This document shows, one piece after another, positions 1 through 34,600 of a stretch of DNA of 34,600 nt. Under the pieces are notes generated by a model that had not been told where the DNA came from, ran no database searches, and was given only the letters and a program-made list of their open reading frames with translations. How positions within the stretch are numbered: the stretch's first letter is position 1; every line of letters starts with the position of its first letter. Position numbers and translations under genes: made by a program. This stretch comes from a virus: positions 1 through 34,600 of IMG/VR virus record IMGVR_UViG_3300042896_000399, one strand, 5' to 3'.

Positions 1-519
1 GTTTACGTTCGAGAGGGCGCAACATTCACCGCGCCAGCTTTGACGAAATCAGGATATGTTGACGTTCGAGAGGGCGCAACATTCACCGCGCCAGCTTTGA
101 CCGAAGTATCAGGATCTGTTGACGTTCGAGAGGGCGCAACATTCACCGCGCCAGCTTTGACGAAATCAGGATATGTTGACGTTCAAGAGGGCGCAACATT
201 CACCGCGCCAGCTTTGACCGAAGTATCAGGATATGTTGACGTTCAAGAGGGCGCAACATTCACCGCGCCAGCTTTGACCGAAGTATCAGGATCTGTTTAC
301 GTTCGAGAGGGCGCAACATTCACCGCGCCAGCTTTGACCGAAGTATCAGGATCTGTTGACGTTCAAGAGGGCACAACATTCACCGCGCCAGCTTTGACCG
401 AAGTATCAGGATCTGTTTACGTTCGAGAGGGCGCAACATTCACCGCGCCAGCTTTGACCGAAGTATCAGGATCTGTTGACGTTCAAGAGGGCGCAACATT
501 CACCGCGCCAGCTTTGACT
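1..519 (+). repeat. In-frame 57/60-nt tandem repeats, nine units (left end)
   Basis: Unit starts are at 1, 58, 118, 175, 235, 295, 355, 415 and 475, the last one partial. Units are 60 nt when the linker codes TEVSG and 57 nt when it codes TKSG. Copies are otherwise identical except for single-base changes that all alter an amino acid: GAC/TAC, CGA/CAA, GCA/ACA and TCT/TAT. A typical 60-nt unit has 33 G or C, much richer than the AT-rich surroundings. Confidence 0.95.
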
Positions 520-1011
520 TTTAAAAATAATTTTCTTAAAATTAAAAATAAAGAATACTCGATTAGCAGAAATGATGGCATCTTAATGTTTGTTGAAACT
601 TCAAAAACTTCTAAAGGCATTAAAATTAGTTCAGGGTTTTTTAATTTAAAAATAATCGATAATATTCCTGTTTATAGGAATTTATTTCTAGTAGAGAAAG
701 AAGGTTTTTCCGCTCACGGATCAACATTGAAAAAAGCCAATTCAGATCTTCAATTTAAAATAATATCGGAAAAACTAAAAAACGAACCGATAAAAGAAGA
801 TACTTTGCTGACTGTGAAATATTACAGATTAATTACAGGGGCCTGTGATTCTGGGACTCGTGATTTTATGCAAAGAAATGGGTTAGAATTTGAAGTTATC
901 GACGGAGAAACAAAAGAAATTAACCCAATAAAAGCAAAAGATTTATTACCATTGTTAGAAAAAAATAATGCTTATGGAGTAGAAAAATTCAGATCGTTAT
1001 ATGAAGCCTAG
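1..1011 (+). CDS. 3' part of tandem-repeat protein (continues from 34060-34600)
   Basis: This is an open frame from base 1 to the stop at 1009-1011, in the same frame and repeat as 34060-34600. If the ends join, the two pieces make one protein of roughly 518 residues or more. Residues encoded by 1-519 are 19/20-residue units (V-D/Y-V-R/Q-EGATFTAPALT then EVSG-S/Y or KSGY). This spacing of hydrophobic residues suggests a beta-solenoid. A non-repetitive C-terminal domain of about 160 residues follows, with motifs such as KYYRLITGACDSGTRDFM and LLPLLEKNNAYGVEKF. I remember similar tails on other phage and bacterial repeat proteins of unknown role. There is no signal peptide. The stop overlaps the helicase start at 1001, so the two are probably translated together, which points to an early intracellular role rather than a virion part. 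Function unknown. Confidence 0.8.
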   Translation, partial: VYVREGATFTAPALTKSGYVDVREGATFTAPALTEVSGSVDVREGATFTAPALTKSGYVDVQEGATFTAPALTEVSGYVDVQEGATFTAPALTEVSGSVYVREGATFTAPALTEVSGSVDVQEGTTFTAPALTEVSGSVYVREGATFTAPALTEVSGSVDVQEGATFTAPALTFKNNFLKIKNKEYSISRNDGILMFVETSKTSKGIKISSGFFNLKIIDNIPVYRNLFLVEKEGFSAHGSTLKKANSDLQFKIISEKLKNEPIKEDTLLTVKYYRLITGACDSGTRDFMQRNGLEFEVIDGETKEINPIKAKDLLPLLEKNNAYGVEKFRSLYEA

Positions 1012-2575
1012 ACCATACCAGCAATCAGCAGTAACAGAAATTTTAAACACGTTCCAAGATTCGGAACGTGTTTGCTATACTCTAGCCACAGGCGGTGGAA
1101 AAACCGCTTTATTTTCTTTTTTAGCAAAGGAATTTATAGGCGACTCTAGCAAAAGAATTTTTATTTTAGCACATAGAACTGAATTGATCCAGCAAACAGT
1201 TAACACGCTTTTCAATATTGGAATGCGTAGCGAGTCCGTTGTGGCTTCAAAAAAATATTTAAATCATTCAGCACAAGTTTACGTCGCAATGGTGGAAACG
1301 ATTGCAAACAGATTGAAAAAAAATCCTTATTTTCTGCCAAAAATAGATTTGATTATTGTTGACGAATGTCACTTACTTTTTTTTGAAAAGATTTTTGTAC
1401 ATTTTCCGGGAGTTAAAGTTCTCGGAGTTACAGCAACCCCAGCCACAACAATAACCGAAAAAACAATTCGAAAACTTGCAGACGGTTCAGAAATGGAATA
1501 CAAACAAAAATTTGGATTGCATAAAATATACAAAAAGTTGATTGTAGGTTATGGAATTGAAAATCTTATCAATGATGGGAATCTGGTGCCGGAATTGGTT
1601 TTTAAAGATACTCAGATAAAAAGAGAAGATTTGTCATTTGATGAAAAAACTAGCGAGTTTAAACAGACAAATAACCACGCAAAAAAAATGTGTGCTGTTA
1701 CGAATTATGAAAAATTTGCATTAGGTAAAAAGACAATAATTTTTACTGCTTCAACAAAAGACAATCTTTCGTTATTGGCAGACTTCAAAGAACGAGATTA
1801 TGAAAATGTTAGAATTTTTGATTCAGTAAACAAAGAAGAAAGCGGATCCCGTTCAGCGGTTTTAAAATGGTTTGAAACTACTCCAGATGCAATTTTAATA
1901 AATACCGGAGTTTTTACCACCGGATTTGATGAGCCTACAATCGAATGTGTTATGCTCGCAATGTCTACGGCTTCATTATCAAAATATCATCAAATGGTTG
2001 GTCGTGGTGGTCGTTCAACAAAAAAAATATTTAAGGATAAATTTTTGCTGATTGATTTAGGTGGAAATGTTGATACTTTTGGGAAATGGAGCGAACCAGT
2101 TGACTGGGCAGAACATTTTTATTTAACTTCAAAATTGCTTCCGAAAAAAGAAGCGTTAGACAAAATTACTTTTTGCGATAATTGCGATATGATCATTCCC
2201 GCTACAGCTGCCGTTTGTCCTTTTTGCGGTCATGAGAAACCACCTAAATTGGTTCGGCTTTCAGAAGATACTGTGCATGTTTCAGAATTGATTTATCCAA
2301 GTGGATCTAAGATTGTACGATATTGCGAAATGTACGGAAAAGATAAAAATTTTGCGGTGGAGTTATTGTTGACTCAATCAGTGGATCTTTTTATTTACAC
2401 GGAAACAAATTTGCAAAATGTTGAAACAACAATACGAAACGGAAATTTCTTTAAAACAATGAAAAGGATTTTAGATGAAGAAATTTTAATTATTCAAAAT
2501 TCGGGATTGAGTGGTAATTATTCAAAAAATCATATAACAGAACTTATTGAAAAACTTTATAAAACTTTAAAATGA
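1001..2575 (+). CDS. SF2 DEAD/DEAH-type helicase with C-terminal zinc ribbon
   Basis: This 524-residue protein carries the superfamily 2 helicase motifs in order: Walker A ATGGGKT (29-35), DECH box (121-124), TATPATT (motif III-like, about 144-150), and motif VI QMVGRGGR (331-338). A four-cysteine zinc ribbon follows (C392, C395, C406, C409). Phage proteins of this type, related to the UvsW/RadD/YejH-like branch, unwind branched DNA during replication or recombination. That assignment is family knowledge; the exact substrate is not visible. The ATG at 1001 lies inside the end of the repeat gene, and the stop overlaps the VRR-NUC start (ATGA), which indicates translational coupling in the replication operon. 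Confidence 0.9.
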   Translation: MKPRPYQQSAVTEILNTFQDSERVCYTLATGGGKTALFSFLAKEFIGDSSKRIFILAHRTELIQQTVNTLFNIGMRSESVVASKKYLNHSAQVYVAMVETIANRLKKNPYFLPKIDLIIVDECHLLFFEKIFVHFPGVKVLGVTATPATTITEKTIRKLADGSEMEYKQKFGLHKIYKKLIVGYGIENLINDGNLVPELVFKDTQIKREDLSFDEKTSEFKQTNNHAKKMCAVTNYEKFALGKKTIIFTASTKDNLSLLADFKERDYENVRIFDSVNKEESGSRSAVLKWFETTPDAILINTGVFTTGFDEPTIECVMLAMSTASLSKYHQMVGRGGRSTKKIFKDKFLLIDLGGNVDTFGKWSEPVDWAEHFYLTSKLLPKKEALDKITFCDNCDMIIPATAAVCPFCGHEKPPKLVRLSEDTVHVSELIYPSGSKIVRYCEMYGKDKNFAVELLLTQSVDLFIYTETNLQNVETTIRNGNFFKTMKRILDEEILIIQNSGLSGNYSKNHITELIEKLYKTLK

Positions 2576-2955
2576 AACAAGAATCAAAAATACAACAAGA
2601 AATTTTTATCCACTGGCACAATACCCACCCGGAAACAATAATACATTCCGTACCAAACGGTTTTGGCTTCACAATCCCAGAAATAATACCTATACGATTT
2701 CACGCAGCAATCAGAAAAGCAATTGCAATGGCGGTAAACTTTTCAAAACAAACAGGAATGATTGAGGGAATTTCTGATTTAATAATTCATTTACCAAATG
2801 GCCGTTGTGTGATGGTAGAAGTAAAAAACGAAAAAAATACCCAATCACCAGCTCAGAAAAAAATTGAAGCTAAAATAAAAGTAATGGGAGGGAATTATAT
2901 TTTAGTGAGAAGTTTGGAAGATTTTAAGGAACAAATTAAAAAATTTACATTATGA
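2572..2955 (+). CDS. VRR-NUC domain nuclease
   Basis: This 127-residue protein fits the compact phage VRR-NUC (PD-(D/E)XK) fold, a Holliday-junction or flap-type nuclease. Visible features are an N-terminal SKIQQEIFIHWH helix, SVPNG (27-31), the catalytic D69 in GISDLII, E83-x-K85 in VEVKN, and Q91 in the following helix. Next to an SF2 helicase it may resolve branched replication intermediates, which is inference. The start is the ATG of an ATGA overlap with the helicase stop. Its own stop overlaps the ATG at 2952 in the same manner, showing that the ancestral next gene was the methyltransferase. Confidence 0.85.
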   Translation: MKQESKIQQEIFIHWHNTHPETIIHSVPNGFGFTIPEIIPIRFHAAIRKAIAMAVNFSKQTGMIEGISDLIIHLPNGRCVMVEVKNEKNTQSPAQKKIEAKIKVMGGNYILVRSLEDFKEQIKKFTL

Positions 2956-3008
2956 TACAAATTACAAATGAGGATAACATGGAGTTAATGGCTCGTTATC
3001 CTTTTTAA
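2952..3008 (+). pseudogene. 18-codon remnant of the methyltransferase 5' end
   Basis: An ATG overlapping the VRR-NUC stop (ATGA) opens an 18-codon frame ending in TAA at 3006-3008. Its peptide, MIQITNEDNMELMARYP plus F, aligns without gaps with the start of the intact methyltransferase at 3530 (MLDIRNCDNMDLMREFP). Nine of 17 residues are identical, including the DNM and LM positions. The frame breaks where the intact protein continues into DNYFDLAIVDPPYG. The simplest reading is that the original methyltransferase gene began here and was cut off when the HNH gene entered. A short leader peptide is less likely given the match. Confidence 0.75.
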
Positions 3009-3032
3009 TTAGGATATATAGTTTTTATTTTA

Positions 3033-3040
3033 TATCTTTG
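3033..3040 (+). promoter_or_regulatory. Putative Bacteroidota promoter (-7 TATCTTTG) for the HNH gene
   Basis: TATCTTTG matches the TANNTTTG -7 consensus and lies just before the HNH start at 3045. No TTG was seen at the -33 spacing. The transcript would begin at or very near the start codon, so it could be leaderless. An own promoter fits a mobile endonuclease gene inserted in an operon. Confidence 0.4.
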
Positions 3041-3044
3041 AATT

Positions 3045-3536
3045 ATGAAAAAAACTAAAGAAGAAATACTCGCAAGAAAAGCAGAATTAGCAAGGATTAG
3101 ATATAACCTTCCGAACTCAAAGCAAAAGCAAAAGCAAAAAGAATATAGACAAAATAACCTTGAAGCGTATAATATTTATAGAAATAATTATAGGACAAAG
3201 AACGCAAGAGGGATTTTTGATGTCTTAAAACAAAGTGCAAAAAAAAGAAACATAGACTTTTTGTTGAATAGAGATAGCTTTGAATTATGGCATAAATCAA
3301 CAGAAAAAAAATGTTTTTATTGCGAAAGGACAGAAGAAGAGGTTTTAAAAACTGACGCTATAATGCAAATAAAATGCAATAGATTAACTATTGATAGAGT
3401 AGATAATTTAATAGGTTATTTAGAAGATAATTTAGTTTTATCTTGTAAAAGGTGCAATGCTATTAAAAGTGATTTTTTCACTAAAGAAGAAATGTTATTA
3501 ATTGGAAAAATAATTAAAAATAAATATAAATGTTAG
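3045..3536 (+). CDS. HNH homing-type endonuclease
   Basis: This 163-residue protein has a basic, Lys/Arg/Tyr-rich N-terminal half (about 1-75), likely DNA-binding. An HNH nuclease domain follows: C90-x2-C93, LTIDRVDN (114-121), GYLEDNLVLSC (124-134) and the pair C134/C137 with N138. This is the free-standing phage HNH type, which nicks or cleaves cognate genes and spreads by homing. It sits between a truncated methyltransferase start (2952-3008) and a complete methyltransferase gene whose ATG (3530) overlaps its last codons. This suggests it inserted into, and rebuilt, the methyltransferase gene. The surrounding DNA is very AT-rich. Confidence 0.88.
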   Translation: MKKTKEEILARKAELARIRYNLPNSKQKQKQKEYRQNNLEAYNIYRNNYRTKNARGIFDVLKQSAKKRNIDFLLNRDSFELWHKSTEKKCFYCERTEEEVLKTDAIMQIKCNRLTIDRVDNLIGYLEDNLVLSCKRCNAIKSDFFTKEEMLLIGKIIKNKYKC

Positions 3537-4171
3537 ATATTAGAAACTGTGATAATATGGATTTAATGCGGGAGTTCCCCGACAATTACTTTGATTTAGC
3601 AATAGTTGATCCACCTTATGGAATTGGGTTTGGAGATTACGAAAGAGGAGGTGGAAATGTTAAAACAAAAGAAAGACATACTAAAAACGGAAAAAAGAAA
3701 TGGGATGATTCAATTCCAAATCAAGAGTATTTTAACGAACTAAAAAGAGTTTCTAAAAATCAGATTATTTGGGGTGGTAATTACTTCCCTTTAGAACCTA
3801 CGCAATGTTTTATTTTTTGGTATAAACAAAATCCAGTTGCGAATTTTAGCGATGGGGAATTGGCTTGGACTTCATTTAAAAAACCCGCTTTGTGTTTTGA
3901 TTATCGTTATTATGGAAATTTATCTGGAAAAACAAGTGCTGAAACTAAAATGCACCCAACTCAAAAACCAGTTGAATTATACAGATATTGTCTTGATAAA
4001 TTAGCCAAACAAGGCGACAAAATACTCGATACGCATTTAGGCTCGGGAAGTATCGCAATAGCTTGTCATGATTACGGATTTGATTTGACAGCTTGTGAAT
4101 TAGATAAAGAGTATTTCGATAAAGCAATGGAGCGTATGAATAATCACATGGCACAAACTAAATTATTTTAA
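3530..4171 (+). CDS. DNA methyltransferase (N6-adenine or N4-cytosine type)
   Basis: This 213-residue protein has catalytic motif IV DPPY (27-30), HPTQKP (142-147), and a SAM-binding motif I variant DTHLGSGS (167-174) near the C-terminus. Motif IV before motif I is the beta-class order of amino-methyltransferases. The target sequence cannot be read from the protein. No partner restriction enzyme is present, so it is an orphan phage methyltransferase, probably protecting phage DNA from host restriction or regulating phage DNA (inference). The start ATG lies within the last codons of the HNH gene. Its N-terminus is duplicated by the remnant at 2952-3008. Confidence 0.88.
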   Translation: MLDIRNCDNMDLMREFPDNYFDLAIVDPPYGIGFGDYERGGGNVKTKERHTKNGKKKWDDSIPNQEYFNELKRVSKNQIIWGGNYFPLEPTQCFIFWYKQNPVANFSDGELAWTSFKKPALCFDYRYYGNLSGKTSAETKMHPTQKPVELYRYCLDKLAKQGDKILDTHLGSGSIAIACHDYGFDLTACELDKEYFDKAMERMNNHMAQTKLF

Positions 4172-4172
4172 A

Positions 4173-4382
4173 ATGAAAAAACAAACTAAAAAACAATCAG
4201 TAATAGAAAGTTCGATCCAAACTGTTATAGGGCTTGGGACTTCAATTATAATCCAAGTTATTTTATATCCTTTAATGGGTATTCCAGTAACTTTTTCACA
4301 GAATTTAATAATCACAGCAGTATTTTTCTTTGTTTCAATTATTCGTGGTTATTTAGTTAGAAGATTTTTCAACAAGCTATGA
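4173..4382 (+). CDS. Small two-helix membrane protein (DUF7220-like)
   Basis: This 69-residue protein has a charged start (MKKQTKKQSVIES), a hydrophobic segment around 17-36, a second around 43-58, and the ending RGYLVRRFFNKL. The pattern matches, from memory, the phage family DUF7220, whose role is unknown. It probably lies in the inner membrane with both ends in the cytoplasm, given the basic termini. It starts one base after the methyltransferase stop and its own stop overlaps the next gene (ATGA). Confidence 0.65.
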   Translation: MKKQTKKQSVIESSIQTVIGLGTSIIIQVILYPLMGIPVTFSQNLIITAVFFFVSIIRGYLVRRFFNKL

Positions 4383-4594
4383 AAATCAACGGCACAATCC
4401 CACCAAACACAATCATTCTAGTAGAATTTTCAACAAATAAATTCAACGCAAAAAGAAAAGTAACCGATTCAAATCATTATATTAAAGATTCTGAAAAGTA
4501 TCTTTCAAGTATTAAAATAAAAAAAGATGAAAATTTAACAATGAAAGTGATTTCATATCATGGAAAGTGTTATATATTTACCGAACCGCTTTAA
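4379..4594 (+). CDS. Hypothetical protein, 71 aa
   Basis: No family was recognised. The protein is basic (about ten lysines), with no membrane segment or cysteine motif; a single Cys sits in YHGKCYIF near the end. The ATG overlaps the preceding stop (ATGA). The TAA stop lies in the loop of the terminator at 4584-4609, so this is the last gene of its transcription unit segment. Confidence 0.6.
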   Translation: MKINGTIPPNTIILVEFSTNKFNAKRKVTDSNHYIKDSEKYLSSIKIKKDENLTMKVISYHGKCYIFTEPL

Positions 4595-4609
4595 AAGTAG
4601 CGGTTTTTT
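4584..4609 (+). terminator. Intrinsic terminator
   Basis: AACCGCT (4584-4590) pairs with AGCGGTT (4599-4605) around an 8-nt loop, and a T-run follows to 4609. It would end or attenuate transcription between the small genes and the primase block. Confidence 0.75.
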
Positions 4610-4630
4610 AATCTTTAAAATTGTACATAA

Positions 4631-4786
4631 ATGAACAAAACAACCACAAAAGTAAAACTACTTCTTCAAACTTCAACTTATGAAGAAATTGCTGAAAGAA
4701 TAGGAATTTCAAGGACTACACTTTATAAAAGATTGCAGTGTAACGATTGGAAAGTTTCTGAAATTGTATTAATAACGACATTATGA
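4631..4786 (+). CDS. Small helix-turn-helix protein, 51 aa
   Basis: The frame starts at ATG 4631 and its stop overlaps the next start (ATGA at 4783). The core TYEEIAERIGISRTTLYKRL reads as a classic helix-turn-helix with recognition helix RTTLYKRL, as in resolvase/homeodomain-like or short phage DNA-binding proteins. The protein is little more than that domain. Its position directly before the primase suggests a regulator of, or accessory to, phage replication. That function is inferred only. Confidence 0.65.
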   Translation: MNKTTTKVKLLLQTSTYEEIAERIGISRTTLYKRLQCNDWKVSEIVLITTL

Positions 4787-5613
4787 GCGAATTTAAATAC
4801 ACTCTACGAACTGGATCTAAAAAAGACCTTTGTCCATCGTGCAACAAAAAAACGTACGTTCCTTACATTGAAACTGAAACAGGAAACGAAATTGATGCAG
4901 GGCGTTGTGACCGTGAACAACATTGCGGCTATTTCAAGAAACCCGAAAGTAACGAGCCTATTTTTACTCCAAAGCATGAAGTAATTGAATTAAAAATTGA
5001 CTACATCCAACCACAAATTTTAGAAAAACATTTCCTACTGCCAAACGAAAACAACTTCCTGCAATTCCTTCGCTCAAAATACCCAATAGAAAAAGTGAAA
5101 GAAGTTGAAAGTTTATATTTTTTGAGTGACTACGGAAGAAGCGTAATTTTTTGGCAAATAGATCAACTTGAAAGGATTCGAAGCGGTAAAATAATGGAAT
5201 ACAATCCGGCTACAGGAAAAAGAGTAAAAGACGAAAACGGAAAGTCTGCAATCAATTGGATGCATAAAAAACCTTTCAATTTAAAGCAGTGTCTTTTTGG
5301 ATTGCACCTTTCAAAAGAATATCCTGACAAAGTGATTGGAATAGTTGAAAGTGAAAAGACAGCAATAATAATGCAAATAAATGAACCTCGTTTAATTTGG
5401 ATGGCATGCGGTTCTTTGAATGGTTTCAAGACGGACTATTTAGCGCCGCTTCGATTAAGAAAAATAATCGCATTCCCGGATAAAGGATGTTTTGAAATTT
5501 GGAATCAAACAGCTGAAAAATTAAATGAAATCGGTTTTTCGATTGTGATAAATGAAGTTTTAGAAAATAACCCAGTCGCAAAAATTGGCGATGATATAGC
5601 GGATTTGATATGA
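4783..5613 (+). CDS. Primase-like protein with zinc ribbon and TOPRIM-like domain (DUF6371-like)
   Basis: In this 276-residue protein an N-terminal zinc-binding region contains C17-x2-C20 and, after a loop, C42 and H47/C48. Such a ribbon is typical of phage primases. The C-terminal half shows a TOPRIM-like pattern: VIGIVESEKT (184-193, with the conserved acidic residue), then WMACGSLNG (206-214) and IIAFPDKG (228-235). I associate this arrangement with DUF6371-type proteins of Bacteroidota mobile elements. It probably recognises template and makes primers with the DUF3987 protein that follows (inference). It overlaps both neighbours by ATGA/ATGATAG junctions. Confidence 0.75.
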   Translation: MSEFKYTLRTGSKKDLCPSCNKKTYVPYIETETGNEIDAGRCDREQHCGYFKKPESNEPIFTPKHEVIELKIDYIQPQILEKHFLLPNENNFLQFLRSKYPIEKVKEVESLYFLSDYGRSVIFWQIDQLERIRSGKIMEYNPATGKRVKDENGKSAINWMHKKPFNLKQCLFGLHLSKEYPDKVIGIVESEKTAIIMQINEPRLIWMACGSLNGFKTDYLAPLRLRKIIAFPDKGCFEIWNQTAEKLNEIGFSIVINEVLENNPVAKIGDDIADLI

Positions 5614-6914
5614 TAGATCTACAATTAGACAAAATTTTAAACCAAGCAGAAGACTACAAAAATTTCCCAATAGATGTATTCCCAGAGCAAGTAACCGCAT
5701 ATATGTATGAACTTCGTGATAAACTCGGATGTAACCCAAACTACATGGCTGGTGCGTTTCTTACTGCTGCTTCAATTTGCATTGGTAGATCTAAATCTTT
5801 GATCATTCGTGATACTTGGAGGGAATGGTGTGTTTTCTGGCCCATAATAATTGGCGACGCTGGTAGCAAGAAAACGCCAAGCACAAGTCCATTTTTAAAG
5901 CCAATCCGAGAAATTGAAAGTGAATTGTATAAAAACTACATTGCTAAAACAAAAGCGCATAGCGAAGATGTAAGCGAAGAAAAACCAACACAGCCACGTT
6001 TATACGTTGGGGATGCAACTATTGAAGCATACATTCAAATTCATTCCCAAAACCTGCGAGGAGTTGCAATAATATTAGATGAAATTTCGGGACTCGTCGC
6101 AAACTCTGGAAAATACAACAAAGGTTCTGATATTGAAAAGTATCTTTCTGCATTTTCTTATAGTGATATTTCTGCAGCACGTAAAGGCGTAGGCATGTCT
6201 TCAATTTTGTACGATCCGTATTTGCCAATTTTTGGAGGAATACAGCCAAAGATTTTGACTAATCTAATGACAGATCAATTAAAAGACAATGGTTTTTGGG
6301 ATAGGTTTTTGTTTCTTTCTGGTAACTTCCAAACCGGAAAAATGACGAAAGAAGATGTTTTGTCAACCGTTGCAAATGAATATAATTCTTATATCCAAGG
6401 AATGTATGAATTGATTTCTGACACTGAATATATCAAAGAAAATGGAGATTTGTTTGTCGATTATTACCGTATGAACTCCGAAGCTTCGGAATGTTGGTTT
6501 GATTACAATTCAAAAATAGAAGACATGATTTCGGATGGCTCGGAACTTTCTGCAAGTACAAAAAGTGCTTATTCAAAAATGGCTACGTACTTCGGACGTT
6601 TCATATTGCTTTTTCATATACTAGATTCATCATACGTGTACCCATTTCAAAAACTTCAAACAAAAGAAGTACAAATTGAATCAGTTGAAAAAGCTATACG
6701 TGTTGTAAAATATTTCATGTATCAATACGAATTGATATCTAAAGATGTTTCTGCTGAGAAAGAAGCTAAAAATATACTTCAAGACACTAAAGGAATGAGT
6801 ATTCAAGAAAAAGTAAAGTTGCTCCAGTCGAAAGATCCGGGAATGTCGCAAAGGAATATTGCAAAAACTTTTGGAATTTCAGTTGGAGCAGTAAATAAAT
6901 ATTTAAACAGTTAG
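5610..6914 (+). CDS. DUF3987 replication protein (primase-helicase-like ATPase)
   Basis: This 434-residue protein contains a Walker A-like loop GDAGSKKT (82-89) following WPIIIGD, and the acidic segment VAIILDEISG that would serve as Walker B. Both are typical of DUF3987 proteins found with phage and plasmid primases. The C-terminus ends in a helix-turn-helix, MSQRNIAKTFGISVGAVNKY, which could bind origin or iteron DNA. Its stop is followed within 60 bases by a terminator and then the origin-like repeat array, supporting a role as replication initiator or helicase (inference). The start overlaps the primase stop. Confidence 0.8.
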   Translation: MIDLQLDKILNQAEDYKNFPIDVFPEQVTAYMYELRDKLGCNPNYMAGAFLTAASICIGRSKSLIIRDTWREWCVFWPIIIGDAGSKKTPSTSPFLKPIREIESELYKNYIAKTKAHSEDVSEEKPTQPRLYVGDATIEAYIQIHSQNLRGVAIILDEISGLVANSGKYNKGSDIEKYLSAFSYSDISAARKGVGMSSILYDPYLPIFGGIQPKILTNLMTDQLKDNGFWDRFLFLSGNFQTGKMTKEDVLSTVANEYNSYIQGMYELISDTEYIKENGDLFVDYYRMNSEASECWFDYNSKIEDMISDGSELSASTKSAYSKMATYFGRFILLFHILDSSYVYPFQKLQTKEVQIESVEKAIRVVKYFMYQYELISKDVSAEKEAKNILQDTKGMSIQEKVKLLQSKDPGMSQRNIAKTFGISVGAVNKYLNS

Positions 6915-6939
6915 TTATATTTATAACATTTTGTTTCAA

Positions 6940-6965
6940 AACTCGCTAACAAGCGGGTTTTTTTT
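6940..6965 (+). terminator. Intrinsic terminator ending the replication operon
   Basis: AACTCGCT (6940-6947) pairs with AGCGGGTT (6952-6959, one G-T pair) around a 4-nt loop, followed by a run of T to 6965. Confidence 0.75.
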
Positions 6966-7340
6966 GTTCATTTAATTTCCTACAAAAAAATGATAAAAAC
7001 AACAAAAAACATTAAAATATCGTTCACGATGAACATTAAAATGAACGCTATATGAACACGTAACTTATTAAAAATCAATTACTTACAACAAAATGAACGC
7101 CGTGAACGCAATTTTGAATATTATTTTAAAAACAGTGTTTTCTTCCTACAAATATTCCTATAATAATATATTATATATGTAAGAATAATATTGTTAATAT
7201 ATTATTATACTATACATGCGAGCTTTTTTTTATAGTATTTACGTTAGTGTTCACGTTCATTTTGTGAACATCTATTTAATACGTTGTGAATCAATTAGTT
7301 AAGCGTTCATTTAGTCCTTTTTAGTGTTCATATCGTGAAC
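6966..7340. other. Candidate replication origin: GTTCA/TGAAC iterons around an AT-rich core
   Basis: Thirteen copies of GTTCA or its complement TGAAC occur at 6966, 7022, 7030, 7042, 7053, 7094, 7103, 7249, 7255, 7265, 7305, 7326 and 7336. Fewer than one or two would be expected by chance in this length. Several form palindromes: 7022-7034 (3-nt spacer), 7255-7269 and 7326-7340 (5-nt spacers). Left of the core most copies read TGAAC, right of it mostly GTTCA. The core (about 7108-7230) is almost pure A/T. The region lies directly after the primase and helicase genes. It could instead be an operator array. Confidence 0.6.
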
Positions 7341-7445
7341 AGTAGAAAGTTTTTACATATTTTGTTTGCAGTAATGAAAAAGATTATTACATTTGCTAAA
7401 CAATAAACAATCAGAATCGGGGATTGATCGGAATCACAAAATTTA

Positions 7446-7497
7446 ATCCCTTACGTGCCAAAGCTGATTCCTTTGGATTTCGTAGGGGATATTTTTT
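7446..7497 (+). terminator. Long two-part hairpin with T-run (terminator or leader RNA)
   Basis: ATCCCTTACG (7446-7455) pairs with CGTAGGGGAT (7481-7490, one G-T pair). Inside it CCAAAG (7458-7463) pairs with CTTTGG (7471-7476). Six T follow at 7492-7497. This is unusually elaborate for a terminator. It lies only 13 bases before the start of the next gene, so it may attenuate that gene or end a small RNA transcribed out of the origin region. Confidence 0.6.
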
Positions 7498-7510
7498 AAA
7501 AAGTAAAGTT

Positions 7511-8065
7511 ATGAATAACACAGTTTTACAAGAAGGAAGTTTTTCAATTACAAAAGACCAACTTCGTCAATTGACAGATCCAAAAGTTAAAGAGTGGTTT
7601 CCAGAAGTTTTTAAAGTAAAGTTAGAAGTTGGAAAGTGGTATAAAAGGATTTGGAAGGATGGAGATAGAGATATAGATTTATTTTTAATTTCAGATTTTA
7701 TTGATAATAAGTTCGTTATAGGTGAATTTTTTAGAAATAATGAAAGACTTGAAGAAGGTGTTGGTTATAGATTCGTTATTAGCAATAACAAAAGGTATTC
7801 TGAAATTGAAGCCAATAACGAAGAAGTTTTTGAGGTTTTGAAAATTGAAGCGGTTAGAAGAGGGTTTGTTGAGGGCGTTTATTTTAAAAGTCCTGTTAGT
7901 GGCGATAATTATAAATTTACAAATATTTATTTTACCGAAGCAACAGACATGGCTTGGTCTAAAAATGGAGGGGTAATTTTCGAAAAAGGCAACTGGGCAA
8001 CCATTATTCCAACAATTACAAAATCAGAAGCTGAAAAATTGTTAAACATCAAAATTATAGATTAG
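7511..8065 (+). CDS. Conserved phage hypothetical protein, 184 aa
   Basis: I chose the ATG at 7511 because the longer frame from 7424 begins with TTG and would run through the hairpin at 7446-7497. The protein contains two GKWY-like elements (VGKWYKR near residue 45 and KGNWATII near 165) and the central motif VLKIEAVRRGFVEGV. This layout resembles a family I remember from Bacteroidota phages, probably with SH3-like beta domains, whose function is unknown. It is flanked by hairpin terminators on both sides, so it is a single-gene unit. It could be an early or accessory regulator next to the origin. Confidence 0.7.
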   Translation: MNNTVLQEGSFSITKDQLRQLTDPKVKEWFPEVFKVKLEVGKWYKRIWKDGDRDIDLFLISDFIDNKFVIGEFFRNNERLEEGVGYRFVISNNKRYSEIEANNEEVFEVLKIEAVRRGFVEGVYFKSPVSGDNYKFTNIYFTEATDMAWSKNGGVIFEKGNWATIIPTITKSEAEKLLNIKIID

Positions 8066-8075
8066 GTTGTTTTTA

Positions 8076-8102
8076 GCCGTCTCGGAAACGGGGCGGTTTT
8101 TT
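8076..8102 (+). terminator. Intrinsic terminator with GAAA tetraloop
   Basis: GCCGTCTCG (8076-8084) pairs with CGGGGCGGT (8089-8097, including G-T pairs) around the loop GAAA, followed by T to 8102. Confidence 0.8.
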
Positions 8103-8116
8103 AAATTGAAATAGAT

Positions 8117-8548
8117 ATGCATCCAACACGAATATTTAGAACTCCAGACGAATTAGAACAGGCTTGGAAACTTTATAAAGAATCACTTGAAAAGCAAGAA
8201 GAATGGTTTAAGATTCAGTACGTAGGTAAAGAAGGGGAAAGAGTAACGGACGCTTTTAAAATGCCTTATACTTTTGATGGTTTTGAAGTTTTTTGTTATG
8301 AAAATTACGGGTGTGTTGAACAATATTTTAAAAATGCAGGCGGGCTTTATGATGACTTTATACCCCTCTGTTCGCATATAAAAAAAGAAATTCGATCAAA
8401 TCAGATTACAGGTGGGTTATTAGGGGTTTATAATCCAAGTATCACACAACGTTTGAACAACCTTGTTGAAAAAGTTGAGGACGTTACGCCGCAATCTCCA
8501 AAAAAAATAATCATAAAAGTAAACAGACGTGAAGATAATAATCCTTAA
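8117..8548 (+). CDS. Probable terminase small subunit
   Basis: This 143-residue, mainly helical protein lies directly before the terminase large subunit. The start HPTRIFRTPDELEQAWKLYKE and the later CSHIKKEIRSNQITGGLLGVYN stretch resemble Bacteroidota phage small terminases. In these, N-terminal helices bind the packaging site and a central helical bundle makes a ring. The basic tail KKIIIKVNRRED is typical. The protein would recognise phage DNA and hand it to the large subunit. The assignment rests on position and recalled pattern rather than a diagnostic motif. Confidence 0.7.
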   Translation: MHPTRIFRTPDELEQAWKLYKESLEKQEEWFKIQYVGKEGERVTDAFKMPYTFDGFEVFCYENYGCVEQYFKNAGGLYDDFIPLCSHIKKEIRSNQITGGLLGVYNPSITQRLNNLVEKVEDVTPQSPKKIIIKVNRREDNNP

Positions 8549-8709
8549 GCACTCGATTTTATTCCTACGAATAGATACTGATAACGATTCGGCAAAATGT
8601 TTTTTTATGTTTTTTATCAGTTGGAATTGCTTTAAAATTGAAGAGCAAGTTTTTGATTTAAACATTCTAAACATGTCGCAGATAAAAGAATTTTACAAAA
8701 TAGCAGCGA

Positions 8710-10113
8710 ATGAATATTCCGGAAAGTATAGAATTTGAACATGGCGTATTTAACGAAATTTACCACGAAATAAGCGAAGCGTACGACAATGAAGATGTAC
8801 GCTTCATTTTTATTTATGGAGGTTCTTCAAGTTCAAAATCTTATTCTCAGGTTCAGAAAACCATTACTTACATGATGGAAGGATCTGATAATAATTCTTT
8901 AATATTTCGAAAGTTTTCCACTGATATTGATAATTCCATTTTTCAGGATTTCAAAACTATAATTTCAGATTGGGGTTTGAATGATTATTTTAAAATTCAA
9001 AAGCATTACATTGAGTGTAAGTTAACTGGATCTTTTACCGTATTCAAAGGACTTGACGATTCCGAAAAGATTAAAGGTCTTTCTGGATTCAAAAAGATTA
9101 TAATGGAAGAGTTCAACCAATTTGAATACGCGGACTTTAAACAAGCTAAAAAGCGTTTGCGTGGAATGACTGGGCAACAGATTATTGGAATATTCAACCC
9201 AGTATCGGAGTTATCATTTATTAAAACAGAAATTTTTGACAATGAAATATTTACAGATCTTCCTAGCAATATTCAGAGCAAACAAATCAATGCAACAGGC
9301 GACACAATTATACTTAGGACTTGCTATCTTGATAACATTTGGATTGTCGGTGATGGGTTTGGCGGTGGCTTTATTGACAAGCATGTTATAGCAGATTTTG
9401 AACGTGACAAAGTAAATGATATAAATTATTACAACATTTATGCATTGGGCCATTGGGGCAAGCTTCGAACAGGTGGGGAATTTTTAAAACAGTTTAAAAC
9501 AGAAAAGCACGTTTCAAACTATCCATATGAAGAAAGTTTGCCAATCCACATTACATTTGATGAAAATGTGCTGCCGTACTTGACGTGCAACGTATTCCAG
9601 TTAAATAATGGATTTCTTAGACAGATTGACGAAATTATGTTGAAAGATCCGCTAAACACTTTGAAAGATACGTGTGAAGAATTTATGAAGCGTTACGGGT
9701 CCAATAGACAAGGATTATTTGTTTACGGTGATGCTACTTCAAAAAAGCAAGATACTAAACTTCAAAAGGGACAGAACTTTTATTTACTGATTAAAGGTTA
9801 TTTATCAAAAAATAAACCTATCTTTAGAGTTCCAAAAAGTAATCCTTCCGTGATAATGTCAAGGAATTTCACCAACGACTTATTAGCTGGTTTAATTGAT
9901 GGAGTTGAGATTGGATTTGATTCGAAGTGTAGAAACTCAATTAATGATTATCAATATTGTACAGAAGATGAAGAAGGGAAGGTTAATAAAAAAGTTATTA
10001 AAGACAAGGTTACTGGGCAAAGTTACCAAGAATATGGGCATGCGTGTGATACATTGCGGTATATTTTAACAGCGATGTATTTGGATAAGTATAAAAAATT
10101 TATGAAAGGATGA
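8710..10113 (+). CDS. Terminase large subunit
   Basis: This 467-residue protein is the packaging motor. The N-terminal ATPase has a Walker A variant GGSSSSKS (37-44) after FIFIY, and LSGFKKIIMEEFNQF supplies the Walker B/catalytic acid region. The C-terminal RNase H-like nuclease shows acidic residues in ITFDEN, VYGDATSKK and HACDTLRYI. These are the usual features of PBSX/phage terminase 3/6-type proteins. It threads DNA into the prohead and cuts it. The ATG lies 161 bases after the small subunit, an unusually large gap for this genome, and its stop overlaps the next gene (ATGA). Confidence 0.9.
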   Translation: MNIPESIEFEHGVFNEIYHEISEAYDNEDVRFIFIYGGSSSSKSYSQVQKTITYMMEGSDNNSLIFRKFSTDIDNSIFQDFKTIISDWGLNDYFKIQKHYIECKLTGSFTVFKGLDDSEKIKGLSGFKKIIMEEFNQFEYADFKQAKKRLRGMTGQQIIGIFNPVSELSFIKTEIFDNEIFTDLPSNIQSKQINATGDTIILRTCYLDNIWIVGDGFGGGFIDKHVIADFERDKVNDINYYNIYALGHWGKLRTGGEFLKQFKTEKHVSNYPYEESLPIHITFDENVLPYLTCNVFQLNNGFLRQIDEIMLKDPLNTLKDTCEEFMKRYGSNRQGLFVYGDATSKKQDTKLQKGQNFYLLIKGYLSKNKPIFRVPKSNPSVIMSRNFTNDLLAGLIDGVEIGFDSKCRNSINDYQYCTEDEEGKVNKKVIKDKVTGQSYQEYGHACDTLRYILTAMYLDKYKKFMKG

Positions 10114-10634
10114 TCTTTGGAATAACCCTAAAACATTTCGCGCGCTTACAATCACAAGGCGATAAAGTAAAATCTAATTTTTGGATCAATCGGTTACTTT
10201 TGAAAACTTCAAATAAGAAGTTTAAAACGAATAGAATTGAAGATTTACTTTTTGCTGACTTTGTTGATGCAGAAAGATTTGTTGAAGAACAAAATTATTA
10301 TGATTTTTGTCGTATATTTGTGAAGTCGAAAAGGATTTATATCCACAATATGGCTTCTATTTTGATTGATTATCAGTTACAAAAAGAAAAGTTATACGAA
10401 AATTATCCTTACATTTTCAATCCTCCGCAATATGGAGAACCGGATAAAGAAACGATTGGAAGCGAATTAAGAAAAGAATTTGTTCAAGAGTTTGGGAACT
10501 GGGTAATACTTACAGATGTGATTTGCTCGAAACAAAATGTAAGTTTTAAAGAAGTTGAAAAATGGAAGGTAAGCGAATTTTTATTCTGGGCAAATTATTT
10601 TAGTGGTCAAAAAATTGTAGAAAATGTCAAATAA
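10110..10634 (+). CDS. Hypothetical protein in the neck/tail module, 174 aa
   Basis: No domain was recognised. The protein is rich in Lys, Phe, Tyr and Asn, with long helices and the ending KVSEFLFWANYFSGQKIVENVK. In gene order it sits between terminase and tail-completion proteins, and the ending recalls small tail-assembly or structural proteins of Bacteroidota phages. It overlaps the terminase stop by ATGA and its own stop overlaps the next start, so it is co-translated with the structural genes. Confidence 0.65.
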   Translation: MIFGITLKHFARLQSQGDKVKSNFWINRLLLKTSNKKFKTNRIEDLLFADFVDAERFVEEQNYYDFCRIFVKSKRIYIHNMASILIDYQLQKEKLYENYPYIFNPPQYGEPDKETIGSELRKEFVQEFGNWVILTDVICSKQNVSFKEVEKWKVSEFLFWANYFSGQKIVENVK

Positions 10635-11082
10635 AATCTCACAACTATTAACACACATCGTATCAATATACGATGCTATGCCTTTGGTTAATACTATTGT
10701 TTTTAAAGATGATGATGTTTTAGACGTTGAAAAAGAAAACGTTTACCCTTTGGTCTCGATTCAGTTATTGACGAGCCCAGCACCGTTTGACGAGCATAGG
10801 GAGTATTCTTTTAGATTCGAAATATTAAACCAAAGAGACGATAAGAAAGTTGCTACTCCGAGTAAATTAATGTCAGACACTAATTATATTGATAACGTCG
10901 GGATTTGTGATAGTATCGCAAATAATTTCGTTTTGGAAGTTTTAAAGACTCACAACGATTTAGATATTAATATAATTGATGATGGCGTTTCGGAATTTGA
11001 ACCGATTCGAAAAGACGAAAGGAATTGTTTAGATGGGGTAAGGTTTGAGGTTACATTTTCAATGCATCAGAATGCAATATAG
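10624..11082 (+). CDS. Probable tail terminator / tail completion protein
   Basis: This 152-residue protein has a helical start (ISQLLTHIVSIYDAMPLVNTIVF), then alternating strands (YPLVSIQLL, REYSFRFEIL) and a last strand RFEVTFSMHQN. That is the alpha-beta layout of tail terminators (gpU-like) that cap the tail tube. Size and position before an HK97 gp10-like protein agree. The evidence is architectural, with no catalytic motif. It overlaps both neighbours. Confidence 0.55.
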   Translation: MSNKISQLLTHIVSIYDAMPLVNTIVFKDDDVLDVEKENVYPLVSIQLLTSPAPFDEHREYSFRFEILNQRDDKKVATPSKLMSDTNYIDNVGICDSIANNFVLEVLKTHNDLDINIIDDGVSEFEPIRKDERNCLDGVRFEVTFSMHQNAI

Positions 11083-11494
11083 CGACGGAGAAATAAGGGA
11101 ATACATTAGAAAGGTGGTTCGAGAAGCAAAGGACACCGCAAATGTTGACACGGGATTTTTGAAGCGATCTATTAAAGGCGATTTGATTGGACGGAATAAA
11201 TCAGTTGAGTTCAGAGAAATATTCTACGGAGCTTATAATAATAACTCTAGATTAATTCAGATTGCTGAACGAATAATGCCAAAGGATATTACTTGGAAAG
11301 TTATTTTTATCGATGAAGAGGGCAGGGAAACGAATATTGAAGGTACAACCCGGACAGGCAGAAAAATAGCAAGAAAACAAATATCTAGCGAAAACGTTTC
11401 GACATCAAAAATAAAGGCATTAATAAAAGCAATTCAAACAAATGGGGCGAAGACTAACGATACAGGAGAAAGAAGTAAGGAAACTGATAACTGA
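11072..11494 (+). CDS. HK97 gp10-like neck/morphogenesis protein
   Basis: The likely start is ATG 11072, overlapping the previous stop, rather than the TTG at 11045. The segment ANVDTGFLKRSIKG, a helix ending in DTG followed by a strand, is the signature of HK97 gp10-type head-tail joining proteins. The rest has basic strands and the ending KTNDTGERSKETDN. It probably helps connect head and tail. The next gene begins 53 bases before its end in another frame. Confidence 0.65.
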   Translation: MQYSDGEIREYIRKVVREAKDTANVDTGFLKRSIKGDLIGRNKSVEFREIFYGAYNNNSRLIQIAERIMPKDITWKVIFIDEEGRETNIEGTTRTGRKIARKQISSENVSTSKIKALIKAIQTNGAKTNDTGERSKETDN

Positions 11495-11804
11495 ACGCCT
11501 TAACGAGTTAGGCAGAAAGATAACGGTTGTTTCTTCAAGAAATTCAAAGGTAAGTAAATTACAAAAAGCTCACCTTAGAGATTCGGCTAATTATAGAGTT
11601 AAGCCTTTCGATACATTAACAGTTGCGCAATTCAGATACGGAAAATGGAATACTCCAAAAGGACAACCAACTCCAGCAGACAGAAGTAATATGAAAAATA
11701 CACCGTTACGTAATGCAATTGAGGAATTTATAAATGAAGAAACAAAAATTTTCGTTAAAGATATGGTGGATTTGTTAAAAAGTCCGATAGTAAAAAAGAA
11801 GTAG
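11442..11804 (+). CDS. Hypothetical basic neck-module protein, 120 aa
   Basis: The start is ATG 11442, inside the end of the previous gene. The protein has a helical basic start, then HLRDSANYRVKPFDTLTVAQ, which resembles the gp10-like pattern (helix, then LRDS-NYxV strand). It may therefore be a second, diverged tail-completion protein. The C-terminus is helical and Lys-rich. No enzyme motif is visible. Confidence 0.6.
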   Translation: MGRRLTIQEKEVRKLITERLNELGRKITVVSSRNSKVSKLQKAHLRDSANYRVKPFDTLTVAQFRYGKWNTPKGQPTPADRSNMKNTPLRNAIEEFINEETKIFVKDMVDLLKSPIVKKK

Positions 11805-11806
11805 TT

Positions 11807-12034
11807 ATGAGTCCAAAAGAAAAAGCGGTGCAGTTGTTAGAAAAATTTGACGTAAAACATCAAATGAAGTTCGGAACAAAAAAAGGAACTTTACCTATTT
11901 CAATGTATGAAAGTCAAATAAAACAATGTGCTATTAATTGTGTTGAAGAGTTAATTTGTAGTCATATTCAAGACAGTACGGATTCTCAGTTTTATTATTG
12001 GCAAGACGTTAAGACAGAATTACAAAACTTATAA
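11807..12034 (+). CDS. Small conserved phage hypothetical protein, 75 aa
   Basis: The ATG lies two bases after the previous stop. The pattern KAVQLLEKF, IKQCAINCVEELI and YYWQDVKTELQNL matches a small helical protein that I recall as common in Bacteroidota phage genomes, placed beside unrelated genes. Role unknown. Confidence 0.7.
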   Translation: MSPKEKAVQLLEKFDVKHQMKFGTKKGTLPISMYESQIKQCAINCVEELICSHIQDSTDSQFYYWQDVKTELQNL

Positions 12035-12041
12035 TTTTTAA

Positions 12042-12059
12042 CCGTGTGAAGATGCACGG
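12042..12059 (+). promoter_or_regulatory. Conserved hairpin, copy A, in the leader of the tail genes
   Basis: CCGTGTGAAGATGCACGG forms a 5-bp stem (CCGTG/CACGG) with loop TGAAGATG, 11 bases before the ATG at 12071. A near-identical hairpin at 18690-18707 has T and A at the outer pair, a compensatory change. Both are followed by (G/A)AAC. No TANNTTTG element precedes this copy, so a promoter role is unsupported. An RNA or protein-binding site is more likely. Confidence 0.5.
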
Positions 12060-12070
12060 AACGAATACAA

Positions 12071-13225
12071 ATGCTAGCAACACCAACACTTACAAACATC
12101 GATTCTAAAGCTAAAATCTTTTTAGCTCAATCTCCAGTCCATTTTAATCTACAAAATGAATTAGGAAATAATTCCATACAATCGGCAACAATTGAAGTTT
12201 ATATTTGGAGAGGTTTTCAGCAAGCCGATTTACCGCTATCTCCAAATATTGTTTTTAACAATGTAAAAAAGATTTCGCCACAAGATACTTACATCGCAAT
12301 TGAATTGCACAATGAAATCAAAGCCTTCATTACTTCCAGCAACCTCAATAAGAATAATCCGCAATGGGCGTATAATACGACGTCAGTACCTACAACCGCA
12401 GGCGAAGGGGTTTATTTTCATGTTGTTTATAAAGTAGACAACGAAAGCGTTAAACAGTTAGGGACTTATTTTGCTACTTCTGGCTATCGTTACAACTTCG
12501 AGCAAAAAGGCGGCCCATATACGGGCTATGACGACATTGAGACGCTAAGAAAATACGCCTTTGGAATTAATTACGACAAAAATACGATCAACAGAACCAC
12601 ATCAGTGTCCACCTCTCAATCTGGAGCAGGTGCAAATGGAATGATTACACAACAATCATTGAATCCAAGCGCAAGAAATAAGCAAACGGGCGTATCTTGT
12701 TTGATTGCTTACGTTAATAGATTGGGTTTATGGGACACTTTTACGCCTTTTGGTAAGTTTGTTGAATCAATCGACACTAAAAGATACGAGTTTTCTAGTT
12801 CATTTCGTGATCCTTTGAATGTAAATAGCCAAATCCAGCACTTAAAACAGACAGGCGCACCACGTGGAGTAAGAAAATTTCAAGTAAATACAGGTTTGAT
12901 TGATGAAAATAATAATTATCAAGTGCGTGAGATCCTTCAAAGTTCAAAAGTTTACCTGGTAATTTTTGGAGACGATGTTTACCAATCAATTCAAACAGGA
13001 ATTACAGTTGATAGCACAGTAGTCACGGTTGATAACACGACTATTACAGTTGATAGCGATGTAGTTACCGAAGCAAATTTAGGATTCTATTCGAAGTTTA
13101 CGCAGATACCAGTAAAAAATTCAACTACAAACTTTTTAAAGAAAACAAGATTGAACGATAAAAGCTCAATTTCTTATAATTTGGAATTTGAAGAAACAAA
13201 CAATTTTATAAACTCGATTCTGTAA
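12071..13225 (+). CDS. Probable tail structural protein, 384 aa
   Basis: The start is ATG 12071 and the stop overlaps the next gene (TAATGG). The protein is strand-rich, with no signal peptide: SATIEVYIWRG, YIAIELHNEI, GVYFHVVYKVD. Near residues 312-332 there are three tandem seven-residue units, TVDSTVV, TVDNTTI and TVDSDVV, a pattern seen in structural phage proteins. Position directly before the baseplate-like protein and tape measure supports a virion tail role. I cannot tell whether it is a tail-tip, sheath-like or tube component. Confidence 0.55.
   Translation: MLATPTLTNIDSKAKIFLAQSPVHFNLQNELGNNSIQSATIEVYIWRGFQQADLPLSPNIVFNNVKKISPQDTYIAIELHNEIKAFITSSNLNKNNPQWAYNTTSVPTTAGEGVYFHVVYKVDNESVKQLGTYFATSGYRYNFEQKGGPYTGYDDIETLRKYAFGINYDKNTINRTTSVSTSQSGAGANGMITQQSLNPSARNKQTGVSCLIAYVNRLGLWDTFTPFGKFVESIDTKRYEFSSSFRDPLNVNSQIQHLKQTGAPRGVRKFQVNTGLIDENNNYQVREILQSSKVYLVIFGDDVYQSIQTGITVDSTVVTVDNTTITVDSDVVTEANLGFYSKFTQIPVKNSTTNFLKKTRLNDKSSISYNLEFEETNNFINSIL
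13004..13066 (+). repeat. Three in-frame 21-nt tandem repeats
   Basis: Units at 13004-13024, 13025-13045 and 13046-13066 code TVDSTVV, TVDNTTI and TVDSDVV. They differ by several substitutions, some of them synonymous, so they are older than the repeats at the window ends. Confidence 0.8.
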
Positions 13226-15462
13226 TGGTTCAATTGTACATCAAACACACTGACAACAATTATTATCTTCTCGATTTGGAAGAGTCCGAGTCGATTAATT
13301 ATAAATTGACGGTAAAAGATTTAAACGATATTACAAAAATATTTTCTCCTTTTACCCAATCATTCAATATTAAAGCAACCGACAAAAATAAAATTCTTTG
13401 TGGGTTTGTTGGTAATGAAAAAATACTAAGAGCAAACAATACAGGTGAATTTGATTCGATGATTTATATTTCTGGGTTTTTATTTCAATCCGGTAAACTT
13501 TCATTTGAAGAAAGTGATTATGAGTTTTTAGATCAAAAAACATTTAAAACAAATTTTGCCAGCAACCTAACAAGTCTTACAGATAAATTAGGCGATTTGA
13601 CGATACAGGATTTGTTTGGTGACTTTGATCCTATTTTAAAAGTTGATTGGAATAAAAATATTTTAAAAGATAGGCTTTCTTCTATAAAAAATTATACTCT
13701 TTCGAATGGAATAGAATTTAAATACGGGATTCCTTTTATTTCAAATAATCGTGTATGGACATACGATGATGAAAATTTATCAGTTGTTGACAATATCGCA
13801 TATCAAAAGGATAGAAGCTCTACAAGCGTAAATTTTATAAATCTTGCCGAAGTTAGACCGGCTGTAAATTACATGTCAATAATGAATCATTTATTATTGA
13901 AAATTGGAACTCCTATTATTTGCCCAATATTTGATAAACCAGAAGTAAAAGATTTATTTGCATGGTGCAATTCTGAAAGTTTGATAGTTCCAAATGCAAC
14001 AGCGTTTCCTTTGGTTAATTATAGTTCGCTTACTTATTTACGTTACGACACCAAAGACCAAATCTCAGGAGTTGATATTCCGGCCAATCCAAAATGGTTG
14101 ATAACTGGAGGCTCTACTTCTGGAATATTCAAAGTAAAAAGAGATCCGGCTGCTTACCTACCGAATAGATGGAGTGATGGGTTTGACATTAATTTAACTA
14201 TTAACGGATTGTTACCTTTGGAAGGAACGGAAACAAAAGTCAAAATAGTTCTGAAAAATGCAACTACAGGAATTGAAATTGATAGTCAAGAAATAACCGG
14301 AAATAAATATACTTACCGTCTTTTAGATCCAGTTGGAGGAAGTACCATTTTAGATTCAAACGGCGAAATATTTTTAAGATTCGAAATACTTCCGGCTACA
14401 TTAGTAAGCTGGACTAACATTGAATTTAAAACTATTCAGCATTTTAGATACGACAGTAAAGGGGCATTTGGTATTAAGATAACCACAAGAGCGTCGTTTT
14501 CTGCAACCGCAATAAACAACACAAGTTCTGCAAGTCTTGGAGGTAACACGTTGAATTTAATCACTACGTTGCCAAAAATGAAATGTGTTGATTTCTTGAA
14601 AAGCTTTTTTAATAATTTCAATATTTCAGTAATCGCAACTGGTTTAAACGATCAATCAATGTATTGGCTTACTCCTTCCGATATTCAAGAAGTAAATAAA
14701 CCATATTCAAAAAGAATTGTTGATTATACCGCTTATGTGGATGTGGCCACATTGTCAAAGAAAAAAGCAAATAATTATAATCAGTATGTATTCAATCATT
14801 TTGCTTCAAAATATTATGATTCGGTTTATGGTGACGGGACCCGTTTTGGTTCGTTATCATATCCGACAATCGCACCGGCCAAGCCTACAAAATTTGAAGT
14901 AAAAACGGAATACTCAATATTGAAACAAGCAACTACATTTAATCATCCAAGCACTGCGAAAACATGTCTAGGATTCACTAAAGATGCACCAACAGTTTTG
15001 GATAACGGAGGAAATCGATACAAGCCAGTTTATGAGGAAATGACTTTGTTTTATCTGCAGCCGAAAAGTTTAGGATTAAATACTTTGGCAGTGGAATATA
15101 CTGAAACTTTGAATAATCAGTTGTTTTCAGTTTTGGAAGCTTCTTTTAAAAATTCATTTAATGGAAAAATATTAGGGTTTGGAGCTGATGGGGTTGACAC
15201 TGACAGTTTGTATTTGAATTATTACAAAACTTTTATCGAATTGCTTTTAGAACCGAATACTTATAAATCAGAATTCACCCTTACTTTGCCACCAAACGAA
15301 ATATTTTTAAACTTTGCAAATTTGAATCAAGGCGAAAGTAATATACCGACTGGATTTAGACCACAAAATGAAATAATAATAGGTGAACAAAGGTACAGTT
15401 TACAAGATTGCACAATTGATTTGACTACAGGAAAAGCGAAATTAACACAACTGAATTTTTAG
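13225..15462 (+). CDS. Baseplate/distal tail structural protein, 745 aa
   Basis: The N-terminus shows LTVKDLNDITKIFSPFTQSF followed by NIKATDKNKILCGF. That is the 'ikDitKiFsdFSqsFtvpas..Nk' motif of large tail-tip proteins in Bacteroidota phages (recalled family pattern). The remainder is beta-rich with no enzymatic motif. It probably forms part of the tail tip or hub around which the tape measure and tube assemble. It overlaps the preceding stop and ends two bases before the tape measure gene. Confidence 0.7.
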   Translation: MVQLYIKHTDNNYYLLDLEESESINYKLTVKDLNDITKIFSPFTQSFNIKATDKNKILCGFVGNEKILRANNTGEFDSMIYISGFLFQSGKLSFEESDYEFLDQKTFKTNFASNLTSLTDKLGDLTIQDLFGDFDPILKVDWNKNILKDRLSSIKNYTLSNGIEFKYGIPFISNNRVWTYDDENLSVVDNIAYQKDRSSTSVNFINLAEVRPAVNYMSIMNHLLLKIGTPIICPIFDKPEVKDLFAWCNSESLIVPNATAFPLVNYSSLTYLRYDTKDQISGVDIPANPKWLITGGSTSGIFKVKRDPAAYLPNRWSDGFDINLTINGLLPLEGTETKVKIVLKNATTGIEIDSQEITGNKYTYRLLDPVGGSTILDSNGEIFLRFEILPATLVSWTNIEFKTIQHFRYDSKGAFGIKITTRASFSATAINNTSSASLGGNTLNLITTLPKMKCVDFLKSFFNNFNISVIATGLNDQSMYWLTPSDIQEVNKPYSKRIVDYTAYVDVATLSKKKANNYNQYVFNHFASKYYDSVYGDGTRFGSLSYPTIAPAKPTKFEVKTEYSILKQATTFNHPSTAKTCLGFTKDAPTVLDNGGNRYKPVYEEMTLFYLQPKSLGLNTLAVEYTETLNNQLFSVLEASFKNSFNGKILGFGADGVDTDSLYLNYYKTFIELLLEPNTYKSEFTLTLPPNEIFLNFANLNQGESNIPTGFRPQNEIIIGEQRYSLQDCTIDLTTGKAKLTQLNF

Positions 15463-15464
15463 CC

Positions 15465-17411
15465 ATGGCACAAGAAGAAGAAAGAGTAAAGATTATATTT
15501 GACACGAACGCAAAACAGGCTGCAAGTGATACAAATAAACTAGGTGCGTCAATTGACAATGCCACGAATGCCACGAACGAAAATAACGATGCGGTAAGTC
15601 AAGGTAATGCAGCTTATAAAACTTTCAAAGCGCAATTGCGTGAAGCTAACCAAGAACTTCAAAAACAAATACAACTTACTGGAGAAAGTTCTACAGAAAC
15701 TATTAAGGCAGCCAAAGCAGTAGCGGAATTAAAAGACCAGATGGGCTTTGCTTCTGATTTAGCAGATAGCTTCAATCCAGACCAGAAAATGAAAGCGTTA
15801 GGAGCTGCAACACGTGTAGCTGCTACAGGCGTTCAAGGTATTACCGCTGGAATGGCATTATTTGGCGATCAGTCTGAAGATACTCAAAAAGCATTGTTAA
15901 AAGTACAGGCTGCCATGGCTTTTTCAGATGCAATAAGTGGACTTTCTGATTTAGGCGATCAGTTTGCTTTGCTTAAAAATATTGTTCAAGATTCATACAC
16001 GAAAATAGTTGCAGCAAAAAGAGCTGATATACTTGTGACTACACAGGCTACAGTTGCTCAAAGATTATTAAATTTAGTTGCAAATTCAAATCCTTATATA
16101 CTTTTAGCCTCAGCAGTTGCTGCGGTTGGAATAGCTACTTATGCATGGATAAAAGCCAGTAAAGAAGCTGATAAGGAACTTGCAAAAACTACGCTTTCAG
16201 TTAACAGGAATAAAATTGAAACGGATGCATTAAAAAAATCAATTGATGAAAGCGCAAAAAGTGCGAGTGAATCAAACAGCATTGAAATATTAAGGGCTAG
16301 AGCATTTGGAGCGACTGACAAAGAAATTCAGAAATTAATAAAAAGCCAAAAAGAATTAGCAGTTGCTACTTCTGGAACGCAAGCGAAAGAAGCTTACAAC
16401 AATTTATTGAAAGCCAGACAATCGTTATCCGATGCGATAAAATCAGAGGATAAAGATTTGATTGAAACGGCAAAACAAACGCAATCAGATGCACAATCAT
16501 TATATGAAGCGTCAAATGAGTCATACAATAGCGCAATTATTGCAGATGTAGAAAACACTCTTAACGCTAGAATTGAATTAAACAATAAAACTAAAGAAGC
16601 TAATCAGAAAGCGTCTGACGATGCCGAACAAAGAAACGCAAAAGCCAAAGAAAAAAGAGACCGAGAGCGAGAAGAAGAAAAGAAGCGACGTGAAGAAGAT
16701 ACGGCTGCATTAAATCAGTTTCAAATTGATAGTTATAATGCTGAATTAGCTAATAAAATCCTTCAAGATGAACAGCAAATTGAAAGGTTAAACAATATTA
16801 CGGCACAAGTTGAAAAGATTGAAGAAGATTCTGCAAATAGGAGGATTGAGATAGAGCAAAAAATGGCAGACCAAAAGGCAACCATACAAGAAGGTCAATT
16901 AAATTTAGCAGATGCAGCTGTAGGATTCCTTTCTAGGATTGCAGGAAAAAATAAAACACTTCAAAAAGCTGCTATTATCGCAGAAAGTGCGTTAGGAATT
17001 GGAAAATCTGTTATTGCTACGAATGCATCAAATGTAGCGGCAACGGCAGAAGGTGCAGCATTAGCGATTCCAACCGGTGGAGCATCGGTAGCAGCAGCAG
17101 CCGGATTAGTTACAACAAACTATGTTGCTTTAGGTTTGGGAGTAGCCGGAAACATCGCAGCAACCGCAAAAGCATTACAAGCATTGGGCGGAGGTTCCGC
17201 TCCAAGTGCCGGCGGAGTTTCGGGCGGTGGCGTTAGAGGTTCAGCACCTCCAGCAGTAGCATTCAACAACACCGCAGAAAATCAAATCGGTCAATCAGTA
17301 GCTAAAACTCAAAGCGATCAACCACCTTTAAAAGTGTACGTTTCCGAAAGCGATATTTCTGATGCTCAAAATAATGTTAAAGTATTAGTAAATAAGAATG
17401 TTTTTCCGTAG
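15465..17411 (+). CDS. Tail tape measure protein
   Basis: This 648-residue protein is mostly helix. It has a coiled-coil N-terminal half (NAAYKTFKAQLREANQELQK), a hydrophobic stretch near 210-228 (NPYILLASAVAAVGIATYAW), a highly charged coiled coil near 390-480 (repeating EKRDREREEEKKRREED), and an Ala/Gly-rich hydrophobic C-terminal region near 505-600. This is the standard tape-measure layout. At about 1.5 angstroms per residue it would imply a tail near 100 nm. It is followed by a terminator, ending the tail operon. Confidence 0.85.
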   Translation: MAQEEERVKIIFDTNAKQAASDTNKLGASIDNATNATNENNDAVSQGNAAYKTFKAQLREANQELQKQIQLTGESSTETIKAAKAVAELKDQMGFASDLADSFNPDQKMKALGAATRVAATGVQGITAGMALFGDQSEDTQKALLKVQAAMAFSDAISGLSDLGDQFALLKNIVQDSYTKIVAAKRADILVTTQATVAQRLLNLVANSNPYILLASAVAAVGIATYAWIKASKEADKELAKTTLSVNRNKIETDALKKSIDESAKSASESNSIEILRARAFGATDKEIQKLIKSQKELAVATSGTQAKEAYNNLLKARQSLSDAIKSEDKDLIETAKQTQSDAQSLYEASNESYNSAIIADVENTLNARIELNNKTKEANQKASDDAEQRNAKAKEKRDREREEEKKRREEDTAALNQFQIDSYNAELANKILQDEQQIERLNNITAQVEKIEEDSANRRIEIEQKMADQKATIQEGQLNLADAAVGFLSRIAGKNKTLQKAAIIAESALGIGKSVIATNASNVAATAEGAALAIPTGGASVAAAAGLVTTNYVALGLGVAGNIAATAKALQALGGGSAPSAGGVSGGGVRGSAPPAVAFNNTAENQIGQSVAKTQSDQPPLKVYVSESDISDAQNNVKVLVNKNVFP

Positions 17412-17478
17412 GTTTGTAGAGTCCAAAACCAATGATTGATGTTAAACGTATAAAGTCGTACGTACTAATAAAAACCTA

Positions 17479-17505
17479 AAGCACCTTTAATCGGGTGCTT
17501 TTTTA
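17479..17505 (+). terminator. Intrinsic terminator after tape measure gene
   Basis: AAGCACC (17479-17485) pairs with GGTGCTT (17494-17500) around an 8-nt loop, followed by T to about 17505. Confidence 0.8.
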
Positions 17506-17579
17506 ATACAACAAAATCAACAAAACCGTCTCAAATGTTAAAGTTTACAAATAAAATGAAGATACTTGTATAAAATGTA

Positions 17580-17609
17580 TTGTTTTTACTTGTATGCGTT
17601 GTATATTTG
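17580..17609 (+). promoter_or_regulatory. Bacteroidota promoter for the small-gene cluster
   Basis: A TTG at 17580-17582 is separated by 19 bases from TATATTTG at 17602-17609, a good -33/-7 pair. Transcription would start near 17616, giving a leader of about 45 bases before the ATG at 17661. It lies after a terminator, so the small genes have their own control. Confidence 0.7.
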
Positions 17610-17660
17610 TACAAGAGTTAAGGAAGTGATTTACACGGCAAACTCAAAAACCAAATTACT

Positions 17661-17933
17661 ATGACAAATTCAATTAAAAATATCGTTTCAGAATCTATCT
17701 TTCAAGCAAGATGTGAAGCTAGTTCAGTTGATAGAGCTATGACTTTAGCTGATGTAAAAGCTGAAATTGCTATAATTGTCGATACAATTACTTTTAACAC
17801 GGTAGTTGCTAAAAATATGTTTATGGGTTTCATTGAAACTGAATTACAAAAAGTTGCAACTCCTTTGTATCCCGCAAAAATGCAAATGGATCAAAACGGA
17901 AACTATACGTCCAACTCTAAACTTTGGGCGTAA
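17661..17933 (+). CDS. Hypothetical protein, 90 aa
   Basis: This is the first gene after the promoter at 17580-17609. It has helical segments (VDRAMTLADVKAEIAIIVDT) and a polar tail rich in Asn, Gln and Ser, with no membrane helix, metal site or known domain. It overlaps the next gene by one base (TAATG). It is probably an accessory or host-takeover protein, judged only by its position in a cluster of small genes. Confidence 0.6.
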   Translation: MTNSIKNIVSESIFQARCEASSVDRAMTLADVKAEIAIIVDTITFNTVVAKNMFMGFIETELQKVATPLYPAKMQMDQNGNYTSNSKLWA

Positions 17934-18085
17934 TGGAGTACGCTATAGAAGTCTTAGAAAAAGAAATTTATTTAATTGAAAAATGTTTATCAGATTGGGA
18001 ATTAAACCAATATAGAGAAGCAAGGATTCAAAGAGAAATTAAATTAAATCAGTTAAAACAAGCTGTTAGAGAATTGAAATTATGA
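17933..18085 (+). CDS. Small coiled-coil protein, 50 aa
   Basis: The ATG shares an A with the previous stop (TAATG), and its stop overlaps the next ATG (ATGA). Nearly the whole protein is one charged helix (EVLEKEIYLIEKCL then REARIQREIKLNQLKQAVRE), suggesting a coiled coil or dimeric adaptor. Function unknown. Confidence 0.6.
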   Translation: MEYAIEVLEKEIYLIEKCLSDWELNQYREARIQREIKLNQLKQAVRELKL

Positions 18086-18279
18086 GCCAAGAAGAAAAAT
18101 TAGATAAATTTGAAAAATTAGTAAGTGATACACCTTCTAATTTTATTCAAAAACTAAATGAATATAGAGCAAAAAAAACAGAAACAACTAAAGAGTTTAA
18201 TTGCTTTAATGTAACATTTTCAGACAACCCTAAAAGATGTATAATACAATGCGAATTATGTAAACCTAAAAACATATAA
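18082..18279 (+). CDS. Hypothetical protein with C-terminal cysteines, 65 aa
   Basis: The protein has a charged helical N-terminus (EEKLDKFEKLV) and, near the end, RCIIQCELCKPK. Its C-x4-C-x2-C spacing could bind metal, though no fourth ligand is clear. It is translationally coupled to the gene before it. No family recognised. Confidence 0.6.
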   Translation: MSQEEKLDKFEKLVSDTPSNFIQKLNEYRAKKTETTKEFNCFNVTFSDNPKRCIIQCELCKPKNI

Positions 18280-18282
18280 GAA

Positions 18283-18450
18283 ATGAATAGACAATCAATA
18301 ATAGTATTTATTCAAGGCGAACGAGTCGAAACCTACGGGAACTTAAAAAAGTGTTGTGAACTTGAAAACCTACCTTATCACACATTAGCAAGGTTAAAGT
18401 TTCCAATAGTTTACAAAGATATTACAATACATAAAACAGAATTTAAATAG
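18283..18450 (+). CDS. Small conserved protein, 55 aa
   Basis: The ATG lies three bases after the previous stop. The sequence pattern VETYGNLKKCCELENLPYHT followed by LKFPIVYKDITIHK resembles small phage proteins I recall from flavobacterial phages, with a helix-turn-helix-like first part (LKKCCELENLPYHTLARLK). A DNA-binding role is possible but unproven. Confidence 0.6.
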   Translation: MNRQSIIVFIQGERVETYGNLKKCCELENLPYHTLARLKFPIVYKDITIHKTEFK

Positions 18451-18496
18451 TCTACAACAACACAACTACTATTTTTAACCCTATCATTAAAATATT

Positions 18497-18637
18497 ATGG
18501 AAATAAACCAAGAGCAAATAAAAATAATGTTAGAAGTATTTGAGGAATATAACGAAATGCTATATACTTTGTCTAAAGGTACAATGATGACGGAAGAATT
18601 TGAACTGTATGAATTGTTAAAAGAAAAAATAAAATAA
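18497..18637 (+). CDS. Small acidic hypothetical protein, 46 aa
   Basis: The frame starts at ATG 18497 and ends at TAA 18635-18637. It is nearly all helix and acidic (EVFEEYNEMLY, TEEFELYELLKEK). No domain recognised. It lies last in the small-gene cluster, 46 bases after the previous stop. Confidence 0.5.
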   Translation: MEINQEQIKIMLEVFEEYNEMLYTLSKGTMMTEEFELYELLKEKIK

Positions 18638-18670
18638 TTAACAAAATGCAAATATTAAACAAATAATAAC

Positions 18671-18678
18671 TATATTTG
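18671..18678 (+). promoter_or_regulatory. Putative promoter (-7 TATATTTG) before the head operon
   Basis: TATATTTG matches the Bacteroidota -7 element perfectly, but no TTG was found at the -33 spacing. The downstream transcript would begin near 18685 and carry the conserved hairpin at its 5' end. Confidence 0.5.
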
Positions 18679-18684
18679 TTTTCA

Positions 18685-18784
18685 GTAAATCGTGTGAAGT
18701 TGCACGAAACAAAAATTTAGCCATTTTGAAAATTAAACTAAAAGAACTAAAAAGCCTACTTGCTTAATTGCGAGTAGGTTTTTT
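18685..18784 (+). ncRNA. Candidate leader or small RNA: conserved hairpin copy B plus terminator
   Basis: The hairpin TCGTGTGAAGTTGCACGA (18690-18707) is the partner of 12042-12059. About 45 bases later, AGCCTACTTGC (18753-18763) pairs with GCGAGTAGGTT (18770-18780), followed by T to 18784, a strong intrinsic terminator. With the promoter at 18671 this encodes a transcript of about 100 nt. Read-through would feed the Acb2 and capsid genes, so it could also be an attenuated leader. Confidence 0.5.
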
Positions 18785-18808
18785 GTGTTTAATCAAATAA
18801 AAGAAAAC

Positions 18809-19024
18809 ATGTCAGACAAAGTAATTACACTAGGACAAAAAAGAGTACAAAGAAGTTTTAACCCTTCTGCAAATCCAGTAATTGAAGAAATAAAAGAATC
18901 TTATGCTTTGTTAATTGATAAAATTGATGGCTTAAAAAACCAGTCAAATGGTCGTGAAATTTCTATTGCTCAAACAGAGCTTGAAACTTCATGCATGTAC
19001 GCTGTAAAAAGTTTGTTTGTATAA
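18809..19024 (+). CDS. Probable Acb2-type anti-CBASS cyclic-nucleotide sponge
   Basis: This 71-residue protein starts at ATG 18809. The pattern GQKRVQRSFNPSANPVIEEIK followed by AQTELETSCMYAVKSLF matches what I recall of the Acb2/Tad1-hairpin family (earlier DUF7681): an N-terminal 'RV-FNPS' or 'GYR' strand, an IK helix, and an 'A-T-LE-M-AVK' helix. Acb2 proteins form hexamers that bind the cyclic di- and trinucleotides made by host CBASS (and related) defences, so effectors are not activated. Such genes are often near capsid genes. Its stop overlaps the protease start (TAATG). The family call is from pattern recognition, not a search. Confidence 0.7.
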   Translation: MSDKVITLGQKRVQRSFNPSANPVIEEIKESYALLIDKIDGLKNQSNGREISIAQTELETSCMYAVKSLFV

Positions 19025-19935
19025 TGAAAAAATACGAATTAAAATACACGAAAGGTGAAGATGGAGTTTTCTGTATGTCAACAGTTGAAAATCCAGCGAC
19101 AAAAACTCAATTGGTAATGTTTGACGATGAGTTTAAAAAAATGGAGTTTCAAGATGATGAAAAGCGTGTGATTTATTCAGTTGCAATGCGTCCAAATATG
19201 TTGATTCCAAGAAAAGATATAAACGGAGAGCCTGCAATGGTTTTTTACTCAGAAGAAACTGTAAACGATTTACAGCAAAATTTCTTCAAGAACAACAGTC
19301 ACAACGGGGCAACCATTAACCATGACAAAAACGTACGTAAAGATATGTATGCTTTTGAAAGTTGGATAGTTCAAGACCCAGAAAAAGACAAAGCGGCTTC
19401 ATTAGGGTTGCAAGTTGAAAAAGGGGATTGGGTTTTGGGTCAAAAAATTGATAACCCAGAAATTTGGAATAAAGTAAAAAAAGGAGAACTAACAGGTTTT
19501 TCAATCGAAGCATATTTAGAACCAGTATTAACAACAAAAGAAATAGAAATGACAAAAGAAGAAGTAGACGCAAGAATCAAAGCAGTTATTGAAATGACAG
19601 CCGAAGAGGACGCGAAGAAAAAAGCTGATGAAGAAGCGGCAGCAGCAGCCGAAGCCGAAAAGGTAAAAATGGAAGGTGAAGGAACTCCACCACCAGCAGA
19701 TGATTTGCAAAAGAAAGTTGACGAATTGACAGCCGAAAATTTAGCGTTAAAAGCAAAGCTTGCAGAATACGAAGTGAAAGAAGTTCAGATGTCTGCCGAA
19801 ATTGTAGCAGCTAAAAAAGTAGCGGTTGAAATGGGTGCAGAACTTGCAAAGGGAATTAAACCAAATGCTGGTCCACAAAAAGCATATCATGAAATGAGCA
19901 ATTTTGAAAAAACGCAATTTAACAAAACTAAGTAA
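19024..19935 (+). CDS. XkdF-like prohead protease fused to a scaffold-like coiled coil
   Basis: The ATG at 19024 overlaps the previous stop; a longer frame from 18991 is less likely. Residues 1-170 show the XkdF-type serine protease pattern: HNGATINHD (H100), YAFESWIVQDP (112-119), KGDWVLGQKI and GELTGFSIEAYL (S160). Residues about 176-290 form a charged, Ala/Glu/Lys-rich coiled coil, like a scaffold. Protease and scaffold thus appear combined in one protein of 303 residues. It would guide capsid assembly and then be cleaved (family knowledge). It lies directly before the capsid gene block. Confidence 0.8.
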   Translation: MKKYELKYTKGEDGVFCMSTVENPATKTQLVMFDDEFKKMEFQDDEKRVIYSVAMRPNMLIPRKDINGEPAMVFYSEETVNDLQQNFFKNNSHNGATINHDKNVRKDMYAFESWIVQDPEKDKAASLGLQVEKGDWVLGQKIDNPEIWNKVKKGELTGFSIEAYLEPVLTTKEIEMTKEEVDARIKAVIEMTAEEDAKKKADEEAAAAAEAEKVKMEGEGTPPPADDLQKKVDELTAENLALKAKLAEYEVKEVQMSAEIVAAKKVAVEMGAELAKGIKPNAGPQKAYHEMSNFEKTQFNKTK

Positions 19936-19937
19936 AA

Positions 19938-20201
19938 ATGACAGACGTAGAAAAAGCCGAAAAATTGGCAGAAATAACAAAAGAAGCTGCTAAGGTTATC
20001 AAAGATAGAAAAGCCGCAGAAATCAAAGCAGGTTTTTTAAATCCATTTGGAGAAAAAACAACGTACCCAGAATTTTTGGAAGACGTAAAAAAATCAAAAG
20101 TTTCGGTAGCGGAATATTGCGAGGGCAAAATTTCAGCAGAGGAATTGGCTTGGTTAGAATTGGAACTTGAACACTATAACAATAACACCAAAAAAGACTA
20201 A
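19938..20201 (+). CDS. Conserved small head-module protein, 87 aa
   Basis: The ATG lies two bases after the protease stop. Motifs are NPFGEKTTYPEFLEDVKKS and ISAEELAWLELELEHY. I recall similar small proteins beside capsid genes of Bacteroidota phages. It is helical and charged, possibly a decoration or assembly factor. Function unknown. Confidence 0.65.
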   Translation: MTDVEKAEKLAEITKEAAKVIKDRKAAEIKAGFLNPFGEKTTYPEFLEDVKKSKVSVAEYCEGKISAEELAWLELELEHYNNNTKKD

Positions 20202-20204
20202 GCA

Positions 20205-21251
20205 ATGGCAGGAGTAACTTTTTCAGGGACTAAACTCCCACAAACGCAATTGGATGAGATCCAAAGCGAAATTTATGCAGACTGGGGGACTTTCAGAGAG
20301 AGAGATATCTTCATCTCTGAAAACCACAAGTCAGGCACAGAAGTTTACGAAAGTAAAGTAACCGTTAATATGAAAGCGGCGAGTTCCGCAGCAGTTACAG
20401 CAGATGGAACAGCAACATATCAAGTGGATAGATCACCCGTAACAAACAAAAGAATTGAATTTTCAGACGTTGTTGATGAAGCTACTTTGCTTGATACTCG
20501 TTTTGAGAAATCAATGGCGGCAGGTGCTTTTAATTTAGTTTCAAGCGAGTTTGATAACAAAGTGTTGCAATTCATTACACCTGCAATTTCTGCAACAATG
20601 GAGAGTGCTCTTTGGGATGGAGCAACAGCAGCACAAAAAACAGCTATCGCGGCTTTGACTCCGGGAGCAGGTCAAGGATCTATTTCGGCAGGTGCACAAA
20701 CTTTAGTTGCGGCAATGCCTGTTTATTTGTTTGATTCTTTACCATCAACTATTTTGTATAACGCTTCACAATCTAAAGCAACACCGGGAGCAGGATTAGG
20801 GGATTATAAAAAAGTATTGACTATTGCAGCGATCACAAGCGCAACAATTGCAGCAGAATATGCCAAATTATACGCAACAATTGCGCCTGTAGTTCTTGCG
20901 GATCCTGCAAATCCACCAGTTATTTACGCACCATTGGCACACCGTCAATTGATGAGAACCGCAAACAACAGCGTTGGAGCAGCATCAAACAAAAACTTTG
21001 ATTTTGCAGATAACACTTTGCAATCAAAAGTTTACTTTCAAGGAATTGAAGTAAAATTCAAGCCTTTAGTTGGGTTTATGGTTTGTGCAGATCCACGTTA
21101 TTTGAAATTGTTAATGGATTTAATGAGTGATTTATCAACATTAAATACTGGTCCAGTAGCAAACGGAGCGCAACAAATGTGGTACAAAAACATCCAAAGT
21201 TTAACCACTTGGGTTACTAACCAAAGATATATAACTCTTTACGGAGGATAG
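20205..21251 (+). CDS. Major capsid protein
   Basis: This 348-residue protein follows the protease/scaffold and has a moderately Ala-rich, Lys-poor composition. It contains an N-terminal arm (QTQLDEIQSEIYADWGTFRERD), a loop-rich region (KVTVNMKAASSAAVTADGT), a long middle domain, and a final strand WVTNQRYITLYGG. This is consistent with an HK97-fold capsid protein. Identification is mainly by gene order and size. It starts three bases after the previous stop, with a purine-rich upstream stretch. Confidence 0.78.
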   Translation: MAGVTFSGTKLPQTQLDEIQSEIYADWGTFRERDIFISENHKSGTEVYESKVTVNMKAASSAAVTADGTATYQVDRSPVTNKRIEFSDVVDEATLLDTRFEKSMAAGAFNLVSSEFDNKVLQFITPAISATMESALWDGATAAQKTAIAALTPGAGQGSISAGAQTLVAAMPVYLFDSLPSTILYNASQSKATPGAGLGDYKKVLTIAAITSATIAAEYAKLYATIAPVVLADPANPPVIYAPLAHRQLMRTANNSVGAASNKNFDFADNTLQSKVYFQGIEVKFKPLVGFMVCADPRYLKLLMDLMSDLSTLNTGPVANGAQQMWYKNIQSLTTWVTNQRYITLYGG

Positions 21252-21255
21252 TATT

Positions 21256-21768
21256 ATGGGACTAACTAAATCAAGACCTTTAAGCCGAAAAGCCCCTATG
21301 AAAGGGGTTAAGGCTATTGGAATCGCCCCATATACACCGGGCGATTTAGTAACGAATACAAGCACGGGAGTATTAGAACTTCCTGCAAGTATGGGAGCAG
21401 CAACAATTGCAAGAGTTGAAGTAAAAGCAACTGGAAACAATATTGTTGAAACCGGAACATTTGATGAAGCAACACGAACTATAGAATATGTAGGGGTAAA
21501 TACCTTTTTCATTCCCGGTAATGATGATCCTTTGAGAACTGAAATTCAAACTTACGCAGGATTTTTAAAGACTATTTTTGTTGAAGATTATAACGGAAAA
21601 ATTTTCTGTTTAGGATCTCAAAATGGATGTGACGTAATGACATTGGTTACAGGCTCAGACAGTCAAGGTTGGACGGTGACAATTAACTCTAAGGAGTTAG
21701 ATGCAGCTTACGTTTTGACATCTACAGCGGTTACAGACTATACAGCGGCTTTGATGCCAATAGTATAA
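21256..21768 (+). CDS. Probable major tail (tube) protein
   Basis: This 170-residue, strand-rich protein follows the capsid gene after a GGAGGA sequence, a strong Shine-Dalgarno-like site by the standards of this genome. The pattern VKATGNNIVETGTF, a long loop, FLKTIFVEDYNGKIFCLGS, then SQGWTVTINSKELDAAYVL resembles tail tube proteins of Bacteroidota siphophages, which carry a 'v-vedyNGk-y-lG' strand pair and a final 'y-vt-n-kE' strand. A head decoration protein is the alternative. The downstream partial terminator fits high expression relative to the portal. Confidence 0.6.
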   Translation: MGLTKSRPLSRKAPMKGVKAIGIAPYTPGDLVTNTSTGVLELPASMGAATIARVEVKATGNNIVETGTFDEATRTIEYVGVNTFFIPGNDDPLRTEIQTYAGFLKTIFVEDYNGKIFCLGSQNGCDVMTLVTGSDSQGWTVTINSKELDAAYVLTSTAVTDYTAALMPIV

Positions 21769-21777
21769 AATAATAAC

Positions 21778-21803
21778 AACCCTCAGAAATGGGGGTTTAT
21801 TTT
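21778..21803 (+). terminator. Intrinsic terminator between tube and downstream genes
   Basis: AACCCTC (21778-21784) pairs with GGGGGTT (21791-21797, one G-T pair) around AGAAAT; TTATTTTT follows. It overlaps the first possible start of the next gene (21789), so the ATG at 21810 is preferred. It likely lowers expression of the portal relative to capsid. Confidence 0.7.
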
Positions 21804-21809
21804 TCTAAA

Positions 21810-22139
21810 ATGGACATTCTCAAAAAAAATACTTCACCAACATTTCAAATAGTTCCTAGAAAAACTTTAGATTCTTCAATGATTCTTGAATTTCAATTGA
21901 AAAATGAAATGAGCCAAGTTAAAGAAACTATTGCAGCAAGCATAATATTGCTTGAGAATGAAAATTACCAGATTAAAATGGATTCGTTCCCCATTGGAAA
22001 AATAGGCGATAAAATAGCTTATACATTAATCGATACGTTTGACAATGAGGTTATTTCATTAGGAAAGATTTTGATTGCAAGCGAAAACGAAAACATACAA
22101 GATTACTCTAAAAAAACAAACAATAAATTTTACAACTAA
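21810..22139 (+). CDS. Hypothetical head/tail-module protein, 109 aa
   Basis: The start is ATG 21810 because an earlier ATG at 21789 lies in the terminator stem. Strand-rich segments (FQIVPRKTL, ILEFQLKNEM, AYTLIDTFDNEVISL) and a charged tail suggest a small structural or connector protein. Its stop shares an A with the portal start (TAATG). No family recognised. Confidence 0.6.
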   Translation: MDILKKNTSPTFQIVPRKTLDSSMILEFQLKNEMSQVKETIAASIILLENENYQIKMDSFPIGKIGDKIAYTLIDTFDNEVISLGKILIASENENIQDYSKKTNNKFYN

Positions 22140-23416
22140 TGGCTAAAAGCATTTCACATTTTGAGTTTTCAGCCTACGAAACAGGCGTGACAAAGCCAGC
22201 AGTTGGAACAAAATATACCCTTAATGGAATTGACAACGGCAACTTCAAAAAGTATCAGGATTCATTTGATGACAGCCCGACCAATGCGTTTATAATTAAG
22301 ACAATTGTAAATTATATTGTAGGCGATGGATTGACCGACAAAAGCGGAAAAATCAAACCACATGACTATTTATCCAAAGCCGATTTAAGGTTAATTTGCC
22401 ATGACTTCAAACTTACTGGAAGTTCTTTCCCGCAGATTATAAACTTTCAAAACAAACCCGTTAAAATCAAACACACACCCGTCACTCGAGTGGGTTTGAA
22501 TATTAATATCGATCCGAGTTCTGATAATTATATGGAAGTTGACGGTTACTGGTATTGCTGGGACTATACAAGAAAATTACAATTCCCACCAAAATTTTAT
22601 CCAATGTTTGGTGACAGTCAAGGGATAGAGATTTTACATATTAAGCAATTATCAAGTGAGCCTTATTTCCCCTTTCCCGATTGGTTTTCTGGATTGAAAA
22701 GCGCAAAGATTGAAAGCGCATTAATCGACGATGCGGTTAATCATATTACACGTGGATTTCAAGGTAAAACCGTTATCAATGTGAATAACGGGAGCATGAT
22801 GTCGGAAGATGAAAAAGAAGAAGTCAAAAAACAAATAGCTGAAAATTGGACGGGAACTGAAAACTCCGACGGGGTTACAATCTCAATAAACGATTCGGCC
22901 GAAGAGGCGATAGTAGTTGATACAATCGAACCAAGAGGTAGAAATGAACAATTTGTTACCTATGATGAAACTGCAGAGATAAAACTAATGGCCGCGCATA
23001 GTGCAATGAATATTATATTTCAACGCCCCGGATCTTCGGGTTTTTCAAATAATGCAGATGAAATTGCAACGGCTACAGATTCATTGTATTTAGGAGTAAT
23101 AAACCCAATGCGTGAAATTATTCTAGATGCGTTAAATTTAGTTTTCAAAAAAATAGATCCAACGTGTGAAATTGATTTTGTAAATTTTGGACAAGAAAAT
23201 GCAATTGTAACGGATGCAGTAGTTGACGACACAACAGCATCAGCACAAGCTACACTTAAAGGAAGTGTAGGAGGGGTTCAGTCATTACTAGAAGTGCAAG
23301 CTTCATATGCAGCAGGGACAACGACTTATGAAAGCGCAATAGCTATTTTAGATTTAATTTTTGGATTCAATAGAGACCAAGCAATACGATTACTAGGAAA
23401 TCCAGAAAAAATATGA
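22139..23416 (+). CDS. Portal protein
   Basis: This 425-residue protein has a portal-type layout: an early helix with NAFIIKTIVNYIVGDGLTD, a clip-and-wing region with VTRVGLNINID and FYPMFGDSQGIEILHI, and SEDEKEEVKKQIAENWTG. The stem helix follows, NADEIATATDSLYLGVINPM, then REIILDALNLVFKKI. It would form the dodecameric DNA gate and docking site for terminase. It lies downstream of the capsid and probable tube genes, not between terminase and protease as in most siphophages. It overlaps both neighbours. Confidence 0.78.
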   Translation: MAKSISHFEFSAYETGVTKPAVGTKYTLNGIDNGNFKKYQDSFDDSPTNAFIIKTIVNYIVGDGLTDKSGKIKPHDYLSKADLRLICHDFKLTGSSFPQIINFQNKPVKIKHTPVTRVGLNINIDPSSDNYMEVDGYWYCWDYTRKLQFPPKFYPMFGDSQGIEILHIKQLSSEPYFPFPDWFSGLKSAKIESALIDDAVNHITRGFQGKTVINVNNGSMMSEDEKEEVKKQIAENWTGTENSDGVTISINDSAEEAIVVDTIEPRGRNEQFVTYDETAEIKLMAAHSAMNIIFQRPGSSGFSNNADEIATATDSLYLGVINPMREIILDALNLVFKKIDPTCEIDFVNFGQENAIVTDAVVDDTTASAQATLKGSVGGVQSLLEVQASYAAGTTTYESAIAILDLIFGFNRDQAIRLLGNPEKI

Positions 23417-23901
23417 CAAAATTAATAATTACAATAGATGACATTGCCAGATTATCAGGCTTTGACGGAGGCATAGATAACGATTCTATAAACCCATTTA
23501 TTTTCATGGCTCAAAACTCCGAAATTAAAAGAATTTTAGGAGTAAATCTATATAATAAAATAGTTTCAGATTACGAAAACGATACTTTAGCAGGTAATTA
23601 CTTATTACTTTACAATGATTATATTGCTACTATTTTAGCATATTTCACGTGCTCTTTTTACCTTCAATTAGGCGTTCCAAAAGTGTCACAAAACGGGGTT
23701 TACTTAGTGACTCCCGAAAAGACCGAGCAGATATTTGACGAGAAAACGAATAAAATGGCAGAAAAGTACGAAAAACTAGCAACAGGGTTGGAAATAAAAT
23801 TGTTGGAAGTATTAGATTTGTTAAATTTGCCAGAGAGACCGTCACCTGATTCAACAAAAGCGAAGTCTAATTTTAATTGGAGTAGACCATGCAGATACTA
23901 A
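23413..23901 (+). CDS. Head-tail connector protein (DUF6712-like)
   Basis: This 162-residue helical protein begins with ITIDDIARLSGFDGGIDNDS. Its NSEIKRILGVNLYNKIVSDY stretch I associate with the Bacteroidota DUF6712 connector family, proteins that join portal to tail. It overlaps the portal stop (ATGA) and the next gene begins 13 bases before its end, so it is tightly coupled. The assignment rests on pattern and position. Confidence 0.65.
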   Translation: MTKLIITIDDIARLSGFDGGIDNDSINPFIFMAQNSEIKRILGVNLYNKIVSDYENDTLAGNYLLLYNDYIATILAYFTCSFYLQLGVPKVSQNGVYLVTPEKTEQIFDEKTNKMAEKYEKLATGLEIKLLEVLDLLNLPERPSPDSTKAKSNFNWSRPCRY

Positions 23902-24356
23902 TTGATATTTCAAGTCCAAATGATGGACAAGGCAATCCGTTAAGAGACGCGTTCGATTCAGTAAATACAATGTTTACTGAATTATACGACAAATCAGTTT
24001 TTAAAGAATCTGGAAAAGGACTTTCGACAAACGATTTCACTACTTTGGAACAAACAAAACTCGACGGGATTGCAGACGGTGCAGAGGTAAATGTGCAAGC
24101 CGATTTGCTGCAAGAAGACGACACGCAGGATGACTTTGTGAAGGGAAAAGATTCAAGTACCGACAGATTACCTGCTCAGATTGAAATTTATGCAGGGGTA
24201 AGCACTTTTACGATTCCAACGGGAGCGGTTGTAAATTCAGTTTTATTAGTTCGGGCTCCGCTTTGGGAAGTTGACGAATGGACGCAAATAGATGAAATTT
24301 TGACAATCACAAAAACAATGAATACAGGAAATAGAATACAAATCAACTTTTTTTAA
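23889..24356 (+). CDS. Fibre-like virion protein, 155 aa
   Basis: The segment KGLSTNDFTTLEQTKLDGI followed by ADGAEVNVQADLLQEDD is the widespread phage fibre motif 'KgLStnDFt..dktKLdgia.gAevNvq'. The C-terminal half forms strands (YAGVSTFTIPTGA, VNSVLLVRAPLW). This suggests a neck or tail fibre, or a fibre adaptor. It starts within the end of the connector gene and is two bases from the next fibre gene. Confidence 0.7.
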   Translation: MQILIDISSPNDGQGNPLRDAFDSVNTMFTELYDKSVFKESGKGLSTNDFTTLEQTKLDGIADGAEVNVQADLLQEDDTQDDFVKGKDSSTDRLPAQIEIYAGVSTFTIPTGAVVNSVLLVRAPLWEVDEWTQIDEILTITKTMNTGNRIQINFF

Positions 24357-24358
24357 AC

Positions 24359-26008
24359 ATGAAAAAATTACTTTTTTTACTATTATGCACGGTCTCAATG
24401 TACGGACAAGTTCCGGCAGACGCTACACCATTAGAGAATATTCAAATAACGAATAATGTAACTGACAATTCAGCCACAAAAGTAGTTGTGCAAAATTCAA
24501 ACGGGGTTTTGAATACTATTGCAAAATCTAGTCTTGGAACCGTTACAAGCATTACAGGTACGGACGGCATTACAGTAGCTAACGGAACCACTACGCCTGT
24601 AATAGGAGTTAGCTCAATAGCACAATCTAAAGTAACGGGATTAGTTAGTGATTTAGGGAATACTGTAAAACTAACAGGCGACCAAACTATTAACGGAATT
24701 AAGAATTTTGATAATATTTTAATTAAAGATAATTTCGATATATCTGTACCGCATTCGATTGGTCAGCCTATTAATACTAGCGATGCGTGGTATATTTATG
24801 GAGCCTCTACCGAAGTAGATAAAGGCGAAATGGTTTTCCAAGTTGGAGACAATGGTGCGCCGTATGCGAGTAACGGTCAGCGTTTTAGATTCCATTATAA
24901 TGCGGATGCTAGCGGAATATTGAAATCGCCTTTAATTATAGATTATGACGAAATTGTAGCAGATGCAAATTTAACGGCAAAAACCTTTAAAAAAACAGGT
25001 GGTGCAAGTTCGCAATTTTTAAAAGCGGATGGTAGTGTTGATTCTAGTACTTACGCACCTATTGCAAGTCCTGCATTAACAGGTACGCCAACTGCGCCAA
25101 CAGCTATTTTTGGAAATAATACAACACAGATTGCTACAACTCAGTATGTGCAATCAGAATTAATTTTCAAAGCTTCGTTATCTTCTCCAAGTTTCAATGG
25201 AACACCGACAGTACCTACCGCAATTTTTGGAAATAACACAACGCAAATAGCATCGACTCAATATGTGCAATCAGAATTAGGGTTTTCTTTGCCTTTAAAA
25301 GCGAATTTAGCTAGCCCGACTTTTACAGGAACAGTTATTGCTCCAACGGTAATTGCAGGTACTAGCGACACTAAAGTGGCTACAACTAATTTTGTTTCTA
25401 CTGCTATTTCAAATGCATTAGCAGGACCGATTACCAGTATTAATTTAACAGGAACCCCAACAGCACCAACGGCAACAATCGGAACGAACACGACGCAGAT
25501 TGCGACAACTGCATTTGTATTGGCAAATACGGGAAGCGCGCCTGTACAATTAAAAGATTTTTATTCTAATAGCGGGAATACAAATACAACTGAAACGGAC
25601 TTGCTTTTTTATTCAGTAGCAGCAAATAGATTAAACGCTACAGGTGAAAAATTAATTTCAAACTTTGCAGGTACTTTTAACGACGTGACAGCATCAAGTC
25701 AATTGAAATTATATTTTGCAGGTACAAATATAGCGGACACAGGGGCATTGACCATGAGTGTAACAGGCGCATGGGTTACTACTATATCTATTATTAGAAC
25801 AGGAACGACAACAGCAAGAGCTATAGTAAATATGTCAACACCAGGAGCAAGCACAGCAGCATACACAAAATACACTTCTTTGACGGGGCTGTCATTTACA
25901 GGGACTAATTTAATTAAAATAACAGGAACAGCAGCAGGTGCAACAGCAAGTGATGGTGACATAGTAGCAACTTACGGTAATATCATTTGGCAACCAGCTG
26001 CATTATAA
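24359..26008 (+). CDS. Tail fibre with N-terminal signal-peptide-like sequence
   Basis: This 549-residue protein starts with a clear signal-peptide-like stretch (MKKLLFLLLCTVSMYGQ, basic start, hydrophobic core, polar end). From residue about 235 there are four fibre repeats of the form 'sPaltGTPTAPTA..G.NTTQIATTqyV' (DNA about 25060-25530), as in trimeric tail fibres. The C-terminal domain is strand-rich. Fibres normally assemble in the cytoplasm, so the leader is odd. It may be a domain borrowed from a host secreted protein, or mark a non-virion secreted form. The stop overlaps the start of a 22-residue peptide (TAATG). Confidence 0.75.
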   Translation: MKKLLFLLLCTVSMYGQVPADATPLENIQITNNVTDNSATKVVVQNSNGVLNTIAKSSLGTVTSITGTDGITVANGTTTPVIGVSSIAQSKVTGLVSDLGNTVKLTGDQTINGIKNFDNILIKDNFDISVPHSIGQPINTSDAWYIYGASTEVDKGEMVFQVGDNGAPYASNGQRFRFHYNADASGILKSPLIIDYDEIVADANLTAKTFKKTGGASSQFLKADGSVDSSTYAPIASPALTGTPTAPTAIFGNNTTQIATTQYVQSELIFKASLSSPSFNGTPTVPTAIFGNNTTQIASTQYVQSELGFSLPLKANLASPTFTGTVIAPTVIAGTSDTKVATTNFVSTAISNALAGPITSINLTGTPTAPTATIGTNTTQIATTAFVLANTGSAPVQLKDFYSNSGNTNTTETDLLFYSVAANRLNATGEKLISNFAGTFNDVTASSQLKLYFAGTNIADTGALTMSVTGAWVTTISIIRTGTTTARAIVNMSTPGASTAAYTKYTSLTGLSFTGTNLIKITGTAAGATASDGDIVATYGNIIWQPAAL

Positions 26009-26076
26009 TGAAATCCATATTAGCATCAACCGCAATAGCAATAACAACAGTATTAATTTTAATTTATAATTTATGA
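26008..26076 (+). CDS. Tiny single-pass membrane peptide, 22 aa
   Basis: This frame starts on the ATG of a TAATG overlap with the fibre gene and stops in an ATGA overlap with the next gene. The peptide is nearly all hydrophobic (ILASTAIAITTVLILIYNL). Coupling on both sides and its similarity in position and sequence to the peptide at 29490 make it more than a chance frame. It might help lysis or simply couple translation. Confidence 0.5.
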   Translation: MKSILASTAIAITTVLILIYNL

Positions 26077-26273
26077 AAACAAGTAATTTTTTGAGTCTTA
26101 ACTGGCTAGATTTAGGCAAAGCGATTCTATTGGCTGCAATAGTTATAATCTTGAGTTTTGCGCAAGAAACTTTAATTCCATCATTAAACATTTCACCCGA
26201 AACCAAACTATTATTAATTACAGGTGTAGGATATTTAATCAAAAACTTTTTTACTGCAAAAAAGACAGAATAA
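26073..26273 (+). CDS. Small membrane protein, holin-like, 66 aa
   Basis: The protein has two hydrophobic segments (about 15-30 LGKAILLAAIVIILSF and 43-59 ETKLLLITGVGYLIKNFF), a short polar loop, and a charged tail AKKTE. Size, two-helix topology and position upstream of a holin and lysozyme make a lysis-related role plausible; this is inference. It starts in an ATGA overlap and is followed by a terminator. Confidence 0.6.
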   Translation: MKTSNFLSLNWLDLGKAILLAAIVIILSFAQETLIPSLNISPETKLLLITGVGYLIKNFFTAKKTE

Positions 26274-26283
26274 TCCTTTAGTA

Positions 26284-26318
26284 ATAGCCAAGATATTTGT
26301 ATTTTGGCTATGATTTTT
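26284..26318 (+). terminator. Intrinsic terminator
   Basis: ATAGCCAA (26284-26291) pairs with TTGGCTAT (26304-26311), the loop can extend the stem with ATA/TAT, and TTTTT follows at 26314-26318. It lies between the fibre block and the holin/lysozyme block. Confidence 0.7.
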
Positions 26319-26332
26319 AATATCAGCAATTA

Positions 26333-26623
26333 ATGACAATATTCGACAGCTTAAAGTATATAGGAATAGAGGCTACGACATTCATAGCAGGCATGAGTGG
26401 TGCGGTTGTATTTCTTACAAAGTCAAATAAAATGACAAAATACCAGCAGTTTTTAACCGTTTTAAGCGGTGGATTATCCGCAAATTATTTAACTCCCATA
26501 GTGGGGCAATGGTTAAATTTGCCAAATAATGTGTTGTACGGAATTGCTTTTTTACTTGGATACTCAGGAATGAAGTCGGTTGAGATATTGATTAATAATT
26601 TTTATACCAAATTAAGAAAATGA
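26333..26623 (+). CDS. Putative holin (LydA/phage_holin_3-like)
   Basis: This 96-residue protein has three possible membrane helices: about 12-29 (EATTFIAGMSGAVVFLT), 40-56 (FLTVLSGGLSANYLTPIV) and 66-79 (NVLYGIAFLLGYSG). The pattern 'GmsGAVV...vlsGglsAnYlTPiv...Gi.FllGysGM' resembles LydA-type phage holins. It would form pores in the inner membrane at the end of infection to release the lysozyme encoded next, whose ATG overlaps its stop (ATGA). Confidence 0.75.
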   Translation: MTIFDSLKYIGIEATTFIAGMSGAVVFLTKSNKMTKYQQFLTVLSGGLSANYLTPIVGQWLNLPNNVLYGIAFLLGYSGMKSVEILINNFYTKLRK

Positions 26624-27051
26624 GACTAGACGAAAAAGGATATGCAGCACTTCATTTAAGAGAAGGGCTGAAGCTGAAACCCTATTTAGATACTAAAGGA
26701 GTGCCCACCATAGCGATGGGTAATACTTATTATTTAGACGGCAGAAAAGTAACGATGAAAGATAGGACTTTGACGTTAATAGAAGCGAAATTATTAGCCA
26801 AAGTAACAGCAGATGATTTTGCATCAAAAGTAGACAGAGCGATAACAAGTATCGTAAACCAAAACCAATTCAACGCTTGTGTGTCTTTATCCTACAACAT
26901 AGGCATATATGGATTTTTAGGCAGTACCGCTTTAAAACTTATAGACAAAAACCCTAATGATTTAGCGATAGGTAAGGCGTTCATGATGTGGACAAAAGAC
27001 AAAGAACTAATAGGACGTAGAAAGTCCGAAGTAAAACAATATTTCACATGA
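26620..27051 (+). CDS. Endolysin, T4-type lysozyme (GH24)
   Basis: This 143-residue protein has catalytic residues at E15 in LREGLKLKPYLDTKGVPTI, D24 and T30. The E-D spacing of 9 and D-T spacing of 6 are exactly those of T4 lysozyme (E11, D20, T26). LSYNIGIYGFLGSTALKLI and a final GRRKSEVKQYF match the family's C-terminal lobe. It hydrolyses peptidoglycan after the holin opens the membrane. No signal peptide is seen, consistent with holin-dependent release. It overlaps both neighbours. Confidence 0.9.
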   Translation: MRLDEKGYAALHLREGLKLKPYLDTKGVPTIAMGNTYYLDGRKVTMKDRTLTLIEAKLLAKVTADDFASKVDRAITSIVNQNQFNACVSLSYNIGIYGFLGSTALKLIDKNPNDLAIGKAFMMWTKDKELIGRRKSEVKQYFT

Positions 27052-27368
27052 TCAAAACATGGCCAATTTACCCACAAACAAAAAACGACACTTTCAACAA
27101 CAGGAAATTAACGTTTCCATTTGACATTACTAATTGTGATATTAAAATGCAATTTAAGCAGAGTATAGTCGGACGGGTTGTTTTTGAATGGTCTACCGAA
27201 GATTCAACTTTCCAAAAAATAAGTACTACAGAAATAATAATGAAATCTAGGCTTTTAAATTATCCAGCAGGAATTTACTACTCAGATTTGCAGGTTACTT
27301 TTCAAGATAATACGGTTTTTACTTATTTCAACGCAAATTTGCAAATTATACAAGACATAACAACATGA
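27048..27368 (+). CDS. Baseplate/fibre-attachment protein (BppU-N-like)
   Basis: This 106-residue protein is strand-rich: TFPFDITNCDIKMQFK, RVVFEWSTEDSTFQKI, YPAGIYYSDLQVTF and VFTYFNANLQIIQDIT. The pattern 'pfdit.c.i.mqfk...v..ws..d......i......l..ypaG.Y..dlqvtf' is the BppU N-terminal-like fold of phage baseplates, commonly encoded before a fibre. It is coupled to the second fibre gene (ATGA). Confidence 0.65.
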   Translation: MIKTWPIYPQTKNDTFNNRKLTFPFDITNCDIKMQFKQSIVGRVVFEWSTEDSTFQKISTTEIIMKSRLLNYPAGIYYSDLQVTFQDNTVFTYFNANLQIIQDITT

Positions 27369-29488
27369 ACATAATAATTGAAGAAATAATATTAAATCCA
27401 GTACTTCAAATTGAAGAAAACATAACGGAGGTAATTATTGAAATTTCAGAAATGCAAACGCCCGGAGCAGATGGGAAAAGCGCGTATGAATCAGCGTTGG
27501 AAGGTGGTTTTGTGGGTACTGAATTAGAATTCAATACTTTCTTAGCTGAAATTGACAATAAAGCAAATAATAGCGAAGTAGTGCATTTGGCAACAGATGA
27601 AACGATTTCTGGTATCAAAACTTTCTTTCGTATTGTATCTCAAATATTTGACTATACACCGATAACTGCACCTGCTTGGCTAGAAGGGCGTTCTTTTTAT
27701 GATAACAGTGCAAAAAGTTTAGTTGTTTATGATGATATTAATGGAACTTCTTTAAACGTAGGTCAAGAATTAATATTAAGAGCAAGAAATAATATAGGAA
27801 CGACTATTTTAAACGGTTCAGTCGTTTATATTACAGGTGCTACAGGGCAAAATCCAACCATTGCTTTAGCTAAATCTAATGCATTAAGCACTTCGGTTAC
27901 CGTTGGAATGGCAACGCATGACATTTCAAATAATACTATTGGTAAGATTACCACTTTTGGACTGGTCAACGACTTAAACACTTCTAGTTTTGCGGATGGT
28001 GCATTGTTATTTTTATCACCGACAACTGCAGGACTATTAACTACAACCGTTCCAAGTTCCCCAAATTATTCTGTTTACGTTGGGATAGTGGCTTATTCAC
28101 ATATAAACAACGGTAAAATCTTTATAAGACCAGAGCAACCAATTTCTTTAAATACAGGATTAACAGACGGAAATAATGTTACTCCTAGTGTTTTGGCAGT
28201 AAAGACGGTATTAGATAATAAAGCCGATTTAGTAGGAGGTTTAATTTTACAATCACAATTACCTAGCTATGTCGATGATATTATAAACGGTTATTTATTT
28301 GGTGGAGTATTTTATAATGAAGTAGGACATACGACTGTTATTGTTGGCGAATTAGGAAAGATTTATATTGATATTACAACGGGACAAAGTTCCAAACAAT
28401 ATCGATATACAGGCGCTTCTTATATTCAGATAACAAACGGACTTTTAGCTTCGACAAATGACCTTCCTGAGGGCGTAAATAATTTGTATTTTACAGTTGC
28501 TAGATTTTTAGCAAATTTAACCGATACAAATATAAAGAACGCTTTAGGAATCACAACTTTATCAGGTTCAAACACGGGAGACCAAGATTTATCAGGCAAA
28601 GAAAATATTTCAAACAAAGCTACTGATTTTACAACGGTAAACAATACGCTTTATCCAACGGTACAAGCAGTAAAAACGGTTACGGATGCTAATGCTGCAA
28701 ATATTGCATTGAAACAAAATGCACTTACCAATCCATTGACGGGAGCAGGTTCGCAATTATACCCAAGTACATACGCATTACAAGACGGTACAATATTATA
28801 TCATTCCATAAGATGGTTTACACCAACTTCTACAGTTAGTACAAGCGGAACAACTGTAACAAGTGTAGGAACTCAATTTACTAGTGCTATGGTTGGTGCA
28901 AAACTTATTATTAATGGAGAATGGAGGATAATTACAGCATTTACTAGTACTACGGTTGTAACAGTTGCGAGTGCTTATAGCGTGGATTACAGTGGAATTG
29001 TTGCGGTAAGTTGGGGGGTTTATAGCAAGTCTTATGATGCAAATGTAAATTTGGGCACTTTTTATACTACAAGTAGTGTCGCGTGGCTACGACAGAGTAC
29101 TGGTTATATTTCTTCAGCTGGGGTTGTGTCGAGCGCAAATGCTTTTAATTTATTCTATGACATATTTGATTCTATCAGTTCTTTTGAATTACGATGGTCT
29201 TCTTCTGCATCAAACTATTCAGGCACAAAAGACCTAGGACTACGCAGAAATGCATCTGGAGTTTTAGAAATATACGATGGAATAACTGCTGATGGAGCAG
29301 TAGGTAACAGAAGGGATTTATTGGCTAGGAAAGTATTAGCATCTAATCACGATATTATAGCATTACACACCGCACCCGCAAGCGCAACAGCAACGGGAGT
29401 ATTAGGAGAAATTCGATACGATGCAAATTATATGTATGTTTGCACTGCTACGAACACATGGAAGCGTTCAGCATTAACAACTTGGTAA
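27365..29488 (+). CDS. Tail fibre with short collagen-like start, 707 aa
   Basis: The N-terminus gives an attachment strand region, then MQTPGADGKSAYESALEGGF, a short G-x-D-G linker and the 'AYe.Al.gGFvGtE.eFn' helix common in phage fibres. Repeats of 'sGiKtF', 'NkAdlv' and 'tLsGsNTGDQDLSGKENISN' follow, and the ending ATNTWKRSALTTW. Length and composition (Thr, Ser, Asn, Gly, Val) suit a receptor-binding trimer. Unlike the fibre at 24359 it has no signal peptide. It is followed by a tiny membrane peptide at 29490. Confidence 0.75.
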   Translation: MNIIIEEIILNPVLQIEENITEVIIEISEMQTPGADGKSAYESALEGGFVGTELEFNTFLAEIDNKANNSEVVHLATDETISGIKTFFRIVSQIFDYTPITAPAWLEGRSFYDNSAKSLVVYDDINGTSLNVGQELILRARNNIGTTILNGSVVYITGATGQNPTIALAKSNALSTSVTVGMATHDISNNTIGKITTFGLVNDLNTSSFADGALLFLSPTTAGLLTTTVPSSPNYSVYVGIVAYSHINNGKIFIRPEQPISLNTGLTDGNNVTPSVLAVKTVLDNKADLVGGLILQSQLPSYVDDIINGYLFGGVFYNEVGHTTVIVGELGKIYIDITTGQSSKQYRYTGASYIQITNGLLASTNDLPEGVNNLYFTVARFLANLTDTNIKNALGITTLSGSNTGDQDLSGKENISNKATDFTTVNNTLYPTVQAVKTVTDANAANIALKQNALTNPLTGAGSQLYPSTYALQDGTILYHSIRWFTPTSTVSTSGTTVTSVGTQFTSAMVGAKLIINGEWRIITAFTSTTVVTVASAYSVDYSGIVAVSWGVYSKSYDANVNLGTFYTTSSVAWLRQSTGYISSAGVVSSANAFNLFYDIFDSISSFELRWSSSASNYSGTKDLGLRRNASGVLEIYDGITADGAVGNRRDLLARKVLASNHDIIALHTAPASATATGVLGEIRYDANYMYVCTATNTWKRSALTTW

Positions 29489-29489
29489 T

Positions 29490-29564
29490 ATGACAAGACA
29501 CACTTTACAATCAATCGTATTATTAAGCATATCTTTTTATTTAATTTATAATTACATACTATGA
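29490..29564 (+). CDS. Tiny single-pass membrane peptide, 24 aa
   Basis: The ATG lies one base after the fibre stop (TAATATG), and the stop overlaps the next ATG. The peptide MTRHTLQSIVLLSISFYLIY plus NYIL is one hydrophobic helix. The 14 bases TTTAATTTATAATT at 29540-29553 are identical to 26058-26071 in the other peptide, which also follows a fibre gene. This suggests a duplicated fibre-peptide cassette. Confidence 0.5.
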   Translation: MTRHTLQSIVLLSISFYLIYNYIL

Positions 29565-29710
29565 AAAAACAAATTGACCCAAATTTAGTAATTGACATTG
29601 CGGTATCCGTGATATCAGATAAGCCGCCAAAAACACTCGTAGGCAGGATTTTAAGATGGATTAAAAAAATAAACTCAATTCGGAATGGGATAGGGGTTAA
29701 AGTTAAATAA
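29561..29710 (+). CDS. Small basic hypothetical protein, 49 aa
   Basis: The frame starts in an ATGA overlap with the peptide before it. The sequence is amphipathic and strongly basic at the C-terminus (RILRWIKKINSIRNGIGVK), so it may lie on a membrane surface or bind nucleic acid. No family recognised. It is the last gene of the late region. Confidence 0.5.
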   Translation: MKKQIDPNLVIDIAVSVISDKPPKTLVGRILRWIKKINSIRNGIGVKVK

Positions 29711-29718
29711 TATAACCA

Positions 29719-29726
29719 TATATTTG
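29719..29726 (+). promoter_or_regulatory. Putative -7 element TATATTTG
   Basis: TATATTTG followed by CAC, an often-seen flavobacterial promoter context. No TTG at the usual distance. It lies 26 bases before a terminator hairpin. Confidence 0.4.
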
Positions 29727-29732
29727 CACGGA

Positions 29733-29783
29733 CTCATAATTGAAATTAATTAGCCTGTAACTCGAATTACAGGCTTTTTTTTT
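29733..29783 (+). ncRNA. Candidate ~50-nt RNA / terminator of the late operon
   Basis: AGCCTGTAA (29752-29760) pairs with TTACAGGCT (29767-29775) around CTCGAA, and T continues to 29783, a strong terminator. With the -7 element at 29719 this could make a very short RNA. The safer call is simply the terminator ending the late genes. Confidence 0.45.
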
Positions 29784-29792
29784 ACGCTAAAA

Positions 29793-29842
29793 GTTAAATA
29801 AATGTTAAAATTAAAATAAGTGTGTTTTTATATGTATATTTG
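29793..29842 (+). promoter_or_regulatory. Promoter/operator copy 1 (shared with the minus-strand copy at 33957-33995)
   Basis: The 39 bases 29793-29831 match the complement of 33957-33995 at 34 positions, including the shared block ATAAGTGTGTTTTTAT. A -7 element TATATTTG lies at 29835-29842 and a short gene starts at 29866. The shared block is closer to the -7 element here than in the other copy, so it is more likely an operator than a -33 element. Confidence 0.55.
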
Positions 29843-29865
29843 AAATAACAAAAACCCCAAACATC

Positions 29866-29952
29866 ATGAAAAATTCAATTTTAAAGTATTCAATACTTGC
29901 AACGTTCCTATCCATAATGATTCTTACAATTATTTATGGAGATATGACATAA
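29866..29952 (+). CDS. Tiny membrane peptide, 28 aa, with its own promoter
   Basis: The ATG at 29866 is 23 bases after the -7 element at 29835-29842, and the stop is directly followed by a bidirectional terminator. The peptide starts MKNSILKYSILATFLSIMIL and ends TIIYGDMT, a single hydrophobic helix with basic residues at the N-terminus. It is a stand-alone unit with an early-type promoter. A small toxin, superinfection or lysis-control peptide is possible but unproven. Confidence 0.5.
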   Translation: MKNSILKYSILATFLSIMILTIIYGDMT

Positions 29953-29983
29953 AAAAAAGCTACTCACAACGAGTAGCTTTTTT
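29953..29983. terminator. Bidirectional terminator between converging transcripts
   Basis: AAAAAAGCTACTC (29953-29965) pairs perfectly with GAGTAGCTTTTTT (29971-29983) around ACAAC. The A-run on one side and T-run on the other make it work on both strands. It ends the peptide at 29866 on the plus strand and the recombination operon on the minus strand. Confidence 0.85.
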
Positions 29984-30641
29984 CATTTTCCGCAATCTTT
30001 GCGTACGGTATTTTGCTTAAAAATCCTTCTTTATCCGAATGCTTTTCGCTTCCATGTATCAATAGAACAAGCGAAGATTTTTCAGCGTTATGAGCTTCTA
30101 AAATCGTTTTACATCTATCGATTGACATGTGAGATTGTTGTATTCTTTTCTTTAATGAAATGTCTAAACTGGAATGTTTTAATTTTTCTGTAGAATAGTT
30201 CGCCTCTATTAACCAATAATCTATATTTTTTAATCGAACTTTTAAATCATTAGTATCGGTTATAAACGCCAATCTTTTACCTTCAAATTCTATTAAAAAG
30301 CCGCACGGCTCTTTTGCGTCATGGAAAATTTCGAATGGGGTTATGCGAAATAGTCCGATTTCGAAAGGTTTTAAATATTCGATTCTATTGTAGTTCCCTG
30401 TGCCCTTTGTGCAAAAAATTCTTTTCCCAAATTTTACAAAATCCTTTATAAAAGCGTTATGATCCCCATGCTCATGACTAACCAACACGCCGACAACTTG
30501 TGAAATATCAAAATTCAAAGCTTTTTTTACTTTTGTAAAATTTACCCCTGCTTCGATTACTAATGTCTGTCCATTGACGGTTAACAGATAGCAGTTTCCA
30601 CCGCTACCCGTTCCGAGAACTTTCAAGCTATAGTTCTGCAT
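29964..30641 (-). CDS. MBL-fold metallohydrolase next to RecT
   Basis: This 225-residue protein starts at the ATG complementary to 30639-30641, giving the usual beginning SLKVLGTGSGGNCYLL; a frame start 66 bases upstream overlaps RecT too far. The HxHxDH metal motif is SHEHGDH (55-61); further ligands are likely in HDAKE, FITDTND and IHGSEKH. It resembles YycJ-like MBL proteins, some of which are DNA exonucleases. In many phages such a gene sits beside recT. It may supply the exonuclease that makes ssDNA for RecT (inference). Its stop lies in the bidirectional terminator. Confidence 0.8.
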   Translation of the reverse strand: MQNYSLKVLGTGSGGNCYLLTVNGQTLVIEAGVNFTKVKKALNFDISQVVGVLVSHEHGDHNAFIKDFVKFGKRIFCTKGTGNYNRIEYLKPFEIGLFRITPFEIFHDAKEPCGFLIEFEGKRLAFITDTNDLKVRLKNIDYWLIEANYSTEKLKHSSLDISLKKRIQQSHMSIDRCKTILEAHNAEKSSLVLLIHGSEKHSDKEGFLSKIPYAKIAENEKSYSL

Positions 30642-31350
30642 CAGGATCAAACGGTAATTCTTCCGTGTTTTCTGGTTCGAATTCCAATTCATTTGGTTGC
30701 GTGGCATAGTATTCTGCCAATTCCGTTGTGTTTAACACAACTTTACCCCAGGCATTTTTCCCTACTGTTTTTTCACACATTTCATTTTTCCAATTAGTCC
30801 AGAAAGGCGAATTTGTTTTTACGCGTTTTTCAATCTCTTTCATTGACATGATGCGCACTTTGTTGTAAATTGGGTTCTGATATTCAGATAATGAAACACC
30901 GCCTACAATGTCTCCGCGATCAAAAGCATTCACAACTTCCAGCACATACCCCTCGGAGGGGTGCGATAAATCTTTTTTAATGATTGAAAATTTGTCTGTT
31001 GAAAAAATCAATTCAACCGTTATATTTTCGGGGCAATTGATGCCGTAACGCCTTGCTAATAACTCCATACAGCGGACATCTTCAACAAAAACCACGTCGC
31101 TTTTGCCGTTTGATTTATTTGCAAAAAAAGTGAACGATAACATTTTTGGAGCAAGTGGATCGATTCCGATGTTAGCGTAGGCGATAGACTTGCTTAAAAA
31201 GTCATCAAAATTGATTTGCGCCCATGTTTTAGGGCTTGTTTGTTTCGGCAATTCATTGTCTAGCTTTGTGAAGTAATTCACTGCTAAATCTTCATTTTTG
31301 CATCCGTATGCTTTTACTCGTTGTAAGAAAGTCTCTTTTAAATCTGCCAT
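30628..31350 (-). CDS. recT: RecT-family single-strand annealing protein
   Basis: This 240-residue protein has the RecT core: DFLSKSIAYANIGIDPLAPK (N-terminal helix and 'gldP' motif), VFVEDVRCMELLARRYG, the strand region GYVLEVVNAFDRGDIVGGVS, and SMKEIEKRVKTNSPFWTNW followed by the helix EMCEKTVGKNAWGK. It anneals complementary ssDNA in phage recombination and genome circularisation. The acidic C-terminus (ELPFDPDAEL) may contact partner proteins. It overlaps the MBL gene by 14 bases. Confidence 0.85.
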   Translation of the reverse strand: MADLKETFLQRVKAYGCKNEDLAVNYFTKLDNELPKQTSPKTWAQINFDDFLSKSIAYANIGIDPLAPKMLSFTFFANKSNGKSDVVFVEDVRCMELLARRYGINCPENITVELIFSTDKFSIIKKDLSHPSEGYVLEVVNAFDRGDIVGGVSLSEYQNPIYNKVRIMSMKEIEKRVKTNSPFWTNWKNEMCEKTVGKNAWGKVVLNTTELAEYYATQPNELEFEPENTEELPFDPDAEL

Positions 31351-31373
31351 TTTTTTTTTATATTTATTTATTA

Positions 31374-31835
31374 TTAATTTAACACTTCACTTTTTAAAAA
31401 GTAACTCACGTTTTTGTGAAACTTTTTCTTTTTCCATTTGTTCTTGTGCGCCAATGTCCATAATTGCATGGTGTCAAGTCCTAAATGCGCTTTCAATTCT
31501 GTTGAAGAAATGTAGTCATCCGGGATAATTAATTTTGAAGCGATCACAATGTCAATTGCGTCAATGTCGCAAAATTTGTAGTACTGAATTCCTCTGCTAA
31601 TATACGATATAAATTCAAGTCCCTTGTCTTGGATCCCTTGTTTTATTTTTTTCGCTCCAATTCCGAGTGTTTTAATCGCTAAACTTTTGGCGATATATTC
31701 GGGATTTTCTGACAAGTCCGCGGTCTTGTAAGTAAGTTCTTTTTGCTTGGCTATCGCTTTGTTTTTTGAGTAGTCCAATTCCCGTGACATCATGGTCACG
31801 GGGTTTAGGTTGGTAGTCCAAAAGTCTTTTATCAT
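31374..31835 (-). CDS. Hypothetical protein with C-terminal DNA-binding-like region, 153 aa
   Basis: The start overlaps the stop of the Rad50-like gene (ATGA). The N-terminal half is helical and Lys-rich (SKNKAIAKQKELTYKTA). The C-terminal part, DYISSTELKAHLGLDTMQLW followed by basic residues, looks like a winged helix or excisionase-like HTH. It lies inside the recombination operon, but no family was recognised. Confidence 0.6.
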   Translation of the reverse strand: MIKDFWTTNLNPVTMMSRELDYSKNKAIAKQKELTYKTADLSENPEYIAKSLAIKTLGIGAKKIKQGIQDKGLEFISYISRGIQYYKFCDIDAIDIVIASKLIIPDDYISSTELKAHLGLDTMQLWTLAHKNKWKKKKFHKNVSYFLKSEVLN

Positions 31836-33265
31836 GCTCCCAAAACTTTTAAATTAATAATTTGCGCGTCAATCGGGTATAACTCCGAAACGCTCTCACG
31901 GTTATCAATCCATATTGGGAATTTTAACCCTATCTTTTGACTTAATACAGACACAATCTGAACGCCTGCATTGATTCGTTCACTCAATGAAAAATCTTTG
32001 AACTCAGTACCTAAAATGTTAGTGCACTTGCATTCGTTTTCAATATCGAAAAATAACCCGTCAAAATTGTCGTTAATTGATTTGTAGTAATTGTCTACCA
32101 AGAAAGTTGCAAAGCGATCCATAAAACCCTCGATTGCCATCATTTCGGCCGTGAATGCGTCGAGTGCTTTTTGTTCTTTTTCTATCTTTTCTTTCAAAGT
32201 AAACACATCATTTCCTTTTGAAATTTGAATGCTTAATAACGATATTCCTTTTCTTAATTCCGCAATTATAACCGTTGTAGTCTCGTCTGGCTTTGTTTTT
32301 GAAAGTGCTTCAAATTCCGTTACCAAAAGAGCGTTTGACATTCTTAATTTTAAGATCTTATTTTTGATCGTGTCTAATGAGCTTTCAAGTTTGGAGACTC
32401 TATTTTTTTTCAATTCGTCAAACTTTTCCACTGATAATTTAGTGCCACAGGTTTCGCAGCCTTTGTGATCCTCTAGCTTATCGTTTTTGATAATTGAAAT
32501 CTCTAGTTCTACTTTTTTATATTCCGCTACACTTCGCGCATATTCTCTTTTTTCACTGGTAAGATTGGTTTCTTTTTTGTAAAAGTTATTCCAATCAAAA
32601 TTGGACAGCTTTTCGAGTTCAGCGGTTTTTGTCTCCAACTCCTTTTTTAAACTCAAAAAATCGACTTCGACAATTTCGGCTAAAGATTTTTCGTGCACTT
32701 CGATTATTGTGATGCATTTTTTCAAACCATCATTAGCGTCCTTTTTTTGCTTTGTTTTGGATTTACGAATATCGGATATTGACATCGACTTCATCAAAAA
32801 TGAGAACTCACTATTTTCAGATACTTTTTCGCAAAATAATCCTGTTAGGTAATTTCTTCTAACTTCCCAATGCAAGTTCATGAACGCCAAAGGATTTGCA
32901 AGAAATTCCAATGTTTCAACATTGTAAATGTGGCTAAGGAAATCTTCGAACACATTCTTTTTTACTTCAAGATTATTGTAAGACCATTTGCCTGGTTCTT
33001 TTGAAAGAGTAATTTCCGTGCCATCAACATCGATAACTATTGTTACTTTAGTTTTTGGGTTTTCGACATTGTTAGATTCAACGGTAAATCTTGAATTTTG
33101 TTCAGAATTTTTTGAGAATATAACCCAGCTAAAAGCATCGAAAAAAGTTGTTTTTCCTGTTTTGTTTGGTTTTTCTATGAAGTTTTCACCTTCTTGAAAG
33201 GTTATTTTTTCGTGACGGATTCCTCGGAAGTCCGTAAGTTCGATTGATTTTATTGTTGTTTTCAT
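31832..33265 (-). CDS. Rad50/SbcC-like AAA ATPase, 477 aa
   Basis: The N-terminus KSIELTDFRGIRHEKITF is the typical SMC/Rad50 start. The P-loop is KPNKTGKTTFF; the usual first Gly of GxxxxGKT is Lys here. The middle is coiled coil with a CETCGTKL zinc-hook-like pair. The C-terminus FPIWIDNRESVSELYPID corresponds to the Walker B/D-loop region of phage SMC-like ATPases (usually 'PIFIDNaESV'). At 477 residues it is short compared with SbcC. It probably remodels DNA ends together with the MBL protein and RecT (inference). It has no adjacent SbcD. Confidence 0.8.
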   Translation of the reverse strand: MKTTIKSIELTDFRGIRHEKITFQEGENFIEKPNKTGKTTFFDAFSWVIFSKNSEQNSRFTVESNNVENPKTKVTIVIDVDGTEITLSKEPGKWSYNNLEVKKNVFEDFLSHIYNVETLEFLANPLAFMNLHWEVRRNYLTGLFCEKVSENSEFSFLMKSMSISDIRKSKTKQKKDANDGLKKCITIIEVHEKSLAEIVEVDFLSLKKELETKTAELEKLSNFDWNNFYKKETNLTSEKREYARSVAEYKKVELEISIIKNDKLEDHKGCETCGTKLSVEKFDELKKNRVSKLESSLDTIKNKILKLRMSNALLVTEFEALSKTKPDETTTVIIAELRKGISLLSIQISKGNDVFTLKEKIEKEQKALDAFTAEMMAIEGFMDRFATFLVDNYYKSINDNFDGLFFDIENECKCTNILGTEFKDFSLSERINAGVQIVSVLSQKIGLKFPIWIDNRESVSELYPIDAQIINLKVLGA

Positions 33266-33266
33266 G

Positions 33267-33506
33267 TTATTTTTTAGATTGTAAAATAGTTAACATTTGA
33301 GATATTGCAACGGTGCCTGATTCTTCAAAGTAATTCAATAGATTTCCTCTAAAGTAAGAATACAAAGAAGTATCGTATCTGTCGTAGCTGGCAGTTATCA
33401 AATTGCATTCTGGATTCACTGAAAAGTGAAATCCTTTTTTTAAGCAAATATTAATTACTTTTTTTAAATCGGACATTGCTTTTTTTTCTGCTTCTATTTT
33501 TTTCAT
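33267..33506 (-). CDS. Hypothetical protein, 79 aa
   Basis: The frame ends one base before the Rad50-like start and its ATG overlaps the stop of the HTH gene. The N-terminal helix KKIEAEKKAMSDLKKVINI is basic; the rest has Tyr-rich strands (ASYDRYDTSLYSYF). No family recognised. Coupled to the recombination genes. Confidence 0.6.
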   Translation of the reverse strand: MKKIEAEKKAMSDLKKVINICLKKGFHFSVNPECNLITASYDRYDTSLYSYFRGNLLNYFEESGTVAISQMLTILQSKK

Positions 33507-33757
33507 GACTCAAAAATTAATTGTATTTTAAACCCCATTTTTCCCCCTATTTGCTTATTATATTCAATAAGGCTTTCAATTTTACCATTAAAAAAGAACG
33601 GTAATTCAATTTCATTATCAATACATACTTTTTCAAGTGTTTCAATAGTTGGAGATGTAGATCCGTTGGCCCATCTTTGAATAGTGTATTTTGATTTTCC
33701 TATAACGCGTTTCTTTTCTTTAAGAATTTCCGTGAATACTTGCTGTAACTTGCTCAT
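33503..33757 (-). CDS. Cro/XRE-like helix-turn-helix protein, 84 aa
   Basis: SKYTIQRWANGSTSPTIETL matches the XRE/Cro-type HTH pattern (recognition helix followed by 'G.s.Ptietl.k'). It is the second gene after the promoter at 33935-33995. It may control that promoter and its related copy at 29793-29831; this is inference. Its start lies within the end of the previous gene. Confidence 0.7.
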   Translation of the reverse strand: MSKLQQVFTEILKEKKRVIGKSKYTIQRWANGSTSPTIETLEKVCIDNEIELPFFFNGKIESLIEYNKQIGGKMGFKIQLIFES

Positions 33758-33905
33758 AAATTGTTTCGATTTGATTTAATGGTTTGTCAAAATTTGGATC
33801 TGATATTTTTGTCTTGAAAGGCTTGTAAAGTTCTTTTTTAAGTCTTTCGTTTTCCAGCTCCAAAGCTTCTATTCTAAGAAGTAAGAATTTTGTCTGTTCA
33901 CTCAT
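33720..33905 (-). CDS. Small coiled-coil protein, 61 aa, first of the leftward operon
   Basis: The ATG is 30 bases downstream of the -7 element on the minus strand. Residues 5-28 (FLLLRIEALELENERLKKEL) form a leucine-rich coiled coil, followed by a polar tail. Its end overlaps the HTH gene by 38 bases, so its expression is linked with the regulator. Function unknown. Confidence 0.6.
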   Translation of the reverse strand: MSEQTKFLLLRIEALELENERLKKELYKPFKTKISDPNFDKPLNQIETIYEQVTASIHGNS

Positions 33906-33934
33906 GTTTTTGATGTTTTAGATTGTTTCTGGTG

Positions 33935-33995
33935 CAAATATATACAGTTATTTTAAATAAAAACACACTTATTTTTTATTTAACATTATTTTAAC
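33935..33995 (-). promoter_or_regulatory. Leftward early promoter with operator copy 2
   Basis: On the minus strand TATATTTG (complement of 33935-33942) is followed by CACC. Upstream, 33957-33995 matches the operator region at 29793-29831 at 34 of 39 bases. It drives the recombination operon leftward. Confidence 0.6.
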
Positions 33996-34017
33996 AGTAT
34001 TGTATTGATGTTTGTTT

Positions 34018-34025
34018 TATATTTG
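34018..34025 (+). promoter_or_regulatory. Rightward early promoter (-7 TATATTTG) for the repeat gene and replication operon
   Basis: TATATTTG followed by CA lies 34 bases before the ATG at 34060. TTG triplets at 34000 and 34005 lie closer than the usual -33 spacing, so the upstream element is uncertain. With the leftward promoter it makes a divergent early control region. Confidence 0.55.
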
Positions 34026-34059
34026 CATTGAATATAAAACAACTAAAAAAATTATTATT

Positions 34060-34600
34060 ATGAAAATTAAAGGAGATTTAATTGTAACAAAAGAGAATCA
34101 AAAAGATTTTAAAAAATTGACCGAAGTATCAGGATCTGTTTACGTTCGAGAGGGCGCAACATTCACCGCGCCAGCTTTGACCGAAGTATCAGGATCTGTT
34201 TACGTTCGAGAGGGCGCAACATTCACCGCGCCAGCTTTGACCGAAGTATCAGGATATGTTGACGTTCGAGAGGGCGCAACATTCACCGCGCCAGCTTTGA
34301 CGAAATCAGGATATGTTGACGTTCGAGAGGGCACAACATTCACCGCGCCAGCTTTGACGAAATCAGGATATGTTGACGTTCGAGAGGGCACAACATTCAC
34401 CGCGCCAGCTTTGACGAAATCAGGATATGTTGACGTTCAAGAGGGCGCAACATTCACCGCGCCAGCTTTGACGAAATCAGGATATGTTGACGTTCAAGAG
34501 GGCGCAACATTCACCGCGCCAGCTTTGACCGAAGTATCAGGATCTGTTTACGTTCGAGAGGGCGCAACATTCACCGCGCCAGCTTTGACCGAAGTATCAG
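34060..34600 (+). CDS. 5' part of tandem-repeat protein (continues at 1-1011)
   Basis: The ATG at 34060 opens a frame without stop to the window end. The non-repetitive leader MKIKGDLIVTKENQKDFKK precedes LTEVSGS, then the repeat units start at 34138. 'kGDLiv...' followed by T-Vs-Gs-V-VrEGA units resembles beta-solenoid repeat proteins whose rungs begin with a similar 'GdL.v' strand. There is no signal peptide or membrane helix. It is the first gene of the rightward early transcript and is followed, after the seam, by its C-terminal domain and the helicase. It stops mid-codon at 34600; five bases (the rest of GGA and TCT) would restore the frame at base 1. Confidence 0.8.
   Translation, partial: MKIKGDLIVTKENQKDFKKLTEVSGSVYVREGATFTAPALTEVSGSVYVREGATFTAPALTEVSGYVDVREGATFTAPALTKSGYVDVREGTTFTAPALTKSGYVDVREGTTFTAPALTKSGYVDVQEGATFTAPALTKSGYVDVQEGATFTAPALTEVSGSVYVREGATFTAPALTEVS
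34138..34600 (+). repeat. In-frame 57/60-nt tandem repeats, eight units (right end)
   Basis: Units start at 34138, 34198, 34258, 34315, 34372, 34429, 34486 and 34546, the last lacking five bases. Sequence and variants are the same as in 1-519. Confidence 0.95.

What the first reader, a model, noticed from the sequence alone, without database searches (positions are those of the whole stretch)
1..519. Repeat copies differ only at amino-acid-changing positions
Across 17 units the only differences are GAC/TAC (D/Y), CGA/CAA (R/Q), GCA/ACA (A/T), TCT/TAT (S/Y) and an in-frame TEV/TK linker change. No synonymous difference was seen. Variants are reshuffled between units, and TAC follows TCT in every case that can be read. 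Either the array expanded very recently by recombination, or variation at a few exposed positions is selected. The changes are not A-specific, and no reverse transcriptase gene is present, so this is not a classic diversity-generating retroelement. The repeat is also about 55% GC in an AT-rich genome. It could be a fast-varying surface for binding host factors.
Basis: partly seen in the sequence, partly recalled or inferred. Interest (0 to 1): 0.75.

Follow-up and report, generated by a model that had tools for sequence, protein, structure and literature searches.

The report
Phage repeat protein with variable binding face
A virus of bacteria carries a rod-shaped protein built from nearly identical 20-residue repeats, in which recombination keeps the DNA of the repeats uniform while selection keeps a few surface residues different, a pattern known from fungal self-recognition genes and, as far as I could find, not described in phages.

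Summary
The window is a 34.6-kb phage contig cut inside one gene (34060-34600, then 1-1011). The gene encodes an N-cap, at least 17 units of 19-20 residues and a conserved C-terminal domain (CTD). The reported variation is real, with two corrections. 'TAC always follows TCT' is false (5 of 8), and a synonymous ACC/ACG difference is locked to the linker change. In the window alone, 'no synonymous difference' is not significant (P about 0.2). Related phages decide it. In nine phages with the same unit (64 units), 34 codon positions vary within arrays; all 34 changes are amino-acid changing and none is synonymous. Each phage has its own uniform set of synonymous codons, with 5-13 codon differences between phages. 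The same states recur at the same places: S/Y, D/Y, R/Q, Q/E, and a long or short linker. The same register is variable in unrelated repeat backbones fused to the same CTD. AlphaFold predicts a confident beta-solenoid. Two Riemerella phages with identical flanks differ by exactly two units. Best reading: an early, probably cytoplasmic, phage binding protein whose array is homogenised by recombination and diversified by selection on its face. The target is unknown. No reverse transcriptase was found.

The parts
34060..34116 (+). N-terminal cap of the array protein (MKIKGDLIVTKENQKDFKK)
   Evidence: ORF and translation; similar caps (MKI.GNLIIT.ENQ-like) occur in L006, L008, L009, L046, L058, L076
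34117..34600 (+). Repeat units 1-8 (the last one cut by the contig end)
   Evidence: TRF; unit table
1..516 (+). Nine further repeat units, continuing the same gene across the contig ends
   Evidence: TRF; unit table; AF2 beta-solenoid with pLDDT about 98 over most of the array
517..1011 (+). Conserved C-terminal domain (AHG.T.KKA..DL.FK ... YYRLITGAC ... LLPILEK.NAYG), with stop codon; no Pfam, NCBIfam or PADLOC match
   Evidence: alignments A1-A2, family scans, AF2
34018..34025 (+). TATATTTG, a match to the Bacteroidota -7 promoter motif TAnnTTTG, upstream of the array gene (by inspection, not tested)
   Evidence: sequence read; motif from general knowledge
33503..33757 (-). Small helix-turn-helix-like ORF read divergently from the array gene; the same kind of neighbour is next to the array in L012 and L008
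   Evidence: by inspection of the sequence
1001..2575 (+). DEAD/ResIII helicase, the next gene; together with the VRR-NUC gene (2572-2955) it marks an early/DNA-metabolism module
   Evidence: Pfam ResIII 6.5e-25, VRR_NUC 1.7e-5

Best explanation
The gene encodes an early, probably cytoplasmic, modular phage binding protein. A single-file beta-solenoid of the leucine-rich-repeat/receptor-L-domain kind is fused to a conserved C-terminal domain. Each unit has the register G-X1-h-X2-h-X3-X4, where h is a presumably buried hydrophobic residue (V here). X1 (S/Y), X2 (D/Y), X3X4 (RE/QE here; RQ/QE elsewhere) and a linker of two kinds (TEV/TK) vary. Shown: the units of one array are uniform at synonymous sites, synonymous codons differ strongly between phages, and the same amino-acid alternatives recur at the same positions. 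Array length can change by whole units while the flanks stay identical. Inferred: unequal recombination between units homogenises and reshuffles the array (concerted evolution), and diversifying selection maintains or re-creates differences at the exposed positions, so that the face can change quickly in charge and aromatic pattern. Inferred with less certainty: the face binds a variable host protein, such as a defence or takeover target, and the C-terminal domain carries the common function.
For: Nine same-unit arrays, 64 units: within arrays 34 nonsynonymous and 0 synonymous polymorphic codon positions; 5-13 fixed synonymous codon differences per pair of phages and at most 2 nonsynonymous. 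MK-type Fisher P=9e-17; counting each distinct dimorphism once (8:0 against 2:30), P=6e-7. Third bases agree within a phage but differ between phages (TCT/TAT or TCC/TAC; GAC/TAC or GAT/TAT; CAG/GAG or CAA/GAA), so the dimorphisms outlived, or were re-made after, homogenisation of the base next to them. In 11 arrays with other backbones the same register holds 27 of 42 nonsynonymous and 1 of 14 synonymous polymorphisms (hypergeometric P=1.4e-10). In L051 the record has N at exactly these codons (TNC, NAC, NTA, AGN, NAG), plus the linker Thr. Four-gamete combinations occur at 7 of 10 site pairs in the window. Riemerella phages CRP5 and CRP6: 2000 bases upstream, the CTD and 280 bases downstream identical, but 4 units against 2, the units differing only at amino-acid-changing bases. 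AF2: mean pLDDT 90.6 and 94.6, with the V-X2-V strand in the units. The same CTD is fused to at least nine unit types, and the same unit to three C-termini: separable modules. Early-gene neighbourhood in window, L012, L008, L076, CRP6. The gene is missing from related Riemerella phages with conserved flanks: accessory.
Against: No target, expression or binding data exist. In the other-backbone arrays as a whole, nonsynonymous to synonymous is 48:18, not above the roughly 70:30 expected without constraint; only the placement of the changes is skewed there. The nine arrays may share ancestral dimorphisms, so the counts are not all independent. Outward orientation of X1 and X3 rests on strand alternation, not on measured coordinates. 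Many contigs break in or near the array, so unit order and number are unreliable. No solved structure matches clearly (best VIA-align Z 7.8, in the range seen by chance).
Confidence: 0.66

Rival explanations
1. Neutral recent expansion: the array was duplicated so recently that only a handful of mutations exist, and by chance all change amino acids.
For: In the window alone 4-5 changes with none synonymous has P about 0.15-0.25, and expansion certainly occurs.
Against: The same sites and the same residues vary in eight other phages with different synonymous codons. 34 of 34 nonsynonymous has P about 7e-6, and 30 of 34 fall on 4 of 15 positions (P about 8e-20).
Confidence: 0.05
2. A dedicated mutator, DGR-like or otherwise targeted, rewrites the variable codons.
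For: The same few codons are hit again and again, and third bases next to them are homogeneous, which looks like re-creation of the same states.
Against: No RVT_1 match in 13 phage records while the control genomes ring. Changes are G/T, C/A, G/A, C/G and a linker length change, with no A-specific or other single signature. The CRP5/CRP6 difference is gain or loss of whole units.
Confidence: 0.06
3. The array is a structural fibre or receptor-binding protein of the virion.
For: Weak, below-cut-off Pfam match to Gp80, a podophage fibre protein; beta-solenoids are common in fibres.
Against: The gene lies beside a helicase, VRR nuclease and HTH-like ORFs, away from the tail-fibre gene at 24359-26008. 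In Riemerella phages it lies next to ERF and the replicative helicase and is absent from relatives with the same flanks.
Confidence: 0.12
4. Assembly artefact: several strains' short repeats were stitched into one array.
For: The window, L010/L031 and L014/L015 are contigs with both ends inside the array; L051 has N in the array.
Against: Complete arrays sit inside contigs (L006, L008, L046, and L076 in a 575-kb contig) and in an isolated phage (CRP5), with the same pattern. Mis-joining cannot remove synonymous differences.
Confidence: 0.05

Closest known systems
HNWD WD40 repeats with high internal conservation (het-d, het-e, het-r of Podospora anserina; PMC1805685, PMC12222747, PMC2873952)
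   Same: Near-identical tandem repeats homogenised by concerted evolution; four codon positions per repeat variable and under diversifying selection at the predicted binding surface; unit loss, duplication and reshuffling; separate effector domain.
   Different: Fungal NOD-like receptors with a NACHT domain and a WD40 propeller; recognition demonstrated genetically. Here: phage, solenoid of the LRR/L-domain kind, no NTPase domain, no demonstrated target.
PRDM9 zinc-finger arrays (PMC3890296; seen as abstract only) and TAL-effector repeats (general knowledge)
   Same: Coding minisatellites with a uniform backbone and variable specificity-determining residues.
   Different: Those bind DNA with a known code; no DNA binding is shown or predicted here, and the fold is different.
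LRR_5/BspA-type, FNIP and receptor-L-domain repeats (PF13306, PF05725, PF01030)
   Same: Some proteins with the same C-terminal domain have repeats that match these families, and the solenoid architecture is similar.
   Different: The window's own units do not reach the cut-off of any of them.
Phage diversity-generating retroelements
   Same: Restricted variable codons on a binding face.
   Different: No reverse transcriptase, no A-directed changes; diversity lies between tandem units of one gene.

Membership tests
Concerted-evolution ('high internal conservation') repeat arrays under diversifying selection | Units far more alike within a gene than between related genes, at synonymous sites too | tested here: met
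   0 synonymous polymorphisms within nine arrays against 5-13 synonymous codon differences between phages
Concerted-evolution ('high internal conservation') repeat arrays under diversifying selection | A few fixed codon positions with excess amino-acid change | tested here: met
   30 of 34 variable positions at X1-X4; register confirmed in other backbones
Concerted-evolution ('high internal conservation') repeat arrays under diversifying selection | Unit number changes between close relatives | tested here: met
   CRP5 4 units, CRP6 2 units, identical flanks; one pair only, and the CRP5 record begins inside the array
Concerted-evolution ('high internal conservation') repeat arrays under diversifying selection | Variable residues lie on the binding surface | tested here: inconclusive
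   AF2 places X2 mid-strand between two V residues; no coordinates measured, ligand unknown
Leucine-rich repeat / receptor L domain families (PF13306, PF01030) | Profile match above the curated cut-off | tested here: not met
   Window array: Recep_L_domain 11.9 bits against a 21.8 cut-off, no LRR_5 hit; the Riemerella member does exceed the LRR_5 cut-off
Diversity-generating retroelement | Reverse transcriptase gene | tested here: not met
   0 of 13 phage records; records may be incomplete
Diversity-generating retroelement | A-specific substitutions relative to a template repeat | tested here: not met
   Changes are GAC/TAC, CGA/CAA, GCA/ACA, TCT/TAT and CAG/GAG
Known anti-phage defence proteins (PADLOC) | Profile match | tested here: not met
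   No match for the window fragment 1-1008 or the L006 array protein; one marginal match (KwaA, E 0.009) for L076
HNWD/NLR receptors | NACHT NTPase domain | tested here: not met
   The protein is cap + array + CTD; Pfam finds no NTPase in it

The most novel reading that the evidence does not exclude
The units form a combinatorial recognition code. Each unit takes one of two or three states at each of four places, toggling charge (D/Y, RQ/QE, E/K) and aromatic character (S/Y), as in minimal Tyr/Ser/Asp synthetic binder libraries. Phages re-write the array by recombination to follow changing host targets, in effect a phage-borne repertoire of adaptable binders plugged onto exchangeable effector domains.
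Probability: 0.17. Interest if true: 0.92.

Novelty: new variant of a known kind. Interest (0 to 1): 0.74.

Why it matters
Arrays that are homogenised by recombination and diversified at a few surface codons are known from eukaryotic self/non-self recognition. Finding the signature in a phage protein family, repeated in unrelated repeat backbones on one shared C-terminal domain, points to a fast arms race with an unknown bacterial partner and to a natural scaffold for programmable binders. It is directly testable with cultured Riemerella and Flavobacterium phages, and it predicts that short-read assembly systematically hides such genes, because contigs break in them.

Tried and rejected
PDB and BFVD fold searches: no clear solved relative; best VIA-align Z 7.8 is in the chance range, with insulin-receptor L domains and beta-solenoids mixed; four uncharacterised phage proteins in BFVD at E below 1e-5. 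Profile search of PDB sequences: nothing significant. tblastn of the array against named phages: no match, possibly masked as low complexity. CTD in Flavobacteriaceae genomes: only 3 of 397 genomes, one strong, so the domain is mainly viral. A looser DNA pattern brought mostly chance single matches in unrelated proteins. The GC anomaly as a sign of foreign origin: rejected, since it is mostly amino-acid composition and GC3 is only moderately raised on one effective unit. The rule 'TAC follows TCT': rejected. Papers: nothing on phage arrays of this kind in the open-access library, which is not exhaustive.

Full report
WHAT IS THERE. The window is a complete 34,600-base viral contig whose two ends lie inside one gene. 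The gene starts at 34060 on the + strand (MKIKGDLIVTKENQKDFKK), runs through eight units to the contig end, and continues at base 1 with nine units and a 163-residue C-terminal domain (CTD) ending at 1011. The finding's 1-519 is therefore the second half of a gene broken by assembly. At least two related contigs (L014+L015 and L010+L031) are broken the same way. Unit number and order across the break are unknown.

CHECKING THE OBSERVATION. The variants named are all present. In the 15 core codons no synonymous difference exists among the units. Two statements need correction. The Thr codon of the linker is ACC in TEV units, ACG in TK units and ACT at the C-cap, so a synonymous difference does exist, locked to the linker. 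TCT is followed by TAC in five cases but by GAC in three; only the converse holds. On its own the window gives little: with 29-31% of possible changes synonymous, none in 4-5 events has P about 0.15-0.25. Seven of ten pairs of variable sites show all four combinations, which needs recombination or recurrent mutation inside a 60-base unit.

THE RELATED ARRAYS DECIDE. DNA-pattern and protein scans of IMG/VR and GTDB contigs found eight further phages or prophages with the same unit, V-X2-V-X3-X4-G-A-T-F-T-A-P-x-L. In every one, all units share the same synonymous codons, and these codons differ from phage to phage: for example GCT ACA TTC ACG GCT CCT in L007, GCA ACC TTC ACC GCT CCT in L010 and GCA ACT TTT ACT GCT CCT in L076. 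Yet the same alternatives recur in the arrays: S/Y, D/Y, R/Q with Q/E, and a long or short linker. Counted over nine arrays and 64 units, 34 of 135 array-by-codon positions vary within an array; all 34 are nonsynonymous and none is synonymous. Pairs of phages differ by 5-13 synonymous codons and 0-2 nonsynonymous ones. An MK-type table gives P=9e-17, and P=6e-7 if each distinct dimorphism is counted once. Even the third base of the variable codon follows the phage: TCT with TAT, or TCC with TAC; GAC with TAC, or GAT with TAT. Whatever homogenises the arrays reaches the base next to the variable one, so the dimorphism was kept by selection or made again. These data cannot tell which.

UNRELATED BACKBONES, SAME REGISTER. 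The CTD is fused to at least nine kinds of units, including LRR_5/BspA-like repeats in Riemerella phages annotated 'ribonuclease inhibitor'. Conversely the window's unit type occurs with three different C-termini (the CTD; the one in L014/L076; the one in L010). In eleven arrays with other backbones that share the register G-X1-h-X2-h-X3-X4, 27 of 42 nonsynonymous polymorphisms but only 1 of 14 synonymous ones fall on X1-X4, which make up 44 of 179 positions (hypergeometric P=1.4e-10). The register was fixed from the first set of arrays, but I had already seen the second set, so this is not a blind test. Summed over other-backbone arrays the ratio 48:18 is about what no constraint would give; the case there rests on placement. 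In L051 the record has N at exactly the variable codons and the linker Thr, as expected if nearly identical units or variants were collapsed.

CHANGE OF UNIT NUMBER. The isolated Riemerella phages CRP5 and CRP6 are identical over 2000 bases upstream, over the CTD and 280 bases downstream, but have four and two units. The extra CRP5 units carry GAT/AAT, TGG/GGG and GAT GGC/CGT GAT changes, all amino-acid changing, with no synonymous one. About ten other Riemerella phages with the same flanks lack the gene. The gene is accessory and its array is plastic. The CRP5 record starts within the array, but its extra units contain variants absent from CRP6, so they are not a copy artefact.

STRUCTURE AND PLACE. 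AlphaFold gives a confident solenoid for the window fragment (mean pLDDT 90.6, most of the array about 98) and for the complete L006 protein (94.6, pTM 0.77). Each unit has a V-X2-V strand and a T-F-T strand. By strand alternation X1, X2 and X3 should share the outer face; I could not measure this. PDB matches are in the chance range. The gene lies beside a helicase and a VRR nuclease. In L012 and L008, too, it lies next to an HTH-like ORF and a helicase; in CRP6 it is near ERF and the replicative helicase; L076 is in a prophage-like early region of a Flavobacterium MAG. This argues for early, intracellular expression rather than a virion fibre.

MECHANISM. Best supported: concerted evolution by recombination between units, plus diversifying selection at a few face positions of a modular binding protein. 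The variable states toggle charge (D/Y; RQ/QE; TEV/TK) and aromatic character (S/Y). The closest known evolutionary parallel is the WD40 array of Podospora HNWD receptors, where four codon positions per repeat are under diversifying selection on the interaction surface and repeats evolve in concert (PMC1805685; PMC12222747; PMC2873952). It works like that system. It is not a member of that family, as it has no NTPase domain and a different fold. It is not a DGR. The ligand and the CTD's role are unknown; a host defence or takeover target is my inference.

NOVELTY. The kind of evolution is known; in a phage protein, across several repeat backbones on one CTD, I found no report, within the limits of an open-access library.

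Noticed in passing
window 24359-26008: Predicted tail-fibre protein with internal repeats (GTPTAPTA.FGNNTTQIATTQYV), matching several PHROG tail-fibre families.
   Followed up: no
window 12995-13068: Short 21-base tandem repeat within ORF 12071-13225, coding for VTVDSTVVTVDNTTITVDS.
   Followed up: no
window 31832-33265 (-): ATPase with PHROG recombinase/endonuclease matches and weak PADLOC matches to LmuB, GajA and PtuA; probably a Rad50-like phage recombination gene.
   Followed up: no
L014 1-582 and L076 907-1623: The same array type fused to another uncharacterised C-terminal domain (CGTTHCVAGWIQIFEKDKYNE), without a Pfam or NCBIfam match when tested for L014.
   Followed up: partly
L010 reverse strand 1-885: The same array type fused to a third C-terminus ending CPSTGREYFIGTNKNSCKAAKMESFGL; it looks like DUF6745 from memory, but Pfam gave no match.
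   Followed up: partly
L003 4979-5299 / L057 3896-4297: CTD without an array; looks like a remnant or re-fused domain.
   Followed up: no
PP511318.1 (L018): 'Dulem virus 31' is filed under Microviridae but is a 35.8-kb record with exonuclease and replisome-organiser genes; the taxonomy looks wrong.
   Followed up: no
OQ791282.1 (hit H8): 'Shigella phage Henu10' is about 97% identical to Riemerella phages over this region; the host label may be wrong.
   Followed up: no
L077 1-306: A GC-rich version of the array at the end of a 9-kb contig binned as Pseudorhodoplanes (Alphaproteobacteria); either a mis-binned phage or a wider host range.
   Followed up: no

Follow-up and report, generated by a model that had tools for sequence, protein, structure and literature searches.

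The origins of PICI/SaPI elements consist of two iteron sets that flank an AT-rich region (PMC6092414), and SaPI Rep helicases recognise the origin by their C-terminal domain and appear to bind the iterons as two hexamers (PMC7581432). DUF3987 proteins fused to AEP primases have been predicted to be replicative helicases of mobile elements, in a study with no mention of iterons, an origin or a recognition code (PMC5862659). The locus described here lies in an IMG/VR virus record of 34.6 kb, referred to below as W, whose 34,600 nucleotides together form the window analysed; comparison loci carry L-numbers. As in PICIs and SaPIs, the W family has two iteron sets around an AT-rich region, with a putative origin beside the gene of its putative initiator. 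In W and its clade, as in PICI/SaPI, the putative origin follows the initiator gene directly on its 3' side, whereas many family members have it on the 5' side. SaPI Rep carries DUF927 or D5/Primase_Cterm domains, while W-family Pfam matches are to DUF3987 and HTH only. Unlike PICI/SaPI satellites, the W family comprises phages with their own terminase, and in W a large terminase and structural-looking ORFs, as read from the sequence, follow the small terminase. The alpha protein of phage P4 combines primase, helicase and a C-terminal DNA-binding domain that reads short repeats, and the phage requires ori and crr as separate repeat regions, whereas only one dense cluster occurs in the W window, in a record that may be incomplete. 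In ori-lambda, as in W, phage iterons adjoin an AT-rich stretch. The lambda O protein, which is no helicase, recruits host DnaB and has its iterons inside its own gene; in W, by contrast, the array lies outside the gene and the proposed initiator is a predicted helicase. MCM also has a C-terminal winged helix, but to our knowledge MCM itself does not select an origin by sequence. The W helicase shares with MCM a predicted AAA+ fold; unlike MCM, it has no match to the Pfam MCM profile at E<=0.1, and it starts just before the ATPase domain, which leaves no room for an MCM N-terminal domain. A search of the open-access literature found no earlier report of this origin family. The W-type array is best explained as an origin organised like those of PICI/SaPI and served by an unrelated, uncharacterised helicase family.

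Positions 6966-7340 of W (375 bp) hold 13 exact copies of GTTCA/TGAAC compared with 0.8 expected. Dinucleotide shuffles of this interval contain 0.82 copies on average and at most 5, and 0 of 5000 reach 13, so the enrichment claimed in a preliminary description of this DNA is real. The motif is densest here within the window, which as a whole has no excess (71 copies compared with 80 expected), and its extended consensus reads nATGAACRC. A change of orientation across the core, also claimed at that stage, holds as a partial switch and not as a full one: the left half has 2 GTTCA and 5 TGAAC, the right half 4 GTTCA and 2 TGAAC, and relatives have mixed orientations. The seventh left-side iteron is an outlier at 6966 that adjoins a terminator-like hairpin; this site aside, the array is better read as six plus six sites (Table 1). 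The half-arrays are separated by a gap of about 137 bp with 83% AT, and 'AT-only', as this core had been called, is too strong because 7108-7248 is about 83% AT. Within the core are TGTAAGAA, TTCCTACA and TATATGTAAGAATAATATTGTTAATAT, the last of which is conserved in nine relatives. Sites that fit the IHF consensus occur on both flanks in W and in 12 of 54 arrays across the family compared with 2.2 expected, and an element AAGCCTTATAAACATTGA or TATCATTGA is common to arrays with differing iterons. GC skew, a check suggested in the preliminary description, has no switch at the array; it tracks gene direction only and was dropped as origin evidence, being neither for nor against. An Rfam search of the array region gave no match above threshold.

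Table 1. Features of the putative origin region of W and its neighbouring genes (positions in the window)
Feature	Position	Strand	Basis or remark
Small HTH protein, alternative candidate binder (less likely)	4631..4786	+	
Putative primase (Zn ribbon + DUF6371), upstream of helicase	4783..5613	+	Pfam DUF6371 E=9.7e-48, Zn_ribbon_16
DUF3987 helicase with C-terminal HTH, proposed initiator	5610..6914	+	Pfam DUF3987 E=1.1e-47, HTH_24 E=1.9e-5
C-terminal HTH, residues ~399-434, helix ISVGAVNKYLN, proposed iteron reader	6804..6911	+	Model, co-variation
Terminator-like hairpin and T run	6940..6965	+	CTCGCTaacAAGCGGGTTTTTTTT; same position in relatives
Left half-array	7022..7107	.	Six TGAAC/GTTCA at 7022, 7030, 7042, 7053, 7094, 7103
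Site fitting IHF consensus, left flank	7073..7085	+	IHF consensus WATCAANNNNTTR
AT-rich core, putative DNA unwinding element	7108..7248	.	83% AT; conserved core pattern
Right half-array	7249..7340	.	Six iterons at 7249, 7255, 7265, 7305, 7326, 7336
Site fitting IHF consensus, right flank	7289..7301	+	

A second motif, TTCYTACA/TGTAAGAA, occurs at 6977, 7143 and 7178 in W and is conserved in the W clade and in the more distant phage L013. The product of ORF 4631-4786 was considered as its reader and dropped because the recognition helix changes in L006 while the motif stays.

The three genes upstream of the array (4631-4786, 4783-5613 and 5610-6914) lie on the same strand. Pfam matches to DUF6371, DUF3987 and HTH_24 bear out the earlier placement of the array after primase and DUF3987 genes, the latter ending in an HTH; the DUF3987 (PF13148) match scores 163.4 bits compared with a cut-off of 27. 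The predicted hairpin closes the putative W replication operon at ~6960, directly before the array. Downstream, a terminase small-subunit family match lies at 8117-8545. Gene content, promoter-like sequences and database hits suggest that W is a phage of Bacteroidota, probably of Flavobacteriia. Several other observations concern the rest of the record. Non-coding positions 7405-7497, between the array and the gene at 7511, have a 35-nt core that is identical in L006 and L022; they fold into a long, terminator- or attenuator-like hairpin with a U run after it (z -2.3 and -2.9) and have no Rfam match. Positions 1-518 and 34117-34600, the two ends of the record, share a 57/60-bp tandem repeat within a repetitive protein gene; the genome was therefore probably circular or permuted, with the break in this repeat. 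Positions 29964-30707 encode a metallo-beta-lactamase-fold protein with a weak match to Anti-Pycsar Apyc1 (E 4e-4, below cut-off).

Eight IMG/VR contigs encode helicases 79-97% identical to that of W (71% for the fragment L008). All that are long enough have the terminator, left sites, a near-invariant core (ATATGTAAGAA(N6)TGTTAATAT) and right sites, and in IMG/VR this core pattern is limited to W-clade contigs and L013. A first scan of genome contigs found no close relatives, and searches for a cultured phage with the full helicase/array family found none. The iterons vary within this constant frame: TGAAC in W and L001, mostly TTGAACG in L003-L005, CATGAAC with some CGAAC in L002, L007 and L008, CGAAC in L006, and GGTTGC, which is unrelated to TGAAC, in L013/L194. 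A layout that is kept while the iteron changes is the mark of a co-evolving reader. Excluding the last 45 residues, the helicases of W and L006 share 99% identity; their HTHs differ by 8 nonsynonymous and 10 synonymous changes, compared with 7 and 115 in the remaining body, and the motif shifts from TGAAC in W to CGAAC in L006. A small HTH gene follows the array directly in L006 (7931-8245), L007 (7593-7895), L008 (765-1067) and L004 (7920-8234). Its helix mimics that of the phage's own helicase (APSSVNKYL and SVSTVNKYL in L006; SVGSVNKAL and SLGSINKIL in L007), and its product is a possible iteron-binding replication regulator.

Alignment searches added >150 further loci beyond the close relatives. 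Distant loci are mostly Prim-Pol-DUF3987-HTH fusions of ~750 residues, in which the Prim-Pol domain takes the place of the separate upstream primase; Prim-Pol PF09250 was found in L060, L064, L105 and L142. Nearly all have a lineage-specific short motif repeated 8-16 times in <430 bp beside the helicase, and motifs across the family include GTTCA, CGAAC, GGTTGC, GTTAAC, TGTAAC, TGTGAC and TGCGCA. The array is downstream of the helicase gene in some phages and upstream in others. Taking one representative for each of 54 different recognition helices, 98% of DUF3987-HTH loci pass the array score compared with 2.1% of 328 other windows from the same contigs. Because the representatives were chosen partly by array score, 127 of 139 is the fairer figure, counted over loci that have an HTH and enough flanking sequence; ten of the 12 failing loci have GGTTTA as their top word, as do their passing relatives. 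A second sample had arrays at 99 loci and none at 14 with full flanks, and several of its misses, such as L196 and L202, have an array a little beyond the stretch searched. The regular expression used for the HTH misses some helices. A second contig scan returned mostly host-genome DUF3987 proteins without an HTH, whose best repeat scores are mostly near background; this control set is small and not clean, and is only suggestive. One of its members, L182 (Alicyclobacillus cellulosilyticus), has a strong ACTCTG/CTCTGC cluster downstream of a DUF3987 gene that lacks a C-terminal HTH.

Arrays across the family have one layout in common, in which two half-arrays, most often of six sites each, flank an AT-rich core. 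The longest inter-site gap is ~55 bp across the 54 arrays (interquartile 48-60) and 103-137 bp in the W clade; its AT content is 0.88 compared with 0.74 in other gaps, and is the higher of the two in 46 of 54 arrays. This gap is central, with a mean asymmetry of 0.174 compared with 0.454 for a random gap (lowest value 0.337 over 2000 trials). Flanks most often hold six sites (40 of 108), and 77 of 108 have 5-7, counts that depend on the detection threshold. A second array, CCACTA/AGTGGA in up to 12 copies, occurs in the first 1.5 kb of loci L043, L066, L084 and L097, ~3 kb upstream of both the helicase and the array beside it.

Over nearly 100 variants of the recognition helix, motif changes follow this helix in the helicase's C-terminal HTH. 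A motif matrix was built for each array, with the motif written T-G-Y-m4-A-m6 and helix positions numbered p1-p5 in S-p1-p2-p3-I-p4-p5; m4 was scored as strong or weak because TGTAAC and TGTTAC are the same pseudo-palindromic site on either strand. Motif and helix distances are correlated (Mantel r 0.49), also after removal of helicase-body distance (partial Mantel r=0.44, 0/2000 permutations), and within-clade permutations give p=0.0005 at all four clade definitions. Arginine at p5 pairs with C at m6 in 17/17 cases and asparagine in 0/14; arginine at p2 pairs with G/C at m4 in 9/10 cases and other residues, with lysine set apart, in 0/28. A simple rule (p5 N/R gives A/C; p2 Q/R gives A/G), which summarises co-variation and is not a specificity measurement, fitted 97% of the first set. 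Applied to 39 unseen helices, the rule made 39 correct calls out of 49 (Fisher 7e-5 for p5 and 0.028 for p2), so that confirmation of its p2 part on unseen helices is only moderate. Exceptions to the p2 rule are systematic and consist of SRR..QN helices with TGCA/TGYGCA motifs, L221 and L252, and W-type helices with Gly or Ser at p2 lie outside the simple rule. Single pairs tell the same story at close range. L103, L104 and L105 have helicases that are 95-96% identical outside the HTH, and their helices SRRHIIN, SRQQVIR and SRRQVIR pair with TGTGAA, TGTAAC and TGTGAC, respectively; linkage does not explain this pairing because the arrays lie upstream, >2 kb from the HTH codons. Between L139 and L137, Lys or Asn at p5 pairs with TGTAAAC or TGTAAA. 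The best explanation is that the helicase's own C-terminal HTH reads the array, and this co-variation supports binding of the iterons by a C-terminal domain, as in PICI/SaPI.

Structural models place the helicase body near MCM. The AlphaFold model of the W helicase has a pLDDT of 76, with HTH helices at 398-408, 414-421 and 425-433 (pLDDT 80-88), and that of the L064 fusion protein has a pLDDT of 71.5. All 50 structural matches listed for W are MCM proteins (Z 12.4-14.0), and so are all 50 listed for L064 (Z 12.4-15.1 over the two models, ~265 residues, rmsd ~4), although the two models have alignment rows in common and are not fully independent. Foldseek on its own reaches an E of only about 5e-3, and a sequence search of the PDB found no relative. 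SaPI Rep, D5 and other AAA+ families are absent among the listed structural matches, which says nothing against kinship. We read the DUF3987 protein as a probable MCM-like AAA+ ring ATPase, where the ring and oligomeric state follow from the predicted MCM-like fold, and where an MCM-type match attests a shared fold and is no proof of common function.

The W array is thus very probably a replication origin, and the DUF3987 protein a self-loading initiator helicase that reads its iterons; we put the probability of this reading at roughly 85%. The preliminary proposal of a theta-type origin bound by the DUF3987 HTH gains support from motif/helix co-variation and from the two half-arrays around an AT-rich core, which constantly neighbour the helicase gene. 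DNA binding, ring loading, melting, origin activity and bidirectionality in the W system are all inferred from sequence. As proposed, the DUF3987 protein would be a hexameric MCM-like AAA+ helicase that also serves as the origin-recognition protein, with the C-terminal HTH of each subunit reading one iteron (TGAAC in W). Subunits would gather on both half-arrays to give one ring per half-array, and the rings would open the AT-rich core between them and depart in opposite directions with the neighbouring or fused primase, which would amount to theta replication. The usual six sites per side would fit one hexamer per side as a working hypothesis, with 5 and 7 sites also common. A wider proposal, which we offer tentatively and rate at somewhat under even odds, is that these phages, whose hosts are probably Bacteroidota, have an MCM-like initiator that loads itself, with six plus six iterons around an AT core acting as the template for its two hexamers. 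The C-terminal HTH and the iteron would then form a swappable compatibility module with a largely predictable code, and its diversification would keep a phage from firing the origins of co-infecting relatives.

The strongest competitor, itself unlikely, is an operator array through which the DUF3987 HTH or a small HTH protein controls transcription of the helicase operon or of downstream genes, with no origin role. Repeated sites are bound by HTH proteins, arrays beside genes can be operators, L004, L006, L007 and L008 have their small HTH gene directly after the array, and the W array precedes the terminase module. However, W has no HTH gene after its array, its 12-13 sites, evenly divided on either side of an AT-rich core, far exceed the need of an operator, the reader is fused to a replicative-type helicase, and the change of array position from downstream to upstream of the gene among phages fits poorly with this reading; transcription control and origin function may coexist. 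It is less probable still that the region is an origin read by the small HTH protein 4631-4786 or its relatives. This protein and the helicase HTH had both been named as candidate binders, and its helix does differ between W and L006, two phages with unlike motifs, and is identical in W and L001, both of which have TGAAC; the helicase HTH alone co-varies across the whole family, however, and no counterpart of 4631-4786 was seen at L030 and L060, where a Prim-Pol-fusion helicase accompanies an array of this kind. A packaging (pac) or partition site near terminase genes is the least probable reading, since the constant neighbour in the family is the helicase and the motif follows its HTH, even though a terminase small-subunit gene lies within ~1 kb after the array in W and L022.

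An origin read by the initiator helicase itself would assign a function and a DNA target to DUF3987, a large uncharacterised helicase family, and predicts where the origin lies in well over a hundred contigs of uncultured phages. The family offers about 90 naturally occurring initiator/iteron pairs on which a recognition rule can be tested, and it would show in phages an origin layout that has been reported as exclusive to PICIs. The usual six plus six sites would allow a direct test, in a simple system, of how rings load at an origin.
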